Source of the DNA: Synergistales bacterium
Lineage (GTDB): Bacteria; Synergistota; Synergistia; Synergistales; Aminithiophilaceae
Direction: 5' to 3'
NCBI GenBank assembly: GCA_018433595.1
Contig: JAHDQY010000027.1
Span: 1-51,017 of the forward strand
DNA length: 51,017 bases
The notes beneath the pieces are model-generated. The model did not search any database and was not told the DNA's origin. It saw only the letters and a list, made by a program, of their open reading frames with translations. Each line of letters starts with the position of its first letter. Positions within the stretch are counted from its first letter, which is position 1. Shown here piece after piece: positions 1-51,017 of this stretch. The position numbers were made by a program, and so were the translations under genes.

Positions 1-145
1 ACAGCATGTCCATGTAGCGCTTCCCCTCGGGGTCTTCGACCCAGATCCCTTCCGCCCTGGAGATGACGACTTCGAGAGGGTGGTAGTTGTGCGCCCCGTA
101 CTGATGCTCCATCTCCATGAGCTCTTTCGACGTGTAACTTGCCAT
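1..145 (-). CDS. rocD: Ornithine aminotransferase, N-terminal fragment
   Basis: Only the first 48 codons are in the window. The N-terminus reads [20 protein letters not shown], then [28 protein letters not shown]. This matches the opening of ornithine-oxo-acid transaminases ([24 protein letters not shown] in the family). The enzyme is PLP-dependent and converts ornithine and 2-oxoglutarate to glutamate semialdehyde and glutamate. The ATG lies 6 bases after a strong Shine-Dalgarno (AGGAGGTGG, minus strand). The PLP lysine is outside the window. It fits the amino-acid-fermenting context. It could be another class III aminotransferase, but the GAHNYHPL block is characteristic. Confidence 0.85.
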
Positions 146-532
146 GATTCCACCTCCTGTGTGTTTTGGCCGGTGGCCCGGCCACGGTCTCAGCGCCCGA
201 AACTCGTCGTTGACGGCATGCGACGGCTCTCGGGAAGGAAGTCCCGAATGTCGCGGTCTGCTTGCCCCGCATCGCTCCAAGGAGCTTGAAGGCGCTGCGG
301 GATCTTGGCGGGCCTTTCGACGGCTTTTTCGGTTCTTCATTCGCGAAAAGGCCTTTGTTGTTTCCTATATGGAAAATAAATTTCCTTATGATGAGTTCCG
401 TCAGAACTGTATGGTTTTGGTTGGATTTTGTCAAGTTTGAGTCGGTGCAATTGTGGCTGGACAGGGAAAATCACCCGTGTAGCAAGACGAAGAGCGAGCC
501 TAGGCCTTACGGGAAGGCGACAAGGAGCAAAA
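146..532. other. Intergenic region without a supported gene
   Basis: It holds the promoter and long leader of the ornithine aminotransferase gene. The plus-strand reading frames here overlap each other, lack ribosome binding sites and look random. A short inverted repeat (TTTCCTATATGGAAA) lies at 361-375 within the transcribed leader. Confidence 0.5.
406..434 (-). promoter_or_regulatory. Sigma70-type promoter for the ornithine aminotransferase gene
   Basis: On the minus strand TTGACA (434-429) is followed after 17 bases by TACAGT (411-406). The -35 is a consensus match and the -10 matches four of six. Transcription would begin near 399, giving an unusually long leader of about 250 nt before the ATG at 145. 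I recognise no riboswitch class in that leader. Confidence 0.6.
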
Positions 533-563
533 GAGGACTCCTCTCCTTGCGGAGGGAGTCCTC
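533..563 (-). terminator. Rho-independent terminator of the cysteine desulfidase gene
   Basis: A 9-bp stem, GAGGACTCC (533-541) with GGAGTCCTC (555-563), is followed on the minus strand by TCTTTTGC. A second GC-rich hairpin lies at 603-632, between this site and the stop codon at 660. Confidence 0.6.
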
Positions 564-659
564 GTGGAAGCAGCTCAAATCAGTCCATCGTGAGGGGCCG
601 TCACGGGGCAGGCAAAACAGGATCCCTGCCCCGTTCTCGTGATTTTTTCTGCCTCTTTT

Positions 660-1991
660 TCAGGAGTGACCCTGGGGGGCGGAATTCATAGCCTGCAGTA
701 TGCGGATGATCGTGGAATCGGCCGACATGAGCCCGTCCCGGCTAAATTCTCCTACGTTCTTCGCCGTCGCGACAAAGCTGGAGGAGATCATCCCCTGGTC
801 TCCCGGATCTTTCAGGCCTTGCAGGACAAGCATTGCAGAGGAGCAAGCCTCGGCCGCCGCCGTCCCGACTTTAAGAGCACAAGACCCCTTCGCTCCGTCG
901 CATACCATCCCCTGAAGGGACGACAGGAGCAGTGCAACGGAAATTTCTGCCTGCCTGGGAGTGCCTCCTGCTAGATGCACCAATGAGGCCGCTGCTCCTG
1001 CCCCGGCGGCTACGGCGCACCCGCAGACAGGGGTAAGGCGCCCGGTATGGGCTTTGATGAAACTCGTTACGAGGTGGCTCAGGGCTAGTGCCTCGGCCAG
1101 ATTCCGATTCGATTTTCCCCATGCGCTGGCAGCGACCGAAGGAGGAACAATGGCGGTAATACCGTGATTTCCGCTTCCGGAACTGCTCATGACCGGCCAG
1201 GGGCCGCCGGCCATCCTTACGTCCGCCGCCGCGGCGGACCAGGTCTTTACAGAATGGACAAGGTTATCCATTCTCGTCAGGCCAGCAAGGCTGAAACCTA
1301 TTCCCAGGCCCCATGGCCTGTCCAGGCCCCGTTCAGCCACCTTCATGTTGGTTCTTGAGCCTTCGAGGAGGAACTCGATCTCTCGTTCTTTCAAGCTGCC
1401 GGCGAGTCTCCAGAGGCCCTCCATATCCTCCTCCAGGAGCTCCTCGATGTAAGGGGGGCATCCTGTGCTGTCGATATCGGCTTCGGGGAGCTTCTTCACT
1501 ATCCTGCCGTTCTTTCTGATCTGGACCACCCTGTCGTGTCTCCCCGAAATGGTCACCGTGATGACGCCCGTATTATCGGTCAATTCCACTTCGACATAGA
1601 CCGAAGGAACATCCGGGGCCACCGCCTGCGTTACAGCACCGGCATTGACCAGATCCATTGCGGCGGCTACGTCTTGTCCGTTTATTCCGCCCAGGGCCAT
1701 CAGCCCTTTTTCCGGGTTGCCCTTAAGAGCGCCAAGAGCCGCGGCGAGTAAATTTCCCGTCCCGCCCTCGGTCCCTGGTATCCCTGCATGAAGGCCATTC
1801 TTGAAGATGTTTGGAGAGAGTCTGAGCTTGAGGGATCTGACCGGGCCATCTCCGTGCCTTGCTGCCCAGGAAGCCGCCAAGGCCACGGCCCCGGGCTCCG
1901 TACAGCCGAGCGCTGGTTTCACCTCGTTTGACAGGAACGTCATCATGTCCAATGGAGATACCCCCCCGGAAAAATTTATTTCCAATGTCAC
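660..1991 (-). CDS. L-cysteine desulfidase / UPF0597 family protein
   Basis: 443 residues, the usual length of the UPF0597 (CdsB/YhaM/CyuA) family related to the alpha domain of L-serine dehydratase. Known members break down L-cysteine to pyruvate, sulfide and ammonia with an Fe-S cluster. The family signature VKPALGCTEPGAVA is at residues 26-39. A serine-dehydratase-like segment CGCAVAAGAGAAASLVHLAGG lies towards the C-terminus. The start is GTG with no clear Shine-Dalgarno. It lies 61 bp downstream of the AT-rich operon on the same strand and may be its last gene, but its base composition is closer to the host. Substrate is inferred from the family only; related proteins act on other amino acids. 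Confidence 0.8.
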   Translation of the reverse strand: MTLEINFSGGVSPLDMMTFLSNEVKPALGCTEPGAVALAASWAARHGDGPVRSLKLRLSPNIFKNGLHAGIPGTEGGTGNLLAAALGALKGNPEKGLMALGGINGQDVAAAMDLVNAGAVTQAVAPDVPSVYVEVELTDNTGVITVTISGRHDRVVQIRKNGRIVKKLPEADIDSTGCPPYIEELLEEDMEGLWRLAGSLKEREIEFLLEGSRTNMKVAERGLDRPWGLGIGFSLAGLTRMDNLVHSVKTWSAAAADVRMAGGPWPVMSSSGSGNHGITAIVPPSVAASAWGKSNRNLAEALALSHLVTSFIKAHTGRLTPVCGCAVAAGAGAAASLVHLAGGTPRQAEISVALLLSSLQGMVCDGAKGSCALKVGTAAAEACSSAMLVLQGLKDPGDQGMISSSFVATAKNVGEFSRDGLMSADSTIIRILQAMNSAPQGHS

Positions 1992-2052
1992 GTTTTATGC
2001 CAGTTAAAATTTTACTTCATCTTTGTTATTCAAATAAACAAATCGATCCCGG

Positions 2053-3729
2053 CTAATCTCTTGAGTAATTAAGACCTCCTGAATTTCCAACAATAAAATT
2101 GTCTTCTATGCCTATGCCAAAGCCATTTGAGTGCCATTGATACTCGATTGCAGCAATCATTCCTGATTTGATCTCGCCTTGGGAGTTTTTTAAAAAAAAT
2201 AACGTGACTGGTTCTTGAAGTCCCATGAGATGGCCAACATTTCTATTAAAAATATCCTCAAAGTTTTGAATTTCATAAGATAACAAATCTGCTTCCTTGA
2301 ACACATCTTTGTTGTCCTCAATTTTTGATACGGCAAGGCGATAAATATCCTTACCTTTCATATTTGGTTTTACATTTGGAATAACATTTTCAATCATAAA
2401 CTTTTCTAGTTTTTTATAAGCTTTTTCTGTTTTATTTTGAAGAACTAGAGTTCTAGTAATATCAGAAGCAGCGTGATGAATCCCAAGACTGTCCAAAACA
2501 GAAACTCCAGCATCTAGTTTCAGGCTATTAATGTTCGTATCTATAGAATGTTTTGTTGGCAACGAAGGAATAGAGCCTCTGTTTCCAGCGGAACAAATAG
2601 TCAACATGGCATTTATATCAAAAGGAATGCAATTTTTTTCCTTGAAGAGCTGTAGCAGGGTGTAATATTTTTTTTCTACGTCCAGTTCTGTTATGCTTTC
2701 TCCATCACATATTTTATTTTTGGTCCATTCCAAAGCGCCTTCTATAGCATAAGCAGTCGATCTTGATGCAATAATGTAGTAAGATAAATCTTCCCATCCT
2801 CGAATCTCACGGCTTTTTCTTAGATCAAACATGCAATCTTTGATGTTTTGTGTAATTCCTTCCAATTTTTTATATAGAGACATTGGACAATGGCATTCTT
2901 CAATGCCTAAAACAGCGTTACTCCCGATTTTTTGTGAAATTGCTGAAAATATATTAACTTTTTCCCATTTACCAAAGAACTTCTCGATAGGCTGTCTAGA
3001 AAACAAAACAACACTCTCTTCTCCCGTATATAAAGAAGCAAATTGATTTTCTTGATAGTTTTGTAACCCATATCCTGTTATTTCCTGAACGCTCAAAGGT
3101 GACGTGCAAAAAACAGCATCAATTTTTTTATCACGCATAAAAAGATCTAAAACCTCAAAACGTGAATCTTTTCTATCTCTAATAAATTTTTCCAGCTCAC
3201 ATTTTTTATTTGAATGCTCAATCAGTTTCATTGCCGTTGCATCCGCTTGACTCCTCCAAAAATCAAATTTTTCCATAACTTCTTTTTTAGATAGCAAATA
3301 TTGGTAATAATATGGCTCATCAGTTTCTTTTTCTTGAAAAAATACATTAAAAACATTGCTAAGAGATTTATAAATGGAAACAGGTACGGTTGGATCCAAA
3401 GCTATGTCAATATTTCCAGGAATTGTTTTTTTTAGAGCAGTTACAAAATCAGTGTAAACAGTAGTGTTTTCTTTATCGAAAGTAAAAAACGGATTGTAAT
3501 ACACTGCCTCGATGTCCTGGGGCATTGTTTTTTCAATATCCTTTTGGGCCATAATGTTTCCTTTTTCTAGATGGCAAGCGAATAGATATTTTTTATTTCC
3601 TAGTTTGGCTATTTTAGGCCCATCGATGTTATAGGAATCATACCCTACGGAAGCCAAAGTGAATTTTTTCTTGGCGTTCAGGTTGAGAAGTGATGATATC
3701 TTATTCAGGTTTGTAATCAACTCGATCAT
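2053..3729 (-). CDS. M24-family metallopeptidase (aminopeptidase P / creatinase fold)
   Basis: 558 residues. The C-terminal pita-bread domain (about 305-558) carries all five expected metal ligands: Asp406 (KLDAG), Asp423 (SDITRT), His500 (NVGHLMG), Glu529 (AAIEY) and Glu542 (GIEDNF). Residues about 190-300 look like a creatinase N-terminal domain (FMRDKKIDAVFCTSP...ITGY). The first ~185 residues form an extra region that is possibly a degenerate second copy of that domain, making the protein longer than usual two-domain prolidases. No signal peptide, so probably cytoplasmic. It lies 43 bp after the TRAP large permease, suggesting that it hydrolyses or processes what that transporter imports. 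Codons are AT-rich like the rest of the operon. Confidence 0.8.
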   Translation of the reverse strand: MIELITNLNKISSLLNLNAKKKFTLASVGYDSYNIDGPKIAKLGNKKYLFACHLEKGNIMAQKDIEKTMPQDIEAVYYNPFFTFDKENTTVYTDFVTALKKTIPGNIDIALDPTVPVSIYKSLSNVFNVFFQEKETDEPYYYQYLLSKKEVMEKFDFWRSQADATAMKLIEHSNKKCELEKFIRDRKDSRFEVLDLFMRDKKIDAVFCTSPLSVQEITGYGLQNYQENQFASLYTGEESVVLFSRQPIEKFFGKWEKVNIFSAISQKIGSNAVLGIEECHCPMSLYKKLEGITQNIKDCMFDLRKSREIRGWEDLSYYIIASRSTAYAIEGALEWTKNKICDGESITELDVEKKYYTLLQLFKEKNCIPFDINAMLTICSAGNRGSIPSLPTKHSIDTNINSLKLDAGVSVLDSLGIHHAASDITRTLVLQNKTEKAYKKLEKFMIENVIPNVKPNMKGKDIYRLAVSKIEDNKDVFKEADLLSYEIQNFEDIFNRNVGHLMGLQEPVTLFFLKNSQGEIKSGMIAAIEYQWHSNGFGIGIEDNFIVGNSGGLNYSRD

Positions 3730-3772
3730 TTTATTTACTCCTTAGGCATGTTGGTGTGCGTTAATCTAAAAG

Positions 3773-5074
3773 CTACTTTATCATCAAGTGAGGCAGAGCA
3801 AGAACTATTCCAGGGAAAAGATAAAGCAATCCAAGAACACCTACCATTAGCAGAAAATAGGGAAGACAGGCTCTTGCAACAAACCAAAGATCATCGTTGG
3901 TAATGCCCATCAGAATGAATAAATTGAACCCTAGTGGTGGAGTGATGTTTGATATGCAAATCAAAATAATAACAATAATCCCAAACCACAGGGGATCAAA
4001 TCCATATAGACTAATGAGAGGCAAAACAATTGGGCAAGTCATGACTATGATTGATATTCCATCTATTATGCAACCAAGAACAATATAAACAATGACAATG
4101 ACAGCCATTAAGGTAAACGGGGCCAAATCGAGACTTGCAATATAATTTGTCAAACGATACGGGATTGCCAGATTTCCCAGGGCTACAGAAAGATAGCTGG
4201 CTCCAGCAATTATCAATAAAATCATTGAAGAAGTTTTGATTGTGTTTTTTAACACATCAATAAATTTCCCCATATCCAAGCTTTTTGATATCAAAGCAAA
4301 AACTAAAGACAATACAACACCGACTGCCGCAGCTTCGGACGGTGTAGCCCAACCCATGTAAATGCTGCCTAAAATAAGAGCAATTAAAAGAAACACCGGC
4401 AAAACTTGAGGGATAGTTGCAAGATAGTCAGAAAAACTGAATTTCTCTGAAATAGAAGGAGTCAGACTAGGTTTCAGAAGAGATGACACGATAATAAAAG
4501 TACTGAAAGCTAGAGCGATGAGCAGCCCTGGGAGTATCCCTCCAATAAATAACTGGCCAATGCTTTCGTTTGCTATCACACCGTAAACGACCATCGTCAA
4601 GCTGGGTGGGATGAGAATGCCTAGGGTTCCGGCCGATGCGACCGTGCCGATTGACATTTTTTTGTCGTATCCCCTTGCTTCTAGCTCCGGGAGTGTTATT
4701 TTACCGACGGTTGCTGCCGTAGCCGAAGTGGATCCGGTGATAGCAGCGAAAATTGTGCATGCGATGATGTTTATATGCAATAACCCTCCGGGGATATGCC
4801 TCATCCAAGGGTAAAGACCCTTAAATAGATTTTTTGAAAGGTTGCTTCTTATTAATATTTCTCCCATAAAAATAAACAAAGGGACTGCCATGAGAGAGGG
4901 GCTATCAAGGTTGTTCCAGGTTATGTTGGCCATGAGTTTCCCTACTGAAACGTCGGTGAAAAATAGAAGCGAAAAGAATCCGACAAGATACAGAGCTACG
5001 CCTATTTGAAAGCTGAACCCCAAAAACAGAACTAACAGAATTGTGATTGATAAACTCTGAAAAAAAAGATCCAT
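3773..5074 (-). CDS. dctM: TRAP transporter large permease, DctM type
   Basis: 433 residues, very hydrophobic with about 12 predicted membrane segments, the standard DctM length. Family features include MAVPLFIFMGEILIRSNL near the N-terminus, ITGSTSATAATVGKITLPEL and GILIPPS in the middle, and TPPLGFNLF near the C-terminus. With the small permease it forms the ion-driven transport unit that takes substrate from the DctP-type binding protein. Same operon as the neighbouring binding protein and PLP enzyme. The substrate cannot be read from the sequence. Confidence 0.92.
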   Translation of the reverse strand: MDLFFQSLSITILLVLFLGFSFQIGVALYLVGFFSLLFFTDVSVGKLMANITWNNLDSPSLMAVPLFIFMGEILIRSNLSKNLFKGLYPWMRHIPGGLLHINIIACTIFAAITGSTSATAATVGKITLPELEARGYDKKMSIGTVASAGTLGILIPPSLTMVVYGVIANESIGQLFIGGILPGLLIALAFSTFIIVSSLLKPSLTPSISEKFSFSDYLATIPQVLPVFLLIALILGSIYMGWATPSEAAAVGVVLSLVFALISKSLDMGKFIDVLKNTIKTSSMILLIIAGASYLSVALGNLAIPYRLTNYIASLDLAPFTLMAVIVIVYIVLGCIIDGISIIVMTCPIVLPLISLYGFDPLWFGIIVIILICISNITPPLGFNLFILMGITNDDLWFVARACLPYFLLMVGVLGLLYLFPGIVLALPHLMIK

Positions 5075-5129
5075 AGTAAAGCTAGCCTCCTTGTTCCTGT
5101 TTCTTGTAATTTGATACTTGAATTATCAC

Positions 5130-5627
5130 CTAAGCGTTTTTAGTTGGAGAGCTAATAAAAAAATCTTCTAAAAACTGCATAGCCAAGGCCAAAAATCCCA
5201 ATGGCATGAAAAACTGAGGTATTGCAATATAAGTTTGTGATACGCTCATGGCGCGAACACCGCCAAGTAAAGATCTCAAAAATAGATTACCTGTTGCAAA
5301 AGTAAGGTAAACAAAAAAAAGGAAACCAACTAAACAAACAATCTTGTCGAAACATTCTTTTCGTTTAGGTGACAAAAACGTGTAAAATATAGTCATTCTA
5401 ATATGGCCTTTTTCGCGAAGCGTAAATGCCATGCCCATTGTTGCAACTGCACATAACAAATAACCGGTATATTCGTCTGTGATGTACAAAGAAGAGCTAA
5501 AAAACCGCCTTAAAACAATTTCAGCAATTATCATAATCACCGATAAACAAAGCATTATTGCTCCTATCCAAAAACACATATTCGTTAGTTTTTTGGTATA
5601 TCTAAAAATGTTATTCATTTTTTTCAC
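5130..5627 (-). CDS. dctQ: TRAP transporter small permease, DctQ type
   Basis: 165 residues with four hydrophobic segments, the DctQ pattern, including RRFFSSSLYITDEYTGYLL and MGMAFTLREKGHIRMT, which is close to the family's typical 'lr...hirv' stretch. It partners the large permease in the membrane. A strong hairpin separates it from the binding-protein gene upstream, and DctM follows 55 bp downstream. Confidence 0.9.
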   Translation of the reverse strand: MKKMNNIFRYTKKLTNMCFWIGAIMLCLSVIMIIAEIVLRRFFSSSLYITDEYTGYLLCAVATMGMAFTLREKGHIRMTIFYTFLSPKRKECFDKIVCLVGFLFFVYLTFATGNLFLRSLLGGVRAMSVSQTYIAIPQFFMPLGFLALAMQFLEDFFISSPTKNA

Positions 5628-5660
5628 CTTTCGCTAAAAGAAGAGTCTTTGGAAAGTTTA

Positions 5661-5710
5661 TAAAACAAAAGAGCAGAGCATGAAAAAATATACTCTGCTC
5701 TTTTGTTTTA
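5661..5710 (-). terminator. Intercistronic hairpin between TRAP binding protein and permeases
   Basis: An 18-bp perfect stem (5661-5678 with 5693-5710) encloses a 14-nt loop. On the minus strand the stem ends in TTTTGTTTTA, so it can act as a partial terminator or as a 3'-end stabiliser of the upstream message. Such an element would give more binding protein than permease, as commonly needed in solute-binding-protein transport operons (inference). Confidence 0.6.
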
Positions 5711-5732
5711 CAAAAAACCAAGCGTTATGTTT

Positions 5733-6716
5733 CTAGAAGTTTTTCGTTTTTTCATAAATCTCCATGGCTTCGGAAGGTGCTTTTTCGAGCCAGTCTTGCC
5801 TGACTATTTCGGTCTTTGACACGATTTCAGCCTCGTATTCTTCGGAGACAGGGACAATTTCGACACCATTTTGAGCAAGGAGTTTTATATTGCTCTCTTC
5901 TTCGACAACTGCATCGCTCCATACTTTTTCTTCAATTTCTTTGGAAATTTGGATCATATAGTCTTGTAGTTCGGGGCTGAGTTTGTTGAATGCATCTAGG
6001 TTGACTGTAACCATTTCGGTCGCCAACATGAACATGATCGGTTGGAAATAGTCCATTACCTCCCACAGTTTGCCTTCCGCTCCTGTTGTCGCTGAAGTCA
6101 GAACTGCGTCGATCATTCCGGTTGCGACTGATGTGTAGACGTCGCTCCATGGCAGTGCATAAGGAAGCCCACCCAGAGCTTCAATCACGCTGGCGCTGAT
6201 CTTGTCGTAGGTGCGTATTTTCATTCCCTTTAAATCTCCAACAGAAGAAACTTTTTTCTTGGTCCAAAGGCCATCATACCAAGGGCCTATCCACAATATC
6301 TTTTGGTTCCATTTTTCAGCAGCCTTATCAAAATAAGGCCTGCAAATATTAGTAAAGTTCCTTCCTTTTTCGATGTTAGGACCCATCATGGGAAGTGAAT
6401 TAACTCCAAATATCATTTCATATCCCGCTACTGTCATGTTGGTGATGAGGCTCATTTGTACCAAGTTATCCTTTACCGCTTGCAAAAGATCGGGGCCTTT
6501 GCATCCAAGTGCACCACTATATTGAACGATTATTTCCAGGTCGCCATTTGTTTCTTGGTACACTTTATCTGCAAAATCCTTCAAAGCCCTGCTATGATAG
6601 TTATTTGGAGCCCACTGTGAATTGGCATTCCAAGTTCCTTTAGCTGTTGCTGCAGAGGCAAAAACAAGAGAGAAAACAAGGGCAAAAACAAACAAGACAC
6701 TTGCAACCTTTTTCAC
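5733..6716 (-). CDS. dctP: TRAP transporter substrate-binding protein, DctP family
   Basis: 327 residues with a clear N-terminal signal peptide (MKKVASVLFVFALVFSLVFA, cleavage near ASAATA). The mature part has DctP-family hallmarks: LKDFADKVYQETNGDLEI, GMKIRTYDK, ALPWSDVYTSVATGMIDAV and the C-terminal SKEIEEKVWSDAV helix. It is the extracytoplasmic receptor of the TRAP system. The conserved arginine region (KIRTYDK) usually contacts a carboxylate, so a carboxylate-bearing ligand such as an amino acid or peptide is plausible. The PLP enzyme lies 57 bp upstream in the same operon. Confidence 0.9.
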   Translation of the reverse strand: MKKVASVLFVFALVFSLVFASAATAKGTWNANSQWAPNNYHSRALKDFADKVYQETNGDLEIIVQYSGALGCKGPDLLQAVKDNLVQMSLITNMTVAGYEMIFGVNSLPMMGPNIEKGRNFTNICRPYFDKAAEKWNQKILWIGPWYDGLWTKKKVSSVGDLKGMKIRTYDKISASVIEALGGLPYALPWSDVYTSVATGMIDAVLTSATTGAEGKLWEVMDYFQPIMFMLATEMVTVNLDAFNKLSPELQDYMIQISKEIEEKVWSDAVVEEESNIKLLAQNGVEIVPVSEEYEAEIVSKTEIVRQDWLEKAPSEAMEIYEKTKNF

Positions 6717-6773
6717 GTTGGTTCCCTCCTTAAGTTTATGGCAAAATAAAAACCAACTTTCTACTACCCAGGG

Positions 6774-7805
6774 CTATTTAAAAAAATTATTGTAAGAAAA
6801 ATTACCTGTTTGTCCACCGGTGTGTAAAAAAACAACAGTTTCTTCTTTTTTGTATTTTTTCTTTTTTATTAGGTCAATTAAGCCCGCCATGGCCTTGCCA
6901 GAATATACTGGATCAAGAATAATGCCTTCCGTTTGGGCCGTAATATTGATTGCTTCAATGCAATCTTTAGTTGGAATGGCATATCCTTCCCCAATGTAAT
7001 CATAGTTTATTTCTATGTCACCAGGCGTAAATTTTTTACAGTTGAACTTGAGTTCATCAATGGTCCGATTACATAAATCAGCAATCTCTAGGTTTTTTGG
7101 TTTGATGTGTCTGCTAATACTGATTCCATAATGTTTTGTGTTCATGTCAAACAATCGAAGCCCTAATTCAATACCACTGCATGTTCCGCCAGTTCCTACT
7201 GCTGAAACAATGTGATCAATGTTAATGTTTATTTCTTCTGATTGTTTTTTCAATTCTTGTATTGCATTGATGTACCCTAGGTTTCCTAGAGGAGTAACAC
7301 CTCCTAATGGGATGACATAAGGAATTTTACCGTCTTTTCTAATTTTTTTTGCAGTTTCGCCAGTGATAGGAGTTTGACCTGCTTCTTCCATCTGTTCTTC
7401 TTCGTCTGTATAGGGTTTAAATATTATATTGCATCCCAAGATATGATCTAAAAGCAAATTTCCTTGAAAATAATTTGGCTTTTCTCCATTTAAAATTAAT
7501 ATCACGTCCAGGCCTAGTTTCTTGGCAGCTGCTGCGGTTTGCCTGGCCCAATTAGATTGAAGACCTCCGATTGTAATAACAACATCTGTCTTGTTTTTCA
7601 AAACATCATACATAATATATTCTAATTTTCTTGTTTTGTTGCCACCAAAAGCTAAACCTGTGCAATCGTCTCTTTTGAAATAAATTTTTGGGCCATTTAG
7701 TTTTTTTGTCAGGTTTTCAGCGAACTCCAGGGGAGTTGGAAGAAATGCCAACGGCATCTTACTAAACCTTCTTAAAATTTCATCAAATCCAACCATAGAA
7801 AGCAT
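6774..7805 (-). CDS. PLP-dependent D-cysteine desulfhydrase / ACC deaminase family enzyme
   Basis: 343 residues, fold-type II PLP enzyme. The Schiff-base lysine lies in FGGNKTRKLEY; substrate-phosphate contacts are in GGLQSNWARQTAAAA and the C-terminal VFLHTGGQTG. The family deaminates D-cysteine, other D-amino acids, L-cysteate or 1-aminocyclopropane-1-carboxylate. The overall pattern (FLPTPLEFAENLTKKL, IYFKRDDCTGLAFGGNK) is that of D-cysteine desulfhydrases. Cytoplasmic. It is the first structural gene after the regulator and probably acts on the imported substrate. True substrate unknown. Confidence 0.82.
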   Translation of the reverse strand: MLSMVGFDEILRRFSKMPLAFLPTPLEFAENLTKKLNGPKIYFKRDDCTGLAFGGNKTRKLEYIMYDVLKNKTDVVITIGGLQSNWARQTAAAAKKLGLDVILILNGEKPNYFQGNLLLDHILGCNIIFKPYTDEEEQMEEAGQTPITGETAKKIRKDGKIPYVIPLGGVTPLGNLGYINAIQELKKQSEEININIDHIVSAVGTGGTCSGIELGLRLFDMNTKHYGISISRHIKPKNLEIADLCNRTIDELKFNCKKFTPGDIEINYDYIGEGYAIPTKDCIEAINITAQTEGIILDPVYSGKAMAGLIDLIKKKKYKKEETVVFLHTGGQTGNFSYNNFFK

Positions 7806-7840
7806 TTTCCCTAAATCACCCCTTTATTAGGTTATATAAA

Positions 7841-8596
7841 TTAATTAGCCGTATTTTTAAACGCTTTTCCGTTAAAAAAAGAATTGAGCCCCTCCTTTTG
7901 TTCAATATAATCAAGGTCTTTGATAATATTATCAAGGTGTTCTTTCATAAGATTTCTGGCTTTTTCTTTATCTTTATTCTTGATTGCTAAATATATCTCT
8001 TTGTGGTCATAGCCTATAATGCTTCCTGCTTTGTTTCTTATGTTTTCTACGAGTGGTGAATCTTGTCCTCCGTGCCTTATTACTTTCATGGCTGATTCAA
8101 TAATCTTATTTTTTGATGCTTTTGTAATTGCTAAATGAAATGCAACGTCTGTTACGGCCATGCTCTTTTTTTTGCTCAATAACAACTCCATTTCTTCTAG
8201 GGATTTTTCTATGTTTCTTAAATCTTCTTCTGTTGCGTTTTCTGCCGCTAATGCCGCAGCTTCTGATTCAAGAGCCCTTCTCGCCACTAGAATATCTCGC
8301 AAATAGGTGCCGTCTTCTGCAAGGAAAAACTGCCCAAAATATCGCAGAGAAGCTTTTTTTTCGTCCAATAGAATTAGATTCTGCAGGTGTTCTTCTCCTT
8401 TTTGTGAAAGACGACGCCCCTTAGCGGTTGTTTTCTCTAAAAGCCCTTCTTCTTCCATTTTTCTAATCAATCTTCCGACAGTGGCCTGCCCCAAAACAAT
8501 TCCTTCTCCTTTGAGGAAGGAGCACAAAGAACCGGCTCCTTGTGGCTTATCGCTTTCTTTTAAGTATGATAGAATCATTTTTTCGATTTTTTCCAT
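7841..8596 (-). CDS. Winged-helix transcriptional regulator with FCD ligand-binding domain
   Basis: 251 residues from the ATG at 8596, chosen because GGGGAG lies 7 bases upstream; an upstream in-frame ATG at 8635 sits at the centre of the palindrome and has no ribosome site. Residues 1-75 form a winged helix (QATVGRLIRKMEEEGLLEKT). The rest is an all-helical FCD domain as in FadR-type GntR regulators, with LVARRALESEAAALAA and DVAFHLAITKASKN, where Asp and His usually bind a metal that holds a carboxylate ligand. First gene of the AT-rich operon; probably represses it by binding the palindrome and releases it on binding an amino-acid-like inducer (inference). Confidence 0.82.
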   Translation of the reverse strand: MEKIEKMILSYLKESDKPQGAGSLCSFLKGEGIVLGQATVGRLIRKMEEEGLLEKTTAKGRRLSQKGEEHLQNLILLDEKKASLRYFGQFFLAEDGTYLRDILVARRALESEAAALAAENATEEDLRNIEKSLEEMELLLSKKKSMAVTDVAFHLAITKASKNKIIESAMKVIRHGGQDSPLVENIRNKAGSIIGYDHKEIYLAIKNKDKEKARNLMKEHLDNIIKDLDYIEQKEGLNSFFNGKAFKNTAN

Positions 8597-8609
8597 TGCC
8601 ACTCTCCCC

Positions 8610-8660
8610 GGCCTATAATTTGAGCTGATCACCATTGGTGATCAGCTCAAATTATAGGCC
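8610..8660. promoter_or_regulatory. Perfect 51-bp palindrome, probable operator
   Basis: Two 25-nt arms, exact reverse complements, flank a single central T at 8635. The arms begin GGCCTATAATTTGAGCTGAT and meet at TGATCACCATTGGTGATCA. Each arm contains TATAAT. The minus-strand copy is the -10 of the operon promoter, so a dimeric regulator bound here would block transcription. The leader RNA could also fold into a hairpin just before the ribosome site of the regulator gene. Confidence 0.85.
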
Positions 8661-8805
8661 TCTGGCTTATGAAAGTCAATATCCCAAGTTGTCTCGTGTG
8701 GCTGGACACAGGCCTGCTCAGAAACGCCTTTTTGAAAGGATTCCTCCGATGACTGGGGTGGTTTTCCAGCGATGGATCGATATGGATGATATCCGTTCAA
8801 TTTGA
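8638..8805 (+). pseudogene. Possible remnant of a truncated gene (55 codons)
   Basis: From GTG at 8638 an open frame runs out of the palindrome to TGA at 8803. Its last ~45 residues (SQYPKLSRVAGHRPAQKRLF, ERIPPMTGVVFQRWIDMDDI, RSI) look protein-like and use codons more like the GC-rich host than the AT-rich island. It has no ribosome binding site and the left part lies inside the operator. It could be the surviving 3' end of a host gene cut when the island arrived. I do not recognise the family, and it could be chance. Confidence 0.3.
8651..8679 (-). promoter_or_regulatory. Near-consensus sigma70 promoter of the AT-rich operon
   Basis: Minus strand: TTGACT (8679-8674), 17-base spacer, TATAAT (8656-8651). 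The start point would fall near 8644, inside the palindrome, about 48 nt before the regulator's ATG. Confidence 0.85.
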
Positions 8806-8835
8806 GGGGAGGCGCCTGACTAGCGGCGCCTCCCC
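8806..8835. terminator. GC-rich hairpin downstream of the cation antiporter gene
   Basis: An 11-bp stem GGGGAGGCGCC / GGCGCCTCCCC with an 8-nt loop, 28 bp past the stop codon of the minus-strand antiporter gene. There is no strong T-tract on either strand, so termination efficiency is uncertain. Confidence 0.45.
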
Positions 8836-8862
8836 TTGGGAAAGAGCTCGATTCTCTTGATT

Positions 8863-9777
8863 TCAGCTGACGAGAAGGGCCAGGTAGCCGCCGTAGCAGG
8901 CCAGGAGGCAGGCTCCTTCCCGGCGGGCGAGGCGGAACCCCGTGAAGGCGAAAACGGCGAGGAGGGTCGAAATGGCGACAAGGGCCACTCCTTCAGAGCC
9001 GAAGAGATTCCAGGAAACTTCCAGGGGGCCGATCTGGGACGAGATGCCGAGGATGGCCAGGACGTTGAAGATGTTCGACCCCAGGAGATTGCCGAGAATG
9101 AAGTCCGAATCGCCGCGCCGAGCCGCCACGAGGCAGCTCGAAAGCTCGGGCAGGCTCGTTCCCAGGGCGATGACGGTGAGGCCGATAAGATGTTCTCCGA
9201 CCCCCAGCTTTCTGGCCAGCATGACGGCGTTGTCGACGAGAAGGTCGGCGCCGAAGGCGAGAAGGGCGATGCCGCCGATGACGGCGGCCCATGCCGGGAC
9301 GAGGTCGGGTGAGGGACTCTCTTCGGAGGCGGCGGGCGCCGTCCCGCGGAAGGTCAGGAGCGTGTAGGCCGCCAGGAGAGCCAGGAGGAGGAGTCCTGTG
9401 AGGGAGGTGACTTGGCCCCAGAGGAGGAGGGCGACGAGGATGAGGCTCGTCAGAACGAGGAGGGGCAGGTCGCGATGGAAGGTCTCCCGTTTGACGGCGA
9501 TGGGGCGCAGAAGCGCCGACAGGCCGAGGATGAGGCCCAGGTTGGCCACGTTGGACCCCAGGACGTTGCCCATGACGAGTTCCGCCGAATTCTTGAGGGT
9601 GGCCGAGACGGCGGCGGCAAGCTCCGGAGCGGAGGTGCCGAAGGCCACGATGGTGAGGCCGACGACGAGAGGCGAAAGGCCGAGTCGGCGCACCAGGGAG
9701 GAGCTGCCCCTGACGAGCAGTTCTCCGCCTCCGTAGAGAAGTGCCAAGCCTGCGATGATTCCGATCCATGCCGCCAT
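8863..9777 (-). CDS. CaCA-family cation antiporter (YrbG-like), probably exporting Mn2+ or Ca2+
   Basis: 304 residues, about ten membrane helices. It has the two inverted alpha-repeats of the Ca2+:cation antiporter superfamily: GTSAPELAAAVSATLKNSAE plus GNVLGSN in the first half, and GTSLPELSSCLVAARRGDSD plus GNLLGSNIFN in the second. Transport is across the cytoplasmic membrane in exchange for Na+ or H+. It is preceded by a yybP-ykoY type element, known to sense Mn2+ and often found before Mn2+ exporters, so manganese export is a reasonable inference beyond the usual 'calcium/sodium antiporter' label. ATG start; upstream GGGAGG is about 13 nt away and CAGG directly adjoins it. Confidence 0.88.
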   Translation of the reverse strand: MAAWIGIIAGLALLYGGGELLVRGSSSLVRRLGLSPLVVGLTIVAFGTSAPELAAAVSATLKNSAELVMGNVLGSNVANLGLILGLSALLRPIAVKRETFHRDLPLLVLTSLILVALLLWGQVTSLTGLLLLALLAAYTLLTFRGTAPAASEESPSPDLVPAWAAVIGGIALLAFGADLLVDNAVMLARKLGVGEHLIGLTVIALGTSLPELSSCLVAARRGDSDFILGNLLGSNIFNVLAILGISSQIGPLEVSWNLFGSEGVALVAISTLLAVFAFTGFRLARREGACLLACYGGYLALLVS

Positions 9778-9813
9778 CCTGTTTTTTCCCTCCCTTGAGC
9801 TCGACCGGGGCGC

Positions 9814-9950
9814 AAAAAGCGAGACCTCCGAACCCGACTCGCGTCGTTTCCGAAGGTCTCGCCGATCGGTCCCTGTCCGACGACGGCGCCAGGCCTCCCG
9901 GCCATGCTGTTGACGCCGTCACAAAGCGGCTACTCCCCTTGCGGGATTAC
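9814..9950 (-). ncRNA. yybP-ykoY type (Mn2+) riboswitch with terminator
   Basis: The minus-strand leader contains the conserved GCAAGGGGAGTAGCC near 9941-9927, then GGCGTCAACAGC, a GC-rich arm, and GGCGAGACCTTC at 9863-9852. These are the hallmark stretches of the manganese-sensing element. The last piece also forms the left arm of a terminator: GCGAGACCTTC (9862-9852) pairs with GGAGGTCTCGC (9829-9819) and is followed by TTTTT (9818-9814). The mutually exclusive pairing implies that ligand binding frees transcription into the antiporter gene. Confidence 0.72.
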
Positions 9951-9957
9951 GATGATG

Positions 9958-9985
9958 ATCTTAGCGCCTTTGCGGTGCCTGTCAA
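9958..9985 (-). promoter_or_regulatory. Sigma70-type promoter of the riboswitch-antiporter unit
   Basis: Minus strand TTGACA (9985-9980), 16-base spacer, TAAGAT (9963-9958). It places the transcript start just before the conserved riboswitch core. Confidence 0.65.
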
Positions 9986-10069
9986 GATCGAACCGCGGCG
10001 ACCAGCGGTCCGGCGAAGGGTTTCTCGAGGCGGAGCAGGATGGGGCCGAAGCGCCGCCCGGTTTCAGGG

Positions 10070-12277
10070 TCAATCCGAGCCGGCCTGGAGTTTCGTGGTC
10101 GACCCGGTTTCGATGGTGATTCCAGGATACTCCCGTTCCTCCCCCTCGCCGGCTTCGGGCTGGACGCGGACGAGATAGCTGCCGGTGGCCAGGGAGAGCC
10201 GGCCCTGAAGCGGCTCGTCGCCGCCGAGTCGGAGTCCGGCGATGTCGTCACCCTTCTCGTCGAGGACGGAGATCCAGGCCTGGATGAGGTTCCCCGAAAG
10301 GGCGATCTCGAGCGTTCCGGCCTCGAATCCGGCCTGGAGTTCCACACTGCCGCCCTCGGTCAGTTCGGCGGCGAGGTGCTTTTCCGGAGTGCCGTCGATT
10401 TCCTCGGCGGTGACGACGACGTCGTAGTTCCCCGGTTCGAGGGAGAAGGAGACTCTTTCCTCGCCTTCGTCGGCGTGGATGCGGGCCCCGGTGATCTCGT
10501 CGCCCTCTTCCGGGGTGCGGACGGAGATCCAGCTCGTCGAAGGCTTTCCGTTGACGGTGACCCGGACGGTGAGGGCCGAGGCCGCCGAGAGCTCCGTCGC
10601 GACGGCAAGGGTCTTCCCGGCCTCGACGACGGCTGAGCTCGTCCTGACGGGGTTGGAGGCGACGGCTTCATAGGTGACGGCGATGTCGTAGCTTCCCGGC
10701 TGGAGGGTGAAGGAGACCTTTTTCTCTCCCTCTTCGGCATGAAGCCTGGCTGCGGCGATTTCGTCGCTTTTTCCGCTCTTTCGGACGGAGATCCAGGCCT
10801 GGGCTGGATCTCCCCCTTCGAGGGCTGCCACTTCGAGGATGCCTGAGGAGAAGTCGGCCTGAAGGTTCGTCGTCTTTCCCGCCTCAACGGTGATGGAGGA
10901 GAAGGCGACGGAGGGCCCGCCGTCGATCTCCTCGGCCTGGATGCGGATGTCGTAGGTGCCGGGCTGGAGGGACAGGCGCCCGTTGGCGGGGTCTTTCGCC
11001 TCGTCGCGATGGAAGCGGGCTCCGGCGATTTCGTCGCCCTTTTCCGGTGCGATGACGGAGATCCAGGCCTGGGTCGGCTCGCCGTCGGCAAGGGCCGAGA
11101 CCTGGAGGGTCCCCCCGGCGAATTCCGCAGTCAGGGCCGTCGTTTTTCCCTCTTCGACGACGATGTCTTCGAAGCGCCTGCGGGCCGGAGGCTCGACGGA
11201 GCCGTCGGTGACGACGACGTCGTAGTTCCCGGGCGGAACGGGGAAGGTGACGGGATTGTCCCCGTGAGTGTTGGCTTCGGTGATTTCCTCATCTTTATCA
11301 TCTTTCAGAAGAACGACGATATGGGCGCCGCGGGGTTCCCCGTTGCCGAGGACCGTCACTTTCAGGGCCGAGGTGTCGAAGGTGACCGTCGCCTCCGTGG
11401 TCCGGTCCTTTTCGACGGTCATGTCGATCTCCTTCGACTGGGGCGAGGGCCCTCCGTCGGTGACGGTGACATGATAGGTCCCCGGCGGAAGCAGGAGCCC
11501 CAGGTCGTCGCCGGCAACGACCGTCGCGGCGGTGAGGGGCGGTTTCCCCTCGGCGCGAAGAGTCAGGGCCGCCTGAAAGATCTCTCCGTTTCGCAAGGCC
11601 AGGACGCGCAACCGCCCCTGATCGGCCTTGGAGGTGGCCGAGGCGGCCTCTTCGGCGGCGCTGCGGAACTGGGCGGCGTCGGCGGCGTTGAAATAGCGCC
11701 CTCCCCCTGCCCGGGCGATCGCTTCGAGCTGTCTTTGTTCCTCGTCGGAGACGTCGAAGCCGATGACGTGAAGGGTGAAGCGGTGGCCGTCGGCCCGAAG
11801 GCGTGCCGCCGCTTCGACGGGGTCGCCCTTGCAAGTCTCCCTGCCGTCGGAGATGAGGATGACGGTGACTTCCTCCTCGACGGTTTTCAGCCTCTCGGCG
11901 GCGAAGAGAATGGAGCCCGTCAGCGGTGTCATTCCCCGGGCGTTGAGGCTGTTGACGGAGGCGATGAGGGCCTGGTGATCGGCCTGGCCGAAGGAGGCCA
12001 GCTCCTCGATGTCGCCGCAGTCTCCCTTGCGGCGGTGCCCATAGACGGTCAGACCAAGGGGGCTCTCCTCCGGAAGATTGGCCATCAGGCCTGAAAGGAC
12101 CTCCTTGGCGATGACGATCTTGGGTTTCCCGTCGATCTGCCCCCACATGCTCCCCGAGGCATCGAGGATGAAGTAGGTGCCTCTTTCCGTGGCCCCGCAG
12201 GAAGCCGAGGCGAAGAGGAAGAAAGCGGCGAGGCTCAAGAGGATCGATACGGACAGTTGAAGAGGACGGGTTCTCAC
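10070..12277 (-). CDS. Secreted von Willebrand factor A protein with six tandem beta-rich repeats
   Basis: 735 residues. An N-terminal export signal ends near ASASC27, possibly a weak lipobox. A vWA domain (about 33-210) has a complete MIDAS: DASGS (Asp39, Ser41, Ser43), Thr in GMTPLTG and Asp in ISDGRETC. From about residue 220 to the end there are six repeats of 80-90 residues with the pattern L-x-V-x-A-L-x-x-G-x-P-x-x-A-W-I-S-V, GDEIAGAR, LQPGTYDI, then TVEAGKTT-L-x-A-x-F. They resemble PEGA/carboxypeptidase-regulatory-like beta sandwiches. Probably anchored at or outside the envelope and binding a metal-dependent ligand. Monocistronic. No partner is obvious. Confidence 0.8.
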   Translation of the reverse strand: MRTRPLQLSVSILLSLAAFFLFASASCGATERGTYFILDASGSMWGQIDGKPKIVIAKEVLSGLMANLPEESPLGLTVYGHRRKGDCGDIEELASFGQADHQALIASVNSLNARGMTPLTGSILFAAERLKTVEEEVTVILISDGRETCKGDPVEAAARLRADGHRFTLHVIGFDVSDEEQRQLEAIARAGGGRYFNAADAAQFRSAAEEAASATSKADQGRLRVLALRNGEIFQAALTLRAEGKPPLTAATVVAGDDLGLLLPPGTYHVTVTDGGPSPQSKEIDMTVEKDRTTEATVTFDTSALKVTVLGNGEPRGAHIVVLLKDDKDEEITEANTHGDNPVTFPVPPGNYDVVVTDGSVEPPARRRFEDIVVEEGKTTALTAEFAGGTLQVSALADGEPTQAWISVIAPEKGDEIAGARFHRDEAKDPANGRLSLQPGTYDIRIQAEEIDGGPSVAFSSITVEAGKTTNLQADFSSGILEVAALEGGDPAQAWISVRKSGKSDEIAAARLHAEEGEKKVSFTLQPGSYDIAVTYEAVASNPVRTSSAVVEAGKTLAVATELSAASALTVRVTVNGKPSTSWISVRTPEEGDEITGARIHADEGEERVSFSLEPGNYDVVVTAEEIDGTPEKHLAAELTEGGSVELQAGFEAGTLEIALSGNLIQAWISVLDEKGDDIAGLRLGGDEPLQGRLSLATGSYLVRVQPEAGEGEEREYPGITIETGSTTKLQAGSD

Positions 12278-12386
12278 GGCGAAACCTCCCTGTCGAAATG
12301 CGGATGTGATCTCCTTTTGATTATGGCCGATGGCGGTCGTTTTGCGTAGACGGAGAATCGAGACCCCTTTCGTCTTTGCCCCCTTG

Positions 12387-12395
12387 TGCTATCCT
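12387..12395 (+). promoter_or_regulatory. Extended -10 promoter of the rnf operon
   Basis: TGCTATCCT, an extended -10 (TG-n-TATnnT) without a good -35. The same TGCTA arrangement appears before the thiamine riboswitch (30029) and the envelope cluster (40500). Transcript start near 12402. Confidence 0.45.
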
Positions 12396-12484
12396 TTGGA
12401 TATCGGTAAGCTTTGTCTCGCATCGGTACATTACGTTACTCCGGCATCAGGGCCCTGTACGGCATGAGGTCTGGTGAAGTCCGC

Positions 12485-12530
12485 AGAGAGGAGGTTTCCG
12501 CCGTCGTTGCGGCGGGAGGCCCTCCTCTCT
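12485..12530 (+). promoter_or_regulatory. Nested stem-loop in the rnf leader
   Basis: AGAGAGGAGG (12485-12494) pairs perfectly with CCTCCTCTCT (12521-12530), and an inner CCGCCG/CGGCGG stem stacks inside. No T-tract follows, so it is not a simple terminator. It may stabilise or regulate the rnf message. It matches no riboswitch class I know. Confidence 0.45.
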
Positions 12531-12601
12531 TCCTTGCGTCGCCTTGGTCCTTGGACTCGCGGAATCTTCTTTTCTTTCAAACATTTATGGGAGGTGGTGC
12601 T

Positions 12602-13921
12602 GTGAAGCACCGTTTGTTTCGAGGGGGTGTCCATCCCGAAGGCGGCAAAGAGCTGACGAAAGACAAACCGATCGTTCCTCTCGATCCTGGCGGAACTCTT
12701 GTCTTTCCGTTGTCTCAGCATATTGGCGCGCCCTGTCTGCCCCTGGTCGAAAAGGGGCAGGAGATTCTGCGGGGCCAGCTGATCGCTTCACCTCCCGAGG
12801 GTCGTCTCGGTGTCGCCATCCATTCCAGCGTCTCCGGAAAGGTGAAGTCCATCGAGATGCGCCCCGTCGTCGGAGGAAGGGGCGTGTCGGTCGTCGTCGA
12901 AAACGACGGCCTCGCCAGGGAGGTCTCTTTCGAGGAGCGCCCCCGGTGGCGCGAGCTATCTCGGGAGAGCATCCTTTCCATCATCAGCGAATCGGGTATC
13001 GTCGGCCTGGGCGGAGCCTGCTTTCCAACGTCGGTCAAACTCAACCCGCCCCCCGATTCCCCCATCGATACGGTGATCCTGAACGGGGCCGAATGCGAGC
13101 CCTACCTGACCTGCGATGACCGTATCATGCAGGAGCATGCCGATGACGTCGCTTGCGGGACGGAGCTGCTCCGGCGCATCTTTCCCGATGCCAGGATCGT
13201 CGTCGGCCTGGAGGAGAACAAGCCCGAAGCCATCGAGGCCCTGAGCGGAGCCTTTGCCGCGATCGGCGCCGATGTCGAGGTCCGGGCCCTTCCGGTCATG
13301 TATCCCCAGGGTTCGGAAAAACAGCTCATCTTCGCCGTGACGGGGAGGTCGGTCCCCTCCGGCAAGCTCCCCTGCGCCGTCGGCTGCCTTGTCCAGAACG
13401 TGGCCACGGTGCGCAACATGTATCTGGCCGTCGCCCAGGGCCGTCCCCTGATGGATCGGGTGATCACCGTCACCGGAGAGGGGATCGCCGAACCGGGCAA
13501 CTTCCTCGTTCCTCTGGGGACCCTCGTCAGCCGGCTCATCGAGGTCGCGGGGGGATTCAAGGGCGATCCGGGCAAGGTCATCGCCGGTGGTCCCATGATG
13601 GGTTTCGCCCTCACGCGCCTTGACGTCCCCGTTGTGAAGGGGACCTCGGGAATCTTGGTCCAACCCCGTTCGATGACCCTTGTCGAGCCGGAGCGGGACT
13701 GCATCCGCTGCGGCCGGTGCATCGAAGTCTGCCCCATGGGGCTTGAGCCCTACCGGCTCAACCGCCTGGCTCTCCTTGAGGACTACGATGCCTTCGTCGA
13801 CGAAGGCGGCATGGACTGCATCGAATGCGGATCCTGTTCCTACACCTGCCCGTCCATGCGCTATCTTGTGCAGAGCCTGCGGGAGGCCAAACGGACCGCC
13901 GCCGCCCGAAGGAGGAAGTGA
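12602..13921 (+). CDS. rnfC: Rnf complex subunit C (NADH-binding, Fe-S)
   Basis: 439 residues from the GTG at 12602, chosen because GGGAGGTGG ends 3 bases before it and the family N-terminus (KHRLFRGGVHP) starts here; the frame is open a further 63 codons upstream without similarity. Nucleotide-binding segment GIVGLGGACFPTSVKL. Two [4Fe-4S] motifs near the C-terminus: CIRCGRCIEVCP and CIECGSCSYTCP. RnfC is the cytoplasmic entry subunit that exchanges electrons with NAD(H) in the ferredoxin:NAD+ ion-pumping complex. First gene of a six-gene operon. Confidence 0.95.
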   Translation: MKHRLFRGGVHPEGGKELTKDKPIVPLDPGGTLVFPLSQHIGAPCLPLVEKGQEILRGQLIASPPEGRLGVAIHSSVSGKVKSIEMRPVVGGRGVSVVVENDGLAREVSFEERPRWRELSRESILSIISESGIVGLGGACFPTSVKLNPPPDSPIDTVILNGAECEPYLTCDDRIMQEHADDVACGTELLRRIFPDARIVVGLEENKPEAIEALSGAFAAIGADVEVRALPVMYPQGSEKQLIFAVTGRSVPSGKLPCAVGCLVQNVATVRNMYLAVAQGRPLMDRVITVTGEGIAEPGNFLVPLGTLVSRLIEVAGGFKGDPGKVIAGGPMMGFALTRLDVPVVKGTSGILVQPRSMTLVEPERDCIRCGRCIEVCPMGLEPYRLNRLALLEDYDAFVDEGGMDCIECGSCSYTCPSMRYLVQSLREAKRTAAARRRK

Positions 13922-13925
13922 CGCC

Positions 13926-14864
13926 ATGAATGAGAAGCTGATCGTCTCCACGTCACCCCATGTCCATGCGAACGTGACGGTCCGAACCGTCATGGTCGAT
14001 GTCCTCATCGCTCTTCTTCCTGCCTTGGCCGCCTCCGCCTACTTCTTCGGCGTGCGTGCGCTCCTCCTGACGGCCGTCACGGCCGCCTCCTGTGCGGCTG
14101 CCGAGTATCTCTGGCAGCGGCTGCTGGGCAAGCCCGTAACGATCAGTGACGGCAGCGCCCTCGTCACGGGCGTCCTTCTCGCCATGAACGTGCCGCCCAC
14201 CTTCCCCTTCTGGATGGCCGTCGTCGGCGGCGTCTTCGCCATCATCGTCGTCAAGCAGTTTTTCGGCGGCCTGGGCAAGAACGTCGTCAACCCGGCCCTG
14301 GCGGCCCGGGCCTTTCTCCTGGCCTCCTGGCCCGGGGCGATGACGAGCTGGACCGTCGACGGCGTCTCGACGGCGACGGCCCTGGGCATCCTCAAGGAGG
14401 GGGGCCAGGCCCTGCCCTCGCTGATGGATCTTTTCGTCGGTCATGTCGGCGGCTGCCTCGGAGAGACGTCGGTCCTGGCTCTGGTCATCGGAGCCGGCTG
14501 GCTCTTCTGGCGCCGCGTCATCACGCCCGAAATCCCCGTCGTCTACATCGCCACGACGGGTCTTCTGACCTGGATCCTCGGGCGGGAAGGCTTCTTCACC
14601 GGCAACGGCCTCTACGAAATCTTCGCCGGTGGCCTTTTCCTGGGCGCCATCTTCATGGCCACCGACTACGTCACCTCGCCGATGACCGTCAAGGGACGGA
14701 TCCTCTTCGCCTTCGGTTGCGGCGTCATCACGACGCTGATCCGCGTCTACGGCAACTATCCCGAGGGCGTCTCCTTCGCCATCCTCATCATGAACCTCGT
14801 GACGCCCCTCATCGACCGCAAGGTCAAACCGCTTCGCTTCGGGGAGGTGAGCTCCCGTGGGTAA
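13926..14864 (+). CDS. rnfD: Rnf complex subunit D (flavoprotein, membrane)
   Basis: 312 residues, about nine membrane helices. ATG at 13926 follows GGAGGAAG. Family features include the N-terminal VSTSPHVHANVTVRTVMVDV, KQFFGGLGKNVVNPALAARA and MATDYVTSPMT, the region matching the covalently flavinylated threonine of RnfD/NqrB. It forms the ion channel core with E and A and receives FMN from an ApbE enzyme; one is encoded nearby. Four bases separate it from rnfC, and it overlaps rnfG by 8. Confidence 0.95.
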   Translation: MNEKLIVSTSPHVHANVTVRTVMVDVLIALLPALAASAYFFGVRALLLTAVTAASCAAAEYLWQRLLGKPVTISDGSALVTGVLLAMNVPPTFPFWMAVVGGVFAIIVVKQFFGGLGKNVVNPALAARAFLLASWPGAMTSWTVDGVSTATALGILKEGGQALPSLMDLFVGHVGGCLGETSVLALVIGAGWLFWRRVITPEIPVVYIATTGLLTWILGREGFFTGNGLYEIFAGGLFLGAIFMATDYVTSPMTVKGRILFAFGCGVITTLIRVYGNYPEGVSFAILIMNLVTPLIDRKVKPLRFGEVSSRG

Positions 14865-15414
14865 CGCCTTTCGCCCCGCCTGGGTTCTTCTGGCCGTAAC
14901 GGCTCTGACGGGGCTCCTTCTCGGTTTCGTCCAGAACATCACCGCCGAGCCGATCCGACTCACCCGCGAAAGGGAGAGGGCCGAGGCCCTCAGGCGCGCC
15001 CTGCCTGCGGCGGAAACGTTCCGCCCCCTTGAAGGGGCAGCCATCCCGGGAACCGTCTCCGTCGAGGAGGCCCTCGTCGGCGAGCGTCTCGTCGGACTCT
15101 GCGTCACCGTCGATACGGCGGGCTACGGCGGCGACGTCCGCCTCCTCGTCGGCATCGATAATGACGGCGCCGTCACGGGACTGGAGGTCCTCTCTCATTC
15201 GGAGACGCCGGGGCTGGGTGCCAAGGCGGCCGAGGTGGCCTTCCGCGCCCGTTTCTCGGGAATGACGGGTCCCGTCGAGGTGACGAAACAGGAGCCCCGA
15301 GTCAATGAGATCGAGGCCATTTCAGGAGCGACCATCACGACCCGGGCCGTCGCCGACGGCGTGAACAGGGCCCTTGAGGTCTTTCGTCAGGTGAAGGGAG
15401 GCGGCGTCTCGTGA
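14857..15414 (+). CDS. rnfG: Rnf complex subunit G (covalent FMN)
   Basis: 185 residues with one N-terminal membrane anchor and an extracytoplasmic FMN-binding domain. The flavinylation motif is SGATITT (about residues 156-162), where a threonine carries FMN through a phosphoester bond made by ApbE. ETPGLGAKAAE is the other family block. GTG start 6 nt after GGGGAGGTGA, overlapping rnfD by 8 bp. Confidence 0.95.
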   Translation: MGNAFRPAWVLLAVTALTGLLLGFVQNITAEPIRLTRERERAEALRRALPAAETFRPLEGAAIPGTVSVEEALVGERLVGLCVTVDTAGYGGDVRLLVGIDNDGAVTGLEVLSHSETPGLGAKAAEVAFRARFSGMTGPVEVTKQEPRVNEIEAISGATITTRAVADGVNRALEVFRQVKGGGVS

Positions 15415-16088
15415 AAGCGCTTCAAGAGAGACTCTGGGCCGGCCTGATCAAGGAAAATCCCATCTTCGTCCAGGCCATCGGCATGTGCCCCACGCTGGCC
15501 GTGACATCGAGCGCCACCAACGGCTTCGGCATGGGGCTGGCCGTTCTGGCCGTCCTCCTCTGCTCCAATGCCGTCATTTCGCTCCTGCGGCGCTTCATCC
15601 CCGATACGGTGCGCATCCCGTCCTTCATCGTCGTCATCGCCGGGTTCGTCACCGTCGTCCAGTTCGTCACCGAGGCCTGGACTCCGGCGCTGAACCGCTC
15701 CCTGGGGATCTTCATCCCCCTCATCGTCGTCAACTGCATCATCCTTGGACGGGCCGAGGCCTACGCCTCGAAAAACGGACTTCTGGCCTCCATCTTCGAC
15801 GCCGTCGGTATGGGACTGGGTTTCACTCTCGCTCTGACCACGCTTGGCGGCATCCGGGAGATCCTCGGTGCGGGGACCCTCTTCGGCAAGGTTGTTCTCC
15901 CCGCCGGCGCCCAGCCCGCGCTGGTGCTCTCCATGGCCCCCGGTGCCTTTATCGCTCTGGGCATCCTGCTGGCTCTGGTCCGCGTCGTTCAGCTCCGCCG
16001 CAAGGGTGCCGTCGTCGCCGCGGGGTGCGGCAGCTGCGACCTCTGCGGCGAGGGGTGTCCCATGGCCGGAAAGGAGGCTGACGCCTGA
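15411..16088 (+). CDS. rnfE: Rnf complex subunit E, with a C-terminal ferredoxin-like cysteine motif
   Basis: 225 residues, six membrane helices, NqrD/RnfE family ([37 protein letters not shown]). The last 20 residues add Cys206-x2-Cys209-x2-Cys212-x3-Cys216-Pro, the spacing of a [4Fe-4S] ferredoxin ligand set. I do not recall that tail in proteobacterial RnfE. The GTG start overlaps the rnfG stop. Together with RnfA it holds the intramembrane [2Fe-2S] site. Confidence 0.93.
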
Positions 16089-16666
16089 TGCACTGGTTTG
16101 AACTCTTTTTCGGGGCCATGCTCGTCAACAACATCGTCCTGGCCCGTTTCCTCGGCGTCTGCCCCTTCCTGGGCGTCTCGTCGCGAATGGGAACGGCCCG
16201 CGGCATGGGGTTGGCCGTCATTTTCGTCATCACCCTGGCCTCGTCGATGACGTGGCTCGTCTACTACGGCATCCTCGAGCCCCTGGGCATCACCTACCTC
16301 TCGACGATGGCCTTCATCCTCGTCATCGCCGCCGTGGTCCAGTTCGTCGAGATCGTCATGAAAAAACTCTGGCCCGCCCTCTATCGCTCTCTGGGGATCT
16401 TCCTCCCCCTCATCACGACGAACTGCGCCGTTTTGGGCGTGGCCGTCCTCAACGTCCGCGAGGGCTTCGGTTTCGTCGAATCCCTGGTCCACTCCGTCGG
16501 GACGGCTTCGGGGTTCATGCTGGCTTTGATCCTCTTCGCGGGCCTGAGGGAGCGGATGGCCGAGGCCGCCCACGACGTTCCCGAGGCGCTTCGAGGACTT
16601 CCCCTGTCGTTAGTGACGGCCGGGCTCATGGCCCTGGCCTTCATGGGCTTCCAGGGCATCTTCTAG
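16088..16666 (+). CDS. rnfA: Rnf complex subunit A
   Basis: 192 residues, six membrane helices, RnfA/NqrE family: [55 protein letters not shown] and FMGFQGIF at the C-terminus. Pseudo-symmetric partner of RnfE. The ATG overlaps the rnfE stop codon (TGATG), implying translational coupling. Confidence 0.95.
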
Positions 16667-16685
16667 TCGAAGGGAAGTGTGAACG

Positions 16686-17513
16686 ATGGAGAGCCTCCTT
16701 TACCCGATGATCGCTCTCGGCGGGCTGGGGCTGGCCTTTGGCCTCCTTTTGTCCTTCGCCTCCAGAAAGTTCGCCGTTCCCGTCGACCCCAAGGTCGCGG
16801 CCGTCCGGGCCCTCCTGCCCGGCGCCAACTGCGGAGCCTGCGGTTTCGAGGGATGCGACATCTACGCTGAAAACGTGGCGGCCGGCAAGGCGGAGACCAA
16901 CCGTTGCCCCGTGGGCGGCGGCGAGCTCGCGGCCGCTCTCGCGGCCGTCATGGGAACCGAAGCCGAGGTCCAGGAGAAGAAAGTCGCCTCCGTCCGCTGC
17001 CGCACCAGCTGCGAACGCGGCATCGAAGCCTACATCTACCAGGGGATCAGGGACTGCCGGAAGGCGACGGTTCTTCCCGGCGGAGGACCCAACGCCTGCA
17101 GCTACAGCTGCCTCGGCTTCGGCACCTGCATTCCCGCCTGCGCCTTCGGCGCCCTCAGCGTCCAGGACGGCGTCATCGTCGTCGACCGCCACCTCTGCGT
17201 CGGCTGCGGCAAGTGCGTCGAGGCCTGCCCCCGCGGCGTCCTGGAGATGATCCCCGTCTCCCAGCCCGTCCGCCTGGCCTGCAACAATGCCGACAAGGGC
17301 GTCCAGGTCCGGGAGGTCTGCCCCGAAGGCTGCATCGGCTGCGGCCTCTGCGCCAAAGTCTGCGAGGCCAAGGCCATCGAAATGAGAAACAACCTTCCCG
17401 TCATCGACGGCTCTCTCTGCGTCGGCTGCGGCAAGTGCGTCGAGAAGTGTCCCGTCAAGGCCATCGTCGTCACTCCCGCCGGAGAGGAAAAGACAGGAGC
17501 CGGGGGAGAGTAG
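16686..17513 (+). CDS. rnfB: Rnf complex subunit B (polyferredoxin)
   Basis: 275 residues. An N-terminal membrane helix is followed by a CGACGFEGCDIYAENVA cluster site and then ferredoxin-type motifs: CIPACAFGA, CVGCGKCVEACPRG, CIGCGLCAKVCEAKAI and CVGCGKCVEKCPVKAI. It accepts electrons from reduced ferredoxin on the cytoplasmic side. Last gene of the operon, followed by a strong terminator. Confidence 0.95.
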   Translation: MESLLYPMIALGGLGLAFGLLLSFASRKFAVPVDPKVAAVRALLPGANCGACGFEGCDIYAENVAAGKAETNRCPVGGGELAAALAAVMGTEAEVQEKKVASVRCRTSCERGIEAYIYQGIRDCRKATVLPGGGPNACSYSCLGFGTCIPACAFGALSVQDGVIVVDRHLCVGCGKCVEACPRGVLEMIPVSQPVRLACNNADKGVQVREVCPEGCIGCGLCAKVCEAKAIEMRNNLPVIDGSLCVGCGKCVEKCPVKAIVVTPAGEEKTGAGGE

Positions 17514-17535
17514 CGCCGAAGGTCCCGATAACGGA

Positions 17536-17572
17536 AACGCCCCGGCCTCTTCAAGAGGCCGGGGCGTTTTTT
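17536..17572 (+). terminator. Rho-independent terminator of the rnf operon
   Basis: AACGCCCCGGCCTCTT pairs with AAGAGGCCGGGGCGTT and is followed by a run of T. It lies between convergent operons and can partly serve the opposite strand. Confidence 0.9.
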
Positions 17573-17629
17573 CAAGGCGTGCCCCGTGCCGGGACTTGGG
17601 CCGAGGCAGCCCTTCTCCGAGGCGGTCCG

Positions 17630-18157
17630 TTACCCGTTCCTCTCCCCTCGGATTCCCTCGAGTCTTTTTGCCGCCCAGCCGGCGATGAGGCCCACGGCGA
17701 GTCCCGAGGCGAGTCCCGACAGGATCAGCAGGGGCAGGTAGGCCAGAAGGGCACGGCTGCCGACGAGGGCGATGACGAAAAGCAGCTGGGCGCCGTTGTG
17801 GGTCACGGCCCCGGCCGCGCTCAGAGCCCAGGCCGTGATGTCCCGGCCGAAAAGGCGCTGGAGGCCCATCATGACGGTCATGGCCGCGATGCCTCCGCTG
17901 ACGCTGCATCCGAAGGCGAAGAGGTTGCCCGAAAAGAGGCCCGCCAGGAGGAGGCGCACGGCCAGGACGGACCAGGCGATTCTGGGGCCGTAAAGGAGAA
18001 GGGCCATGAGGGAGACGGCGTTGGCCAGCCCGGGCTTGACGCCCGGGGCCGGGAGGGGGAGTCCCCCTTCCAGAAGATTCAGGGCGAGGGCGAGCCCGCT
18101 CAGGAGGCCGACGATAAGAATCCGTCCCGCTGGAGAGGAATCAGAAGGAGAGGGCAT
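17630..18157 (-). CDS. Gx transporter family membrane protein
   Basis: 175 residues, five or six membrane helices, ECF-S-like Gx transporter family (often labelled heptaprenyl diphosphate synthase component I). Typical stretches are LALALNLLEGGLPLPAPGVKPGLANAVSLMALLLYG and AAGAVTHNGAQL. The ATG at 18157 was chosen because the membrane domain begins there; it overlaps the end of the NusG-II gene by 17 bp. It is coupled to NusG-II and ApbE, as in many anaerobes that carry rnf, so a role in flavin or quinone supply has been suggested; its substrate is unknown. Confidence 0.82.
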   Translation of the reverse strand: MPSPSDSSPAGRILIVGLLSGLALALNLLEGGLPLPAPGVKPGLANAVSLMALLLYGPRIAWSVLAVRLLLAGLFSGNLFAFGCSVSGGIAAMTVMMGLQRLFGRDITAWALSAAGAVTHNGAQLLFVIALVGSRALLAYLPLLILSGLASGLAVGLIAGWAAKRLEGIRGERNG

Positions 18158-18518
18158 CGATGGTGTCCCCTCCCTTCCCGGAGCCTTCCAGGCGGATCTC
18201 GATGCGGTTGGGAAGGCAGAGAGCGGCCTGTCCGGGGCGGTCGAGCCACCCCTGGGCGACACATGACCTGTCGGGGCAGTCGCTCTCGCTGAAGCGGACC
18301 CGGCCTTCTCCCAGGGTGACGACGCAGCGGTGCCCCTCTCCGGCGAGGATCTCCTCCCGATGCAAGGGGCCGTCAAGGCTGAGACGCTTCCGTTCGATGC
18401 CGTCGACGTAGACGACGGCCCATCGCGGCTCCTCCTTTACGGCAAAGAGCCGAGGCAGGGCCGACAGAAGCAGCAGCCCGGCGAGGGCGAGGAGAACGGC
18501 CTTATCACCTTTCTTCAA
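18141..18518 (-). CDS. NusG domain II-containing protein
   Basis: 125 residues from a TTG at 18518, preceded by AAGGAG at a 7-base distance. A single N-terminal membrane helix (AVLLALAGLLLLSALPRLF) is followed by a small beta domain (VVYVDGIERKRLSLDG, ESDCPDRSCVAQGWL, CLPNRIEIRLEG) of the NusG-II type. The paired cysteines in DCPDRSCV are family-typical. Probably extracytoplasmic. It overlaps apbE upstream by 14 bp and the Gx transporter downstream, so the three are translated together. Role unknown; the neighbourhood points to flavoprotein maturation. Confidence 0.85.
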   Translation of the reverse strand: MKKGDKAVLLALAGLLLLSALPRLFAVKEEPRWAVVYVDGIERKRLSLDGPLHREEILAGEGHRCVVTLGEGRVRFSESDCPDRSCVAQGWLDRPGQAALCLPNRIEIRLEGSGKGGDTIDALSF

Positions 18519-19548
18519 GGCGGTACTCCTTCGATTCGAGGCGGAAGACGCCTTCCAGGGAGGGTGAGGCGTAGAGGGTTCCGTCGTCGCCGGCGAGGAT
18601 GAAGGCGAAGCCCTCCTTTTCGAGTTCGCCGGCCAGCGCCGAGGCCTTCTCCCGCCCCATGACGAAAAGGGCCGTCGCCAGGGCATCGCCGTCGAGGGAG
18701 CGCTCGGAGAGAACGGTGACGCCGGAGAGGTCGGAATCGGCGGGGCATCCCGTGGCGGGATCGACGATGTGGCCGTACCGCCGCCCCTCCCACTCGAAAA
18801 AGCGCTCGTAGTTGCCCGAGGAGACGACGGAAAGGTCCCGCACCTCGACGACGCCGAGGCATTCCCCCCGGGGTTTTCTCGGGTCCTGGATGCCGATTCT
18901 CCAGGGGCCTCCGTCGGGCCGTCCGCCGATGACGACGATGTTCCCGCCCAGGTCGATGAGGGCCGAGGCGACGTGCCTTTCCCGGAGGAGTCGGGCTGTC
19001 TCGTCGGCGGCATGTCCCTTGGCGATCCCGCCGAGATCGAGCCCCATCGCGGCTTCGAGGAGAAGCGAATCCCCGTCGAGGCGGACCCTCTTCCATCCGA
19101 TGTCCCCGAGCCCTCGGGCGACGGCTTCCTCCGTCGGCGGGCGGTGATTCTGTCCGTCGCCGGACCAGAGCCGCGTCAGGGGGCGGAGGGTGGGGTCGAA
19201 GGCTCCATCGGTGCGCTCGGCCCAGGCGAGGGCTTCGGCCAGCAGCGAGGCCGTTTGCGGGGAAAGCCGCGTCGGGCTCCCGGCCTCGGCGTTGACGCGG
19301 CCGATTTCTGATGTCTCCAGGTGGGCCGAGAGGGTTTCATCGAGGGAGTGCAGGAGGCCGAAGGCCGCCTCGAGGGTCTCTTCGTCGGCGAGGGCCCGGA
19401 TCGAGACGGCTGTCCCCATCATAAAGCCCCGCCTTTCGATGGGCGCCTCCCGGGGGAGGCTGCGGAAGAAAAGCGCTCCGGCCAGGGCGATGAGGATGAC
19501 GGCGAAAAGAGGCCTGAAGAACGGGCGCACGGTTCCGCTTCCCGTCAA
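18505..19548 (-). CDS. apbE: FAD:protein FMN transferase
   Basis: 347 residues with an N-terminal signal/anchor. ApbE hallmarks are RRGFMMGTAVSIRA, GLDLGGIAKGHAADETARLL, ALIDLGGNIVVIGGRP, SSGNYERFFEWEGRRYGHIV and DPATGCPADSDLSGVTVLSE. It transfers FMN from FAD to threonines in extracytoplasmic protein domains, the known maturation step of RnfG and RnfD. The rnf operon lies directly opposite, so those are the likely targets. The TTG start overlaps the S10 peptidase gene by 4 bp. Confidence 0.93.
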   Translation of the reverse strand: MTGSGTVRPFFRPLFAVILIALAGALFFRSLPREAPIERRGFMMGTAVSIRALADEETLEAAFGLLHSLDETLSAHLETSEIGRVNAEAGSPTRLSPQTASLLAEALAWAERTDGAFDPTLRPLTRLWSGDGQNHRPPTEEAVARGLGDIGWKRVRLDGDSLLLEAAMGLDLGGIAKGHAADETARLLRERHVASALIDLGGNIVVIGGRPDGGPWRIGIQDPRKPRGECLGVVEVRDLSVVSSGNYERFFEWEGRRYGHIVDPATGCPADSDLSGVTVLSERSLDGDALATALFVMGREKASALAGELEKEGFAFILAGDDGTLYASPSLEGVFRLESKEYRLEER

Positions 19549-21113
19549 CGGCCCAGGACCTCGCCGTAGAAGGCGGACAGATCCTTCTTGAGCTGTTTGA
19601 GCGATTCTTCATGGATGTACATCATGTGTCCCGCCGGGTAGCTTCTGAAGGTCACGTTGCCGAGGCTTTCGGCCGGAACGTCGATCCGATTGAGGCTGTA
19701 GACGATGGCGTCGACGGGGCAGATCAGGTCGTATCTCCCCATGGCGACGAAGACCTTCAGCCAGGGGTTGCGCCGCAGGGCCAGCTCCAGTTCCCGGATC
19801 GTGTTGGGGTAGCCCATGACGCCGTTTTCCATCCCCGAGATCCAGTTCCAGTTATGGAAGGCCTCGTTGCCGGAGAGCCGGTAGCCCCAGTCGGTGCGGT
19901 ACTCCAGATCCTTCTGGAGGTAGCCCTGGAAGGCCGTGGCGAAGGGGGCTCCCGTCCGCGCCATGAGGGGGTCCTCCCAGACGCGATATTCCCAGCCATG
20001 GCTGCTGATCCGGCCGTCGTAGATGCTGACGAAGCGGCGTTCCGCCCCCAGAAGCTGGCCGGCGAAAAAGGCGTGGTCGATCCGGAGGTTGCGGCTGATG
20101 TACAACGAGGCGGGCAGCCCCGTCAGCTCGGCCAGGCCGTCGGCGACGGTCCGGAGCGTCTCGGCGGGGAGGGCCGCCCCCTGCCAGAGGGCATCCCGGT
20201 AGGGGCCGGCGGCGAAGGCCCTGGCACGGACGACGGCCTCTTCGAGAGGCTTTTCCTGCAGGGCGGAGGGGAGCTTGCCGTGATACCAGGCCGTTGCCGT
20301 CATCGACGGCAGGAGGTGAATGTAGGGCCTGTCGTTGGCGCTGTCGGGCTCGAGGTCGCCGTAGCTGACGGCGGGAGCGACGAGAATGATCCCTGACGGC
20401 TCGACTCCGACATCCTGAAGGTGGGAGGCGAGGCCGCAGGATCGCATGCCGCCGTAACTCTCGCCGATGAGAAATACCGGGGAGTTCCAGCGGTCGTTCC
20501 GGCTGAGGAAGAGGCGGATGAACTCGGCCACCCACTGGACATCTTCCCAGACGCCCCAGAAAGCGTGTCCCGAATCGTCGTCGCCGGGAGACGATGTCTG
20601 GGAAAACCCCGCTCCGACGGGGTCGATGAAGACCAGGTCCGTCAGATCCAGCAGGCTTTCGGGGTTCTCCACGGCGGTGTAGGGCGGGCGGGGTGACTCG
20701 AGGCCGTCCTTGACGATGGGGCCTCGCATGGGGCCGAAGGCGGCCATGTGCAGCCAGAGAGAGGGGCTTCCCGGCCCGCCGTTGTAGACGAAGGTGATGG
20801 GGCGCGTCTCCGGTCTCTTGACTCCCTCGGCCTGGTAGGCCACGTAGAAGAGGCGTCCCCGCTCGTCTCCCGTCCGGTCGTCGAAAAGGGGCATCAGGTC
20901 GGCCGTTGCGCTGTAGGCGACGCTGCGGCCTCCGAAGGTCCCCTTGTGGCGCGTCACGACGGCCTCCTCGGGAAAGGCGGCGATCGCCAGGGAGCTCATG
21001 CCGAAACGTTCCTCTTCCGGCGGCGTGTCCTCGGCCGGGGCTCTCCCCGCCAGCAAAACAACCAGCAGCGCCGCTGCGCACAGGACGGCGCAGCCTTCCT
21101 TCCTTCTTCTCAT
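19545..21113 (-). CDS. Exported S10-family serine carboxypeptidase-like hydrolase
   Basis: 522 residues with an N-terminal signal peptide (CAVLCAAALLVVLLAGRAPA). Alpha/beta-hydrolase with S10 hallmarks: VYNGGPGSPSLWLHMAAFGP (oxyanion), FIDPVGAGFSQ, the nucleophile Ser in GESYGG, Asp in YDLICPVDA and His in YPAGHMMYIHEESL. It probably trims amino acids from the C-terminus of peptides outside the cytoplasmic membrane, which suits a peptide-fermenting lifestyle. First gene of a unit continuing into apbE; that link is probably only transcriptional. Confidence 0.88.
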   Translation of the reverse strand: MRRRKEGCAVLCAAALLVVLLAGRAPAEDTPPEEERFGMSSLAIAAFPEEAVVTRHKGTFGGRSVAYSATADLMPLFDDRTGDERGRLFYVAYQAEGVKRPETRPITFVYNGGPGSPSLWLHMAAFGPMRGPIVKDGLESPRPPYTAVENPESLLDLTDLVFIDPVGAGFSQTSSPGDDDSGHAFWGVWEDVQWVAEFIRLFLSRNDRWNSPVFLIGESYGGMRSCGLASHLQDVGVEPSGIILVAPAVSYGDLEPDSANDRPYIHLLPSMTATAWYHGKLPSALQEKPLEEAVVRARAFAAGPYRDALWQGAALPAETLRTVADGLAELTGLPASLYISRNLRIDHAFFAGQLLGAERRFVSIYDGRISSHGWEYRVWEDPLMARTGAPFATAFQGYLQKDLEYRTDWGYRLSGNEAFHNWNWISGMENGVMGYPNTIRELELALRRNPWLKVFVAMGRYDLICPVDAIVYSLNRIDVPAESLGNVTFRSYPAGHMMYIHEESLKQLKKDLSAFYGEVLGR

Positions 21114-21368
21114 CGGTGGAACACCTCCCAGGGAACTCTAAACACTCCCGCCCTTCCACGCAAGGGCGTTCTTTCTTTTCTTCTAAGGTGCTTCGCGATA
21201 GGCTCAGGGAGATCGCTTTTCTTACCCGTTCATTTTAGACGTTTCCCGCCACGTCGGGGACTCTCCTCTTGTATATCGCGCCTCTCAGGGAGAAGATAAT
21301 TAAAGGGGGCGATGCCCTAGGAGGTCTGAAGCCCTGCAATCACCCATTTCGCTGCGGAGGTGGAGGCA

Positions 21369-22355
21369 ATGACCGGAAGAAAGATCATCACCGTCATCGA
21401 ACCGGAAGGGCCGGAAAGCTGGTACGACTCGCTGAAGGAGAAGGCCGAGGTGCGCTTCTTCTACCCGGAAGGGCCCATTGAGGCGGATCAGTCCAGAAAG
21501 CTGGCGATGGAGTCCGACGGCGTCATCATCACGTCGAGCAGCGGTTTCACGGCCGAAGACATGGATCAGGCCAAGCGTCTCGGCATTATCGCCAAGTGCG
21601 GCGGCAAGCCTTCCAACGTCGATGTCGATGCCGCCACGAAGAGGGGCATCGCCGTCACCTACGTTCCCGGGGCGAACTCCTCGACGGTCGCCGAATATGC
21701 CGTCATGACCATGCTCACGTCGCTGAGGCGCTACCCCCTGGTGACGACGGCCATCAGGAGAGGCCTGAAACGGATGACGACGGACCTCTTCGGACGGGAG
21801 TTGAGGGGGAAGACGGTGGGGCTCGTCGGCTACGGCGCCATCGGCCGAGAGGTGGCGAAGCGTCTTGAGGGCTTCGCCTGCGCCGTCCGTGTCTTCGATC
21901 CCTACTACGGCGGCGGCGAGGAACCCGCCTGCGTGACCTTTACCGACGATCTCGACGACCTCCTGAGGGAGTCGGACATCGTCTCCCTCCACTGCACCCT
22001 CAGCGCCGAAACGGAAGGACTGCTGGGCGAGAGGGAGCTTGCGCTGATGAAGCCGGGAGCGGGCATCATCAACTGCGCCCGGGGACCGCTCATCGACGAG
22101 ACGGCCCTTGAACGCGCTCTCAGGGAAGGACGGTTGGCCTTCGCCGTTCTCGACGTCTTCACCGTCGAACCTCCCGAGGCCGATCACCCCCTTGTCGACG
22201 TCGAAGGGGCCGTCCTGACGCCGCACATCTCCTCCTGGACGCCCGAGGCTCTCCACCGGGAAGTCCGCGGCGCCCTCGATTCCGTCGAAGCCTGGCTTGA
22301 GGGGCGGGAAATCCCGGGCCTCATCAACGGGGATTACGCCGGAAGCGGAGCCTGA
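21369..22355 (+). CDS. D-isomer-specific 2-hydroxyacid dehydrogenase (NAD-dependent)
   Basis: 328 residues from the ATG at 21369, which has GGAGG 8 bases upstream; a GTG three codons earlier lacks good spacing. N-terminal catalytic domain, Rossmann motif GLVGYGAIGREVAKRL, catalytic Arg in INCARGPLIDETAL, Glu in FTVEPPEADHPL and His in LTPHISSWT. Related to phosphoglycerate dehydrogenases and other 2-hydroxyacid dehydrogenases that reduce 2-oxo acids from amino-acid breakdown. Substrate undetermined. Its 3' end overlaps the convergent phosphoesterase gene by 32 bp. Confidence 0.88.
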   Translation: MTGRKIITVIEPEGPESWYDSLKEKAEVRFFYPEGPIEADQSRKLAMESDGVIITSSSGFTAEDMDQAKRLGIIAKCGGKPSNVDVDAATKRGIAVTYVPGANSSTVAEYAVMTMLTSLRRYPLVTTAIRRGLKRMTTDLFGRELRGKTVGLVGYGAIGREVAKRLEGFACAVRVFDPYYGGGEEPACVTFTDDLDDLLRESDIVSLHCTLSAETEGLLGERELALMKPGAGIINCARGPLIDETALERALREGRLAFAVLDVFTVEPPEADHPLVDVEGAVLTPHISSWTPEALHREVRGALDSVEAWLEGREIPGLINGDYAGSGA

Positions 22356-23481
22356 AGAGCACGACCTCGGGACGGCCGCTGGTCCGCACCGGCGGCCCCC
22401 AGGTCCCGAGCCCGCTGGAGACGTAGATCCAGGTCCCCCCTTTCTTGAGGAAGCCGTAATCGATCTCGAAAAGCCGTCTCGTGATGAGGTTGAACGGCCA
22501 GAGCTGGCCGCGGTGGGTGTGGCCCGAGAGCAGAAGGGCCGCCCCTGCCGCGGCCGCTTCGTCTGTGTCCCTCGGCGTGTGGTCGAGGACGACGACGGGG
22601 AGTCTGCCCTCGAAGGGTGCCGTAAGCTCCTGGAGGCTTGTGCGCCGGTAGCCGAAGCGGGGAGCCTGAACGTCGTGCCGGCCGACGAGCAGCAAGGTGT
22701 CGGCGATGACGGCCGTCCCGTCGAGGAGCATCGTCATGCCCCCCTCTTCGATATGGGCCGTCGCCGGCTCGAGGCCGGAGTAGTATTCGTGGTTCCCGGC
22801 GACGCCGTAGAGGCCCAGGGGAGGGGCCAGACGCGAGAGCTCTCCGGCCAGGTCCTGTTCGACGGCCTCGGTGACGGAGTGATCGACGATGTCGCCGCCG
22901 AAGAGAATCAGATCGGCGTCGAGGCTTCCGATGAGATCGACCATCGCCTTGAGGCGGGCGTTGTGGATGACCGCCCCGGCATGGATGTCGGTGACCAGAG
23001 CCAGGGTGAGATCTCTCCCCGCACCCTCCAGCCGGGGGAGCTCCAGTTCGATGATGCGCACCCGGGGGCTCTCGGCGACGCGGGCGCCCAGAACGGTGAC
23101 GGTTCCGACGAGGACGACGGCCGCAAGAACGCCTCCGGTGAAGGCTGACGGCCCGGGCCGGACCCCTTCCAGGCGGGCGAGCAGGAGGAGCGATTCGGCG
23201 AAGAGGGCCAAGACGACGGCCATGGCCATGAAGGCAAGATAGAGGCTGCCCATGCCTTGGACCGCGTCCGACAGGAGGCAGGGAAGGCGCCGGGAGAGAA
23301 TTCTCCCGACGGGGTAGGCCAGCGCCGATAGAGCGAGAAGGACCGAAGCGGCTCCTCTTGCGAGAGGGGAGCGGAAGGCCCGAAGCAGCCAGGTCCAGAG
23401 GTAGAGATTGATGCAGCCGTAGAGGGCGACGGCGACGGCGAAAAAGCGCAGGACACTTCGCGTTTCCACGGAGAAAGACAC
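22324..23481 (-). CDS. Membrane-anchored metallophosphoesterase
   Basis: 385 residues. The first ~130 residues make about four membrane helices. The rest is a calcineurin-like phosphoesterase with all metal motifs: TDIHAG (D-x-H), GGDIVDH (G-D-x-x-D), GNHEYY and GHTHRGQLWP. YkuE/YaeI-like members act on UDP-sugars, lipids or cyclic nucleotides; the substrate here is unknown. Convergent overlap with the dehydrogenase gene. Confidence 0.9.
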   Translation of the reverse strand: MSFSVETRSVLRFFAVAVALYGCINLYLWTWLLRAFRSPLARGAASVLLALSALAYPVGRILSRRLPCLLSDAVQGMGSLYLAFMAMAVVLALFAESLLLLARLEGVRPGPSAFTGGVLAAVVLVGTVTVLGARVAESPRVRIIELELPRLEGAGRDLTLALVTDIHAGAVIHNARLKAMVDLIGSLDADLILFGGDIVDHSVTEAVEQDLAGELSRLAPPLGLYGVAGNHEYYSGLEPATAHIEEGGMTMLLDGTAVIADTLLLVGRHDVQAPRFGYRRTSLQELTAPFEGRLPVVVLDHTPRDTDEAAAAGAALLLSGHTHRGQLWPFNLITRRLFEIDYGFLKKGGTWIYVSSGLGTWGPPVRTSGRPEVVLFRLRFRRNPR

Positions 23482-23545
23482 CTCCTTCGAAGAAAAAGAG
23501 GGAGAAAGCCCTGATCATTCTAGATCAATTTTCCCATTTCCGGTG

Positions 23546-23574
23546 TTGACAGTTTTTCTCATGTGCCCTATGAT
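23546..23574 (+). promoter_or_regulatory. Consensus sigma70 promoter of the aminotransferase transcript
   Basis: TTGACA (23546-23551), 17-base spacer, TATGAT (23569-23574). Divergent from the phosphoesterase gene. One of the strongest promoters in the window. Confidence 0.85.
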
Positions 23575-23621
23575 CCTGCACAACTTGTGGCGCGGTGCGC
23601 CCGAAAGGAGGCCGAGACGGT

Positions 23622-23702
23622 ATGAATCAGGCGAAGCGTTTCCTCGTCGCTGCTGCGGCTATGGCTACCGGCGGCCCTCCTGGAGGGGCCGGCGCGCCTT
23701 AG
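23622..23702 (+). CDS. 26-codon alanine-rich leader peptide, probable attenuator ORF
   Basis: ATG follows AAAGGAGG at a normal distance. The peptide opens MNQAKRFLVAAAAMATGG and ends in a Gly/Pro/Ala tract. Codons 10-13 are GCT GCT GCG GCT with one more Ala codon after the next Met. The second half overlaps a GC-rich hairpin (23668-23693), and a very strong terminator follows. This is the layout of translation-coupled attenuation: stalling at alanine codons would change which hairpin forms. Attenuation is inference. It could also be a true small protein. Confidence 0.6.
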   Translation: MNQAKRFLVAAAAMATGGPPGGAGAP

Positions 23703-23720
23703 TGCTGCCGGACGACTTCA

Positions 23721-23758
23721 GCCAGGGCCCTTTTCAAAGGGCCCTGGCTTTTTTTTTT
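23721..23758 (+). terminator. Strong terminator between leader peptide and aminotransferase
   Basis: A 13-bp stem GCCAGGGCCCTTT / AAAGGGCCCTGGC with a 2-nt loop, followed by ten T. It lies inside the transcript that must reach the aminotransferase gene, so it is probably conditional. Confidence 0.9.
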
Positions 23759-23795
23759 AAGCGACGGCTACCTTGGGGATTTCTGGGAGGGATCG

Positions 23796-23930
23796 ATGTG
23801 GTTGAAGGAAAGTTGCAGCAGGGAGGAAGGGCGTTCCCGGAACTCGGCGGCTGTCCGGAGCGCGGAGGAAATGCCCTGTTGCTGTGTGGCGCATGCAAGA
23901 ACGACGGCGGAGCGAAGCGGCGGCCCATGA
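23796..23930 (+). CDS. Possible 44-codon small ORF in the leader
   Basis: ATG preceded by GGGAGG at 5 bases. The product contains three consecutive cysteines (EMPCCCVAHA) and has no recognisable family. It lies between the terminator and the aminotransferase gene. Coding status is uncertain; the longer overlapping frame that runs through the terminator is rejected. Confidence 0.3.
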   Translation: MWLKESCSREEGRSRNSAAVRSAEEMPCCCVAHARTTAERSGGP

Positions 23931-23999
23931 GCAAACCGGATCCGCTTCGCGACGATTTCAGCGATTTTCGACGTTTCGGCTGCTAGAGGAGGGGTTGCC

Positions 24000-25193
24000 A
24001 TGAAACTTGCAAGAAGAGTCCGCGATCTTTCCGGCGAGGGAGCCTTCGATCTGCTCGCCCGCGTTCAGAAGTTGGAGGCCCAGGGACGGGATATCGTCAG
24101 CTTCGCCATCGGGGAGCCCGATTTCGATACGGAGAAGCATGTCAAGGAGGCGGCCGTCGCCGCCATTCGGGGCGGCCTGACCCACTACACGCCCACGGCG
24201 GGGACGGCGCGCTTCCGCGAGGCCGTCGTCCGGTTTCTCAAGAGGGAAAGAGGCCTCGACATCGATGCCTCCCGGGTCGTCGTCACCCCCGGCGTCAAGC
24301 CCGTCCTCTTCTGCGCCATCCTCTCCTGTGTCGACCAGGGCGATGAGGTGATCGTCCCCAGTCCCGGCTTCCCGGCCTACGAATCGCTTGTCCGCTACGC
24401 CGGAGGGATTCCCGTCGCCCTTCCTCTCAGGGAGGAGCGGGATTTCGTCGTCGACCCCGATGAACTGGAATCTCTCGTCACGGAGCGGACGTCGATGATC
24501 ATCGTCAATTCTCCCCACAACCCCACGGGGTCGGTGCTTCCAAGGGAGACTCTGGAGCGCCTGGCCGCCGTCGCCGAAAAAAACGATCTCTGGGTCGTCT
24601 CCGACGAGGTCTACTCGTCCATGGTCTACGAGGGGGGCTTCGTCTCGGCCCTCTCCATACCGGCCCTGGCGGAGCGAGCGATCATCGTCGACGGTTTCTC
24701 CAAGACCTTCGCCATGACGGGCTGGCGGCTCGGCTACGGCGTCATGCCGGAATCTCTCGTCGCCTCCTTTTCGATGCTGTTGACGAACTCGGTCTCCTGC
24801 ACGGCGGCCTTCACTCAAGAGGCCGGGATCGCCGCCCTCGAGGGCTCCCAGGAAGGCGTGGCCGCCATGACCGCCTCCTACCGTCGCCGGAGGGACCTGC
24901 TCGTCTCCGGTCTCAATTCCCTGCCCGGCGTGAGCTGCCGCATGCCCAGGGGGGCCTTCTACGCCTTCGCCAACGTGACGGGAGCCTGTGCCGCTCTCGG
25001 CCTGCCTTCCGCCCGGGAGCTTCAGGGGCGCCTCCTCGAAGAGGCCGGCGTCGCCGTTCTGGCCCGCAACTGTTTCGGACGGCCCTGCCCCGGAGAGGCG
25101 GGACAGTACGTCCGTTTCTGCTACGCCACCTCGGAAGGGCGGATCGGCGAAGGGCTGGAGCGCCTCAGAACCTTTTTCGCCAGTGCCTCTTGA
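24000..25193 (+). CDS. Class I/II PLP-dependent aminotransferase
   Basis: 397 residues, the aspartate/alanine aminotransferase fold (type I). N-terminal RVRDLSGEGAFDLLARVQKL and FAIGEPDFDTEKHV, then the NSPHNPTGSV block, SDEVYSSMVYEG, the PLP lysine in FSKTFAMTGWRLGY and the C-terminal Arg in YVRFCYATS. ATG at 24000 after GAGGAGGGG. It interconverts amino acids and 2-oxo acids; the alanine-rich leader suggests alanine as substrate, product or signal. Substrate is not settled by sequence. Confidence 0.9.
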   Translation: MKLARRVRDLSGEGAFDLLARVQKLEAQGRDIVSFAIGEPDFDTEKHVKEAAVAAIRGGLTHYTPTAGTARFREAVVRFLKRERGLDIDASRVVVTPGVKPVLFCAILSCVDQGDEVIVPSPGFPAYESLVRYAGGIPVALPLREERDFVVDPDELESLVTERTSMIIVNSPHNPTGSVLPRETLERLAAVAEKNDLWVVSDEVYSSMVYEGGFVSALSIPALAERAIIVDGFSKTFAMTGWRLGYGVMPESLVASFSMLLTNSVSCTAAFTQEAGIAALEGSQEGVAAMTASYRRRRDLLVSGLNSLPGVSCRMPRGAFYAFANVTGACAALGLPSARELQGRLLEEAGVAVLARNCFGRPCPGEAGQYVRFCYATSEGRIGEGLERLRTFFASAS

Positions 25194-25218
25194 CGCCCTG
25201 AGTTTGATCTTATAAACT
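25190..25218 (+). promoter_or_regulatory. Promoter and possible metal-regulator operator for the feo unit
   Basis: TTGACG (25190-25195) overlaps the aminotransferase stop codon, and TATAAA (25211-25216) follows at a short 15-base spacing. An imperfect inverted repeat, AGTTTGATCTTATAAACT (25201-25218), covers the -10 and is a candidate site for the DtxR-like protein encoded just downstream. Confidence 0.4.
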
Positions 25219-25260
25219 TTTTGTGTCGCCTCTTTTCGGCACAGGAAGGAGTGGATCGCT

Positions 25261-25950
25261 CTGGTCTCATCGCGAGTCGAGGACTACCTGGAAGAGATCT
25301 TCGCCGAAGAGGTTCGCGGTCGTGTCGCTACCGTGACCTCTCTGGCCGAGAATCTGGGCGTTACCAAGGGTACCGTCGTTTCGGCCTTGAAGCGCCTGGT
25401 CGGGGAGGGGCTTCTCGACCACGAGCGCTACGGCACGCCCTCTCTTACCGAGGCGGGGCGGGAGCGGGCTCTGAGCATCTACCGGCGTCACGAGCACCTG
25501 ACCTTTCTCTTTACGGGACTTCTGGGCATTCCCCGCCCCAAGGGAGAGGAGATCGCCTGCACCATCGAGCACGATCTCGACGAGGAGTCCGAGGGCCGCC
25601 TGCTGCTTCTCACCGACTTTCTGGCTCAGGGTTTTCGTGACGGCGCCGACTGGGCCGTGGCCCTCCGGCGGCGTCTCGGCGACGTCGCGGCGCTTCCGAG
25701 GCCCCTTGCCATGCTGGAGCCCGGCAAAGAGGGGTTCGTCATGCGGGTCACGGCCGAGGGGCCCTTGCGAAAGAAACTGCTCGAACTGGGCTTTGTCCCC
25801 GGCAAGAAGGTCCTCTTCCGAAAGCCGTCGCCTCTTGGCGATCCTCTCGAACTGGAGCTTCTGGGCACGAGACTTTCCCTTCGCCGGAGCGAAGCCGCCA
25901 CCGTCTGGGTCTGTCCCACCGAAGGAGGGTGTTCCCCCTGTGTCCCCTGA
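25261..25950 (+). CDS. DtxR/MntR-family metal-dependent repressor with C-terminal FeoA domain
   Basis: About 229 residues. A winged helix (SSRVEDYLEEIFAE, VTSLAENLGVTKGTVVSALK) is followed by a dimerisation/metal domain (RHEHLTFLFTGLLGI, EEIACTIEHDLDEE) and an SH3-like FeoA domain (VMRVTAEGPLRKKLLELGFV). No in-frame ATG, GTG or TTG precedes the helix-turn-helix; CTG at 25261 lies 9 nt after AGGAAGGAG and is the best start. An internal GTG at 25333 would remove the first helix. Probably an iron-responsive repressor of the downstream feo genes. A sequencing frameshift near 25251-25275 is an alternative. Confidence 0.8.
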   Translation: MVSSRVEDYLEEIFAEEVRGRVATVTSLAENLGVTKGTVVSALKRLVGEGLLDHERYGTPSLTEAGRERALSIYRRHEHLTFLFTGLLGIPRPKGEEIACTIEHDLDEESEGRLLLLTDFLAQGFRDGADWAVALRRRLGDVAALPRPLAMLEPGKEGFVMRVTAEGPLRKKLLELGFVPGKKVLFRKPSPLGDPLELELLGTRLSLRRSEAATVWVCPTEGGCSPCVP

Positions 25951-26159
25951 CCGCCGCTCCTGAAGGCGTTCCTCTCAAGGTGACCCTTCTCGCCGGGGGC
26001 GGCCTCTTCAAGAGGCGCCTGGCCGATCTCGGCGTCGTCCCCGGGGCGTCGATCACCCTTGTCCGGGCCGGCTGCCCCCTTCTTCTGGCCCTGGGAGACT
26101 CCCGCTTCGCCCTCGGCGGAGGCATGGCCGAAAAGATCTTCGTCGTCTTCTCGAAATAA
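25938..26159 (+). CDS. feoA: Ferrous iron transport protein A
   Basis: About 73 residues, a single SH3-like FeoA domain: LKVTLLAGGGLFKRRLADLG, VVPGASITLVRAG and FALGGGMAEKIFVV. The start is uncertain: a GTG at 25929 overlaps its own GGAGGG, while CTG at 25938 is 8 nt from it. It overlaps the end of the DtxR gene. Small cytoplasmic partner of FeoB. Confidence 0.85.
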   Translation: MCPLTAAPEGVPLKVTLLAGGGLFKRRLADLGVVPGASITLVRAGCPLLLALGDSRFALGGGMAEKIFVVFSK

Positions 26160-26169
26160 GACGAGCGTT

Positions 26170-26196
26170 TGTTCAAGGCTCCTTCGGGAGCCTTTT
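26170..26196 (+). terminator. Terminator-like hairpin between feoA and feoB
   Basis: AAGGCTCC-TTCG-GGAGCCTT followed by TTAT, a small hairpin with a stable tetraloop. It may lower feoB relative to the genes before it, or act as an attenuator. Confidence 0.6.
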
Positions 26197-26222
26197 ATCG
26201 GAAGTCTTCAAGAGTTTGAGAT

Positions 26223-28283
26223 ATGAAACAAAGAGAGGGTCGTGTCGACGTGGCAACCAAGGTCATCGCTCTGGCAGGCAATCCCAACACGGGCAAGACG
26301 AGCCTTTTCAACGCCCTCACCGGCTCTCGTCAGAAGGTGGGCAACTGGCCCGGCGTGACGGTGGAGCGCAAGGAGGGGCGGCTTTCGCTGGACGGCAGGG
26401 AGGTCTCCGTCGTCGACCTTCCCGGCATCTACAGCGTCGGAGCCTCTTCCGTCGATGAACAGATCGCCTCGGACTACCTCCTGGCGGAGCGTCCCGATTT
26501 GGTCCTCGTCGTCGTCGACGCCTCCAATCTGGAACGGAGCCTCTATCTTGTCGTCCAGCTTCGGGAGATGGGGCTGCCTTTGGCGTTGGCTCTCAATATG
26601 GAGGACGTGGCTTCGGCGCAGGGCGTCCGCATCGACGCAGCGGCGCTGGAGGAGCGCCTCGGGGCGGCCGTCGTTCCCACGGTGGCCTGCCGCGGCAAGG
26701 GCGTCGCGGAGCTCCGAAGGAGGCTGCCTTCTCTCCTTGGCGATCTGCCGTCTTCGGAGCCCCTGAGCGTTCCCTACGGCCCTCACCTGTCGCCGTCGCT
26801 GAAGCGTCTTTCCGATCTGACGGCCGAGCTCGCCCCTCTCCTCGGGGTTTCTCCCGAGCTGGCGGCGATCCGCCTCGCCGAAGGCGATGGGGAGGCCCTT
26901 GCGGCCCTGGAGAGGGTGAAGAACCGATGGATGATCGACCGCAGGCTGGCCGATGAGAGGGAGCGGGTCGAAGGGCTTCTGGGCTACGATCTTCAGACGG
27001 CTCTCATCGAGCGCCGGTGGGCCTTCGTCTCGGCGCTGGCGGCGCAGGTCGTCCGCCGTGATCTCTTGCTGGGAGGGCGCCCCGCTCTTTCGGATCGGAT
27101 CGACCGGATCGTGACCCACCGGTTGCTGGGGCTTCCTCTTTTCCTGGCGGTGTCCTGGGGCCTTTTCAGGGCGACCTTTTTCCTGGGCGACCCGATCGCC
27201 GGAAGGCTGGTCGGGGCGTTCGTCCGCTTCGGCCGGTTTCTGGAAGCGCTGCTGGAACGGGGAAGCGCGCCGGAGCTTCTGTCGCGTTTCGTCACCGACG
27301 GCCTCATCAGTGGCGTCGGGGCGGTGGTGGTTTTCTTCCCCCATATCTTTCTTCTTTTCGCCTTCATCGCGCTGCTCGAGGACTCGGGCTACATGGCCAG
27401 AGGGGCTTTCGTCATGGATCGCATCATGCGCATGCTGGGACTTCACGGGAAGAGCTTCATGCCTCTTCTGATGGGTTTCGGCTGCAACGTCCCCTCCATC
27501 ATGGCCACCCGCATTCTGGAGCGTCCCCGCGATCGCATGATCACGCTGCTGATCCTGCCCTTCGTCAGCTGCTCGGCGCGGCTGCCCATCTTCCTTCTCT
27601 TCGCGGGGACCTTCTTCGGGGCCAGGGCGGGGACGGTCATCTTCTCTCTCTATCTGCTGGGGCTTGTCGTCGCCGTCGTCGCGGCCAAGGTCCTGGGCGG
27701 GACCCTTTTCGCCGGCGAATCCTCTCAGTTCGTCATGGAACTGCCTCCCTATCATCGGCCCCGGCCGGCTGTGGTGCTTCGCGGTGCCTGGGAGAGAGGC
27801 TCTCTCTTTCTGCGGAAGGCGGGAAGCTTTATCTTTCTCTCCGTTCTGGCCGTCTGGTTTCTGGCCAGCTTTCCCCCGGGCGTGGAATACGCCTCGGCCG
27901 AAAGCTGGATCGGACGGATCGGCCGGTCGACGGCCGGTCTCTTCGCTCCGGCTGGCTTCGGCTTCTGGCAGGCTTCCGTGGCGCTGCTTTTCGGCTTTCT
28001 GGCCAAAGAGGTCGTCGTCGGGGCGCTGGGCACCCTTTTTGCCGCCGAGGGGGTCGGCCTGGCCCAGGTTCTGCCTCGGTATTTTTCGCCCCTGTCGGCC
28101 TACGCCTTCATGGTTATGGCGCTTCTCTATGTCCCCTGCGCGGCCGTTGTCGCCGCCTTCAGAGGAGAGACAAACAGCTGGAAATGGACGTTTTTCATGA
28201 TTCTCTACACGTCTTTCGTCGCCTGGACCCTCGCCGTGGCCGTCTATCAGATCGGCAGGCTTTCAGGAATCGGTTTCCCGTAA
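26223..28283 (+). CDS. feoB: Ferrous iron transporter B
   Basis: 686 residues. N-terminal G domain with G1 AGNPNTGKTSLFNAL, G3 VVDLPGIYSVG and G4 LNMEDVAS, then a helical spacer and a membrane part with Gate motifs (GCNVPSIMATR, ILPFVSCSARLPIF). Imports Fe2+ across the cytoplasmic membrane. The ATG at 26223 has no clear Shine-Dalgarno; GTG at 26250, just before ATKVIALAGNPNTG, is an alternative start. Confidence 0.96.
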   Translation: MKQREGRVDVATKVIALAGNPNTGKTSLFNALTGSRQKVGNWPGVTVERKEGRLSLDGREVSVVDLPGIYSVGASSVDEQIASDYLLAERPDLVLVVVDASNLERSLYLVVQLREMGLPLALALNMEDVASAQGVRIDAAALEERLGAAVVPTVACRGKGVAELRRRLPSLLGDLPSSEPLSVPYGPHLSPSLKRLSDLTAELAPLLGVSPELAAIRLAEGDGEALAALERVKNRWMIDRRLADERERVEGLLGYDLQTALIERRWAFVSALAAQVVRRDLLLGGRPALSDRIDRIVTHRLLGLPLFLAVSWGLFRATFFLGDPIAGRLVGAFVRFGRFLEALLERGSAPELLSRFVTDGLISGVGAVVVFFPHIFLLFAFIALLEDSGYMARGAFVMDRIMRMLGLHGKSFMPLLMGFGCNVPSIMATRILERPRDRMITLLILPFVSCSARLPIFLLFAGTFFGARAGTVIFSLYLLGLVVAVVAAKVLGGTLFAGESSQFVMELPPYHRPRPAVVLRGAWERGSLFLRKAGSFIFLSVLAVWFLASFPPGVEYASAESWIGRIGRSTAGLFAPAGFGFWQASVALLFGFLAKEVVVGALGTLFAAEGVGLAQVLPRYFSPLSAYAFMVMALLYVPCAAVVAAFRGETNSWKWTFFMILYTSFVAWTLAVAVYQIGRLSGIGFP

Positions 28284-28298
28284 GGAGGTCGTTTGGAA

Positions 28299-28634
28299 AT
28301 GGAGGTTTTCAATCATCACATTTACGAGTATCGCAAGGGGGTGCGCCGGCTCATTCTTCACACGGCCGACGCCGCTTCGCTGGATGAGATGAGGAAAAAG
28401 CTTGATCGATGGCACATCGACTACGCCGTCTTTCCCCTGGGGCTCGACAGGATCAACCTTTTTTTCGGTGACGCCCTTTGCGTCGAAGTGATCCGCAAAA
28501 TAGGCAAGGCCTCGCTGATGGACTATTCCGATGAGGAGGATTTCATTCTCGGTATCCTTTTGGGTTACGACAAGATCCAGCAGTGCGAGCGCTATCTTCT
28601 GCAGCGGGAGCGGCGCGGCGTGCTCGTCGGGTGA
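28299..28634 (+). CDS. DUF2023 family protein
   Basis: 111 residues from the ATG at 28299, preceded by AAGGAGG; a TTG two codons upstream is also possible. Family pattern EVFNHHIYEYRKGVRRLILH and GYDKIQQCERYLLQR. No membrane segment. The family is often found beside feoB, as here (15 bp after it), but its function is unknown to me. Probably co-transcribed with iron uptake. Confidence 0.8.
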   Translation: MEVFNHHIYEYRKGVRRLILHTADAASLDEMRKKLDRWHIDYAVFPLGLDRINLFFGDALCVEVIRKIGKASLMDYSDEEDFILGILLGYDKIQQCERYLLQRERRGVLVG

Positions 28635-28649
28635 CGCCTTGACCCTGTC

Positions 28650-28757
28650 ATGGCTGATGGTCGCCTGATTTCCGAAGCTTCCGACCGTATCCTTCCCCTG
28701 CTGTCGGCCGACCCGCTGCTTTTTCCCCTGGCCGAAGCCTTTCTCTATTGGGGATGA
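28650..28757 (+). CDS. Possible 35-residue small protein after the feo genes
   Basis: ATG to TGA, product beginning MADGRLISEASDRILPLLSA and ending LAEAFLYWG. The codons look host-like and the peptide could form an amphipathic helix pair, but there is no good ribosome site. It starts 16 bp after DUF2023, so it could be translated by reinitiation. Not recognised. Confidence 0.3.
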   Translation: MADGRLISEASDRILPLLSADPLLFPLAEAFLYWG

Positions 28758-28880
28758 CGGCTCCTCGTTTTTTTCGATGGCTCCGACTCCTTCCGCCGGC
28801 CTGACGTGTTACTATAAAACGAAGATCAGGCCTTTCCCCGAAGGCGGGGAAAGAAGGCCCCGAAAGGCAGGCCCCGACGG

Positions 28881-29993
28881 TTGAGACGATTTTTCCTCGG
28901 TCTTTTATTGGCGCTTCTCGCTGCGATCCTGGCCGGTCTTGCCGCCGATCGCTTCGTGCGTTGTCGGTGGGAGCACAGCGACGGCTGGATCATCCGCATG
29001 GGGGAGGTCTCCGATCCCGTCCCGGTCGATTCCTCCGAAGAGGGGCAATGGAATACGGTGAGGCGGCAGATCTCCGTTCAGATCCTTACAGGGATCCAGA
29101 AAGGACTCTGGCGGCAGATCGAGGTGGAGCACCTGGCCGGGAGCGCCCTCGAACTCCGCCCGGGGAGGCGCTATATCCTCATGCGCGACACCTTTGACGA
29201 TGGCAGCGAGCTCTATTCGGTCAGCGACGTCTTCCGCATGCCCCATGTGGTGGGAATGCTGGTTTTCACCGGGGCCATGCTGATGGCCTGTGCAGGAGCG
29301 GCGGGCCTGAGGGCCCTTCTGGGGCTCCTTCTCTCTCTGGCCGTGCTCCTTTTCGGCTACGTTCCGGCCCTGCTGCGCGGCGTTGCCCCAGTCCCCTTCG
29401 CCGTCCTGACGGCGGCCGCCGTATCGGCCTGCACCATCTGTCTCGTCGTCCGTCGACGGCGCTACCGTCCCGTGGCCTTTCTGGGGGCCCTTGGCGGGGC
29501 CTTGGCCGCCTCACTGACGGGAGCCCTCATGGTCCGCCTCTGGCAGCTGACGGGGCTGGCCGGCGAGGGGGGAGCCCTTCTGGCCTCGACCTTTCCCGAT
29601 CTCCCCCTTCGAGGGTTTCTCCTGGCCGCCGTCATCATCGGCTCCATCGGCGCCGTCATGGATGTGGCCATCTCCGTGACCTCGGCCCTCGCCGAAATCG
29701 GCGACTATGCCGATTCCCTCGATGCGGGAGCCCTCTGGCGCTCCGGTCTCGGCGTGGGGCGCGAGGTCCTGGGCAGCATGATCAACACGCTCATCCTGGC
29801 CTATCTCGGCAGCTCCCTCCCCCTGACGGTTCTCATCGCCTCGGCGGGGCCCACCTGGCGCGGCATTCTCAACGATCCCGCCGTCGCCGAGGAGCTGGCC
29901 AGAAGCCTTGCCGGAACGGTGGGGCTCCTCCTGACGGTGCCCATCACGACGGCCGTCTGCGTCTGGTGGATCCGGGGGCGGCGGCACCCCTGA
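28881..29993 (+). CDS. YibE/F family membrane protein
   Basis: 370 residues. N-terminal helix, an extracytoplasmic segment of about 100 residues (GEVSDPVPVDSSEEGQWNTV...), then about seven membrane helices with the family stretch IGSIGAVMDVAISVTSALAE and GREVLGSMINTLILAYLGSS. TTG start with a weak ribosome site. A TATAAA at 28811-28816 may be its -10. Function of the family is not established. Confidence 0.88.
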   Translation: MRRFFLGLLLALLAAILAGLAADRFVRCRWEHSDGWIIRMGEVSDPVPVDSSEEGQWNTVRRQISVQILTGIQKGLWRQIEVEHLAGSALELRPGRRYILMRDTFDDGSELYSVSDVFRMPHVVGMLVFTGAMLMACAGAAGLRALLGLLLSLAVLLFGYVPALLRGVAPVPFAVLTAAAVSACTICLVVRRRRYRPVAFLGALGGALAASLTGALMVRLWQLTGLAGEGGALLASTFPDLPLRGFLLAAVIIGSIGAVMDVAISVTSALAEIGDYADSLDAGALWRSGLGVGREVLGSMINTLILAYLGSSLPLTVLIASAGPTWRGILNDPAVAEELARSLAGTVGLLLTVPITTAVCVWWIRGRRHP

Positions 29994-30008
29994 AGAGGCG
30001 CCTCGAGA

Positions 30009-30037
30009 TGGACGGGACGCTCCGTTCCTGCTAGAAT
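30009..30037 (+). promoter_or_regulatory. Promoter of the thiamine operon
   Basis: TGGACG, 17-base spacer, TAGAAT (30032-30037), with TG just upstream making an extended -10 (TGCTAGAAT). Places the start near 30044, ahead of the riboswitch. Confidence 0.6.
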
Positions 30038-30096
30038 CAACGTCCGAAGGGGCCTGAAGGCTCCGCACCTTTACAGGCAGCCAAGAGCTTCATATG

Positions 30097-30183
30097 AACT
30101 GGGGGAGTCGGTGAGACCGGCTGAGAGGGGGCTTGAAGCCCCGACCCCTTGAACCTGATCCGGGTCATGCCGGCGAAGGGAAG
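30097..30183 (+). ncRNA. TPP riboswitch (THI element)
   Basis: It contains the diagnostic pieces in order: GGGGGAGTC, CTGAGAGGGGG, GACCCCTTGAACCTGATC, CGGGTCATGCCGGCGAAGGG. Binds thiamine pyrophosphate in the message and lowers expression of the downstream salvage genes. Confidence 0.97.
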
Positions 30184-30210
30184 TCAGACGGGGTTTCGGC
30201 CCCCTTTCAT

Positions 30211-30242
30211 CCCCTCCTTCGGCGGGTCCCGCTCAAGGAGGG
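30211..30242 (+). promoter_or_regulatory. Shine-Dalgarno-sequestering hairpin of the TPP riboswitch
   Basis: CCCTCCTT (30212-30219) pairs perfectly with AAGGAGGG (30235-30242), the ribosome binding site of the first gene. A second short GGGG/CCCC hairpin at 30189-30204 is followed by TTTC. Translational control is therefore likely. Confidence 0.7.
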
Positions 30243-30249
30243 AACCTCC

Positions 30250-30987
30250 CTGTTACGCATCCGAGGACTGACTAAAAAATTCGGTTCCGCAGCCGTTCTC
30301 GACGGCTTCGCTCTCGATGTCGCCGAGGGCTCCTTCACGGCCCTTCTCGGCCCTTCGGGCTGCGGGAAGAGCACACTGTTCAACGTCCTGACGGGCATTC
30401 TTCCAAGCGACGGGGGCTCCGTTTTCTGGCGGGGCGAGAAGCGCGACGATCTCGCCGGCCTGGCCGCCTACATGCAGCAGCGGGATCTTCTCCTTCCCTG
30501 GCTCTCCCTGGAGACGAACGCCCTTCTCCCCCTCTCTCTGCTGGGGCGGGTTTCCTCCGAGGACCGCCGCCGCGTCAGAGATCTTCTCGCCGCTTTCGGC
30601 CTGGGGCGTCACGGAAGCTGCCGCCCCTGCCGGGTTTCAGGGGGAATGAGGCAGCGATGCGCCCTCGTGAGGACCCTCATGACGGGGAAGGACCTGATCC
30701 TTCTCGACGAGCCGCTCTCCTCCCTCGACGCCGTGACGCGCCTCGATCTTCAGGATCTTTTGCTGGAGCTGCGCCGTGCCTACGGCAAGACGATCGTCAT
30801 GGTCACCCATGACGTCGAAGAGGCACTTCGTCTGGCCGACGAGGTCGTCCTCCTTTCGCCGGCTCCGATGGCGCCCGTTGAAATCGTCCGCCCCTCAGGA
30901 AAGGGGCCTCGTCCCGTCGACGATCCCCTCTGGGTCCGGACGAAGGGGCGCCTCGTCGCCTCTCTCCGCAGGGAGGCCTCGCGATGA
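30250..30987 (+). CDS. thiZ: ABC transporter ATP-binding protein for thiamine precursor (HMP) uptake
   Basis: About 245 residues. Walker A GPSGCGKST, Q-loop YMQQRD, signature VSGGMRQRCALVRT, Walker B LILLDEPLSSLD and switch His in VTHDVEEAL. No ATG/GTG/TTG precedes the domain without entering the riboswitch; CTG at 30250 lies 7 nt after AAGGAGGG and fits as start. Its position right after a TPP riboswitch and before a NMT1-like binding protein makes it ThiZ-like. Confidence 0.85.
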   Translation: MLRIRGLTKKFGSAAVLDGFALDVAEGSFTALLGPSGCGKSTLFNVLTGILPSDGGSVFWRGEKRDDLAGLAAYMQQRDLLLPWLSLETNALLPLSLLGRVSSEDRRRVRDLLAAFGLGRHGSCRPCRVSGGMRQRCALVRTLMTGKDLILLDEPLSSLDAVTRLDLQDLLLELRRAYGKTIVMVTHDVEEALRLADEVVLLSPAPMAPVEIVRPSGKGPRPVDDPLWVRTKGRLVASLRREASR

Positions 30988-31727
30988 GGTCGCCTTCACG
31001 GCTGCTCCTGCTTCTCTTTCTGCTCTTCTGGGAAGGGGGCTGCCGCCTCAGCGGCGTCTCCCCCCTGATTCTGCCTCCTCCCTCCCTGGTCCTGAGTGTC
31101 TTCTGGAGCCATCTTCCCCTGTTGGTCTCTCATGCCCTGACGACGGGGGCGGAGATTCTCGGAGGGGCGATCCTGGCCCTGAGCGTCGCCTTTCCCCTCT
31201 CTCTCCTCCTTTTTTTCTTCCCCCGCCTCGAAGCCTTTCTCGCGCCGCTTCTGGTGGCCTCTCAGGCCATCCCCGTTTTCGCCCTGGCCCCTCTTCTGAT
31301 CCTCTGGTTCGGTTACGGCCCGGGGAGCAAGATCGTCATGGCGGCCCTCATCGTCTTCTTCCCCGTCGTCGTCAGCTTTCTTGCCGGTCTTCGCGACTGC
31401 GGCGACGACTACGAGGAGCTTTTCCGCCTTCTCGGAGCGGGGCGGATGAAGACGCTGATCACGCTTCACCTCCCCTGGTCGCTCCCCTTTCTTCTCGCGG
31501 GGCTGAAGGCGGGGCTCTCCGTGGCCGCCATCGGCGCCGTCATCGGCGAGTGGGTCGGAGCCAAAAGGGGGCTGGGATATCTCATGATCCAGGCCAACGC
31601 CCGACTGCGGACGGATCTGGTCTTTGCCGCCGTCCTCGCTCTAACCCTGATGGGGCTCTCCCTCTGGTCTGCCGTGAGCTGTCTCGAGCGGCGGCTGCTC
31701 CGATGGAAAGGAGGTGAGAGATCATGA
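30984..31727 (+). CDS. thiX: ABC transporter permease for thiamine precursor uptake
   Basis: 247 residues, six membrane helices, SsuC/ThiX-type permease with the coupling segment LFRLLGAGRMKTLITLHLPW and EWVGAKRGLGYLM. The ATG overlaps the stop codon of the ATPase gene (ATGA). Membrane partner of the ATPase and of the ThiY-like binding protein. Confidence 0.87.
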   Translation: MRSPSRLLLLLFLLFWEGGCRLSGVSPLILPPPSLVLSVFWSHLPLLVSHALTTGAEILGGAILALSVAFPLSLLLFFFPRLEAFLAPLLVASQAIPVFALAPLLILWFGYGPGSKIVMAALIVFFPVVVSFLAGLRDCGDDYEELFRLLGAGRMKTLITLHLPWSLPFLLAGLKAGLSVAAIGAVIGEWVGAKRGLGYLMIQANARLRTDLVFAAVLALTLMGLSLWSAVSCLERRLLRWKGGERS

Positions 31728-32239
31728 AAAATCCTGATGCGGCGGCAGAAAAGCCGGCGGTCCGCACCGTCACGCTGGCGGGCCTTCTCTGTGCCGCTGC
31801 GGTGCTTCTTTCGGGTTTCGCCGTTCCCGTAGGCCCTACGCGCTGTTTCCCCTTCCAGCACGCCGTCAACGCCGTGGCGGGAGTTCTCCTCGGCCCCTGG
31901 TGGGCGGCCGGGGCGGCCTTCGCCACCAGCCTGATCCGCAATCTTCTCGGAACGGGAACGCCTTTCGCCTTTCCCGGAAGCATCCCCGGCGCCTTGGCCG
32001 TCGGGTTTGCCTGGAAAGCGTGCCGCCGGGACTGGGCGGCGCTGGCCGAGCCCATAGGAACGGGGCTGATCGGTGCGCTGCTTTCGGCCCTGATCGTCGC
32101 TCCGGCACTGGGCAAGGACGTCACCCTGACCGTCTTCATCCCGGCCTTTCTGGCCAGCAGCGTGCCGGGGGCGGTCATCGGCCTTCTGGTGCTGACGACG
32201 CTGCGCCGGCTGGGTCTCCGGAAGGATTCATCTCGATAG
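31724..32239 (+). CDS. thiW: ThiW, thiazole-precursor ECF transporter S component
   Basis: 171 residues, about five membrane helices. ThiW hallmarks: VPVGPTRCFPFQHAVNAVAG and LIRNLLGTGTPFAFPGSIPG. Thought to bring in the hydroxyethylthiazole moiety, matching the ThiM kinase downstream. The ATG overlaps the previous stop; AAAGGAGG upstream. Confidence 0.92.
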   Translation: MKNPDAAAEKPAVRTVTLAGLLCAAAVLLSGFAVPVGPTRCFPFQHAVNAVAGVLLGPWWAAGAAFATSLIRNLLGTGTPFAFPGSIPGALAVGFAWKACRRDWAALAEPIGTGLIGALLSALIVAPALGKDVTLTVFIPAFLASSVPGAVIGLLVLTTLRRLGLRKDSSR

Positions 32240-32255
32240 GGAGGTCGGTTCAACC

Positions 32256-33191
32256 GTGAAACGTTTCGCGAAGTCTCTCGTCTCTTTTCTCTTCGTCCTT
32301 TTCCTCGTCCTGCCCGCGGCAGGAGCGGAGAAGATGACGGTCATGCTCGACTGGTTTCCCAACATGGACCATCTGCCGCTTTTCGTCGCCCGTGACGGCG
32401 GCTGTTTCGCCGAGGTCGGCCTCGACGTGGAGATCCTCGCTCCCTCCGACACGGCTACGGCTCTCAAGCTCGCCCTGGCGGGCAAGGTTGATCTGGCCGT
32501 CACCTACGAGAGTCAGGTCCTTCTCGCCGCCTCTCAGGGACAGGCGGCGACGGTGACGTCGACGCTCGTCGACCGCCCCCTCAACGTCGTCCTTTTTCTG
32601 AAGGGGAAGGGCATCGAGAAACCGGAGGACCTGGCCGGCAAGACCGTCGGCTACACCGAGCCCGATTTCGAGCGGCTTCTCAAGGCGGCCCTGGCCGACA
32701 GAGGCATCGGCGACGTCGAGACCGTCCACGTCCACTTTTCCATCGTCCCTTCCCTCATCACCGGCAGGGCCGATGCCGTCATCGGCGGCTACCGCAACTA
32801 CGAGGTGACGAAGCTGGAGCAGGAGGGCTACGCCCCCGCCTTCTTCACCCTTGAAGAGCTGGGTTTTCCCACCTTCAGCGAGCTCGTCATCGTCGCCTCG
32901 CCTGAAAAGGCCCGGAGCTCTTCGGAGAGGATCGCCCGCTTCAACAGGGCCCTGGAAAAGGCCGTTTCCGTCATCGGATCCGACCCGGGGAGGGCTCTGG
33001 ACCTCTTTTTCCGGGCCCTTCCCGAGGCGGATCGGTCCTTCGAAGAGGCCGTCTTCGCCAGGACCGTCGACTTCTTCCCCCGCCGGCAGCTTTTGAACGA
33101 GGCCCAATGGCAGGCCTTCGCCGATCACCTTCATGACAAGGGCGTCATCGACGAAGCCGTCTCCGTCGGCGGGCTTTTCTTCCGGCCATGA
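32256..33191 (+). CDS. thiY: ABC transporter substrate-binding protein, NMT1/THI5-like (HMP)
   Basis: 311 residues with a signal peptide (SLVSFLFVLFLVLPAAGA). Mature start MTVMLDWFPNMDHLPLFVAR is the NMT1/ThiY signature; DTATALKLALAGKVDLAVTY lines the pyrimidine pocket in the family. GTG start. Binds N-formyl-HMP or a related pyrimidine for ThiXZ. It overlaps thiD by 4 bp. Confidence 0.9.
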   Translation: MKRFAKSLVSFLFVLFLVLPAAGAEKMTVMLDWFPNMDHLPLFVARDGGCFAEVGLDVEILAPSDTATALKLALAGKVDLAVTYESQVLLAASQGQAATVTSTLVDRPLNVVLFLKGKGIEKPEDLAGKTVGYTEPDFERLLKAALADRGIGDVETVHVHFSIVPSLITGRADAVIGGYRNYEVTKLEQEGYAPAFFTLEELGFPTFSELVIVASPEKARSSSERIARFNRALEKAVSVIGSDPGRALDLFFRALPEADRSFEEAVFARTVDFFPRRQLLNEAQWQAFADHLHDKGVIDEAVSVGGLFFRP

Positions 33192-33994
33192 TCTACCGTG
33201 CCACAGCCCTTACCGTCGCCGGGAGCGATTCCGGCGGCGGCGCCGGGATCCAGGCCGACCTCAAGACCTTCGCCGCCCTCCGCGTCTTCGGAACGAGCGC
33301 CGTGACGGCCCTGACGGCCCAGAACAGTCTCGGCGTCCATCATGTCGAAACCGTCTCTCCCGAGAGCGTCCGCCGCCAGATGGAAGCCGTCCTCTCCGAT
33401 TTTCCCGTCGCCGCCGCCAAGACGGGCATGGTGGCCGAGGCGCGGCTCATCGAGGTCATCGCCGATGTCTTCGAGGCCTTCTCCGTGGCCTCTCTCGTCG
33501 TCGATCCCGTCATGGTCGCCACCAGCGGAGACGCCCTCCTCGACGAAGGAGCCGAGGAGACGCTGCGGTCGAGGCTTCTTCCTCTGGCGGCCCTGGTGAC
33601 GCCCAACCTCCCCGAGGCCTCCCGCCTCGCCGGCTTTCCCGTCGGCGACGTTCCCTCCATGGAGGCCGCCGCCAGGCGCCTCGTCGGACTCGGAGCCGGC
33701 GCGGCCCTCGTCAAGGGCGGCCACGGCACCGACCCGACGGTGACGGATCTCTTTTTCGACGGCTCCGAGGTGAGGCTTTTCCGCTATCGCCGCCTCGCCA
33801 CGGTCAACACCCACGGTACGGGCTGCACCCTCAGCGCCGCCATCGCCGCCGAGCTGGCCGCCGGCCTGCCTCTTCCGAAGGCCGTCGAAAGGGGGCTGGC
33901 CTACCTTCAGCTCGCCCTCCGCCACGGTTTCCGGCCCGGCCGAGGGGCCGGTCCCGTGGGGCATGCCGTCGTCCCTTCCTGGCTGGAGGCGTGA
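33188..33994 (+). CDS. thiD: Hydroxymethylpyrimidine/phosphomethylpyrimidine kinase
   Basis: 268 residues, ribokinase fold. [20 protein letters not shown] near the N-terminus, [19 protein letters not shown], and the catalytic [18 protein letters not shown] anion-hole motif. Phosphorylates HMP twice to HMP-PP for ThiE. Confidence 0.96.
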
Positions 33995-33996
33995 CG

Positions 33997-34815
33997 ATGG
34001 AGCCCGGATTGGATCTTTCCGGCGCCTGGACGGCGCTGTCGCGACGGCCCCTGATCTATCAGATCACCAGCGCCGTCGCTGCTCCCTGGCAGGCCGAGGT
34101 CACCGCCGCCGTCGGCGCCTCGCCCATCCTGTCGACCCATCCCGCCGAGGCCCGGGAGATCGCCTCACGGGCCTCGGCCCTCCTTCTCAACACGGGCATG
34201 CCGACGGAAAGGACTCCGGAAGCCTTCGCCGAGGCGCTGGCGGGGCTTCCTCCGGACCGGCCCTGTCTCGTCGATCCCGTCGGCTACGGCACGACAGACT
34301 GGAGGCGACGGTGGATCGATCGGTTCCGGGCGGCCTCCCGGAGGGTGGCCGTCAAGGGCAACGAGGCTGAAATGGCCCTTCTCGGAGGCGGCGAGGGGCG
34401 TCTCTGCGGCGTCGAGGGCGCCGGAGCCCGAGGTGTGGCGGAGGCCCTTTCCCGCCTCGTCTTTTCAGGTCCTGCCTTTCTGGCCGTCGCTACGGGGGGC
34501 GAAGACCGGCTCGCCTTCTCCGGAAGCCTCTGGAAGGTCCGAGGCGGGTCGAAGCGGCTTGCGGATCTTCCGGGGAGCGGCTGCTGCCTGGGGAGCGTCA
34601 TGGCCGCCTGCCTCGCCGTCGCCGATCCCCTCTCGGCGGGACTGGCGGCCCTGCTCGCCTTCCGCCTCGCCGCCGAAAGGGCGGAGCGCTTCCCGGGTCC
34701 CGCTTCCTTCCGTCAGGGGTTCGTCGACGCTCTGGCCGGACTCCGGGGCCGTGACCTGGATGAGGGGCGGCGGCGCATCGAGGGCCCGATCCCGCTGCCG
34801 GAGGGGCTCTCATGA
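33997..34815 (+). CDS. thiM: Hydroxyethylthiazole kinase
   Basis: 272 residues from ATG 33997 with GGAGG upstream. ThiM features: PLIYQITSAVAAPWQAEVTA, GASPILSTHPAEAREI, VDPVGYGTTDWRR, VAVKGNEAEMALLGGG and DLPGSGCCLGSVMAACLAV, the kinase anion hole. The common 'NVVT..AN..LA.GASP' reads here as SAVAAPWQAEVTAAVGASP. Makes HET-phosphate for ThiE. Confidence 0.93.
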   Translation: MEPGLDLSGAWTALSRRPLIYQITSAVAAPWQAEVTAAVGASPILSTHPAEAREIASRASALLLNTGMPTERTPEAFAEALAGLPPDRPCLVDPVGYGTTDWRRRWIDRFRAASRRVAVKGNEAEMALLGGGEGRLCGVEGAGARGVAEALSRLVFSGPAFLAVATGGEDRLAFSGSLWKVRGGSKRLADLPGSGCCLGSVMAACLAVADPLSAGLAALLAFRLAAERAERFPGPASFRQGFVDALAGLRGRDLDEGRRRIEGPIPLPEGLS

Positions 34816-35438
34816 TCGATCTGGCCCGCCGGCTGATCCTCTACGTGATCCCCGACGCTCTCGGGGGTCGGGGGCGCACTCTGGAGGAGCAGGCCCGTCT
34901 CGCCCTCGAAGGCGGGGCGACGGCCCTCCAGCTTCGGCACAAAGAGGCCTCGTCGCGGCGTCTCTACGACGAGGCCCTGGTCTTTCGGCGGCTCTGTGAC
35001 GCTTTCGGCGCTCTCTTCATCGTCAATGACCGCCTCGATGTGGCCCTCGCTTCCGGGGCCGACGGGGTCCATCTCGGCAGGGCCGATCTTCCCGTCTCCG
35101 CCGCCCGGCGTCTGGCCCCCCGGGGGCTCGTCATCGGCGCCTCGGCCCGGACGGCCGAGGCCGCCCGCCTCTTTGAGGAGCAAGGGGCCGACTATCTCGG
35201 CGTCGGCGCTCTCTTTCCGACGAAGACGAAGACGGACGCGGCCGTCATCGGCGTCGAAGGGCTCCGCCGGGTCTGCCGCGCGACGGCTCTGCCCTGCGTC
35301 GCCATCGGCGGGATTTCCGAGGGCCTTGCGCGGGAACTCCTCGACGCCGGAGCCGTCGGCGCCGCCGTCTCCTCCGCCGTCGTGGCGGCCGACGACATCC
35401 GCGAAGCGGCCCGCCTTTTCAGGAACCGTCTGGAGTGA
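34812..35438 (+). CDS. thiE: Thiamine phosphate synthase
   Basis: 208 residues, TIM barrel. ALQLRHKEASSRRL, FIVNDRLDVALASGADGVHL (Mg2+/PPi site), IGASARTAEAARLFEEQGAD, YLGVGALFPTKTKTDA and CVAIGGIS. Joins HMP-PP and HET-P to thiamine phosphate. It overlaps thiM by 4 bp and the convergent diguanylate cyclase gene by 20 bp. I see no terminator between them. Confidence 0.96.
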   Translation: MIDLARRLILYVIPDALGGRGRTLEEQARLALEGGATALQLRHKEASSRRLYDEALVFRRLCDAFGALFIVNDRLDVALASGADGVHLGRADLPVSAARRLAPRGLVIGASARTAEAARLFEEQGADYLGVGALFPTKTKTDAAVIGVEGLRRVCRATALPCVAIGGISEGLARELLDAGAVGAAVSSAVVAADDIREAARLFRNRLE

Positions 35439-37116
35439 CGCCCCTGGCGCTCCATCGGATGACGCGGTTTTTACCGAGGCTTTTGGCCCGGTACATGGCC
35501 CTGTCGGCCCTTTCGAAAAGCTCGATCAGCGAAAGGTCCACCTCCCACTGGGCCACGCCGAAACTGGCCGTGACGGGATGATCGGGAGCGGCCAGAACCT
35601 CTCCCATCGCCTCCTGCAGGCGCCGGGCCAGAATCTCGGCGCCCTCTTCGTCTTCGTTGACGACGAGGACGAACTCCTCGCCTCCCCAGCGGCAGAAAAG
35701 ATCCGACGATCGCGTCGTCGCCATGAGGCGCTCCGTCGCCTGGATGAGAACGTCGTCGCCGACGAGATGGCCGAAAGCGTCGTTGATCCCTTTGAAATCA
35801 TCGATGTCCATAAGGATCAGCGCCAGGGGCATCTCCTTGCGTTTCGCCAGGGCGAGGAGGGGAGGGAAACGTTCCTCCAGGGCGCGCCGGTTGAAGAGGC
35901 CCGTCAGGTCGTCCCGCTGGGAACAGTCCCTCAGAAAGGCCCGTTCCTTCTGGTTGGCCTGTTCGAGACGTTTCCGGTCGTCAATGTCGATGTAGGTGCC
36001 GATGAGGCGCAGGGGGTTTCCCAGGCTGTCCCTCTCGACCAGACGCCCCCGTACGAGAACCCACTTCCAGTCGCCTCGGGCCGTCCGGAGTCTGCTTTCG
36101 AGGCAAAGGACCCCCTTCTCGGGGAGCTGCTCCCGGAGGAGCTGTTCGAGCTTCTGCTTGTCCTCGGGGTGGGTGCGTTCCATGAGGAAGGCCCATTCGA
36201 CAGGCTCCTCCCGGACGGGGAGGCCGACCATGCGGTACCAGCCGGAGCTGAGATAGATATCGCCGGCCGCGACGTTCCAGTCCCAGATCCCGCCGCTGTC
36301 CGTGTCGAGGGCGAGGCGAAGCCTCTCCTCGTTGCGGCGGATGGAGGCCTCGAAATTCCTCCGCTCCGTCAGGTCGCGGCAGAAGGCGACGATCACGTCC
36401 CGGTCGAGGAAGGTCGTCCCGCAGGCGTTGATTTCGACGGGGCGCTCCTCTCCCGCGGCGTCGATGAAGGTCGTCTCGAAAAGGCCTTCGCCCTCGCCCC
36501 GGACGGTCTCGAGAATGGTCTTCAAGGTCTTTCCTTCGGCCATCGGGAGGAAGGCTGCCAGGTTTTTGTGGTAGAGTTCGAAGGGGTTCCGCCCCAGGGC
36601 GGAGCAGACGGAAGAATTGACGTCGAGGATGGTTCCCTCGAAATCGCAGAGGATGACGCCGTCCCGGGCCGCTTCGAAGAGCGTCCGGAAACGGCGCTCC
36701 CCCCGGAGGGTCCGGTCTTCGGCGGTCTTGCGGCGGGAGATGTCGGAGACGACGAGAAGGCTGCCTCCGGACGTCCTTTCTTCGTCGAAGGCGGCGGTCG
36801 TCCCCCTTACCTTGAGCCAGACCGGCGTCTTGTCGCTGCGGAGGAGGCGGAACTCCCGCTGGAAGGGCTCGCCGGAGCGGCTGAGATCGCTTTCGAGGGC
36901 GGAGCGGTCCCCCTCTTCGAGCCCGTTGAGCCAGAGGTCGAGGGGGGCCTCGTCCCGGAGCGGTTCTTCGTGGATCAGTCCGTAGAAGGCGTCGTTGGCC
37001 CAGAAACGGCGGTCTTTCAGATCGACGAAGAGCAGGCCGTCGCCCAGAGCCTCCAGGGCCCTGACGACGAGGGTCGCATTCTGCGGAGACAGAAAAAAAC
37101 AGGGGGAGGGAGACAC
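35419..37116 (-). CDS. Diguanylate cyclase with three PAS domains
   Basis: 565 residues from GTG 37116 (GAGGAGGA upstream; the open frame begins 27 codons earlier). Three PAS/PAC units (roughly 10-125, 135-260, 265-395), e.g. RRFRTLFEAARDGVILCDFE and LRLALDTDSGGIWDWNVAAG, then GGDEF domain with RDDLTGLFNRRALEERF and RWGGEEFVLV. The active-site GGEEF is intact, and RSSD five residues upstream is the product-inhibition I-site. Soluble sensor that makes c-di-GMP; signal unknown. Confidence 0.93.
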   Translation of the reverse strand: MSPSPCFFLSPQNATLVVRALEALGDGLLFVDLKDRRFWANDAFYGLIHEEPLRDEAPLDLWLNGLEEGDRSALESDLSRSGEPFQREFRLLRSDKTPVWLKVRGTTAAFDEERTSGGSLLVVSDISRRKTAEDRTLRGERRFRTLFEAARDGVILCDFEGTILDVNSSVCSALGRNPFELYHKNLAAFLPMAEGKTLKTILETVRGEGEGLFETTFIDAAGEERPVEINACGTTFLDRDVIVAFCRDLTERRNFEASIRRNEERLRLALDTDSGGIWDWNVAAGDIYLSSGWYRMVGLPVREEPVEWAFLMERTHPEDKQKLEQLLREQLPEKGVLCLESRLRTARGDWKWVLVRGRLVERDSLGNPLRLIGTYIDIDDRKRLEQANQKERAFLRDCSQRDDLTGLFNRRALEERFPPLLALAKRKEMPLALILMDIDDFKGINDAFGHLVGDDVLIQATERLMATTRSSDLFCRWGGEEFVLVVNEDEEGAEILARRLQEAMGEVLAAPDHPVTASFGVAQWEVDLSLIELFERADRAMYRAKSLGKNRVIRWSARGVTPDGS

Positions 37117-37211
37117 GCCGATTCCTCCTCGTTGCGAAACGCGATAGTCGTCACAGTTTACGTCTTGTCTTTCCCGGCGTCCAGCGATCTCTTTCACGAG
37201 GAGGACTCTTC

Positions 37212-37817
37212 ATGGCGACGACCTTGGACGAAAAAACGATTGAAGATGTCGTGGCCTTTCACGGACACTGGTGTCCGGGACTGGCCCTGGGGATCCGTCT
37301 GGCCGAACTGGCCCTGCGGGAGGTGGGGCGTGCCGACGACGAAGAGATCGTGGCCGTCGCCGAATCGGACAGCTGCGCCGTCGACGCCGTCCAGTTCCTG
37401 ACGGGCTGTACCGTCGGCAAGGGCAACCTGCTGATCCGCGACGTGGGCAAGATGGCCTTCAGTTTCTATCGCCGCCGCGACGGCAAGGCGATCCGCATCA
37501 TTCCGAGGCTTCATCCCGAGGAGAAGGACGACCCCTACCGGGAGCTTCAGGCCGGAAGCAACGCCGGAACTCTGGCGGAGGAGGAGCGGATCCGTTTTGC
37601 CGCCCTCCGCGACGAGAGGGCGCGGGCTCTTCTCGATGCCGACCTGGAGGATCTCTTTCTCGTCGGCCCCGCCCCGAGGGAGGCGCCGCCCCATGCCCCC
37701 ATGGAGCCGAGCCGGCTCTGCGAGAAATGCGGCGAAAAGGTCATGGAGACGAAGGCGCGCCTTCGCCGGGGTCGCATTCTCTGCCGGGACTGCTTTGACG
37801 GAGAAGCCCTCCGCTGA
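37212..37817 (+). CDS. FmdE family protein with C-terminal zinc ribbon
   Basis: 201 residues. FmdE domain: VVAFHGHWCPGLALGIRLAE, ESDSCAVDAVQFLTGCTVGK, NLLIRDVGKMAFSFYRR. C-terminal ribbon CEKCGEKV...CRDCFDGE. The name comes from a molybdenum formylmethanofuran dehydrogenase-linked subunit, but in bacteria these occur without that enzyme and probably bind metal. ATG after GAGGAGGA. Divergent from the diguanylate cyclase gene. Confidence 0.88.
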   Translation: MATTLDEKTIEDVVAFHGHWCPGLALGIRLAELALREVGRADDEEIVAVAESDSCAVDAVQFLTGCTVGKGNLLIRDVGKMAFSFYRRRDGKAIRIIPRLHPEEKDDPYRELQAGSNAGTLAEEERIRFAALRDERARALLDADLEDLFLVGPAPREAPPHAPMEPSRLCEKCGEKVMETKARLRRGRILCRDCFDGEALR

Positions 37818-37866
37818 CGCCTTTCGGCGGGGTCCGGACGTTTTTGAGGAAACGAGGTGGCCGGCA

Positions 37867-38064
37867 GTGGAGAGGGTCTGGCTCGCCTTCACCCTCGCCG
37901 GCGGCGCGGCCGTCATCGTCGTCTCCTCCTTTTTCATGGCCGTGGTGAAAGAGATCCCCTTTCGCAGAAACTTCATCGAGATGCTTTCCATCAGCCTAGG
38001 AGTGACCGCCGTCTCCTTCGTTATCGGTCTTGTCGCCCGCCGTTTCCTGGGGGCCGACATCTGA
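37867..38064 (+). CDS. Small membrane protein resembling the C-terminus of VIT1/CCC1 transporters
   Basis: 65 residues from GTG 37867, which has GAGGTGG 7 nt upstream. Two membrane helices separated by KEIPFRRNFIEMLSISLGVT, a stretch like the end of VIT1-type iron/manganese transporters. The rest of such a transporter (about 100-150 residues) is missing upstream, where fmdE lies. Either a remnant or a stand-alone small protein. Its last 69 bp are antisense to the next gene. Confidence 0.5.
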   Translation: MERVWLAFTLAGGAAVIVVSSFFMAVVKEIPFRRNFIEMLSISLGVTAVSFVIGLVARRFLGADI

Positions 38065-39636
38065 GATCCTTCTCCCGTTCCGGTTTGATCGGGCGATGCG
38101 GTTCCGCCCCTGCCGCTTGGCGGCGTAAAGGGTTTCGTCGACCTTGCGGAGGCTGTCATCGATGCTGTCGTCCTTTTGCTGCAGGTGCAGGCCGATGCTC
38201 AGATGCAGCGGGGCTCCGGGGACGTCCAGGGAGGCGGCCACGTCCATGAGGCGTTCGGCCAGCCTGTAGGCCTGGAGCTCCGACGTCTCCGGGGCCAGGA
38301 CGAGGAATTCGTCGCCGCCCCACCGGGCCAGGAGGTCGGAGGAGCGGATGGCCTTGGTGATGCCCCTGCCGAGGCTCTGAAGCAGCTTGTCGCCTGCGAC
38401 GTGCCCCAGGGTGTCGTTGACGCTCTTGAAGTCGTCGATGTCGAACATGATCCAGGCCAGGGGGCGGTCGTGGCGAAGGCTTCGGGAGAGCTCCCGTTCG
38501 GTTTCGCGGAGGAAGGGTTCCCGAAGCATGGCCCCCGTCAGGGAGTCCCAGGTGGCCAGCGTCTCCATTGCCAGGCGGTTGCGAAGGGCCAGCCAGACGA
38601 TAAGGGCCAGGAAGGCGAAGGCCGCGGCCGTTCCGATCAGAAGGGTGATGTACCGTTGTTCCAGGTCCCGGAGGGTCCTGTCGGGGATGAAGCCCCCCAG
38701 ATAGCCGACGAGCTCCCCCCGGAGGGAGAGGAGGGGGACGAAGGTGACCCGGAAGGGGCTCTTTCCCCGGGCAAGGCCCGTCGAGAAGGAGGCGTTGCCT
38801 TCCAGAAGGCGTCGTTCCTTCGGCCTGAGATTGCGGCAGAGGTCCTGGATGGCCTTGAGATCGGGTCCCCGGCCGGACCGGTGATGGGTGAGGACGGTGC
38901 GCTTGACGAGGAAATCCTCGAGGCCGGGGAAGGGGACGAGCTCCTGACGGAAGGTCTCGCAGCTGTGGGTTTCGATCTCCCGGAGGGGCATGAAGACGCA
39001 GAAGGTCCCTCCCGTCAGCTCCTCCAGAAGGGGGAGGATCGTGTCGAGGCAGAGGCAGAGTTCGACGCTGCCGAGCGGCCGTCCCCCTTTGGAGATGAAC
39101 GGGTAGATGAAGCGGTAGCCCGAGATCAGGCAGCCCGTCTCGAAGCCTTCCACCGGTCGAAGGGAGGCGTTGGCCAGGCCGACGGTGAAGCGCGGTTCCG
39201 GGTAGGGCGCCGTTGTTTTGCCGGAGGAGCCTCCAGGAAACCGGAAAAAACTCGAAGAGTCGGGGAAATGGAACTCCAGCAGGTGGAAGCCCATGGCGGC
39301 GATGATGTCGTAGGTCTGCTGAAGCTCCCAGGAGAGGGCGATGCTCAGGGCATTGCGATAGGGCCCCGGCCCGGCGTCCCAGGCGGCTTCGATGCGCGAC
39401 TGCTTGTCGAACGGGGAGAAGCTCTCTCGGACGACGGCCTCGGCGAAGGGGCGCAGCGTCCCCAGCACGGCCTGAAGGTTGTTTTCGGCCGCCCGCGTCT
39501 GGCCCTCCAGATAGGTTTCCCGTCGGTTGCGGTGGTCCAGCGAAAGGCCGAAAAGGATGAAGAAGCCCAGAAGAAGGATCAGACCTGGGATCAGAGAGAA
39601 GAGAGCCTTGCGGGACTTGTCCCATCGGCCGTTCAT
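37996..39636 (-). CDS. Membrane diguanylate cyclase with extracytoplasmic sensor domain
   Basis: 546 residues from ATG 39636 (GCGGGAAGG upstream). N-terminal helix (LFSLIPGLILLLGFFILFGL), a ~300-residue periplasmic/extracytoplasmic region of probable double-Cache type (FMPLREIETHSCETF...), a second helix (LLIGTAAAFAFLALIVWLAL), then a GGDEF domain with WDSLTGAMLREPFLRE, the RSSD I-site and RWGGDEFLVL. Makes c-di-GMP in response to an external signal. Convergent overlap with the VIT1-like gene. Confidence 0.92.
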   Translation of the reverse strand: MNGRWDKSRKALFSLIPGLILLLGFFILFGLSLDHRNRRETYLEGQTRAAENNLQAVLGTLRPFAEAVVRESFSPFDKQSRIEAAWDAGPGPYRNALSIALSWELQQTYDIIAAMGFHLLEFHFPDSSSFFRFPGGSSGKTTAPYPEPRFTVGLANASLRPVEGFETGCLISGYRFIYPFISKGGRPLGSVELCLCLDTILPLLEELTGGTFCVFMPLREIETHSCETFRQELVPFPGLEDFLVKRTVLTHHRSGRGPDLKAIQDLCRNLRPKERRLLEGNASFSTGLARGKSPFRVTFVPLLSLRGELVGYLGGFIPDRTLRDLEQRYITLLIGTAAAFAFLALIVWLALRNRLAMETLATWDSLTGAMLREPFLRETERELSRSLRHDRPLAWIMFDIDDFKSVNDTLGHVAGDKLLQSLGRGITKAIRSSDLLARWGGDEFLVLAPETSELQAYRLAERLMDVAASLDVPGAPLHLSIGLHLQQKDDSIDDSLRKVDETLYAAKRQGRNRIARSNRNGRRISDVGPQETAGDKTDNEGDGGHS

Positions 39637-39866
39637 GGCCTTCCCGCCTTTCCGTGATGGTCTTAATATCAACTATAGCATTGTTACTTATTTTTTACTC
39701 TATATATACTGAAAAGAAAGGATCTTTCCGATCATGACATTTTATTCACTTTGGGTCGATACGAAATCTCGAAAGGGGGAGTTTTTTGCCGATGGCATTG
39801 TTCCCTGTCCGGGGAATTGGGGAAGAGTCGCAGAATCCGTGCCGTTTTGAAAAGGAGAGGAATGCG
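39637..39866. other. AT-rich divergent intergenic region
   Basis: Separates the minus-strand cyclase and the plus-strand DUF4412 gene. The stretch 39662-39712 is very AT-rich (TTTTTTACTCTATATATACT), as expected for promoters, but I cannot assign -35/-10 pairs with confidence. Confidence 0.4.
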
Positions 39867-40460
39867 GTGAAAACAGTCGGGAAAGCGCTTTTCGTTGCGG
39901 GTCTTTTGCTGCTTTGTGCGGGTGCAGTGCGGGCCGCTGAATTCGAGGCCGATCTCGTCATCGAGGGGCCCATGGGCGCCATGACGGGGAAGATCTACGT
40001 CAAAGGCGACAGGCAGCGCCAGGACATGACGGGGGAGATGGGACGCACCGGCGTCATTACCTCAGGCGAGGAGGGCGCGACGCTGATTCTGCTTCACGAT
40101 CAGCAGGCCTACATGGAGATGAGCGAGGGGCAGTCTCCTCTGACGGGGATGAATGCCCCCGATCTCGACGGACTGACGGCCGAAGGAGAGGGCGCGAAGG
40201 GTCAGAAAATGGAGAAGCTGGGCAACGAGACCGTCGAGGGCTATCTCTGCGAAAAGATCCGTCTCGTCGATGAAGGATCCCCCGAGTCTTCGACGCTGAT
40301 CTGGTTCTCCCACGAGCTGGGTTTCCTTCTGAAGGCGGTCCATCAGTCTCCCGAGGGGACGTCGACGGTTCAGTACAGGAATATCGTCGCCGGAGCCGTC
40401 GCCGACAGCGTTTTCGACGTTCCTTCCGATTACCGCAAGCTTGATGTGGGGGCCTTCTGA
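39867..40460 (+). CDS. Exported DUF4412-type protein
   Basis: 197 residues from GTG 39867 (AAGGAGAGG upstream). Signal peptide (GKALFVAGLLLLCAGAVRA). Mature protein: FEADLVIEGPMGAMTGKIYV, YMEMSEGQSPLTGM, GYLCEKIRLVDEG and PSDYRKLDVGAF, the LolA-like beta pattern of DUF4412 proteins. Probably in the envelope. It lies ahead of the large exported cluster but has its own spacing. Confidence 0.75.
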   Translation: MKTVGKALFVAGLLLLCAGAVRAAEFEADLVIEGPMGAMTGKIYVKGDRQRQDMTGEMGRTGVITSGEEGATLILLHDQQAYMEMSEGQSPLTGMNAPDLDGLTAEGEGAKGQKMEKLGNETVEGYLCEKIRLVDEGSPESSTLIWFSHELGFLLKAVHQSPEGTSTVQYRNIVAGAVADSVFDVPSDYRKLDVGAF

Positions 40461-40499
40461 GTCGCATATTGCCCACAGCTGTCTTCTTCTTCGGTCCTG

Positions 40500-40508
40500 T
40501 GCTAAAGT
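40500..40508 (+). promoter_or_regulatory. Extended -10 promoter of the envelope cluster
   Basis: TGCTAAAGT, TG-n-TAAAGT, without a good -35. It lies about 90 bp before the first gene of the cluster. Confidence 0.4.
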
Positions 40509-40599
40509 GAAATCGGAAGAATTTAGGTTTCGACACAGGACGTGATCCGCTCGATATCAGGGGTTGTTCCGGTCGGCTCCCAGGGAAGGAGAGGGTTTC

Positions 40600-41472
40600 A
40601 TGGTCAGGAAATTCCTGGTTCTGGCATTTGTCGCGGCGCTTTTCCCGGCGGCCTTGTGGGCTCAGGAGACGGTGAAGGCTCAGGAGACGGTGAAGGCGCA
40701 AGCCCTTTCATCGACGGATTCGAACGTCGTCGATGAGACCGAAACGGCCCGCATCGACTGGACCGAGGGTTACGTCGAGGCCCGAGGACAGGCCGTGGCC
40801 CCATCGGGCAAGCAGGAGACGGCCCAGGGCAAGCTGCTGGCCCGGCGGGGGGCCGTCGTCGACCTTCAGCGGAATCTTCTGGAGTTCCTTCAGGGCGTTC
40901 GCGTCGACGCTCGAACGACGATGAAGGATTTCATGACTCACGACACCGTCCGCACCGAAGTCCAGGGCATGATCAAAAACATCGAGATCCTCGAAGCCTC
41001 CTGGGACGGCGAGGTCTACACCGTCGTCGGCCGCGTCAAGCTGGAGAAGGTGCGCCGGGCCCTCCTGCCGGCCCTGCCTGAAAAACCGTCGGAAAAGGCG
41101 GTGCCTTCCGCTCCCGTGCCGGGCAGGAAGCCTTCCGGCAGCTACACGGGCCTCGTCGTCGACGCCCGCCATCTGCCTCTCATTCCGGCCATGACCTTCC
41201 GTATCGTCGACGAGTCGGGCAGGGAGGTTTACGGCCTTGCCTCCGTCGACCGTGAACGCTTCCTCTCGTCGGGACTCTGCGATTACCACAACAGCCTTGA
41301 CTACGCCAAGGGGGCGCCCCGCGTCAGCGACGCTCCCGTCGCGGTCAAGGCCCTGCGGGTGGTGGGGCCGGAGAACGTCGATCTCGTCGTCTCCAACGGC
41401 GATGCCGCCAGGATCCGGGGAAGCGCCTACGATTTCCGCGTCCCCTGCCGCGTCTCCGTCGTCAAGAGGTAG
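40600..41472 (+). CDS. Exported LPP20-family protein (cluster gene 1)
   Basis: 290 residues from ATG 40600 (GGAAGGAGAGG upstream). Signal peptide to ALWA. It is followed by a twice-repeated QETVKA encoded by an exact 18-bp tandem duplication (40660-40695). The LPP20-like domain (about 50-155) contains LLARRGAVVDLQRNLLEFLQ and IKNIEILEASWDGEVYTVVG. A second part, TGLVVDARHLPLIPAMTFRI...VSNGDAARIRGSAYDFRVPC, is often found with it. Envelope protein of unknown role. The next gene starts 4 bp downstream. Confidence 0.72.
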   Translation: MVRKFLVLAFVAALFPAALWAQETVKAQETVKAQALSSTDSNVVDETETARIDWTEGYVEARGQAVAPSGKQETAQGKLLARRGAVVDLQRNLLEFLQGVRVDARTTMKDFMTHDTVRTEVQGMIKNIEILEASWDGEVYTVVGRVKLEKVRRALLPALPEKPSEKAVPSAPVPGRKPSGSYTGLVVDARHLPLIPAMTFRIVDESGREVYGLASVDRERFLSSGLCDYHNSLDYAKGAPRVSDAPVAVKALRVVGPENVDLVVSNGDAARIRGSAYDFRVPCRVSVVKR

Positions 41473-41476
41473 GACC

Positions 41477-42616
41477 GTGACTGCGATGAGGCGCATCGCC
41501 CCCGTCCTTATTCTGCTGGCTCTCCTTGTCGGAATGCCCTTTGGCGCCGTTGCCCAGGAGACGATCCGCGTCTCCGCCGAAGGGTCGGCCGCCGTTGTGG
41601 GAGGCGACGTTCCGCGGGCGAGGGAGGAGGCCAAGCGCCAGGCTTACCGGGACGCTCTGGAAAAGGGCGTCGGAGCCTACGTGCAGGGCATCACGGAGAT
41701 GAAGGATTTCGAGGTCGTCCGCGACAGGGTCTTCTCCCAATCCCAGGGAATCGTCACCTCCTTCACCATCCTCAGCGAGGGCGAGGCCGACGGGATCTAC
41801 ACCATCGAGGCCGACTGCCTTGTCGCCACGGGGGCCCTTGACGGCGTCCTCGGCCCCGCCGTCATCGATGTCCTCGGCAATCCCCGGGTCATGGTCCTCG
41901 TCGATGAATCGATCGAGAACGAGCGTCCCTTCCTTTCCACCGTCGAGGGCGAGGTACTCCGGCTCTTCGAGAAGGCCGGCTATCTCCTCGTCGACGCGGG
42001 CCAGGCCGGCAACCTCGATCAGCGGCAGATGGACCTGGCACGGGAGACGGGCGACGTCACCCTGCTCCAGGAGCTGGCCCGCTCTTTCCGGGCCGACGTC
42101 CTGATCTACGGCAAGGCCCAGGGCATCGCCTACGCCAAGCAGAAGGTGGAGGGCGTGACCCTCTACGGGGTCCGCTCTCAGGTGCAGCTCAAGGCGGTCA
42201 TCGCTCAGACGGCCTACGTCCTCGGGACGGAGGCCTTCGAGGCCAAGGAGAAGGGGACCTCCGCCCAGGACGGGGCCGTCAAGGCCTTCAAGCCCGCGTC
42301 ACGGCAGGCCGCCTCCTCCCTGGTCAACAAGGTGGCCTACGCTCTGGTGAGCGGCTCGGCCGGAGCCATGCCGGGGAGGACGATCAACGTCGTCGTCGAC
42401 AAGGTCTCCTTCACCCAGGTCCGGGAGATCAAGAAGGCCCTGGAAGAGGCCCCGGGCGTCGTCGGCGTCTACCAGCGGGCCTTCGGCGGCGGCAAGGTGG
42501 AGCTTGACGTGGTGACGGAAAACTCCGCCGAAGATCTGGCCGTCGAACTGGAAAAACTCTCCGTCGAGGTGACGGGGCTGACGGCCGGAACCGTCGAAGG
42601 GAAGCGGGTCGAATGA
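41477..42616 (+). CDS. Exported FlgT/CsgG-like protein (cluster gene 2)
   Basis: 379 residues from GTG 41477; ATG 41486 is an alternative. Signal peptide MRRIAPVLILLALLVGMPFG. N-terminal FlgT-N/LPP20-like domain (REEAKRQAYRDALEKGVGAY, SQSQGIVTSFTILSEGEADG), then a CsgG/FlgT-M-like domain (NPRVMVLVDESIENERPFLS, SFRADVLIYGKAQGIAYAKQ), then about 90 residues with a small alpha/beta repeat (INVVVDKVSFTQVREIKKAL). The same order as flagellar assembly protein T, but no flagellar gene is in sight. Overlaps the next gene by 4 bp. Confidence 0.72.
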   Translation: MTAMRRIAPVLILLALLVGMPFGAVAQETIRVSAEGSAAVVGGDVPRAREEAKRQAYRDALEKGVGAYVQGITEMKDFEVVRDRVFSQSQGIVTSFTILSEGEADGIYTIEADCLVATGALDGVLGPAVIDVLGNPRVMVLVDESIENERPFLSTVEGEVLRLFEKAGYLLVDAGQAGNLDQRQMDLARETGDVTLLQELARSFRADVLIYGKAQGIAYAKQKVEGVTLYGVRSQVQLKAVIAQTAYVLGTEAFEAKEKGTSAQDGAVKAFKPASRQAASSLVNKVAYALVSGSAGAMPGRTINVVVDKVSFTQVREIKKALEEAPGVVGVYQRAFGGGKVELDVVTENSAEDLAVELEKLSVEVTGLTAGTVEGKRVE

Positions 42617-43077
42617 GACGCCTCGCGGCGCTTGCCCTCCTTTCAGCGGCTTTTTTCGTCCTTTCTTCGGGAGCGGCATCGGCGCTCTCGAAGTCGGACC
42701 TGGAACGGATCTGGCGAAACAACGGCGCCGTCGAGGGGATCCAGACCTTCCGTTTCGGCCTTGTCGACTGGGCCGGCGGCTCCGCATCCGTCGAGGGGAC
42801 GGCTCTCCTTCGGGACTCCTCCGCCCAGGCGGGGCTCCTGGCTCGGCGGGGGGCGGCATCCGATGCCCGCAAAAGGCTTCTTCTTCTGCTTTATGAGATC
42901 CGTTACGGTCTTCCGGAACGGCTCAAATCCATCGAGGTCTCGGGAACCGTCGTCGAGGGCCACGTCGATTATGCCGGCATCCGGGGCGATCGCTACGTCG
43001 TCGGCGTCACGCTCCCTCTGGAGCGGCTTTTCGACGAGTGCGTCCTCTTCGAGGCCGTCCTGCGGCAGGGGCCATGA
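42613..43077 (+). CDS. Small exported LPP20-like protein (cluster gene 3)
   Basis: 154 residues, signal peptide MRRLAALALLSAAFFVLSSG. Core GLLARRGAASDARKRLLLLL and SIEVSGTVVEGHVD, clearly related to the LPP20-like core of gene 1 and probably a shortened paralogue. Start overlaps the previous stop (ATGA) and its end overlaps the next start, so the genes are translationally coupled. Confidence 0.65.
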   Translation: MRRLAALALLSAAFFVLSSGAASALSKSDLERIWRNNGAVEGIQTFRFGLVDWAGGSASVEGTALLRDSSAQAGLLARRGAASDARKRLLLLLYEIRYGLPERLKSIEVSGTVVEGHVDYAGIRGDRYVVGVTLPLERLFDECVLFEAVLRQGP

Positions 43078-43868
43078 GAACGACCCGTTCAGGGCTTCTG
43101 CTCGCTCTCCTTTTCGCCTTCACGGCCCTTCCTCTCCATGCGGAGAGCGCTCTGCCCAAGGGCAAGAGCGTCGCCGTCCTGGTCCGTTCGGCTTCGGCCC
43201 AGCACGGGACGACGGTCGAGGCGATCCTCATCAGGGCCCTTCTCGACGGCGGTTTCCGGGCCGTCGATCAGAGGCAGCTTGAGCGGATCCGCCAGGCCAA
43301 GGCGGCCGCTCTGGCCCTCGACGGCGACGTCGAGGCCATCCTGGAGCTGAGCCGCTCCTTCGGCTTCCAGGTCCTTCTCTCGGGCCGGGCCGAGGTGGCG
43401 CCGCCGGTCCGGAACGAGTTCGGCCTCTTCACGGCCACGGCCGATCTGGCCGTCTCGGCCTGCCTCGGCTCCAACGGGCGCCAGATTTACGCCGATGCGA
43501 CGACGGCGAAGGAGATCGGCTACACCGCCGCCGAAGCCGCCCAGAAGGCCCTTGAAGCGGCGGCCCGTCAGGAAGCGAAGCGCATGATCGAAGGCGCCCC
43601 GGCCGAAGCGGCCAAGGCCGGAGCGCCGACCGTCACCGTCGAGGTTTCGGGGCTGCGATCCTTCGTCGAGGCCCATGGCATCGTCGAAAGCTGCAACCGT
43701 GCCGGCGCGGCGTCGGCCCGCCTCGACCGGTTCTCCGGGGGCGTCGCCGTCGTCTCGGTCTCCTTCCCGGGAGACGCCCAGGCCCTGGCTCAGGCGATCC
43801 TTAAGCAGCGAAGCGACCTGGCCCTGGAGGGGATCGAGGCGGGCCGGATCCGGCTGATACGGCGGTGA
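43074..43868 (+). CDS. Exported CsgG-like protein (cluster gene 4)
   Basis: 264 residues from ATG 43074. Signal peptide to PLHA. CsgG/LpoB-like fold suggested by GKSVAVLVRSASAQHGTTVE, ILIRALLDGGFRAVDQRQLE, SFGFQVLLSGRAEVAPPVRN and YADATTAKEIGYTAAEAA. The C-terminal ~80 residues (TVTVEVSGLRSFVEAHGIVE) resemble the last domain of gene 2. Probably anchored or assembled at the outer face of the membrane. Confidence 0.65.
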   Translation: MRTTRSGLLLALLFAFTALPLHAESALPKGKSVAVLVRSASAQHGTTVEAILIRALLDGGFRAVDQRQLERIRQAKAAALALDGDVEAILELSRSFGFQVLLSGRAEVAPPVRNEFGLFTATADLAVSACLGSNGRQIYADATTAKEIGYTAAEAAQKALEAAARQEAKRMIEGAPAEAAKAGAPTVTVEVSGLRSFVEAHGIVESCNRAGAASARLDRFSGGVAVVSVSFPGDAQALAQAILKQRSDLALEGIEAGRIRLIRR

Positions 43869-43936
43869 GCCTCTTCCGATCCGAGGCACCTCCCGCGGGA
43901 GACCCCGTTTCCCTTATTCGAGAAAGGGTGAGAGTC

Positions 43937-44644
43937 ATGAAAAAAGAGAAGATCCGGTTCGTCGTCGCCCTTCTGGCGGTCATGGTCCTTGCCGCCGTGT
44001 CCCTGCCGGCTCAGGCCGAGGTTCGCCTTTTCGTCGACAGAGTCACGGTCCGGGTCGACGATCCGACTCTGGGACAGCCGTCGATCCTGAACGATTTCTA
44101 CCCCAAGGGGCACCGCACTCACAATAACCTGGCCCTCGTCTGGAACGAGACCTCCGTCTGGGTCTACGACATCCGGGTTCATCAGTGGATGTCCCTGGAC
44201 GGTTTCGCCCCCTTGGCGGGCATGCTCTCCGATGAGCTGGCCCTGGCCTGGGAGCCGGGACGGGTCGCCGTCTACGACAGCCGGGACCGCCGCTGGGTGA
44301 CGAGTGAGGCGCTGCCCGGCAGGGTCAAGAGTCCCCTTCTTTCCCGAAAGATGGCGGCCGTGACCTGCGAGGAGGGCTTCGTCGTCTACGACCCCCTTCT
44401 CAAGGCCTGGCAGACGGCGGGCGATTTCGCCGTTCAGGAAGCCCAGCTGGGAGACAACCTGGCCGTCGCCTGGGACGGCCGGGACGCCGTCATCTACGAC
44501 ACGACGGTGCGCCAGTGGGTGGTGAAGGAGGGCATCGCTCCTCAGGCCGCCATCGTCGAGCCCTATGCGGTCTCCATCTACAGTGCCGAGAAGATCTACA
44601 CCTACGACGCCATGACCCACCGGTGGGGGGAGACCCCCCGCTGA
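43937..44644 (+). CDS. Exported beta-propeller-like repeat protein (cluster gene 5)
   Basis: 235 residues from ATG 43937. Signal peptide KIRFVVALLAVMVLAAVSLP to AQA. About five imperfect repeats of ~40 residues with the pattern LALVWNETSVWVYDIRVHQW, LALAWEPGRVAVYDSRDRRW, MAAVTCEEGFVVYDPLLKAW, LAVAWDGRDAVIYDTTVRQW, SIYSAEKIYTYDAMTHRW. Resembles kelch-type blades; too few for a full propeller unless it dimerises. No family recognised. Confidence 0.7.
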   Translation: MKKEKIRFVVALLAVMVLAAVSLPAQAEVRLFVDRVTVRVDDPTLGQPSILNDFYPKGHRTHNNLALVWNETSVWVYDIRVHQWMSLDGFAPLAGMLSDELALAWEPGRVAVYDSRDRRWVTSEALPGRVKSPLLSRKMAAVTCEEGFVVYDPLLKAWQTAGDFAVQEAQLGDNLAVAWDGRDAVIYDTTVRQWVVKEGIAPQAAIVEPYAVSIYSAEKIYTYDAMTHRWGETPR

Positions 44645-44733
44645 AGGCGAAGGCTCTCTCGATCGGATGATGCCGGGCAGGCGGCGCCGGGGGGCGTCGA
44701 GGAACTCTAACATTGAGGAAAAGAGGTGAAGTC

Positions 44734-46086
44734 ATGACGGGAGTCCGTAAAAATAAGGTCCTTATAGGTTTTCTCGTGTTCGTTTCCTTGTTTCTGGCCG
44801 TCCCCTCGGGGGCCGTGACCTTCCATCAGGTTCCCGCCGGGGGGGGAGCTCCCCTCCCCGTTCAGACCTCTCCGGGGGCCGTGAACAGCGGCGGTTCCTC
44901 CCCGACGGCGGGATCGGGCGGGATCATGCGGGACCGTTCGGCGCCCCTGAGCCGGAGCGCGGCTCAGAGGGTCGGAGAGGCCTATCGGGAGATGGCTCTT
45001 GCCGCCGTCGAGGCCTATGCTGGCCTGAGCGCCTTTGTCTATGCCGACGGAAATCTCACTTCGGCGGGCGAAATGGAGGCCCGCTACAAGCTGGCGATGA
45101 GGGGCCTCGACGAGACGGAACGGCGGGCCCGCCGTCTCGACCAGGAGGTGCAGCTTGTCGAGCTTTCGGGGATGCCTCTGAGTCTGGAGGATCTGGCCTG
45201 TCTCTGGCGATACCTTGCCGCCGATCCGGCCTTCGCCGCCTATGCCCCTTCGGGGACTTACGGAATCAATCAGAAGGGGATGCTGGGCTCCCTTTCCAAT
45301 CTCTCCCGGAACGTGGCGAATCGTGCCGGAACGCTCAAGCGCAGCCTTCCCTCGCCCCAGATCGATACGGAGGCCGTCCGCGATCAGGTCGGGCGCTGGC
45401 TTTCGGCGACGAAGGCCGCGGCCGGTGTCATCGCCGGAGGGGCCACCTTTATCGCCGGGGCCGGTCTGGTCGTCACGGCGACGCCGCTGGGCATCGCCGT
45501 CGGCATCCCTCTCGCCATCGGCGGAGTCCTGGCGGGGGCCGACGCCATCGTGACGGGGACGGAGGACATGGCCGACGTGAGCGGCCAGGATCCCGGCTAC
45601 GAAATGGTCGCCCGTGATTCCCAGGCCCGTAAGAACCTGGCCACGGGGGCCAAGGTCGGCAATTACCTGAGCATTGTCACGTCGACCAATTCGGCGGGCA
45701 ATCTCGTGACCGCCGTCCTCCAGGCCCCCAACGAGGCCATGGAGACGGGGGAGGCCGTGACCAACGTCCTGGGAGAGATGATGGGGACGGGAGAGGGCCC
45801 CTCGCAGGGGACGGGCGTCGCGGGAGGAACGGTGGAAATTCTCGATACGCCGCCGCTCTGTCCCGGTCATTACATCGGCGTTCCGGGGATGAAGCCCGGC
45901 CAGGTCGATCTTCCTGAGCCCAACGATGCCTTCAAGAAGGTGGAGCGCAACATCTCCGATTACCGGCCGGGCTTCGGCCGGGCCCCCAGCGGCAAGGAGT
46001 GGTGGCACGCCTTCTGGGGAGAGACGCAGGAAGGCGGAGGCGGCGACGGTGGCGGTGGTGGCGGCAGCTGCGGCTGCGGATTTTAG
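44734..46086 (+). CDS. Exported protein with glycine-zipper-like core and Gly/Cys-rich C-terminal tail (cluster gene 6)
   Basis: 450 residues from ATG 44734 (AAGAGGTGAAG upstream). Signal peptide VLIGFLVFVSLFLAVPSGA, a low-complexity Gly/Ser stretch, a helical region (about 80-200), then a long small-residue hydrophobic region (AAGVIAGGATFIAGAGLVVT and TPLGIAVGIPLAIGGVLAGA) able to insert in a membrane. The C-terminus is GGGGDGGGGGGSCGCGF. I recognise no family. The hydrophobic part recalls pore-forming or glycine-zipper proteins, but that is only resemblance. Confidence 0.7.
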   Translation: MTGVRKNKVLIGFLVFVSLFLAVPSGAVTFHQVPAGGGAPLPVQTSPGAVNSGGSSPTAGSGGIMRDRSAPLSRSAAQRVGEAYREMALAAVEAYAGLSAFVYADGNLTSAGEMEARYKLAMRGLDETERRARRLDQEVQLVELSGMPLSLEDLACLWRYLAADPAFAAYAPSGTYGINQKGMLGSLSNLSRNVANRAGTLKRSLPSPQIDTEAVRDQVGRWLSATKAAAGVIAGGATFIAGAGLVVTATPLGIAVGIPLAIGGVLAGADAIVTGTEDMADVSGQDPGYEMVARDSQARKNLATGAKVGNYLSIVTSTNSAGNLVTAVLQAPNEAMETGEAVTNVLGEMMGTGEGPSQGTGVAGGTVEILDTPPLCPGHYIGVPGMKPGQVDLPEPNDAFKKVERNISDYRPGFGRAPSGKEWWHAFWGETQEGGGGDGGGGGGSCGCGF

Positions 46087-46140
46087 CCGCTTGGGGGAAG
46101 CCTGCAAGGGATCGGAAATGTCCGGGAAGGAGGGAAGGCC

Positions 46141-47286
46141 GTGAAGCTTGCCGGAGCGTTTCTCATCGTGTTATCGCTGGCCTTCGGGCCGATCGGCTCA
46201 GCCGGGGCCGCCCTGACGGTGGCCGTCAACCCCTTTCTTTCCCAGGGGGCGAGCCTTTTTCTGGGCTCCTCGGTGAGCGAAATTCTGGGTACGGAGCTGG
46301 TGGGAACGCGGGAGGTCACCGTTGTCGAGCGGAGCCAGCTCGGCGCGGTGGCGACCCAGCAGCAGCTGGCCCTTTCGGGCGTCGTCCCTACCGAGACGGC
46401 CGTCAAGGCCGGTCGCCTTGTAGGGGCCCGTTACTTCGTCCTCGGAGCCGTCAGCCGCTTCGGTCCCCTCCTCGTCCTGACGGCACGCCTCGTCGACGTC
46501 GAATCGGGGGCGGTCCTCAAGAGTTTCGAACAGATCTCCCGCGAGGGCGAGCGGGGCGTGACGCTGGCGACGAAAAACCTCGCCGCCGAAATGATCGCCT
46601 TCTTCAGCGGCGGCGCTCCGACGGAAGGGGCGCCCATGGACGATTACCGTTATTATCTCTACGAGGCTCTGGGCTACTACAACCTGGGCGACTATCGCCG
46701 CTCCCTCCCTCACTGGGAGAAGATGACCAAGCTGAATCCCAAGGACGGGCTGCTGCGCTTCATCACGGCCGGCGTCTATTATCAGGCGGGACGCTACAGC
46801 GACTGCCTCCTTGCGGCCCAGCAGGCCGTCACCTGGGACCCGACCTTCGCCGAGGCCCATCTCCTCGTCGGCAAGGCTTATTTCATGCTGGGTGACTATC
46901 ACAGCGCCACTCCGGCCCTCGACAAGGCCCTGGAGCTCAAGCCCGATCTGGCCGAGGCCCTCTTTCTCAAAGGTCAGGCCTTCAAGAACCGCAACCGCCT
47001 CGACGAGGCCGTCGACCTTCTCGTCGCGGCCGTCAAGGCCGACGACGGCTACATGCCGGCCTACCTCTCGCTGGGCCAGCTCCTCATCGAGGTCGGGGCG
47101 GCCGAAGACGCCGTCGGCGTCCTCCTCCCGGCGAGAGACAAGGAGCCGGAAAACGCCCAGGTGCGCTTCCTCCTCGGCATGGCCCAGTACCTGAGAGGCA
47201 ACCGCAAGGGAGCGGAGGAAGAACGGGAGGCCCTGCGAAAGCTCGACGCCTCCCTGGCGGAGAAATTGGAAGAACTGCTCAAGTAG
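46141..47286 (+). CDS. Exported CsgG-like protein with TPR repeats (cluster gene 7)
   Basis: 381 residues from GTG 46141 (GGAGGGAAGG upstream). Signal peptide to AGA. CsgG-like domain (about 25-155): LGTELVGTREVTVVERSQLG, GRLVGARYFVLGAVSRFGPL, ARLVDVESGAVLKSFEQISR. Then about five TPR units (YYLYEALGYYNLGDYRRSLP, AEAHLLVGKAYFMLGDYHSA, AEALFLKGQAFKNRNRLDEA...). Suggests a scaffold in the envelope. The CsgG part is close to that of cluster gene 9. Confidence 0.82.
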   Translation: MKLAGAFLIVLSLAFGPIGSAGAALTVAVNPFLSQGASLFLGSSVSEILGTELVGTREVTVVERSQLGAVATQQQLALSGVVPTETAVKAGRLVGARYFVLGAVSRFGPLLVLTARLVDVESGAVLKSFEQISREGERGVTLATKNLAAEMIAFFSGGAPTEGAPMDDYRYYLYEALGYYNLGDYRRSLPHWEKMTKLNPKDGLLRFITAGVYYQAGRYSDCLLAAQQAVTWDPTFAEAHLLVGKAYFMLGDYHSATPALDKALELKPDLAEALFLKGQAFKNRNRLDEAVDLLVAAVKADDGYMPAYLSLGQLLIEVGAAEDAVGVLLPARDKEPENAQVRFLLGMAQYLRGNRKGAEEEREALRKLDASLAEKLEELLK

Positions 47287-47336
47287 CGGTAGCAAGCCGT
47301 TTTTGCCGGCAGAAAACGGGAGAGGAGAGACGGAAC

Positions 47337-48077
47337 ATGAAAATGACAGGAAGAGAAAGAACCTTTATTGCGTGCCTCCTGAGCCTGGCCGTTCTGTTCA
47401 TCGCGGTCGCGGCCTTCGGCGGATGTGGATGTGGAGGCGGCGGAGACGGCGGTTCGGCGTCCGGCGCTCAGATTTCCAAACAGACGGAGAGGGCGCTAGC
47501 GCTCTTCCTCGCCGACGGCGCCCTTGAGGGGAAGAATCTCCTTGACGCCGAAGCCCTGGTGCCCCAGGTGACGGCGGAGAACGCCGACCTGGCCTTCCTC
47601 GTCGGCGCCAGCTATCTCCGGAGCGGCCGGTATGAAAAAGGCAAGGCCGTGATGGCCGAGGTCCTCGACAAGGGCTTCGACAGGATGGTCAATTTCTGGG
47701 GGGATGCCGAAAAGCTGCGCACCCTGGCGGCTTCGGAGCTGGCTTACCACGCCGGTCGCGAAGGCGATTCGAAGATCATCCTCTGGATCGAGGAGCGGAT
47801 GGGCAGGGAACTGGTCACCGATCAGCTCCTGGTCCGCGACGGCAAGGGCATTCTTGCCGGAAAGACCAAGCTCCGCGATGTCCTGCGCTTTCACAAGGCC
47901 CGGGCCTTTCATAACGAAGACGACAACGCCAGAGCCAAGGAGGTCCTTGCCGAACTTTCCTTCGCTTCGGGCAAGATCTTCGTCGACGGCGAAGTGCAGG
48001 GCCTGAGCGAAGCCGTCGCGAAGCTTCAGGCTCAGGTCGACGGCGTCGCTCAGGCTCTGCGTGCCTTCTTTGCCTGA
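47337..48077 (+). CDS. Probable lipoprotein with Gly/Cys-rich N-terminus (cluster gene 8)
   Basis: 246 residues. Signal region TFIACLLSLAVLFIAVAAFG followed by GCGCGGGGDGGSAS, where the first Cys can serve as a lipidation site (lipobox F-G-G-C, atypical). The mature part is helical, with TPR-like stretches (FLVGASYLRSGRYEKGKAVM). The Cys/Gly tract mirrors the C-terminal tail of cluster gene 6. No family recognised. Confidence 0.65.
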   Translation: MKMTGRERTFIACLLSLAVLFIAVAAFGGCGCGGGGDGGSASGAQISKQTERALALFLADGALEGKNLLDAEALVPQVTAENADLAFLVGASYLRSGRYEKGKAVMAEVLDKGFDRMVNFWGDAEKLRTLAASELAYHAGREGDSKIILWIEERMGRELVTDQLLVRDGKGILAGKTKLRDVLRFHKARAFHNEDDNARAKEVLAELSFASGKIFVDGEVQGLSEAVAKLQAQVDGVAQALRAFFA

Positions 48078-48129
48078 AGCGATGGCCGGGCGCCTCGTCC
48101 CTGACGAGGGAAGGGGGGAGGAAAAGGCG

Positions 48130-48615
48130 ATGAGAGAACGCGTCCTTGTTCACCGGGTCGTGACGGTCCTGGCCTTGCTGGCCCTGACGGCAGGTCCGGC
48201 CCTGGCCGAAATGACCCTGGCCGTCACCGACTTTCGCACCGTAGGCTGTCCCTTCTTCCTGGGAGGCGCCGTGGCGGAGCAGCTCCGCGGCCGTCTTTCC
48301 GGGGAATCGGGGTGGATCGTGGTGGAGAAGGCCCAGGTGGCCGCCGTCGCCGCCGAACAGCGTCTCAATCTCTCCGGCCTCGTCGACGACGAGACGGCCG
48401 TCAAGGTCGGCCGTTGTCTGGGGGCGCGCTACGTCATCGTCGGTTCCGTCAACGCCGTCGGGGGGCTTTACACGCTTTCGGCCCGCCTCGTCGACGTGGA
48501 AAGCGGCGTGGCCCTTCTGGGGTTCGAGACGGCCAGTGACAACGGAGAGGAGGGGGTTTTCGAGGCCTCCCGGGTGCTGGCCGAACAGATCGTTCAGGAG
48601 CTGTCCGGTTCCTGA
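48130..48615 (+). CDS. Small exported CsgG-like protein (cluster gene 9)
   Basis: 161 residues from ATG 48130 (GGGGAGGAAAAGG upstream). Signal peptide to ALA. A single CsgG-like domain: MTLAVTDFRTVGCPFFLGGA, WIVVEKAQVAAVAAEQRLNL, KVGRCLGARYVIVGSVNAVG, ARLVDVESGVALLGFETASD. Closely resembles the N-terminal domain of cluster gene 7, so probably a paralogue without the TPR part. Followed by a hairpin terminator. Confidence 0.78.
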   Translation: MRERVLVHRVVTVLALLALTAGPALAEMTLAVTDFRTVGCPFFLGGAVAEQLRGRLSGESGWIVVEKAQVAAVAAEQRLNLSGLVDDETAVKVGRCLGARYVIVGSVNAVGGLYTLSARLVDVESGVALLGFETASDNGEEGVFEASRVLAEQIVQELSGS

Positions 48616-48626
48616 AGGGACGAAAC

Positions 48627-48669
48627 GAACTGAAGAGGAGGGGCCTTGAGGCCCCCTCCTCTTCAGTTC
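48627..48669. terminator. Bidirectional terminator between convergent clusters
   Basis: GAACTGAAGAGGAGGGGCC pairs with GGCCCCCTCCTCTTCAGTTC (one bulge) around a 4-nt loop. It contains the stop codon of the minus-strand gene. No long T-tract follows, but the stem is very strong. Confidence 0.65.
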
Positions 48670-49277
48670 GTCCGCCTGAGGATATCGACGTCGATGAGGC
48701 GGTTGATGTGGTGCTGGATGTAAAAACAGGTGAAAAGAAAGGTCCAGAGCTTCGAGGGAGCCACGTTCCCCTCGGCGTAGTCGGGGGCGATTCCGGCGAC
48801 GTGGTCCCGGAGCATCCGTCGCATCCTGAAGGCTATCCAGATCCAGAGGGCGAAGGAGATCAGGCTCATCCAATCGGGAGAGTCCTCTCCTTCCAGCGAC
48901 ATTCCGAAGAGGAGGGAGATCAGGGTCAGGCCGAGAGGCAGAAAGGCGACGAAGTCGGAAAGCTTTTCCGTCGAGGCGAGAGCGTTGATCTGCTTGCGCC
49001 GCAGGAAGATCCAGCAAGCCGGGTAGATCCCCAGGGTCAGGATGGAGAAAACCACGAACTTGAAGATGCCGATCCGCTTGAAGCCGATCTTGGGGCCGGA
49101 GAAACGGTCGCCGATGGGGCTCACGCCGTCCTTCGTTCCGGCACCGCCGTCGTCGGCCTCGGGCCTTTCCTCGGCAGGCAGCAGGTTGCCGCAGTAGGCG
49201 CAGTAGGTCGAATCCGGCGCGTTTTCGGCGCCGCAGGAGCGGCACTGGAGGGGACGTGACGGGATTTCCGGGTTCAT
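48663..49277 (-). CDS. Zinc-ribbon membrane protein, DUF4234-like
   Basis: 204 residues. N-terminal zinc ribbon CRSCGAENAPDSTYCAYCGN, then three or four membrane helices with the DUF4234-like pattern FKRIGIFKFVVFSILTLGIY, PACWIFLRRKQIN. ATG with AGGAGA upstream. It lies 18 bp after the neighbouring membrane gene and may work with the SPFH protein. Confidence 0.7.
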   Translation of the reverse strand: MNPEIPSRPLQCRSCGAENAPDSTYCAYCGNLLPAEERPEADDGGAGTKDGVSPIGDRFSGPKIGFKRIGIFKFVVFSILTLGIYPACWIFLRRKQINALASTEKLSDFVAFLPLGLTLISLLFGMSLEGEDSPDWMSLISFALWIWIAFRMRRMLRDHVAGIAPDYAEGNVAPSKLWTFLFTCFYIQHHINRLIDVDILRRTN

Positions 49278-49295
49278 GAGGGTCTCCTTTCGCCG

Positions 49296-50018
49296 TTATT
49301 TTTCACGGAGGAGCAGGGCTTTCCGGCGGCGCAGGCCTTCGAGAACGCCCGAGGCCAGCCGGAGGTCGTGCTCGGAAGGGCCCCCGCTTTCGTGGGTGAG
49401 GGCCAGGGCTTCCGCGAGAGCTTCGTCGAGGGCGTCTTCGATGGGACGGGAGGCGTCGATGCCGAGGGGGTCGGCGTAACGGAGCGCCTCGGCTGCCTCC
49501 TCCCAGGCCCGGGACGATGCGGCGTCTTGCCTTGCCGCCGCCTTGCGGGCCAGGGAGAGCGCGTCGTCGGCGCGGCGCGCGAAATCGACGGCTTCGCGGC
49601 GGCCTGCCGCCGCCCGGGGCGTCGATGAAAGAGAGGCCATGACCCCCGCCCCTCCCAGGACGAGGAAGAAGGCGAGGCCGACGACATGGGCCAGGACGTA
49701 GGTCGTCGCCGAAAGGTTCAGGGCCTTCCAGAGCAGCAGCGGTGCGGCGATGACGAAGGCGTCGTAGAGCAGAACGATCGTCCCCAGCCCCATGAAGAGG
49801 GGAAGGGGCAGGGCTCCGGCATCGAGGCGCAAGACGTTCTGGAAGGCGGCGTAGGCGAAGGTGACGACGACGGCCGATCCGAGGAAGGCGAAGGTCGTCC
49901 AGAAGCGGGTCTCCCGCGTCTCCGACGGGTGCATCACGAGGAGAACCGCCGCCGTTGCGGCCAGGACGACGATCGCCATGAAAAGCAGCGTCAGGTTCAT
50001 CTTGCGTGCGCGTGCCAT
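49296..50018 (-). CDS. Membrane protein of unknown function
   Basis: 240 residues. Four hydrophobic segments in the first ~135 residues (LTLLFMAIVVLAATAAVLLV, FLGSAVVVTFAYAAFQNVL...), then a charged helical cytoplasmic tail (ARRADDALSLARKAAARQDA...LRRRKALLLREK). No family recognised. AGGAGGTC precedes the ATG. It lies 20 bp downstream of the SPFH-zinc-ribbon gene in the same unit, a context like the B. subtilis ydj genes (comparison by arrangement only). Confidence 0.7.
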   Translation of the reverse strand: MARARKMNLTLLFMAIVVLAATAAVLLVMHPSETRETRFWTTFAFLGSAVVVTFAYAAFQNVLRLDAGALPLPLFMGLGTIVLLYDAFVIAAPLLLWKALNLSATTYVLAHVVGLAFFLVLGGAGVMASLSSTPRAAAGRREAVDFARRADDALSLARKAAARQDAASSRAWEEAAEALRYADPLGIDASRPIEDALDEALAEALALTHESGGPSEHDLRLASGVLEGLRRRKALLLREK

Positions 50019-50038
50019 GGAAGAAGACCTCCTGAAGG

Positions 50039-51017
50039 CTAGTCTCGGGCCTTATGGCCGCATCGGGGGCAGAAAGAGCCTTCCCTGGGGAGGGGCGTGC
50101 CGCAGTTGGGGCAGCTTTCCGTCAGGGCCTTGCCGCATCGGGAGCAAAAGCGCATCTCCTCTGTGACCGGAGCCCCGCAGTGGGGGCAGGGAGTGGGCTG
50201 GGGGGCGCCGCATTCGGGGCAGCGCGGGGCTTCGTCGGGGACATCGTTGCCGCAGGAGGCGCATCGTTTCAGCGTTCTTCCGCAGGACGGGCAGAAGCGG
50301 GCTTCCGGTTGCAGCGGCGCATTGCAGGCGCTGCAACGGCCGGCTTTCTCCCTCTGGAGACTCTCGCCGCAGCGGCTGCAGAAAAGGGCTCCGGCGGCGT
50401 TGGCCGTGCCGCAGGCGGGACAGGGCCGTCCTTCGGCGGTGCCCAGATGGCCGGCCAGTTCCTTTGCCGACGTTCCGAGGGCGCCTCCGATGCCGAATCC
50501 CATGCCCACGCCCATGGCGGCCTGCATCGTTCCGCCGCCGCCCTCGTTGGCGGCGGCCTTGTCGAGCACTTCGAAGGAGCGCTGCTGGCGGTAGTCCGTC
50601 CCGAGGATCTCCAGCTCGGCCCGGCGGGCCAGGGCGGCCTTGAGGCGCATCACGGCAGGATCCTCTTCGGGCACGTTGACGGAGGTGACGAAGAAATTGA
50701 TCAGCTCCAGCCCGAAGGCCTCCAGGTCCGGAGCCAGGCTTTTTCCCATATGGGAGGAGATCTCGTTCAGATAGGCGTTGAGCTCGAGAACGCTCTTTTT
50801 TTCGAAGATGATGAACGCCGAAAGGAGATCCTTGACGCGGCTTACCAGCAGGCCTCGGAAGTGGCGGGCCAGCGCTTCTCTGTCGAAGATGTTCAGGGCG
50901 CCCACGAGCTTGACGAGAAACTTGCGGCTGTCGGCGACGCGCAGGCCGAACTGGCCGTAGGCGCGTACGGGGAGGAAGACGCCCCAGCGGGGGTCCTGGA
51001 TCTGGATGGGGCTTGTC
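50039..51017 (-). CDS. SPFH-domain protein with multiple C-terminal zinc ribbons (YdjI-like), 5' end outside the window
   Basis: The frame is open to the window edge, so the N-terminus is missing. Residues seen first (IQDPRWGVFLPVRAYGQFGL, VADSRKFLVKLVG) are the SPFH/virion-core-like (YdjI) family core, followed by LGLELINFFVTSVNVPEEDP. After a Gly/Met-rich linker come six CxxC-type ribbons: CPACGT...CSRCGE, CSACNA...CPSCGR, CASCGN...CPECGA, CPHCGA...CSRCGK, CPNCGT...CPRCGH. Probably a membrane-associated scaffold. An internal GTG at 50905 is not the true start. Confidence 0.83.
   Translation of the reverse strand, partial: TSPIQIQDPRWGVFLPVRAYGQFGLRVADSRKFLVKLVGALNIFDREALARHFRGLLVSRVKDLLSAFIIFEKKSVLELNAYLNEISSHMGKSLAPDLEAFGLELINFFVTSVNVPEEDPAVMRLKAALARRAELEILGTDYRQQRSFEVLDKAAANEGGGGTMQAAMGVGMGFGIGGALGTSAKELAGHLGTAEGRPCPACGTANAAGALFCSRCGESLQREKAGRCSACNAPLQPEARFCPSCGRTLKRCASCGNDVPDEAPRCPECGAPQPTPCPHCGAPVTEEMRFCSRCGKALTESCPNCGTPLPREGSFCPRCGHKARD

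Follow-up and report, generated by a model that had tools for sequence, protein, structure and literature searches.

The nine genes g1–g9 at positions 40600-48615 of the window (the whole 51,017-nucleotide stretch of Synergistales DNA that was analysed) are a conserved envelope gene set of Synergistota whose function is undescribed. The best explanation for the cluster as a whole, which we judge about evenly balanced between right and wrong, is that its products assemble in the periplasm into a Synergistota-specific ring or collar associated with the outer membrane, with the flagellum as the likeliest client. We consider a ring or collar in general to be probable, and infer both its formation and its location; that the flagellum is the machine it would serve falls a little short of an even chance.

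Layout of the cluster

All nine open reading frames lie on the plus strand and have sensible starts and ribosome-binding sites. As the original prediction had proposed, all nine proteins have N-terminal signal peptides (judged by eye to be of the Sec type) and some starts overlap stops: there are 4-base overlaps at g2/g3 and g3/g4, and the remaining intergenic gaps are 13-89 bases. Also in agreement with that prediction, the adjacent genes include none for curli, flagella or wall synthases. The upstream gene g0 ends 139 bases before g1 and was found within the genus only (L034-L036); it is probably outside the system. The genes and the basis of each assignment are as follows.

g0, 39867..40460, plus strand: exported DUF4412 protein (Pfam DUF4412, 5.9e-13)
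g1, 40600..41472, plus strand: FlgP/LPP20 domain and a second domain (profile against PDB, AF2, Foldseek)
g2, 41486..42616, plus strand: FlgT-like three-region protein (FlgT_N, AF2, Foldseek)
g3, 42613..43077, plus strand: short domain of LPP20/FlgP type whose hairpin insert is shortened (hhalign to the g1 family)
g4, 43074..43868, plus strand: exported, probable but weak member of the CsgG/FlgO superfamily (Pfam, match from the g2 query)
g5, 43937..44644, plus strand: exported, with some five YD...W repeats that by eye resemble a propeller (translation)
g6, 44734..46086, plus strand: fast-evolving exported protein, candidate client or inserted component (relatives, co-occurrence)
g7, 46141..47286, plus strand: CsgG-superfamily N domain followed by TPR repeats, GTG start (Pfam)
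g8, 47337..48077, plus strand: lipoprotein, TPR-like at best (lipobox AFGGC)
g9, 48130..48615, plus strand: LpoB/CsgG-superfamily single-domain protein (Pfam LpoB and CsgG)

Most of the domain labels assigned earlier were right, namely LPP20 in g1 and g3, the FlgT-like g2, CsgG in g7 and g9, TPR in g7 and the lipoprotein g8, whereas CsgG in g4 is weak and the propeller of g5 can be recognized only by its five visible repeats.

FlgP- and FlgT-type proteins

A single-sequence Pfam search gave no match for g1, g3 or g4. Profile searches confirmed the LPP20 core of g1, which consists of a FlgP/LPP20 domain at residues ~44-152 and a second domain at ~180-290. Compared with the PDB, the g1 family profile (A2) matched FlgP of the C. 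jejuni basal disk (9hmf) at 1.8e-15. Three further ring proteins of the FlgP type followed at 6e-6 to 2e-5, and the matches to other FlgP-type chains ranged from 6e-6 to 1e-3. This strong match to the Campylobacter protein covers the stretch forming the hairpin that builds the FlgP ring (PMC12222027). The cluster differs from the basal disk in the second domain of g1, a protein that also shows no evident lipobox, and the disk partners FlgQ and PflC/PflD were not identified. The LPP20 core of g3 was recognized by profile-profile comparison with the g1 family (hhalign, 98.4%); g1, g3 and the N domain of g2 belong to the same domain family.

Structure prediction, which had been suggested as a check, was carried out for g1 and g2. 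The AF2 model of g1 (pLDDT 82) matched the fold of Treponema pallidum Tp0624 in Foldseek (1.4e-13); in this monomer the hairpin region is low-confidence and no strands were modelled there. g1 matches D1-D2 of Tp0624 with 18-19% identity and a TM-score of 0.62-0.64, but its chain stops after the second domain and the C-terminal, OmpA-like third domain is missing. The passages of the Tp0624 paper that were consulted had already noted D1-D2 alone in almost 50 proteins from a range of bacteria, and mention neither FlgP, FlgT or Lpp20 nor a gene cluster (PMC5104382).

The conserved hub of the cluster is g2, in which a FlgP/LPP20-type N domain is followed by a CsgG/FlgT-M-like middle domain and a small C domain. 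FlgT_N was found by Pfam in 16 of 18 family members, the window g2 falling just below the cut-off. With the AF2 model of g2 (pLDDT 82) the two best PDB matches were both Vibrio FlgT (8z5n_0, 7.6e-11; 3w1e, 9.7e-11), aligned over 383-384 columns and thus nearly the full length, and CsgG and GNA1162 were about five orders worse. Identity to FlgT is ~10%, and a global TM-score of just 0.3 shows that the domains are arranged differently.

Both FlgP and FlgT are components of the H ring (PMC6375700). As in the flagellar H ring FlgO/FlgP/FlgT of Vibrio and Shewanella, FlgP-type and FlgT-type proteins are encoded together here; in contrast to it, the cluster is unlinked to flagellar genes, has two proteins of the FlgP type and a further such domain within g2, contains no clear FlgO and has g5-g9 in addition.

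CsgG-superfamily and other members

In the g4 family, Pfam found CsgG in 5 of 25 members (0.002) and FlgO in 3 of 25 (0.019). The g2 query finds g4 at 27% identity (E 1.3e-8), and the C-terminal domains of the two proteins resemble each other. A sister relationship between g4 and g9 was unsupported (hhalign 2.9%) and was rejected.

Pfam identified CsgG (2.4e-10) and TPR (4e-19) in g7, and LpoB (1e-5) and CsgG (1.1e-5) in g9, both above the cut-off; the CsgG scores of 40.5 bits for g7 and 25.3 bits for g9 compare with a cut-off of 20.8. CsgG owes its pore to the TM1 transmembrane hairpin. The corresponding stretch comprises 8 residues in all 13 g7/g9 proteins measured, in contrast to 28-32 in pore-type relatives and ~30 in CsgG, and no other curli gene was seen in the cluster. 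Because g7 and g9 are without the TM1 hairpin, the cluster alone is not a curli-type channel; this candidate was rejected, and the secretion channel that had been envisaged for these genes was not supported. Hairpin-bearing pore-type CsgG relatives are present in a sister cluster type and, beside Synerg-CTERM proteins, on C72 of the window genome.

The LpoB match of g9, whose best PDB match is also LpoB (4q6z, 0.055), suggests by analogy a peptidoglycan-synthase activator or a wall-growth module, which we regard as very improbable. The NCBIfam LpoB equivalog model scored g9 at 22.4 bits, far below its cut-off of 110.55, and the genomic context is not that of wall synthesis. LpoB, CsgG, GNA1162 and FlgT form one common fold superfamily, so the match is not specific, and both the FlgP/FlgT partners and the patchy distribution of the cluster (67/151 genomes) fit a wall module badly.

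All propeller matches of g5 in Pfam were sub-threshold and the TPR match of g8 was not significant (0.1); both genes are conserved in window-type clusters. The g6 protein has a hydrophobic core rich in glycine, its C-terminus is rich in Gly and Cys, it shares 26-30% identity with its relatives, and its place within the cluster varies. In G022 and G033 it is located elsewhere, away from the locus. The idea that it is an intruder was nevertheless dropped, since its family occurs in 13 of the 151 genomes of Synergistota and these are the ones that carry the window-type cluster.

Conservation across Synergistota

Among 151 Synergistota genomes, g1 was found in 56 and g2 in 67. The whole set, g6 included, recurs in four families, in one case as two loci (f5, where the second locus was read in G040 only), and the order g1-g2-g3-g4-g5-g7-g8-g9 is repeated in other families, more than chance would explain. 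A co-conserved, undescribed envelope set with LPP20, FlgT and CsgG-superfamily cores had been predicted, and this is what we observed. When scattering of the genes was looked for across Synergistota, co-conservation was not refuted, as the members are kept even when split into two loci. That the genes merely lie side by side and encode unrelated envelope lipoproteins with no joint function is therefore very improbable: most members have no assigned function and g6 sits elsewhere in two genomes, but gene order is kept across families, one family retains the set despite the split, and reading frames overlap.

No flagellar structural gene was found among the neighbours tested at the related loci L049, L059 and L065, which encode AA_kinase/PUA, aldehyde dehydrogenase, Met-tRNA synthetase and TatD proteins, a chemotaxis-receptor signalling domain, an EssC-like protein and four proteins without a Pfam match. 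Membership of a flagellar operon was rejected on the basis of these neighbours. Nothing relevant on CsgG or LPP20 in Synergistetes turned up in the literature.

Association with flagella

The window genome is flagellate, with FlhA on C38 and FlgH on C6. Genomes bearing the cluster almost always are, as for the H ring: FlhA or FlgH was detected in 65 of 67 genomes with g2 versus 47 of 84 without it, and at the genus level in 25/26 versus 12/28 (p 2e-5). The association held in a within-family permutation (p 1e-4). On an RpoB tree the correlated model was preferred over the independent one with LR 21.6-22.0, a value matched by none of 60 simulations; this tree is of one gene, and flagella switch state only ~11 times on it. 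The flagellum is the likeliest client of the cluster, if not a proven one, and the correlation survives the tree-based test.

The correspondence is not strict. G137 has the full nine-gene cluster and no match to FlhA, FlgH or the rod family in an 89% complete assembly, and is apparently without flagella, a difference from the H ring; G122 has g2 and is also without the three markers, but its assembly is fragmented. The cluster is thus not confined to flagellate genomes, and 47 flagellate genomes are without g2. Upstream of g1 no enrichment of a sigma-28 promoter was seen (mean best score 8.1 versus 7.9 for the background). g2 correlates with large genomes too (LR 13.4), and secretin, taken as a variable control, was uninformative as it occurs in 144 of 151 genomes.

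The original prediction had set a flagellar collar aside because of the distance to flagellar genes. It is now the leading specific reading, since the window comes from a flagellate genome, g1 resembles FlgP and g2 FlgT in particular, and the set tracks flagella phylum-wide.

A related cassette beside type VII secretion genes

What is most surprising is to find, in a phylum of diderms, a type VII system and ring proteins of the outer membrane coupled to it. An essC-like gene for an FHA/FtsK ATPase was found in 18 Synergistota genomes other than the window genome (G000), which gave no EssC match, and YukD-like and WXG100 genes lie downstream where examined. In 17 of the 18 a related ring-protein cassette is on the essC contig, its nearest detected gene 11 bases to ~4.4 kb from essC. 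It is this sister cassette only that resembles the T7SSb of Bacillota, a system that the window genome does not have. T7SS is described for Bacillota and Actinomycetota in a recent survey (PMC11217815), and we found no description of type VII secretion in Synergistetes in the literature. Since 17 or 18 genomes have the related cassette next to a type VII system, the core does not belong to flagella alone.

These cassettes argue for a flagellum-independent export or surface-assembly apparatus, a serious alternative that we hold to be the less probable one, in which rings would bring a client to the outer membrane or across it, g6 being the most likely one (or else surface proteins of the Synerg-CTERM type), and the flagella correlation would be indirect, via larger, free-living genomes. 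The co-occurrence of g6 with the window-type cluster, its fast evolution and its Gly/Cys-rich tail would fit such a client, as would the hairpin-bearing CsgG relatives of the sister cluster type and of C72, and G137 retains the cluster without flagellar markers. Against this, g7 and g9 are without the pore hairpin, the window cluster has no export ATPase and its genome no EssC, and the model in which g2 and flagella depend on each other did better in the tree test.

It is also conceivable, though rather unlikely, that one modular outer-membrane ring kit of FlgP-like, FlgT-like and CsgG-superfamily proteins serves more than one trans-envelope machine in Synergistota. A CsgG pore and an EssC motor would then make a complete two-membrane type VII system, and the window lineage would have a pore-less version with g5-g9 for the flagellum or for g6 export.

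Proposed ring and its implications

In the flagellar ring or collar that we favour, FlgP-type subunits (g1 and the LPP20 domains of g2 and g3) would polymerize via their beta-hairpin inserts, giving rings beneath the outer membrane, and the FlgT-like g2 would connect the ring to the trans-envelope machine. Further ring layers may be formed by g4, g7 and g9 of the CsgG/LpoB/FlgO superfamily, and the docking of partners and anchoring of the ring could fall to the propeller g5, the TPR repeats of g7 and g8 as a lipoprotein.

The analysis defines, at the level of genes and phylum-wide, an envelope machine that had not been described, in a diderm phylum that has been little studied. It ties the cluster to flagellar ring proteins so far known mainly from Gammaproteobacteria and Campylobacterota, and suggests that Tp0624-type D1 domains are of the FlgP type. 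If the cluster builds a flagellar collar, H-ring-like structures would be known from a distant phylum as well. Should the sister cassette turn out to provide the outer-membrane part of a type VII system, it would bear on how the second membrane is crossed, and should the ring-kit reading be true, this would be the first candidate for such a part in a diderm phylum outside mycobacteria.

Gene cluster and its conservation

The cluster lies on contig C3 of a genome of 2.53 Mb (99.65% complete), whose nearest relatives are Synergistota, among them 'Synergistota bacterium strain L-13' of the same genus. Nine genes (g1–g9) were verified at 40600-48615, all on the plus strand and with a spacing of -4 to 89 bases between neighbours. 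The N-termini of all nine proteins looked, by eye, like Sec signals, and a lipobox is present in g8. The genes downstream are on the minus strand, and three of them (48663-50905) are conserved in the genus. The flanks are as follows:

upstream, minus strand, GGDEF gene
upstream, plus strand, DUF4412 gene
48663-49277, minus strand, gene of a protein with short, zinc-ribbon-like CxxC motifs
between 48663-49277 and 50039-50905, minus strand, membrane protein gene
50039-50905, minus strand, gene of a protein with short, zinc-ribbon-like CxxC motifs

The original prediction was that these genes may form a hitherto undescribed envelope system. The gene set is real, undescribed and co-conserved. Its g2 was present in 67 of the 151 sampled Synergistota genomes (E <1e-40). 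When Bacteria and Archaea were scanned with the g2 alignment, one genome per species, only Synergistota were found, with two oddly labelled exceptions. One, labelled Phycisphaerales bacterium Planc_01 (L085), carries a cluster of the window type at 43-64% identity and is probably a misbinned Synergistota contig; the other, 'bacterium GBS-1', matches a contig of G005, also of Synergistota.

Gene order divided the 41 loci into two types, which also separate in the g2 tree. The window type, g1-g2-g3-g4-g5-(g6)-g7-g8-g9, occurs in families f1, f3, f5 and f6, and the sister type consists of g1-g2-(g3)-g4 and one or two CsgG-type genes; in one genome (G105) both are present, tail to tail (L042 and L082). 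In f5 the window set is split between two loci, with g2-g3 at L049 and the rest at L272, where g1 is divergent from g4-g5-g7-g8-g9 and g6 adjoins g9. Second g1-like copies were seen outside the cluster in G118 (L270, contig C12) and G040 (L271, contig C5), the former with a g6 relative some 3.3 kb away.

Domains and predicted structures

The domain names given from sequence were mostly correct. Single-sequence Pfam searches found CsgG and TPR in g7, LpoB/CsgG in g9 and, slightly below the cut-off, FlgT_N in g2; family profiles were more sensitive, and FlgT_N was detected in 16 of 18 g2 family members. The g1 profile matched FlgP of C. jejuni (9hmf, 1.8e-15), a periplasmic scaffold of the flagellar motor, three other FlgP-type chains (6e-6 to 2e-5) and Vibrio FlgP (1e-3), and the g2 profile matched the same chains weakly (best 2e-4). 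By hhalign, the g1 domain family also takes in g3 (98.4%) and, at 96.6%, the N domain of g2. The region covered by the g1-family match takes in the segment that makes up the ring-building beta-hairpin of FlgP (PMC12222027); the corresponding segment is shortened in g3. The NCBIfam family LipL46, a Leptospira lipoprotein, matched residues 25-212 of g2 at 4e-10, far under its cut-off, and may share the FlgT-like N region.

The AlphaFold2 model of g2 (pLDDT 81.6) had Vibrio FlgT as its two top PDB matches (7.6e-11 and 9.7e-11, about 380 columns), followed by GNA1162, CsgG and others at about 1e-5. The TM-scores were only 0.3, so the likeness of the domains is better than that of their arrangement. 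The g1 model (pLDDT 82.4) matched Tp0624 of T. pallidum over about 270 columns (1.4e-13, TM 0.62-0.64), then FlgP (6e-4), HP1454 and Lpp20. According to PMC5104382, D1-D2 tandems of the Tp0624 kind without an OmpA domain are already known from nearly 50 bacterial proteins.

CsgG-type proteins and secretion

The barrel of CsgG is assembled from hairpins. The stretch of the first hairpin, which the alignment of a paralogue on contig C72 of the window genome to CsgG spans, has 28-32 residues in sister-cluster relatives, whereas it has 8 in all 13 window-type g7/g9 proteins measured. A curli-type channel built of g7 or g9 is therefore unlikely. Export of g6 or another client by the cluster is the main rival to a ring or collar that serves the flagellum. 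Of the 151 genomes, 13 have a member of the g6 family, and these are the genomes with the window type.

On C72 (L267, 7768-12353), a pore-type CsgG/TPR protein and a g4 paralogue are bordered by a beta-helix protein, in which NCBIfam recognises a Synerg-CTERM sorting signal (1e-7), and by a further protein whose tail is similar. The pair of CsgG and g4 is present also in non-flagellate genera (L273, L280).

Type VII-like genes beside the sister type

An EssC-like FHA/FtsK ATPase of about 1500 aa was found in 18 of the 151 genomes (loci L060, L061, L065 and L073 and 14 further genomes). All 18 have g2, although one has just a fragment of it. A cassette gene shares the contig of the ATPase in 17, mostly less than 3 kb away. 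EssC and g2 correlate on the RpoB tree (LR 21.4). Small genes downstream in one locus matched WXG100 (2.4e-13) and, slightly below the cut-off, YukD (4e-5); similar small ORFs were read at three others. This set lies downstream of the sister cassette, in most cases adjoining CsgG-type genes, and the g2 proteins linked to it all belong to one supported clade within the sister type. Synergistota are diderm, and 18 of the 151 genomes apparently carry a type VII system. A survey described such systems in Bacillota and Actinomycetota (PMC11217815); our literature search found no description in Synergistota. The window genome gave no EssC match.

Correlation with flagella

FlhA or FlgH was found in 65 of the 67 genomes with g2 vs 47 of the 84 without it (Fisher 1.2e-9). 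At genus level, flagellar and non-flagellar genera numbered 25 and 1 with g2, 12 and 16 without (p 2e-5), and within-family permutation gave p 1e-4. An RpoB tree built from 140 genomes favoured a model in which g2 and flagella depend on each other (LR 22.0, or 21.6 with midpoint rooting), and 60 simulations of independent evolution never reached this value. These results are limited by the use of a single gene tree, by the small number of flagellar changes (about 11), by incomplete MAGs and by a parallel correlation of g2 with genome size (LR 13.4).

Restriction to flagellate genomes is not strict: FlhA, FlgH and rod-family genes were not found in two of the 67 (G137 and G122), and G137 has the whole cluster. 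No flagellar structural genes were seen among the cluster neighbours tested, and no sigma-28 signal was found. Because of this incomplete restriction, and because a FlgO member is not established, the cluster should not be classed as an H ring. Ring formation, location and client are what we infer; read most economically, the genes would encode a FlgP/FlgT-like ring or collar associated with the outer membrane, which in the window lineage probably serves the flagellum.
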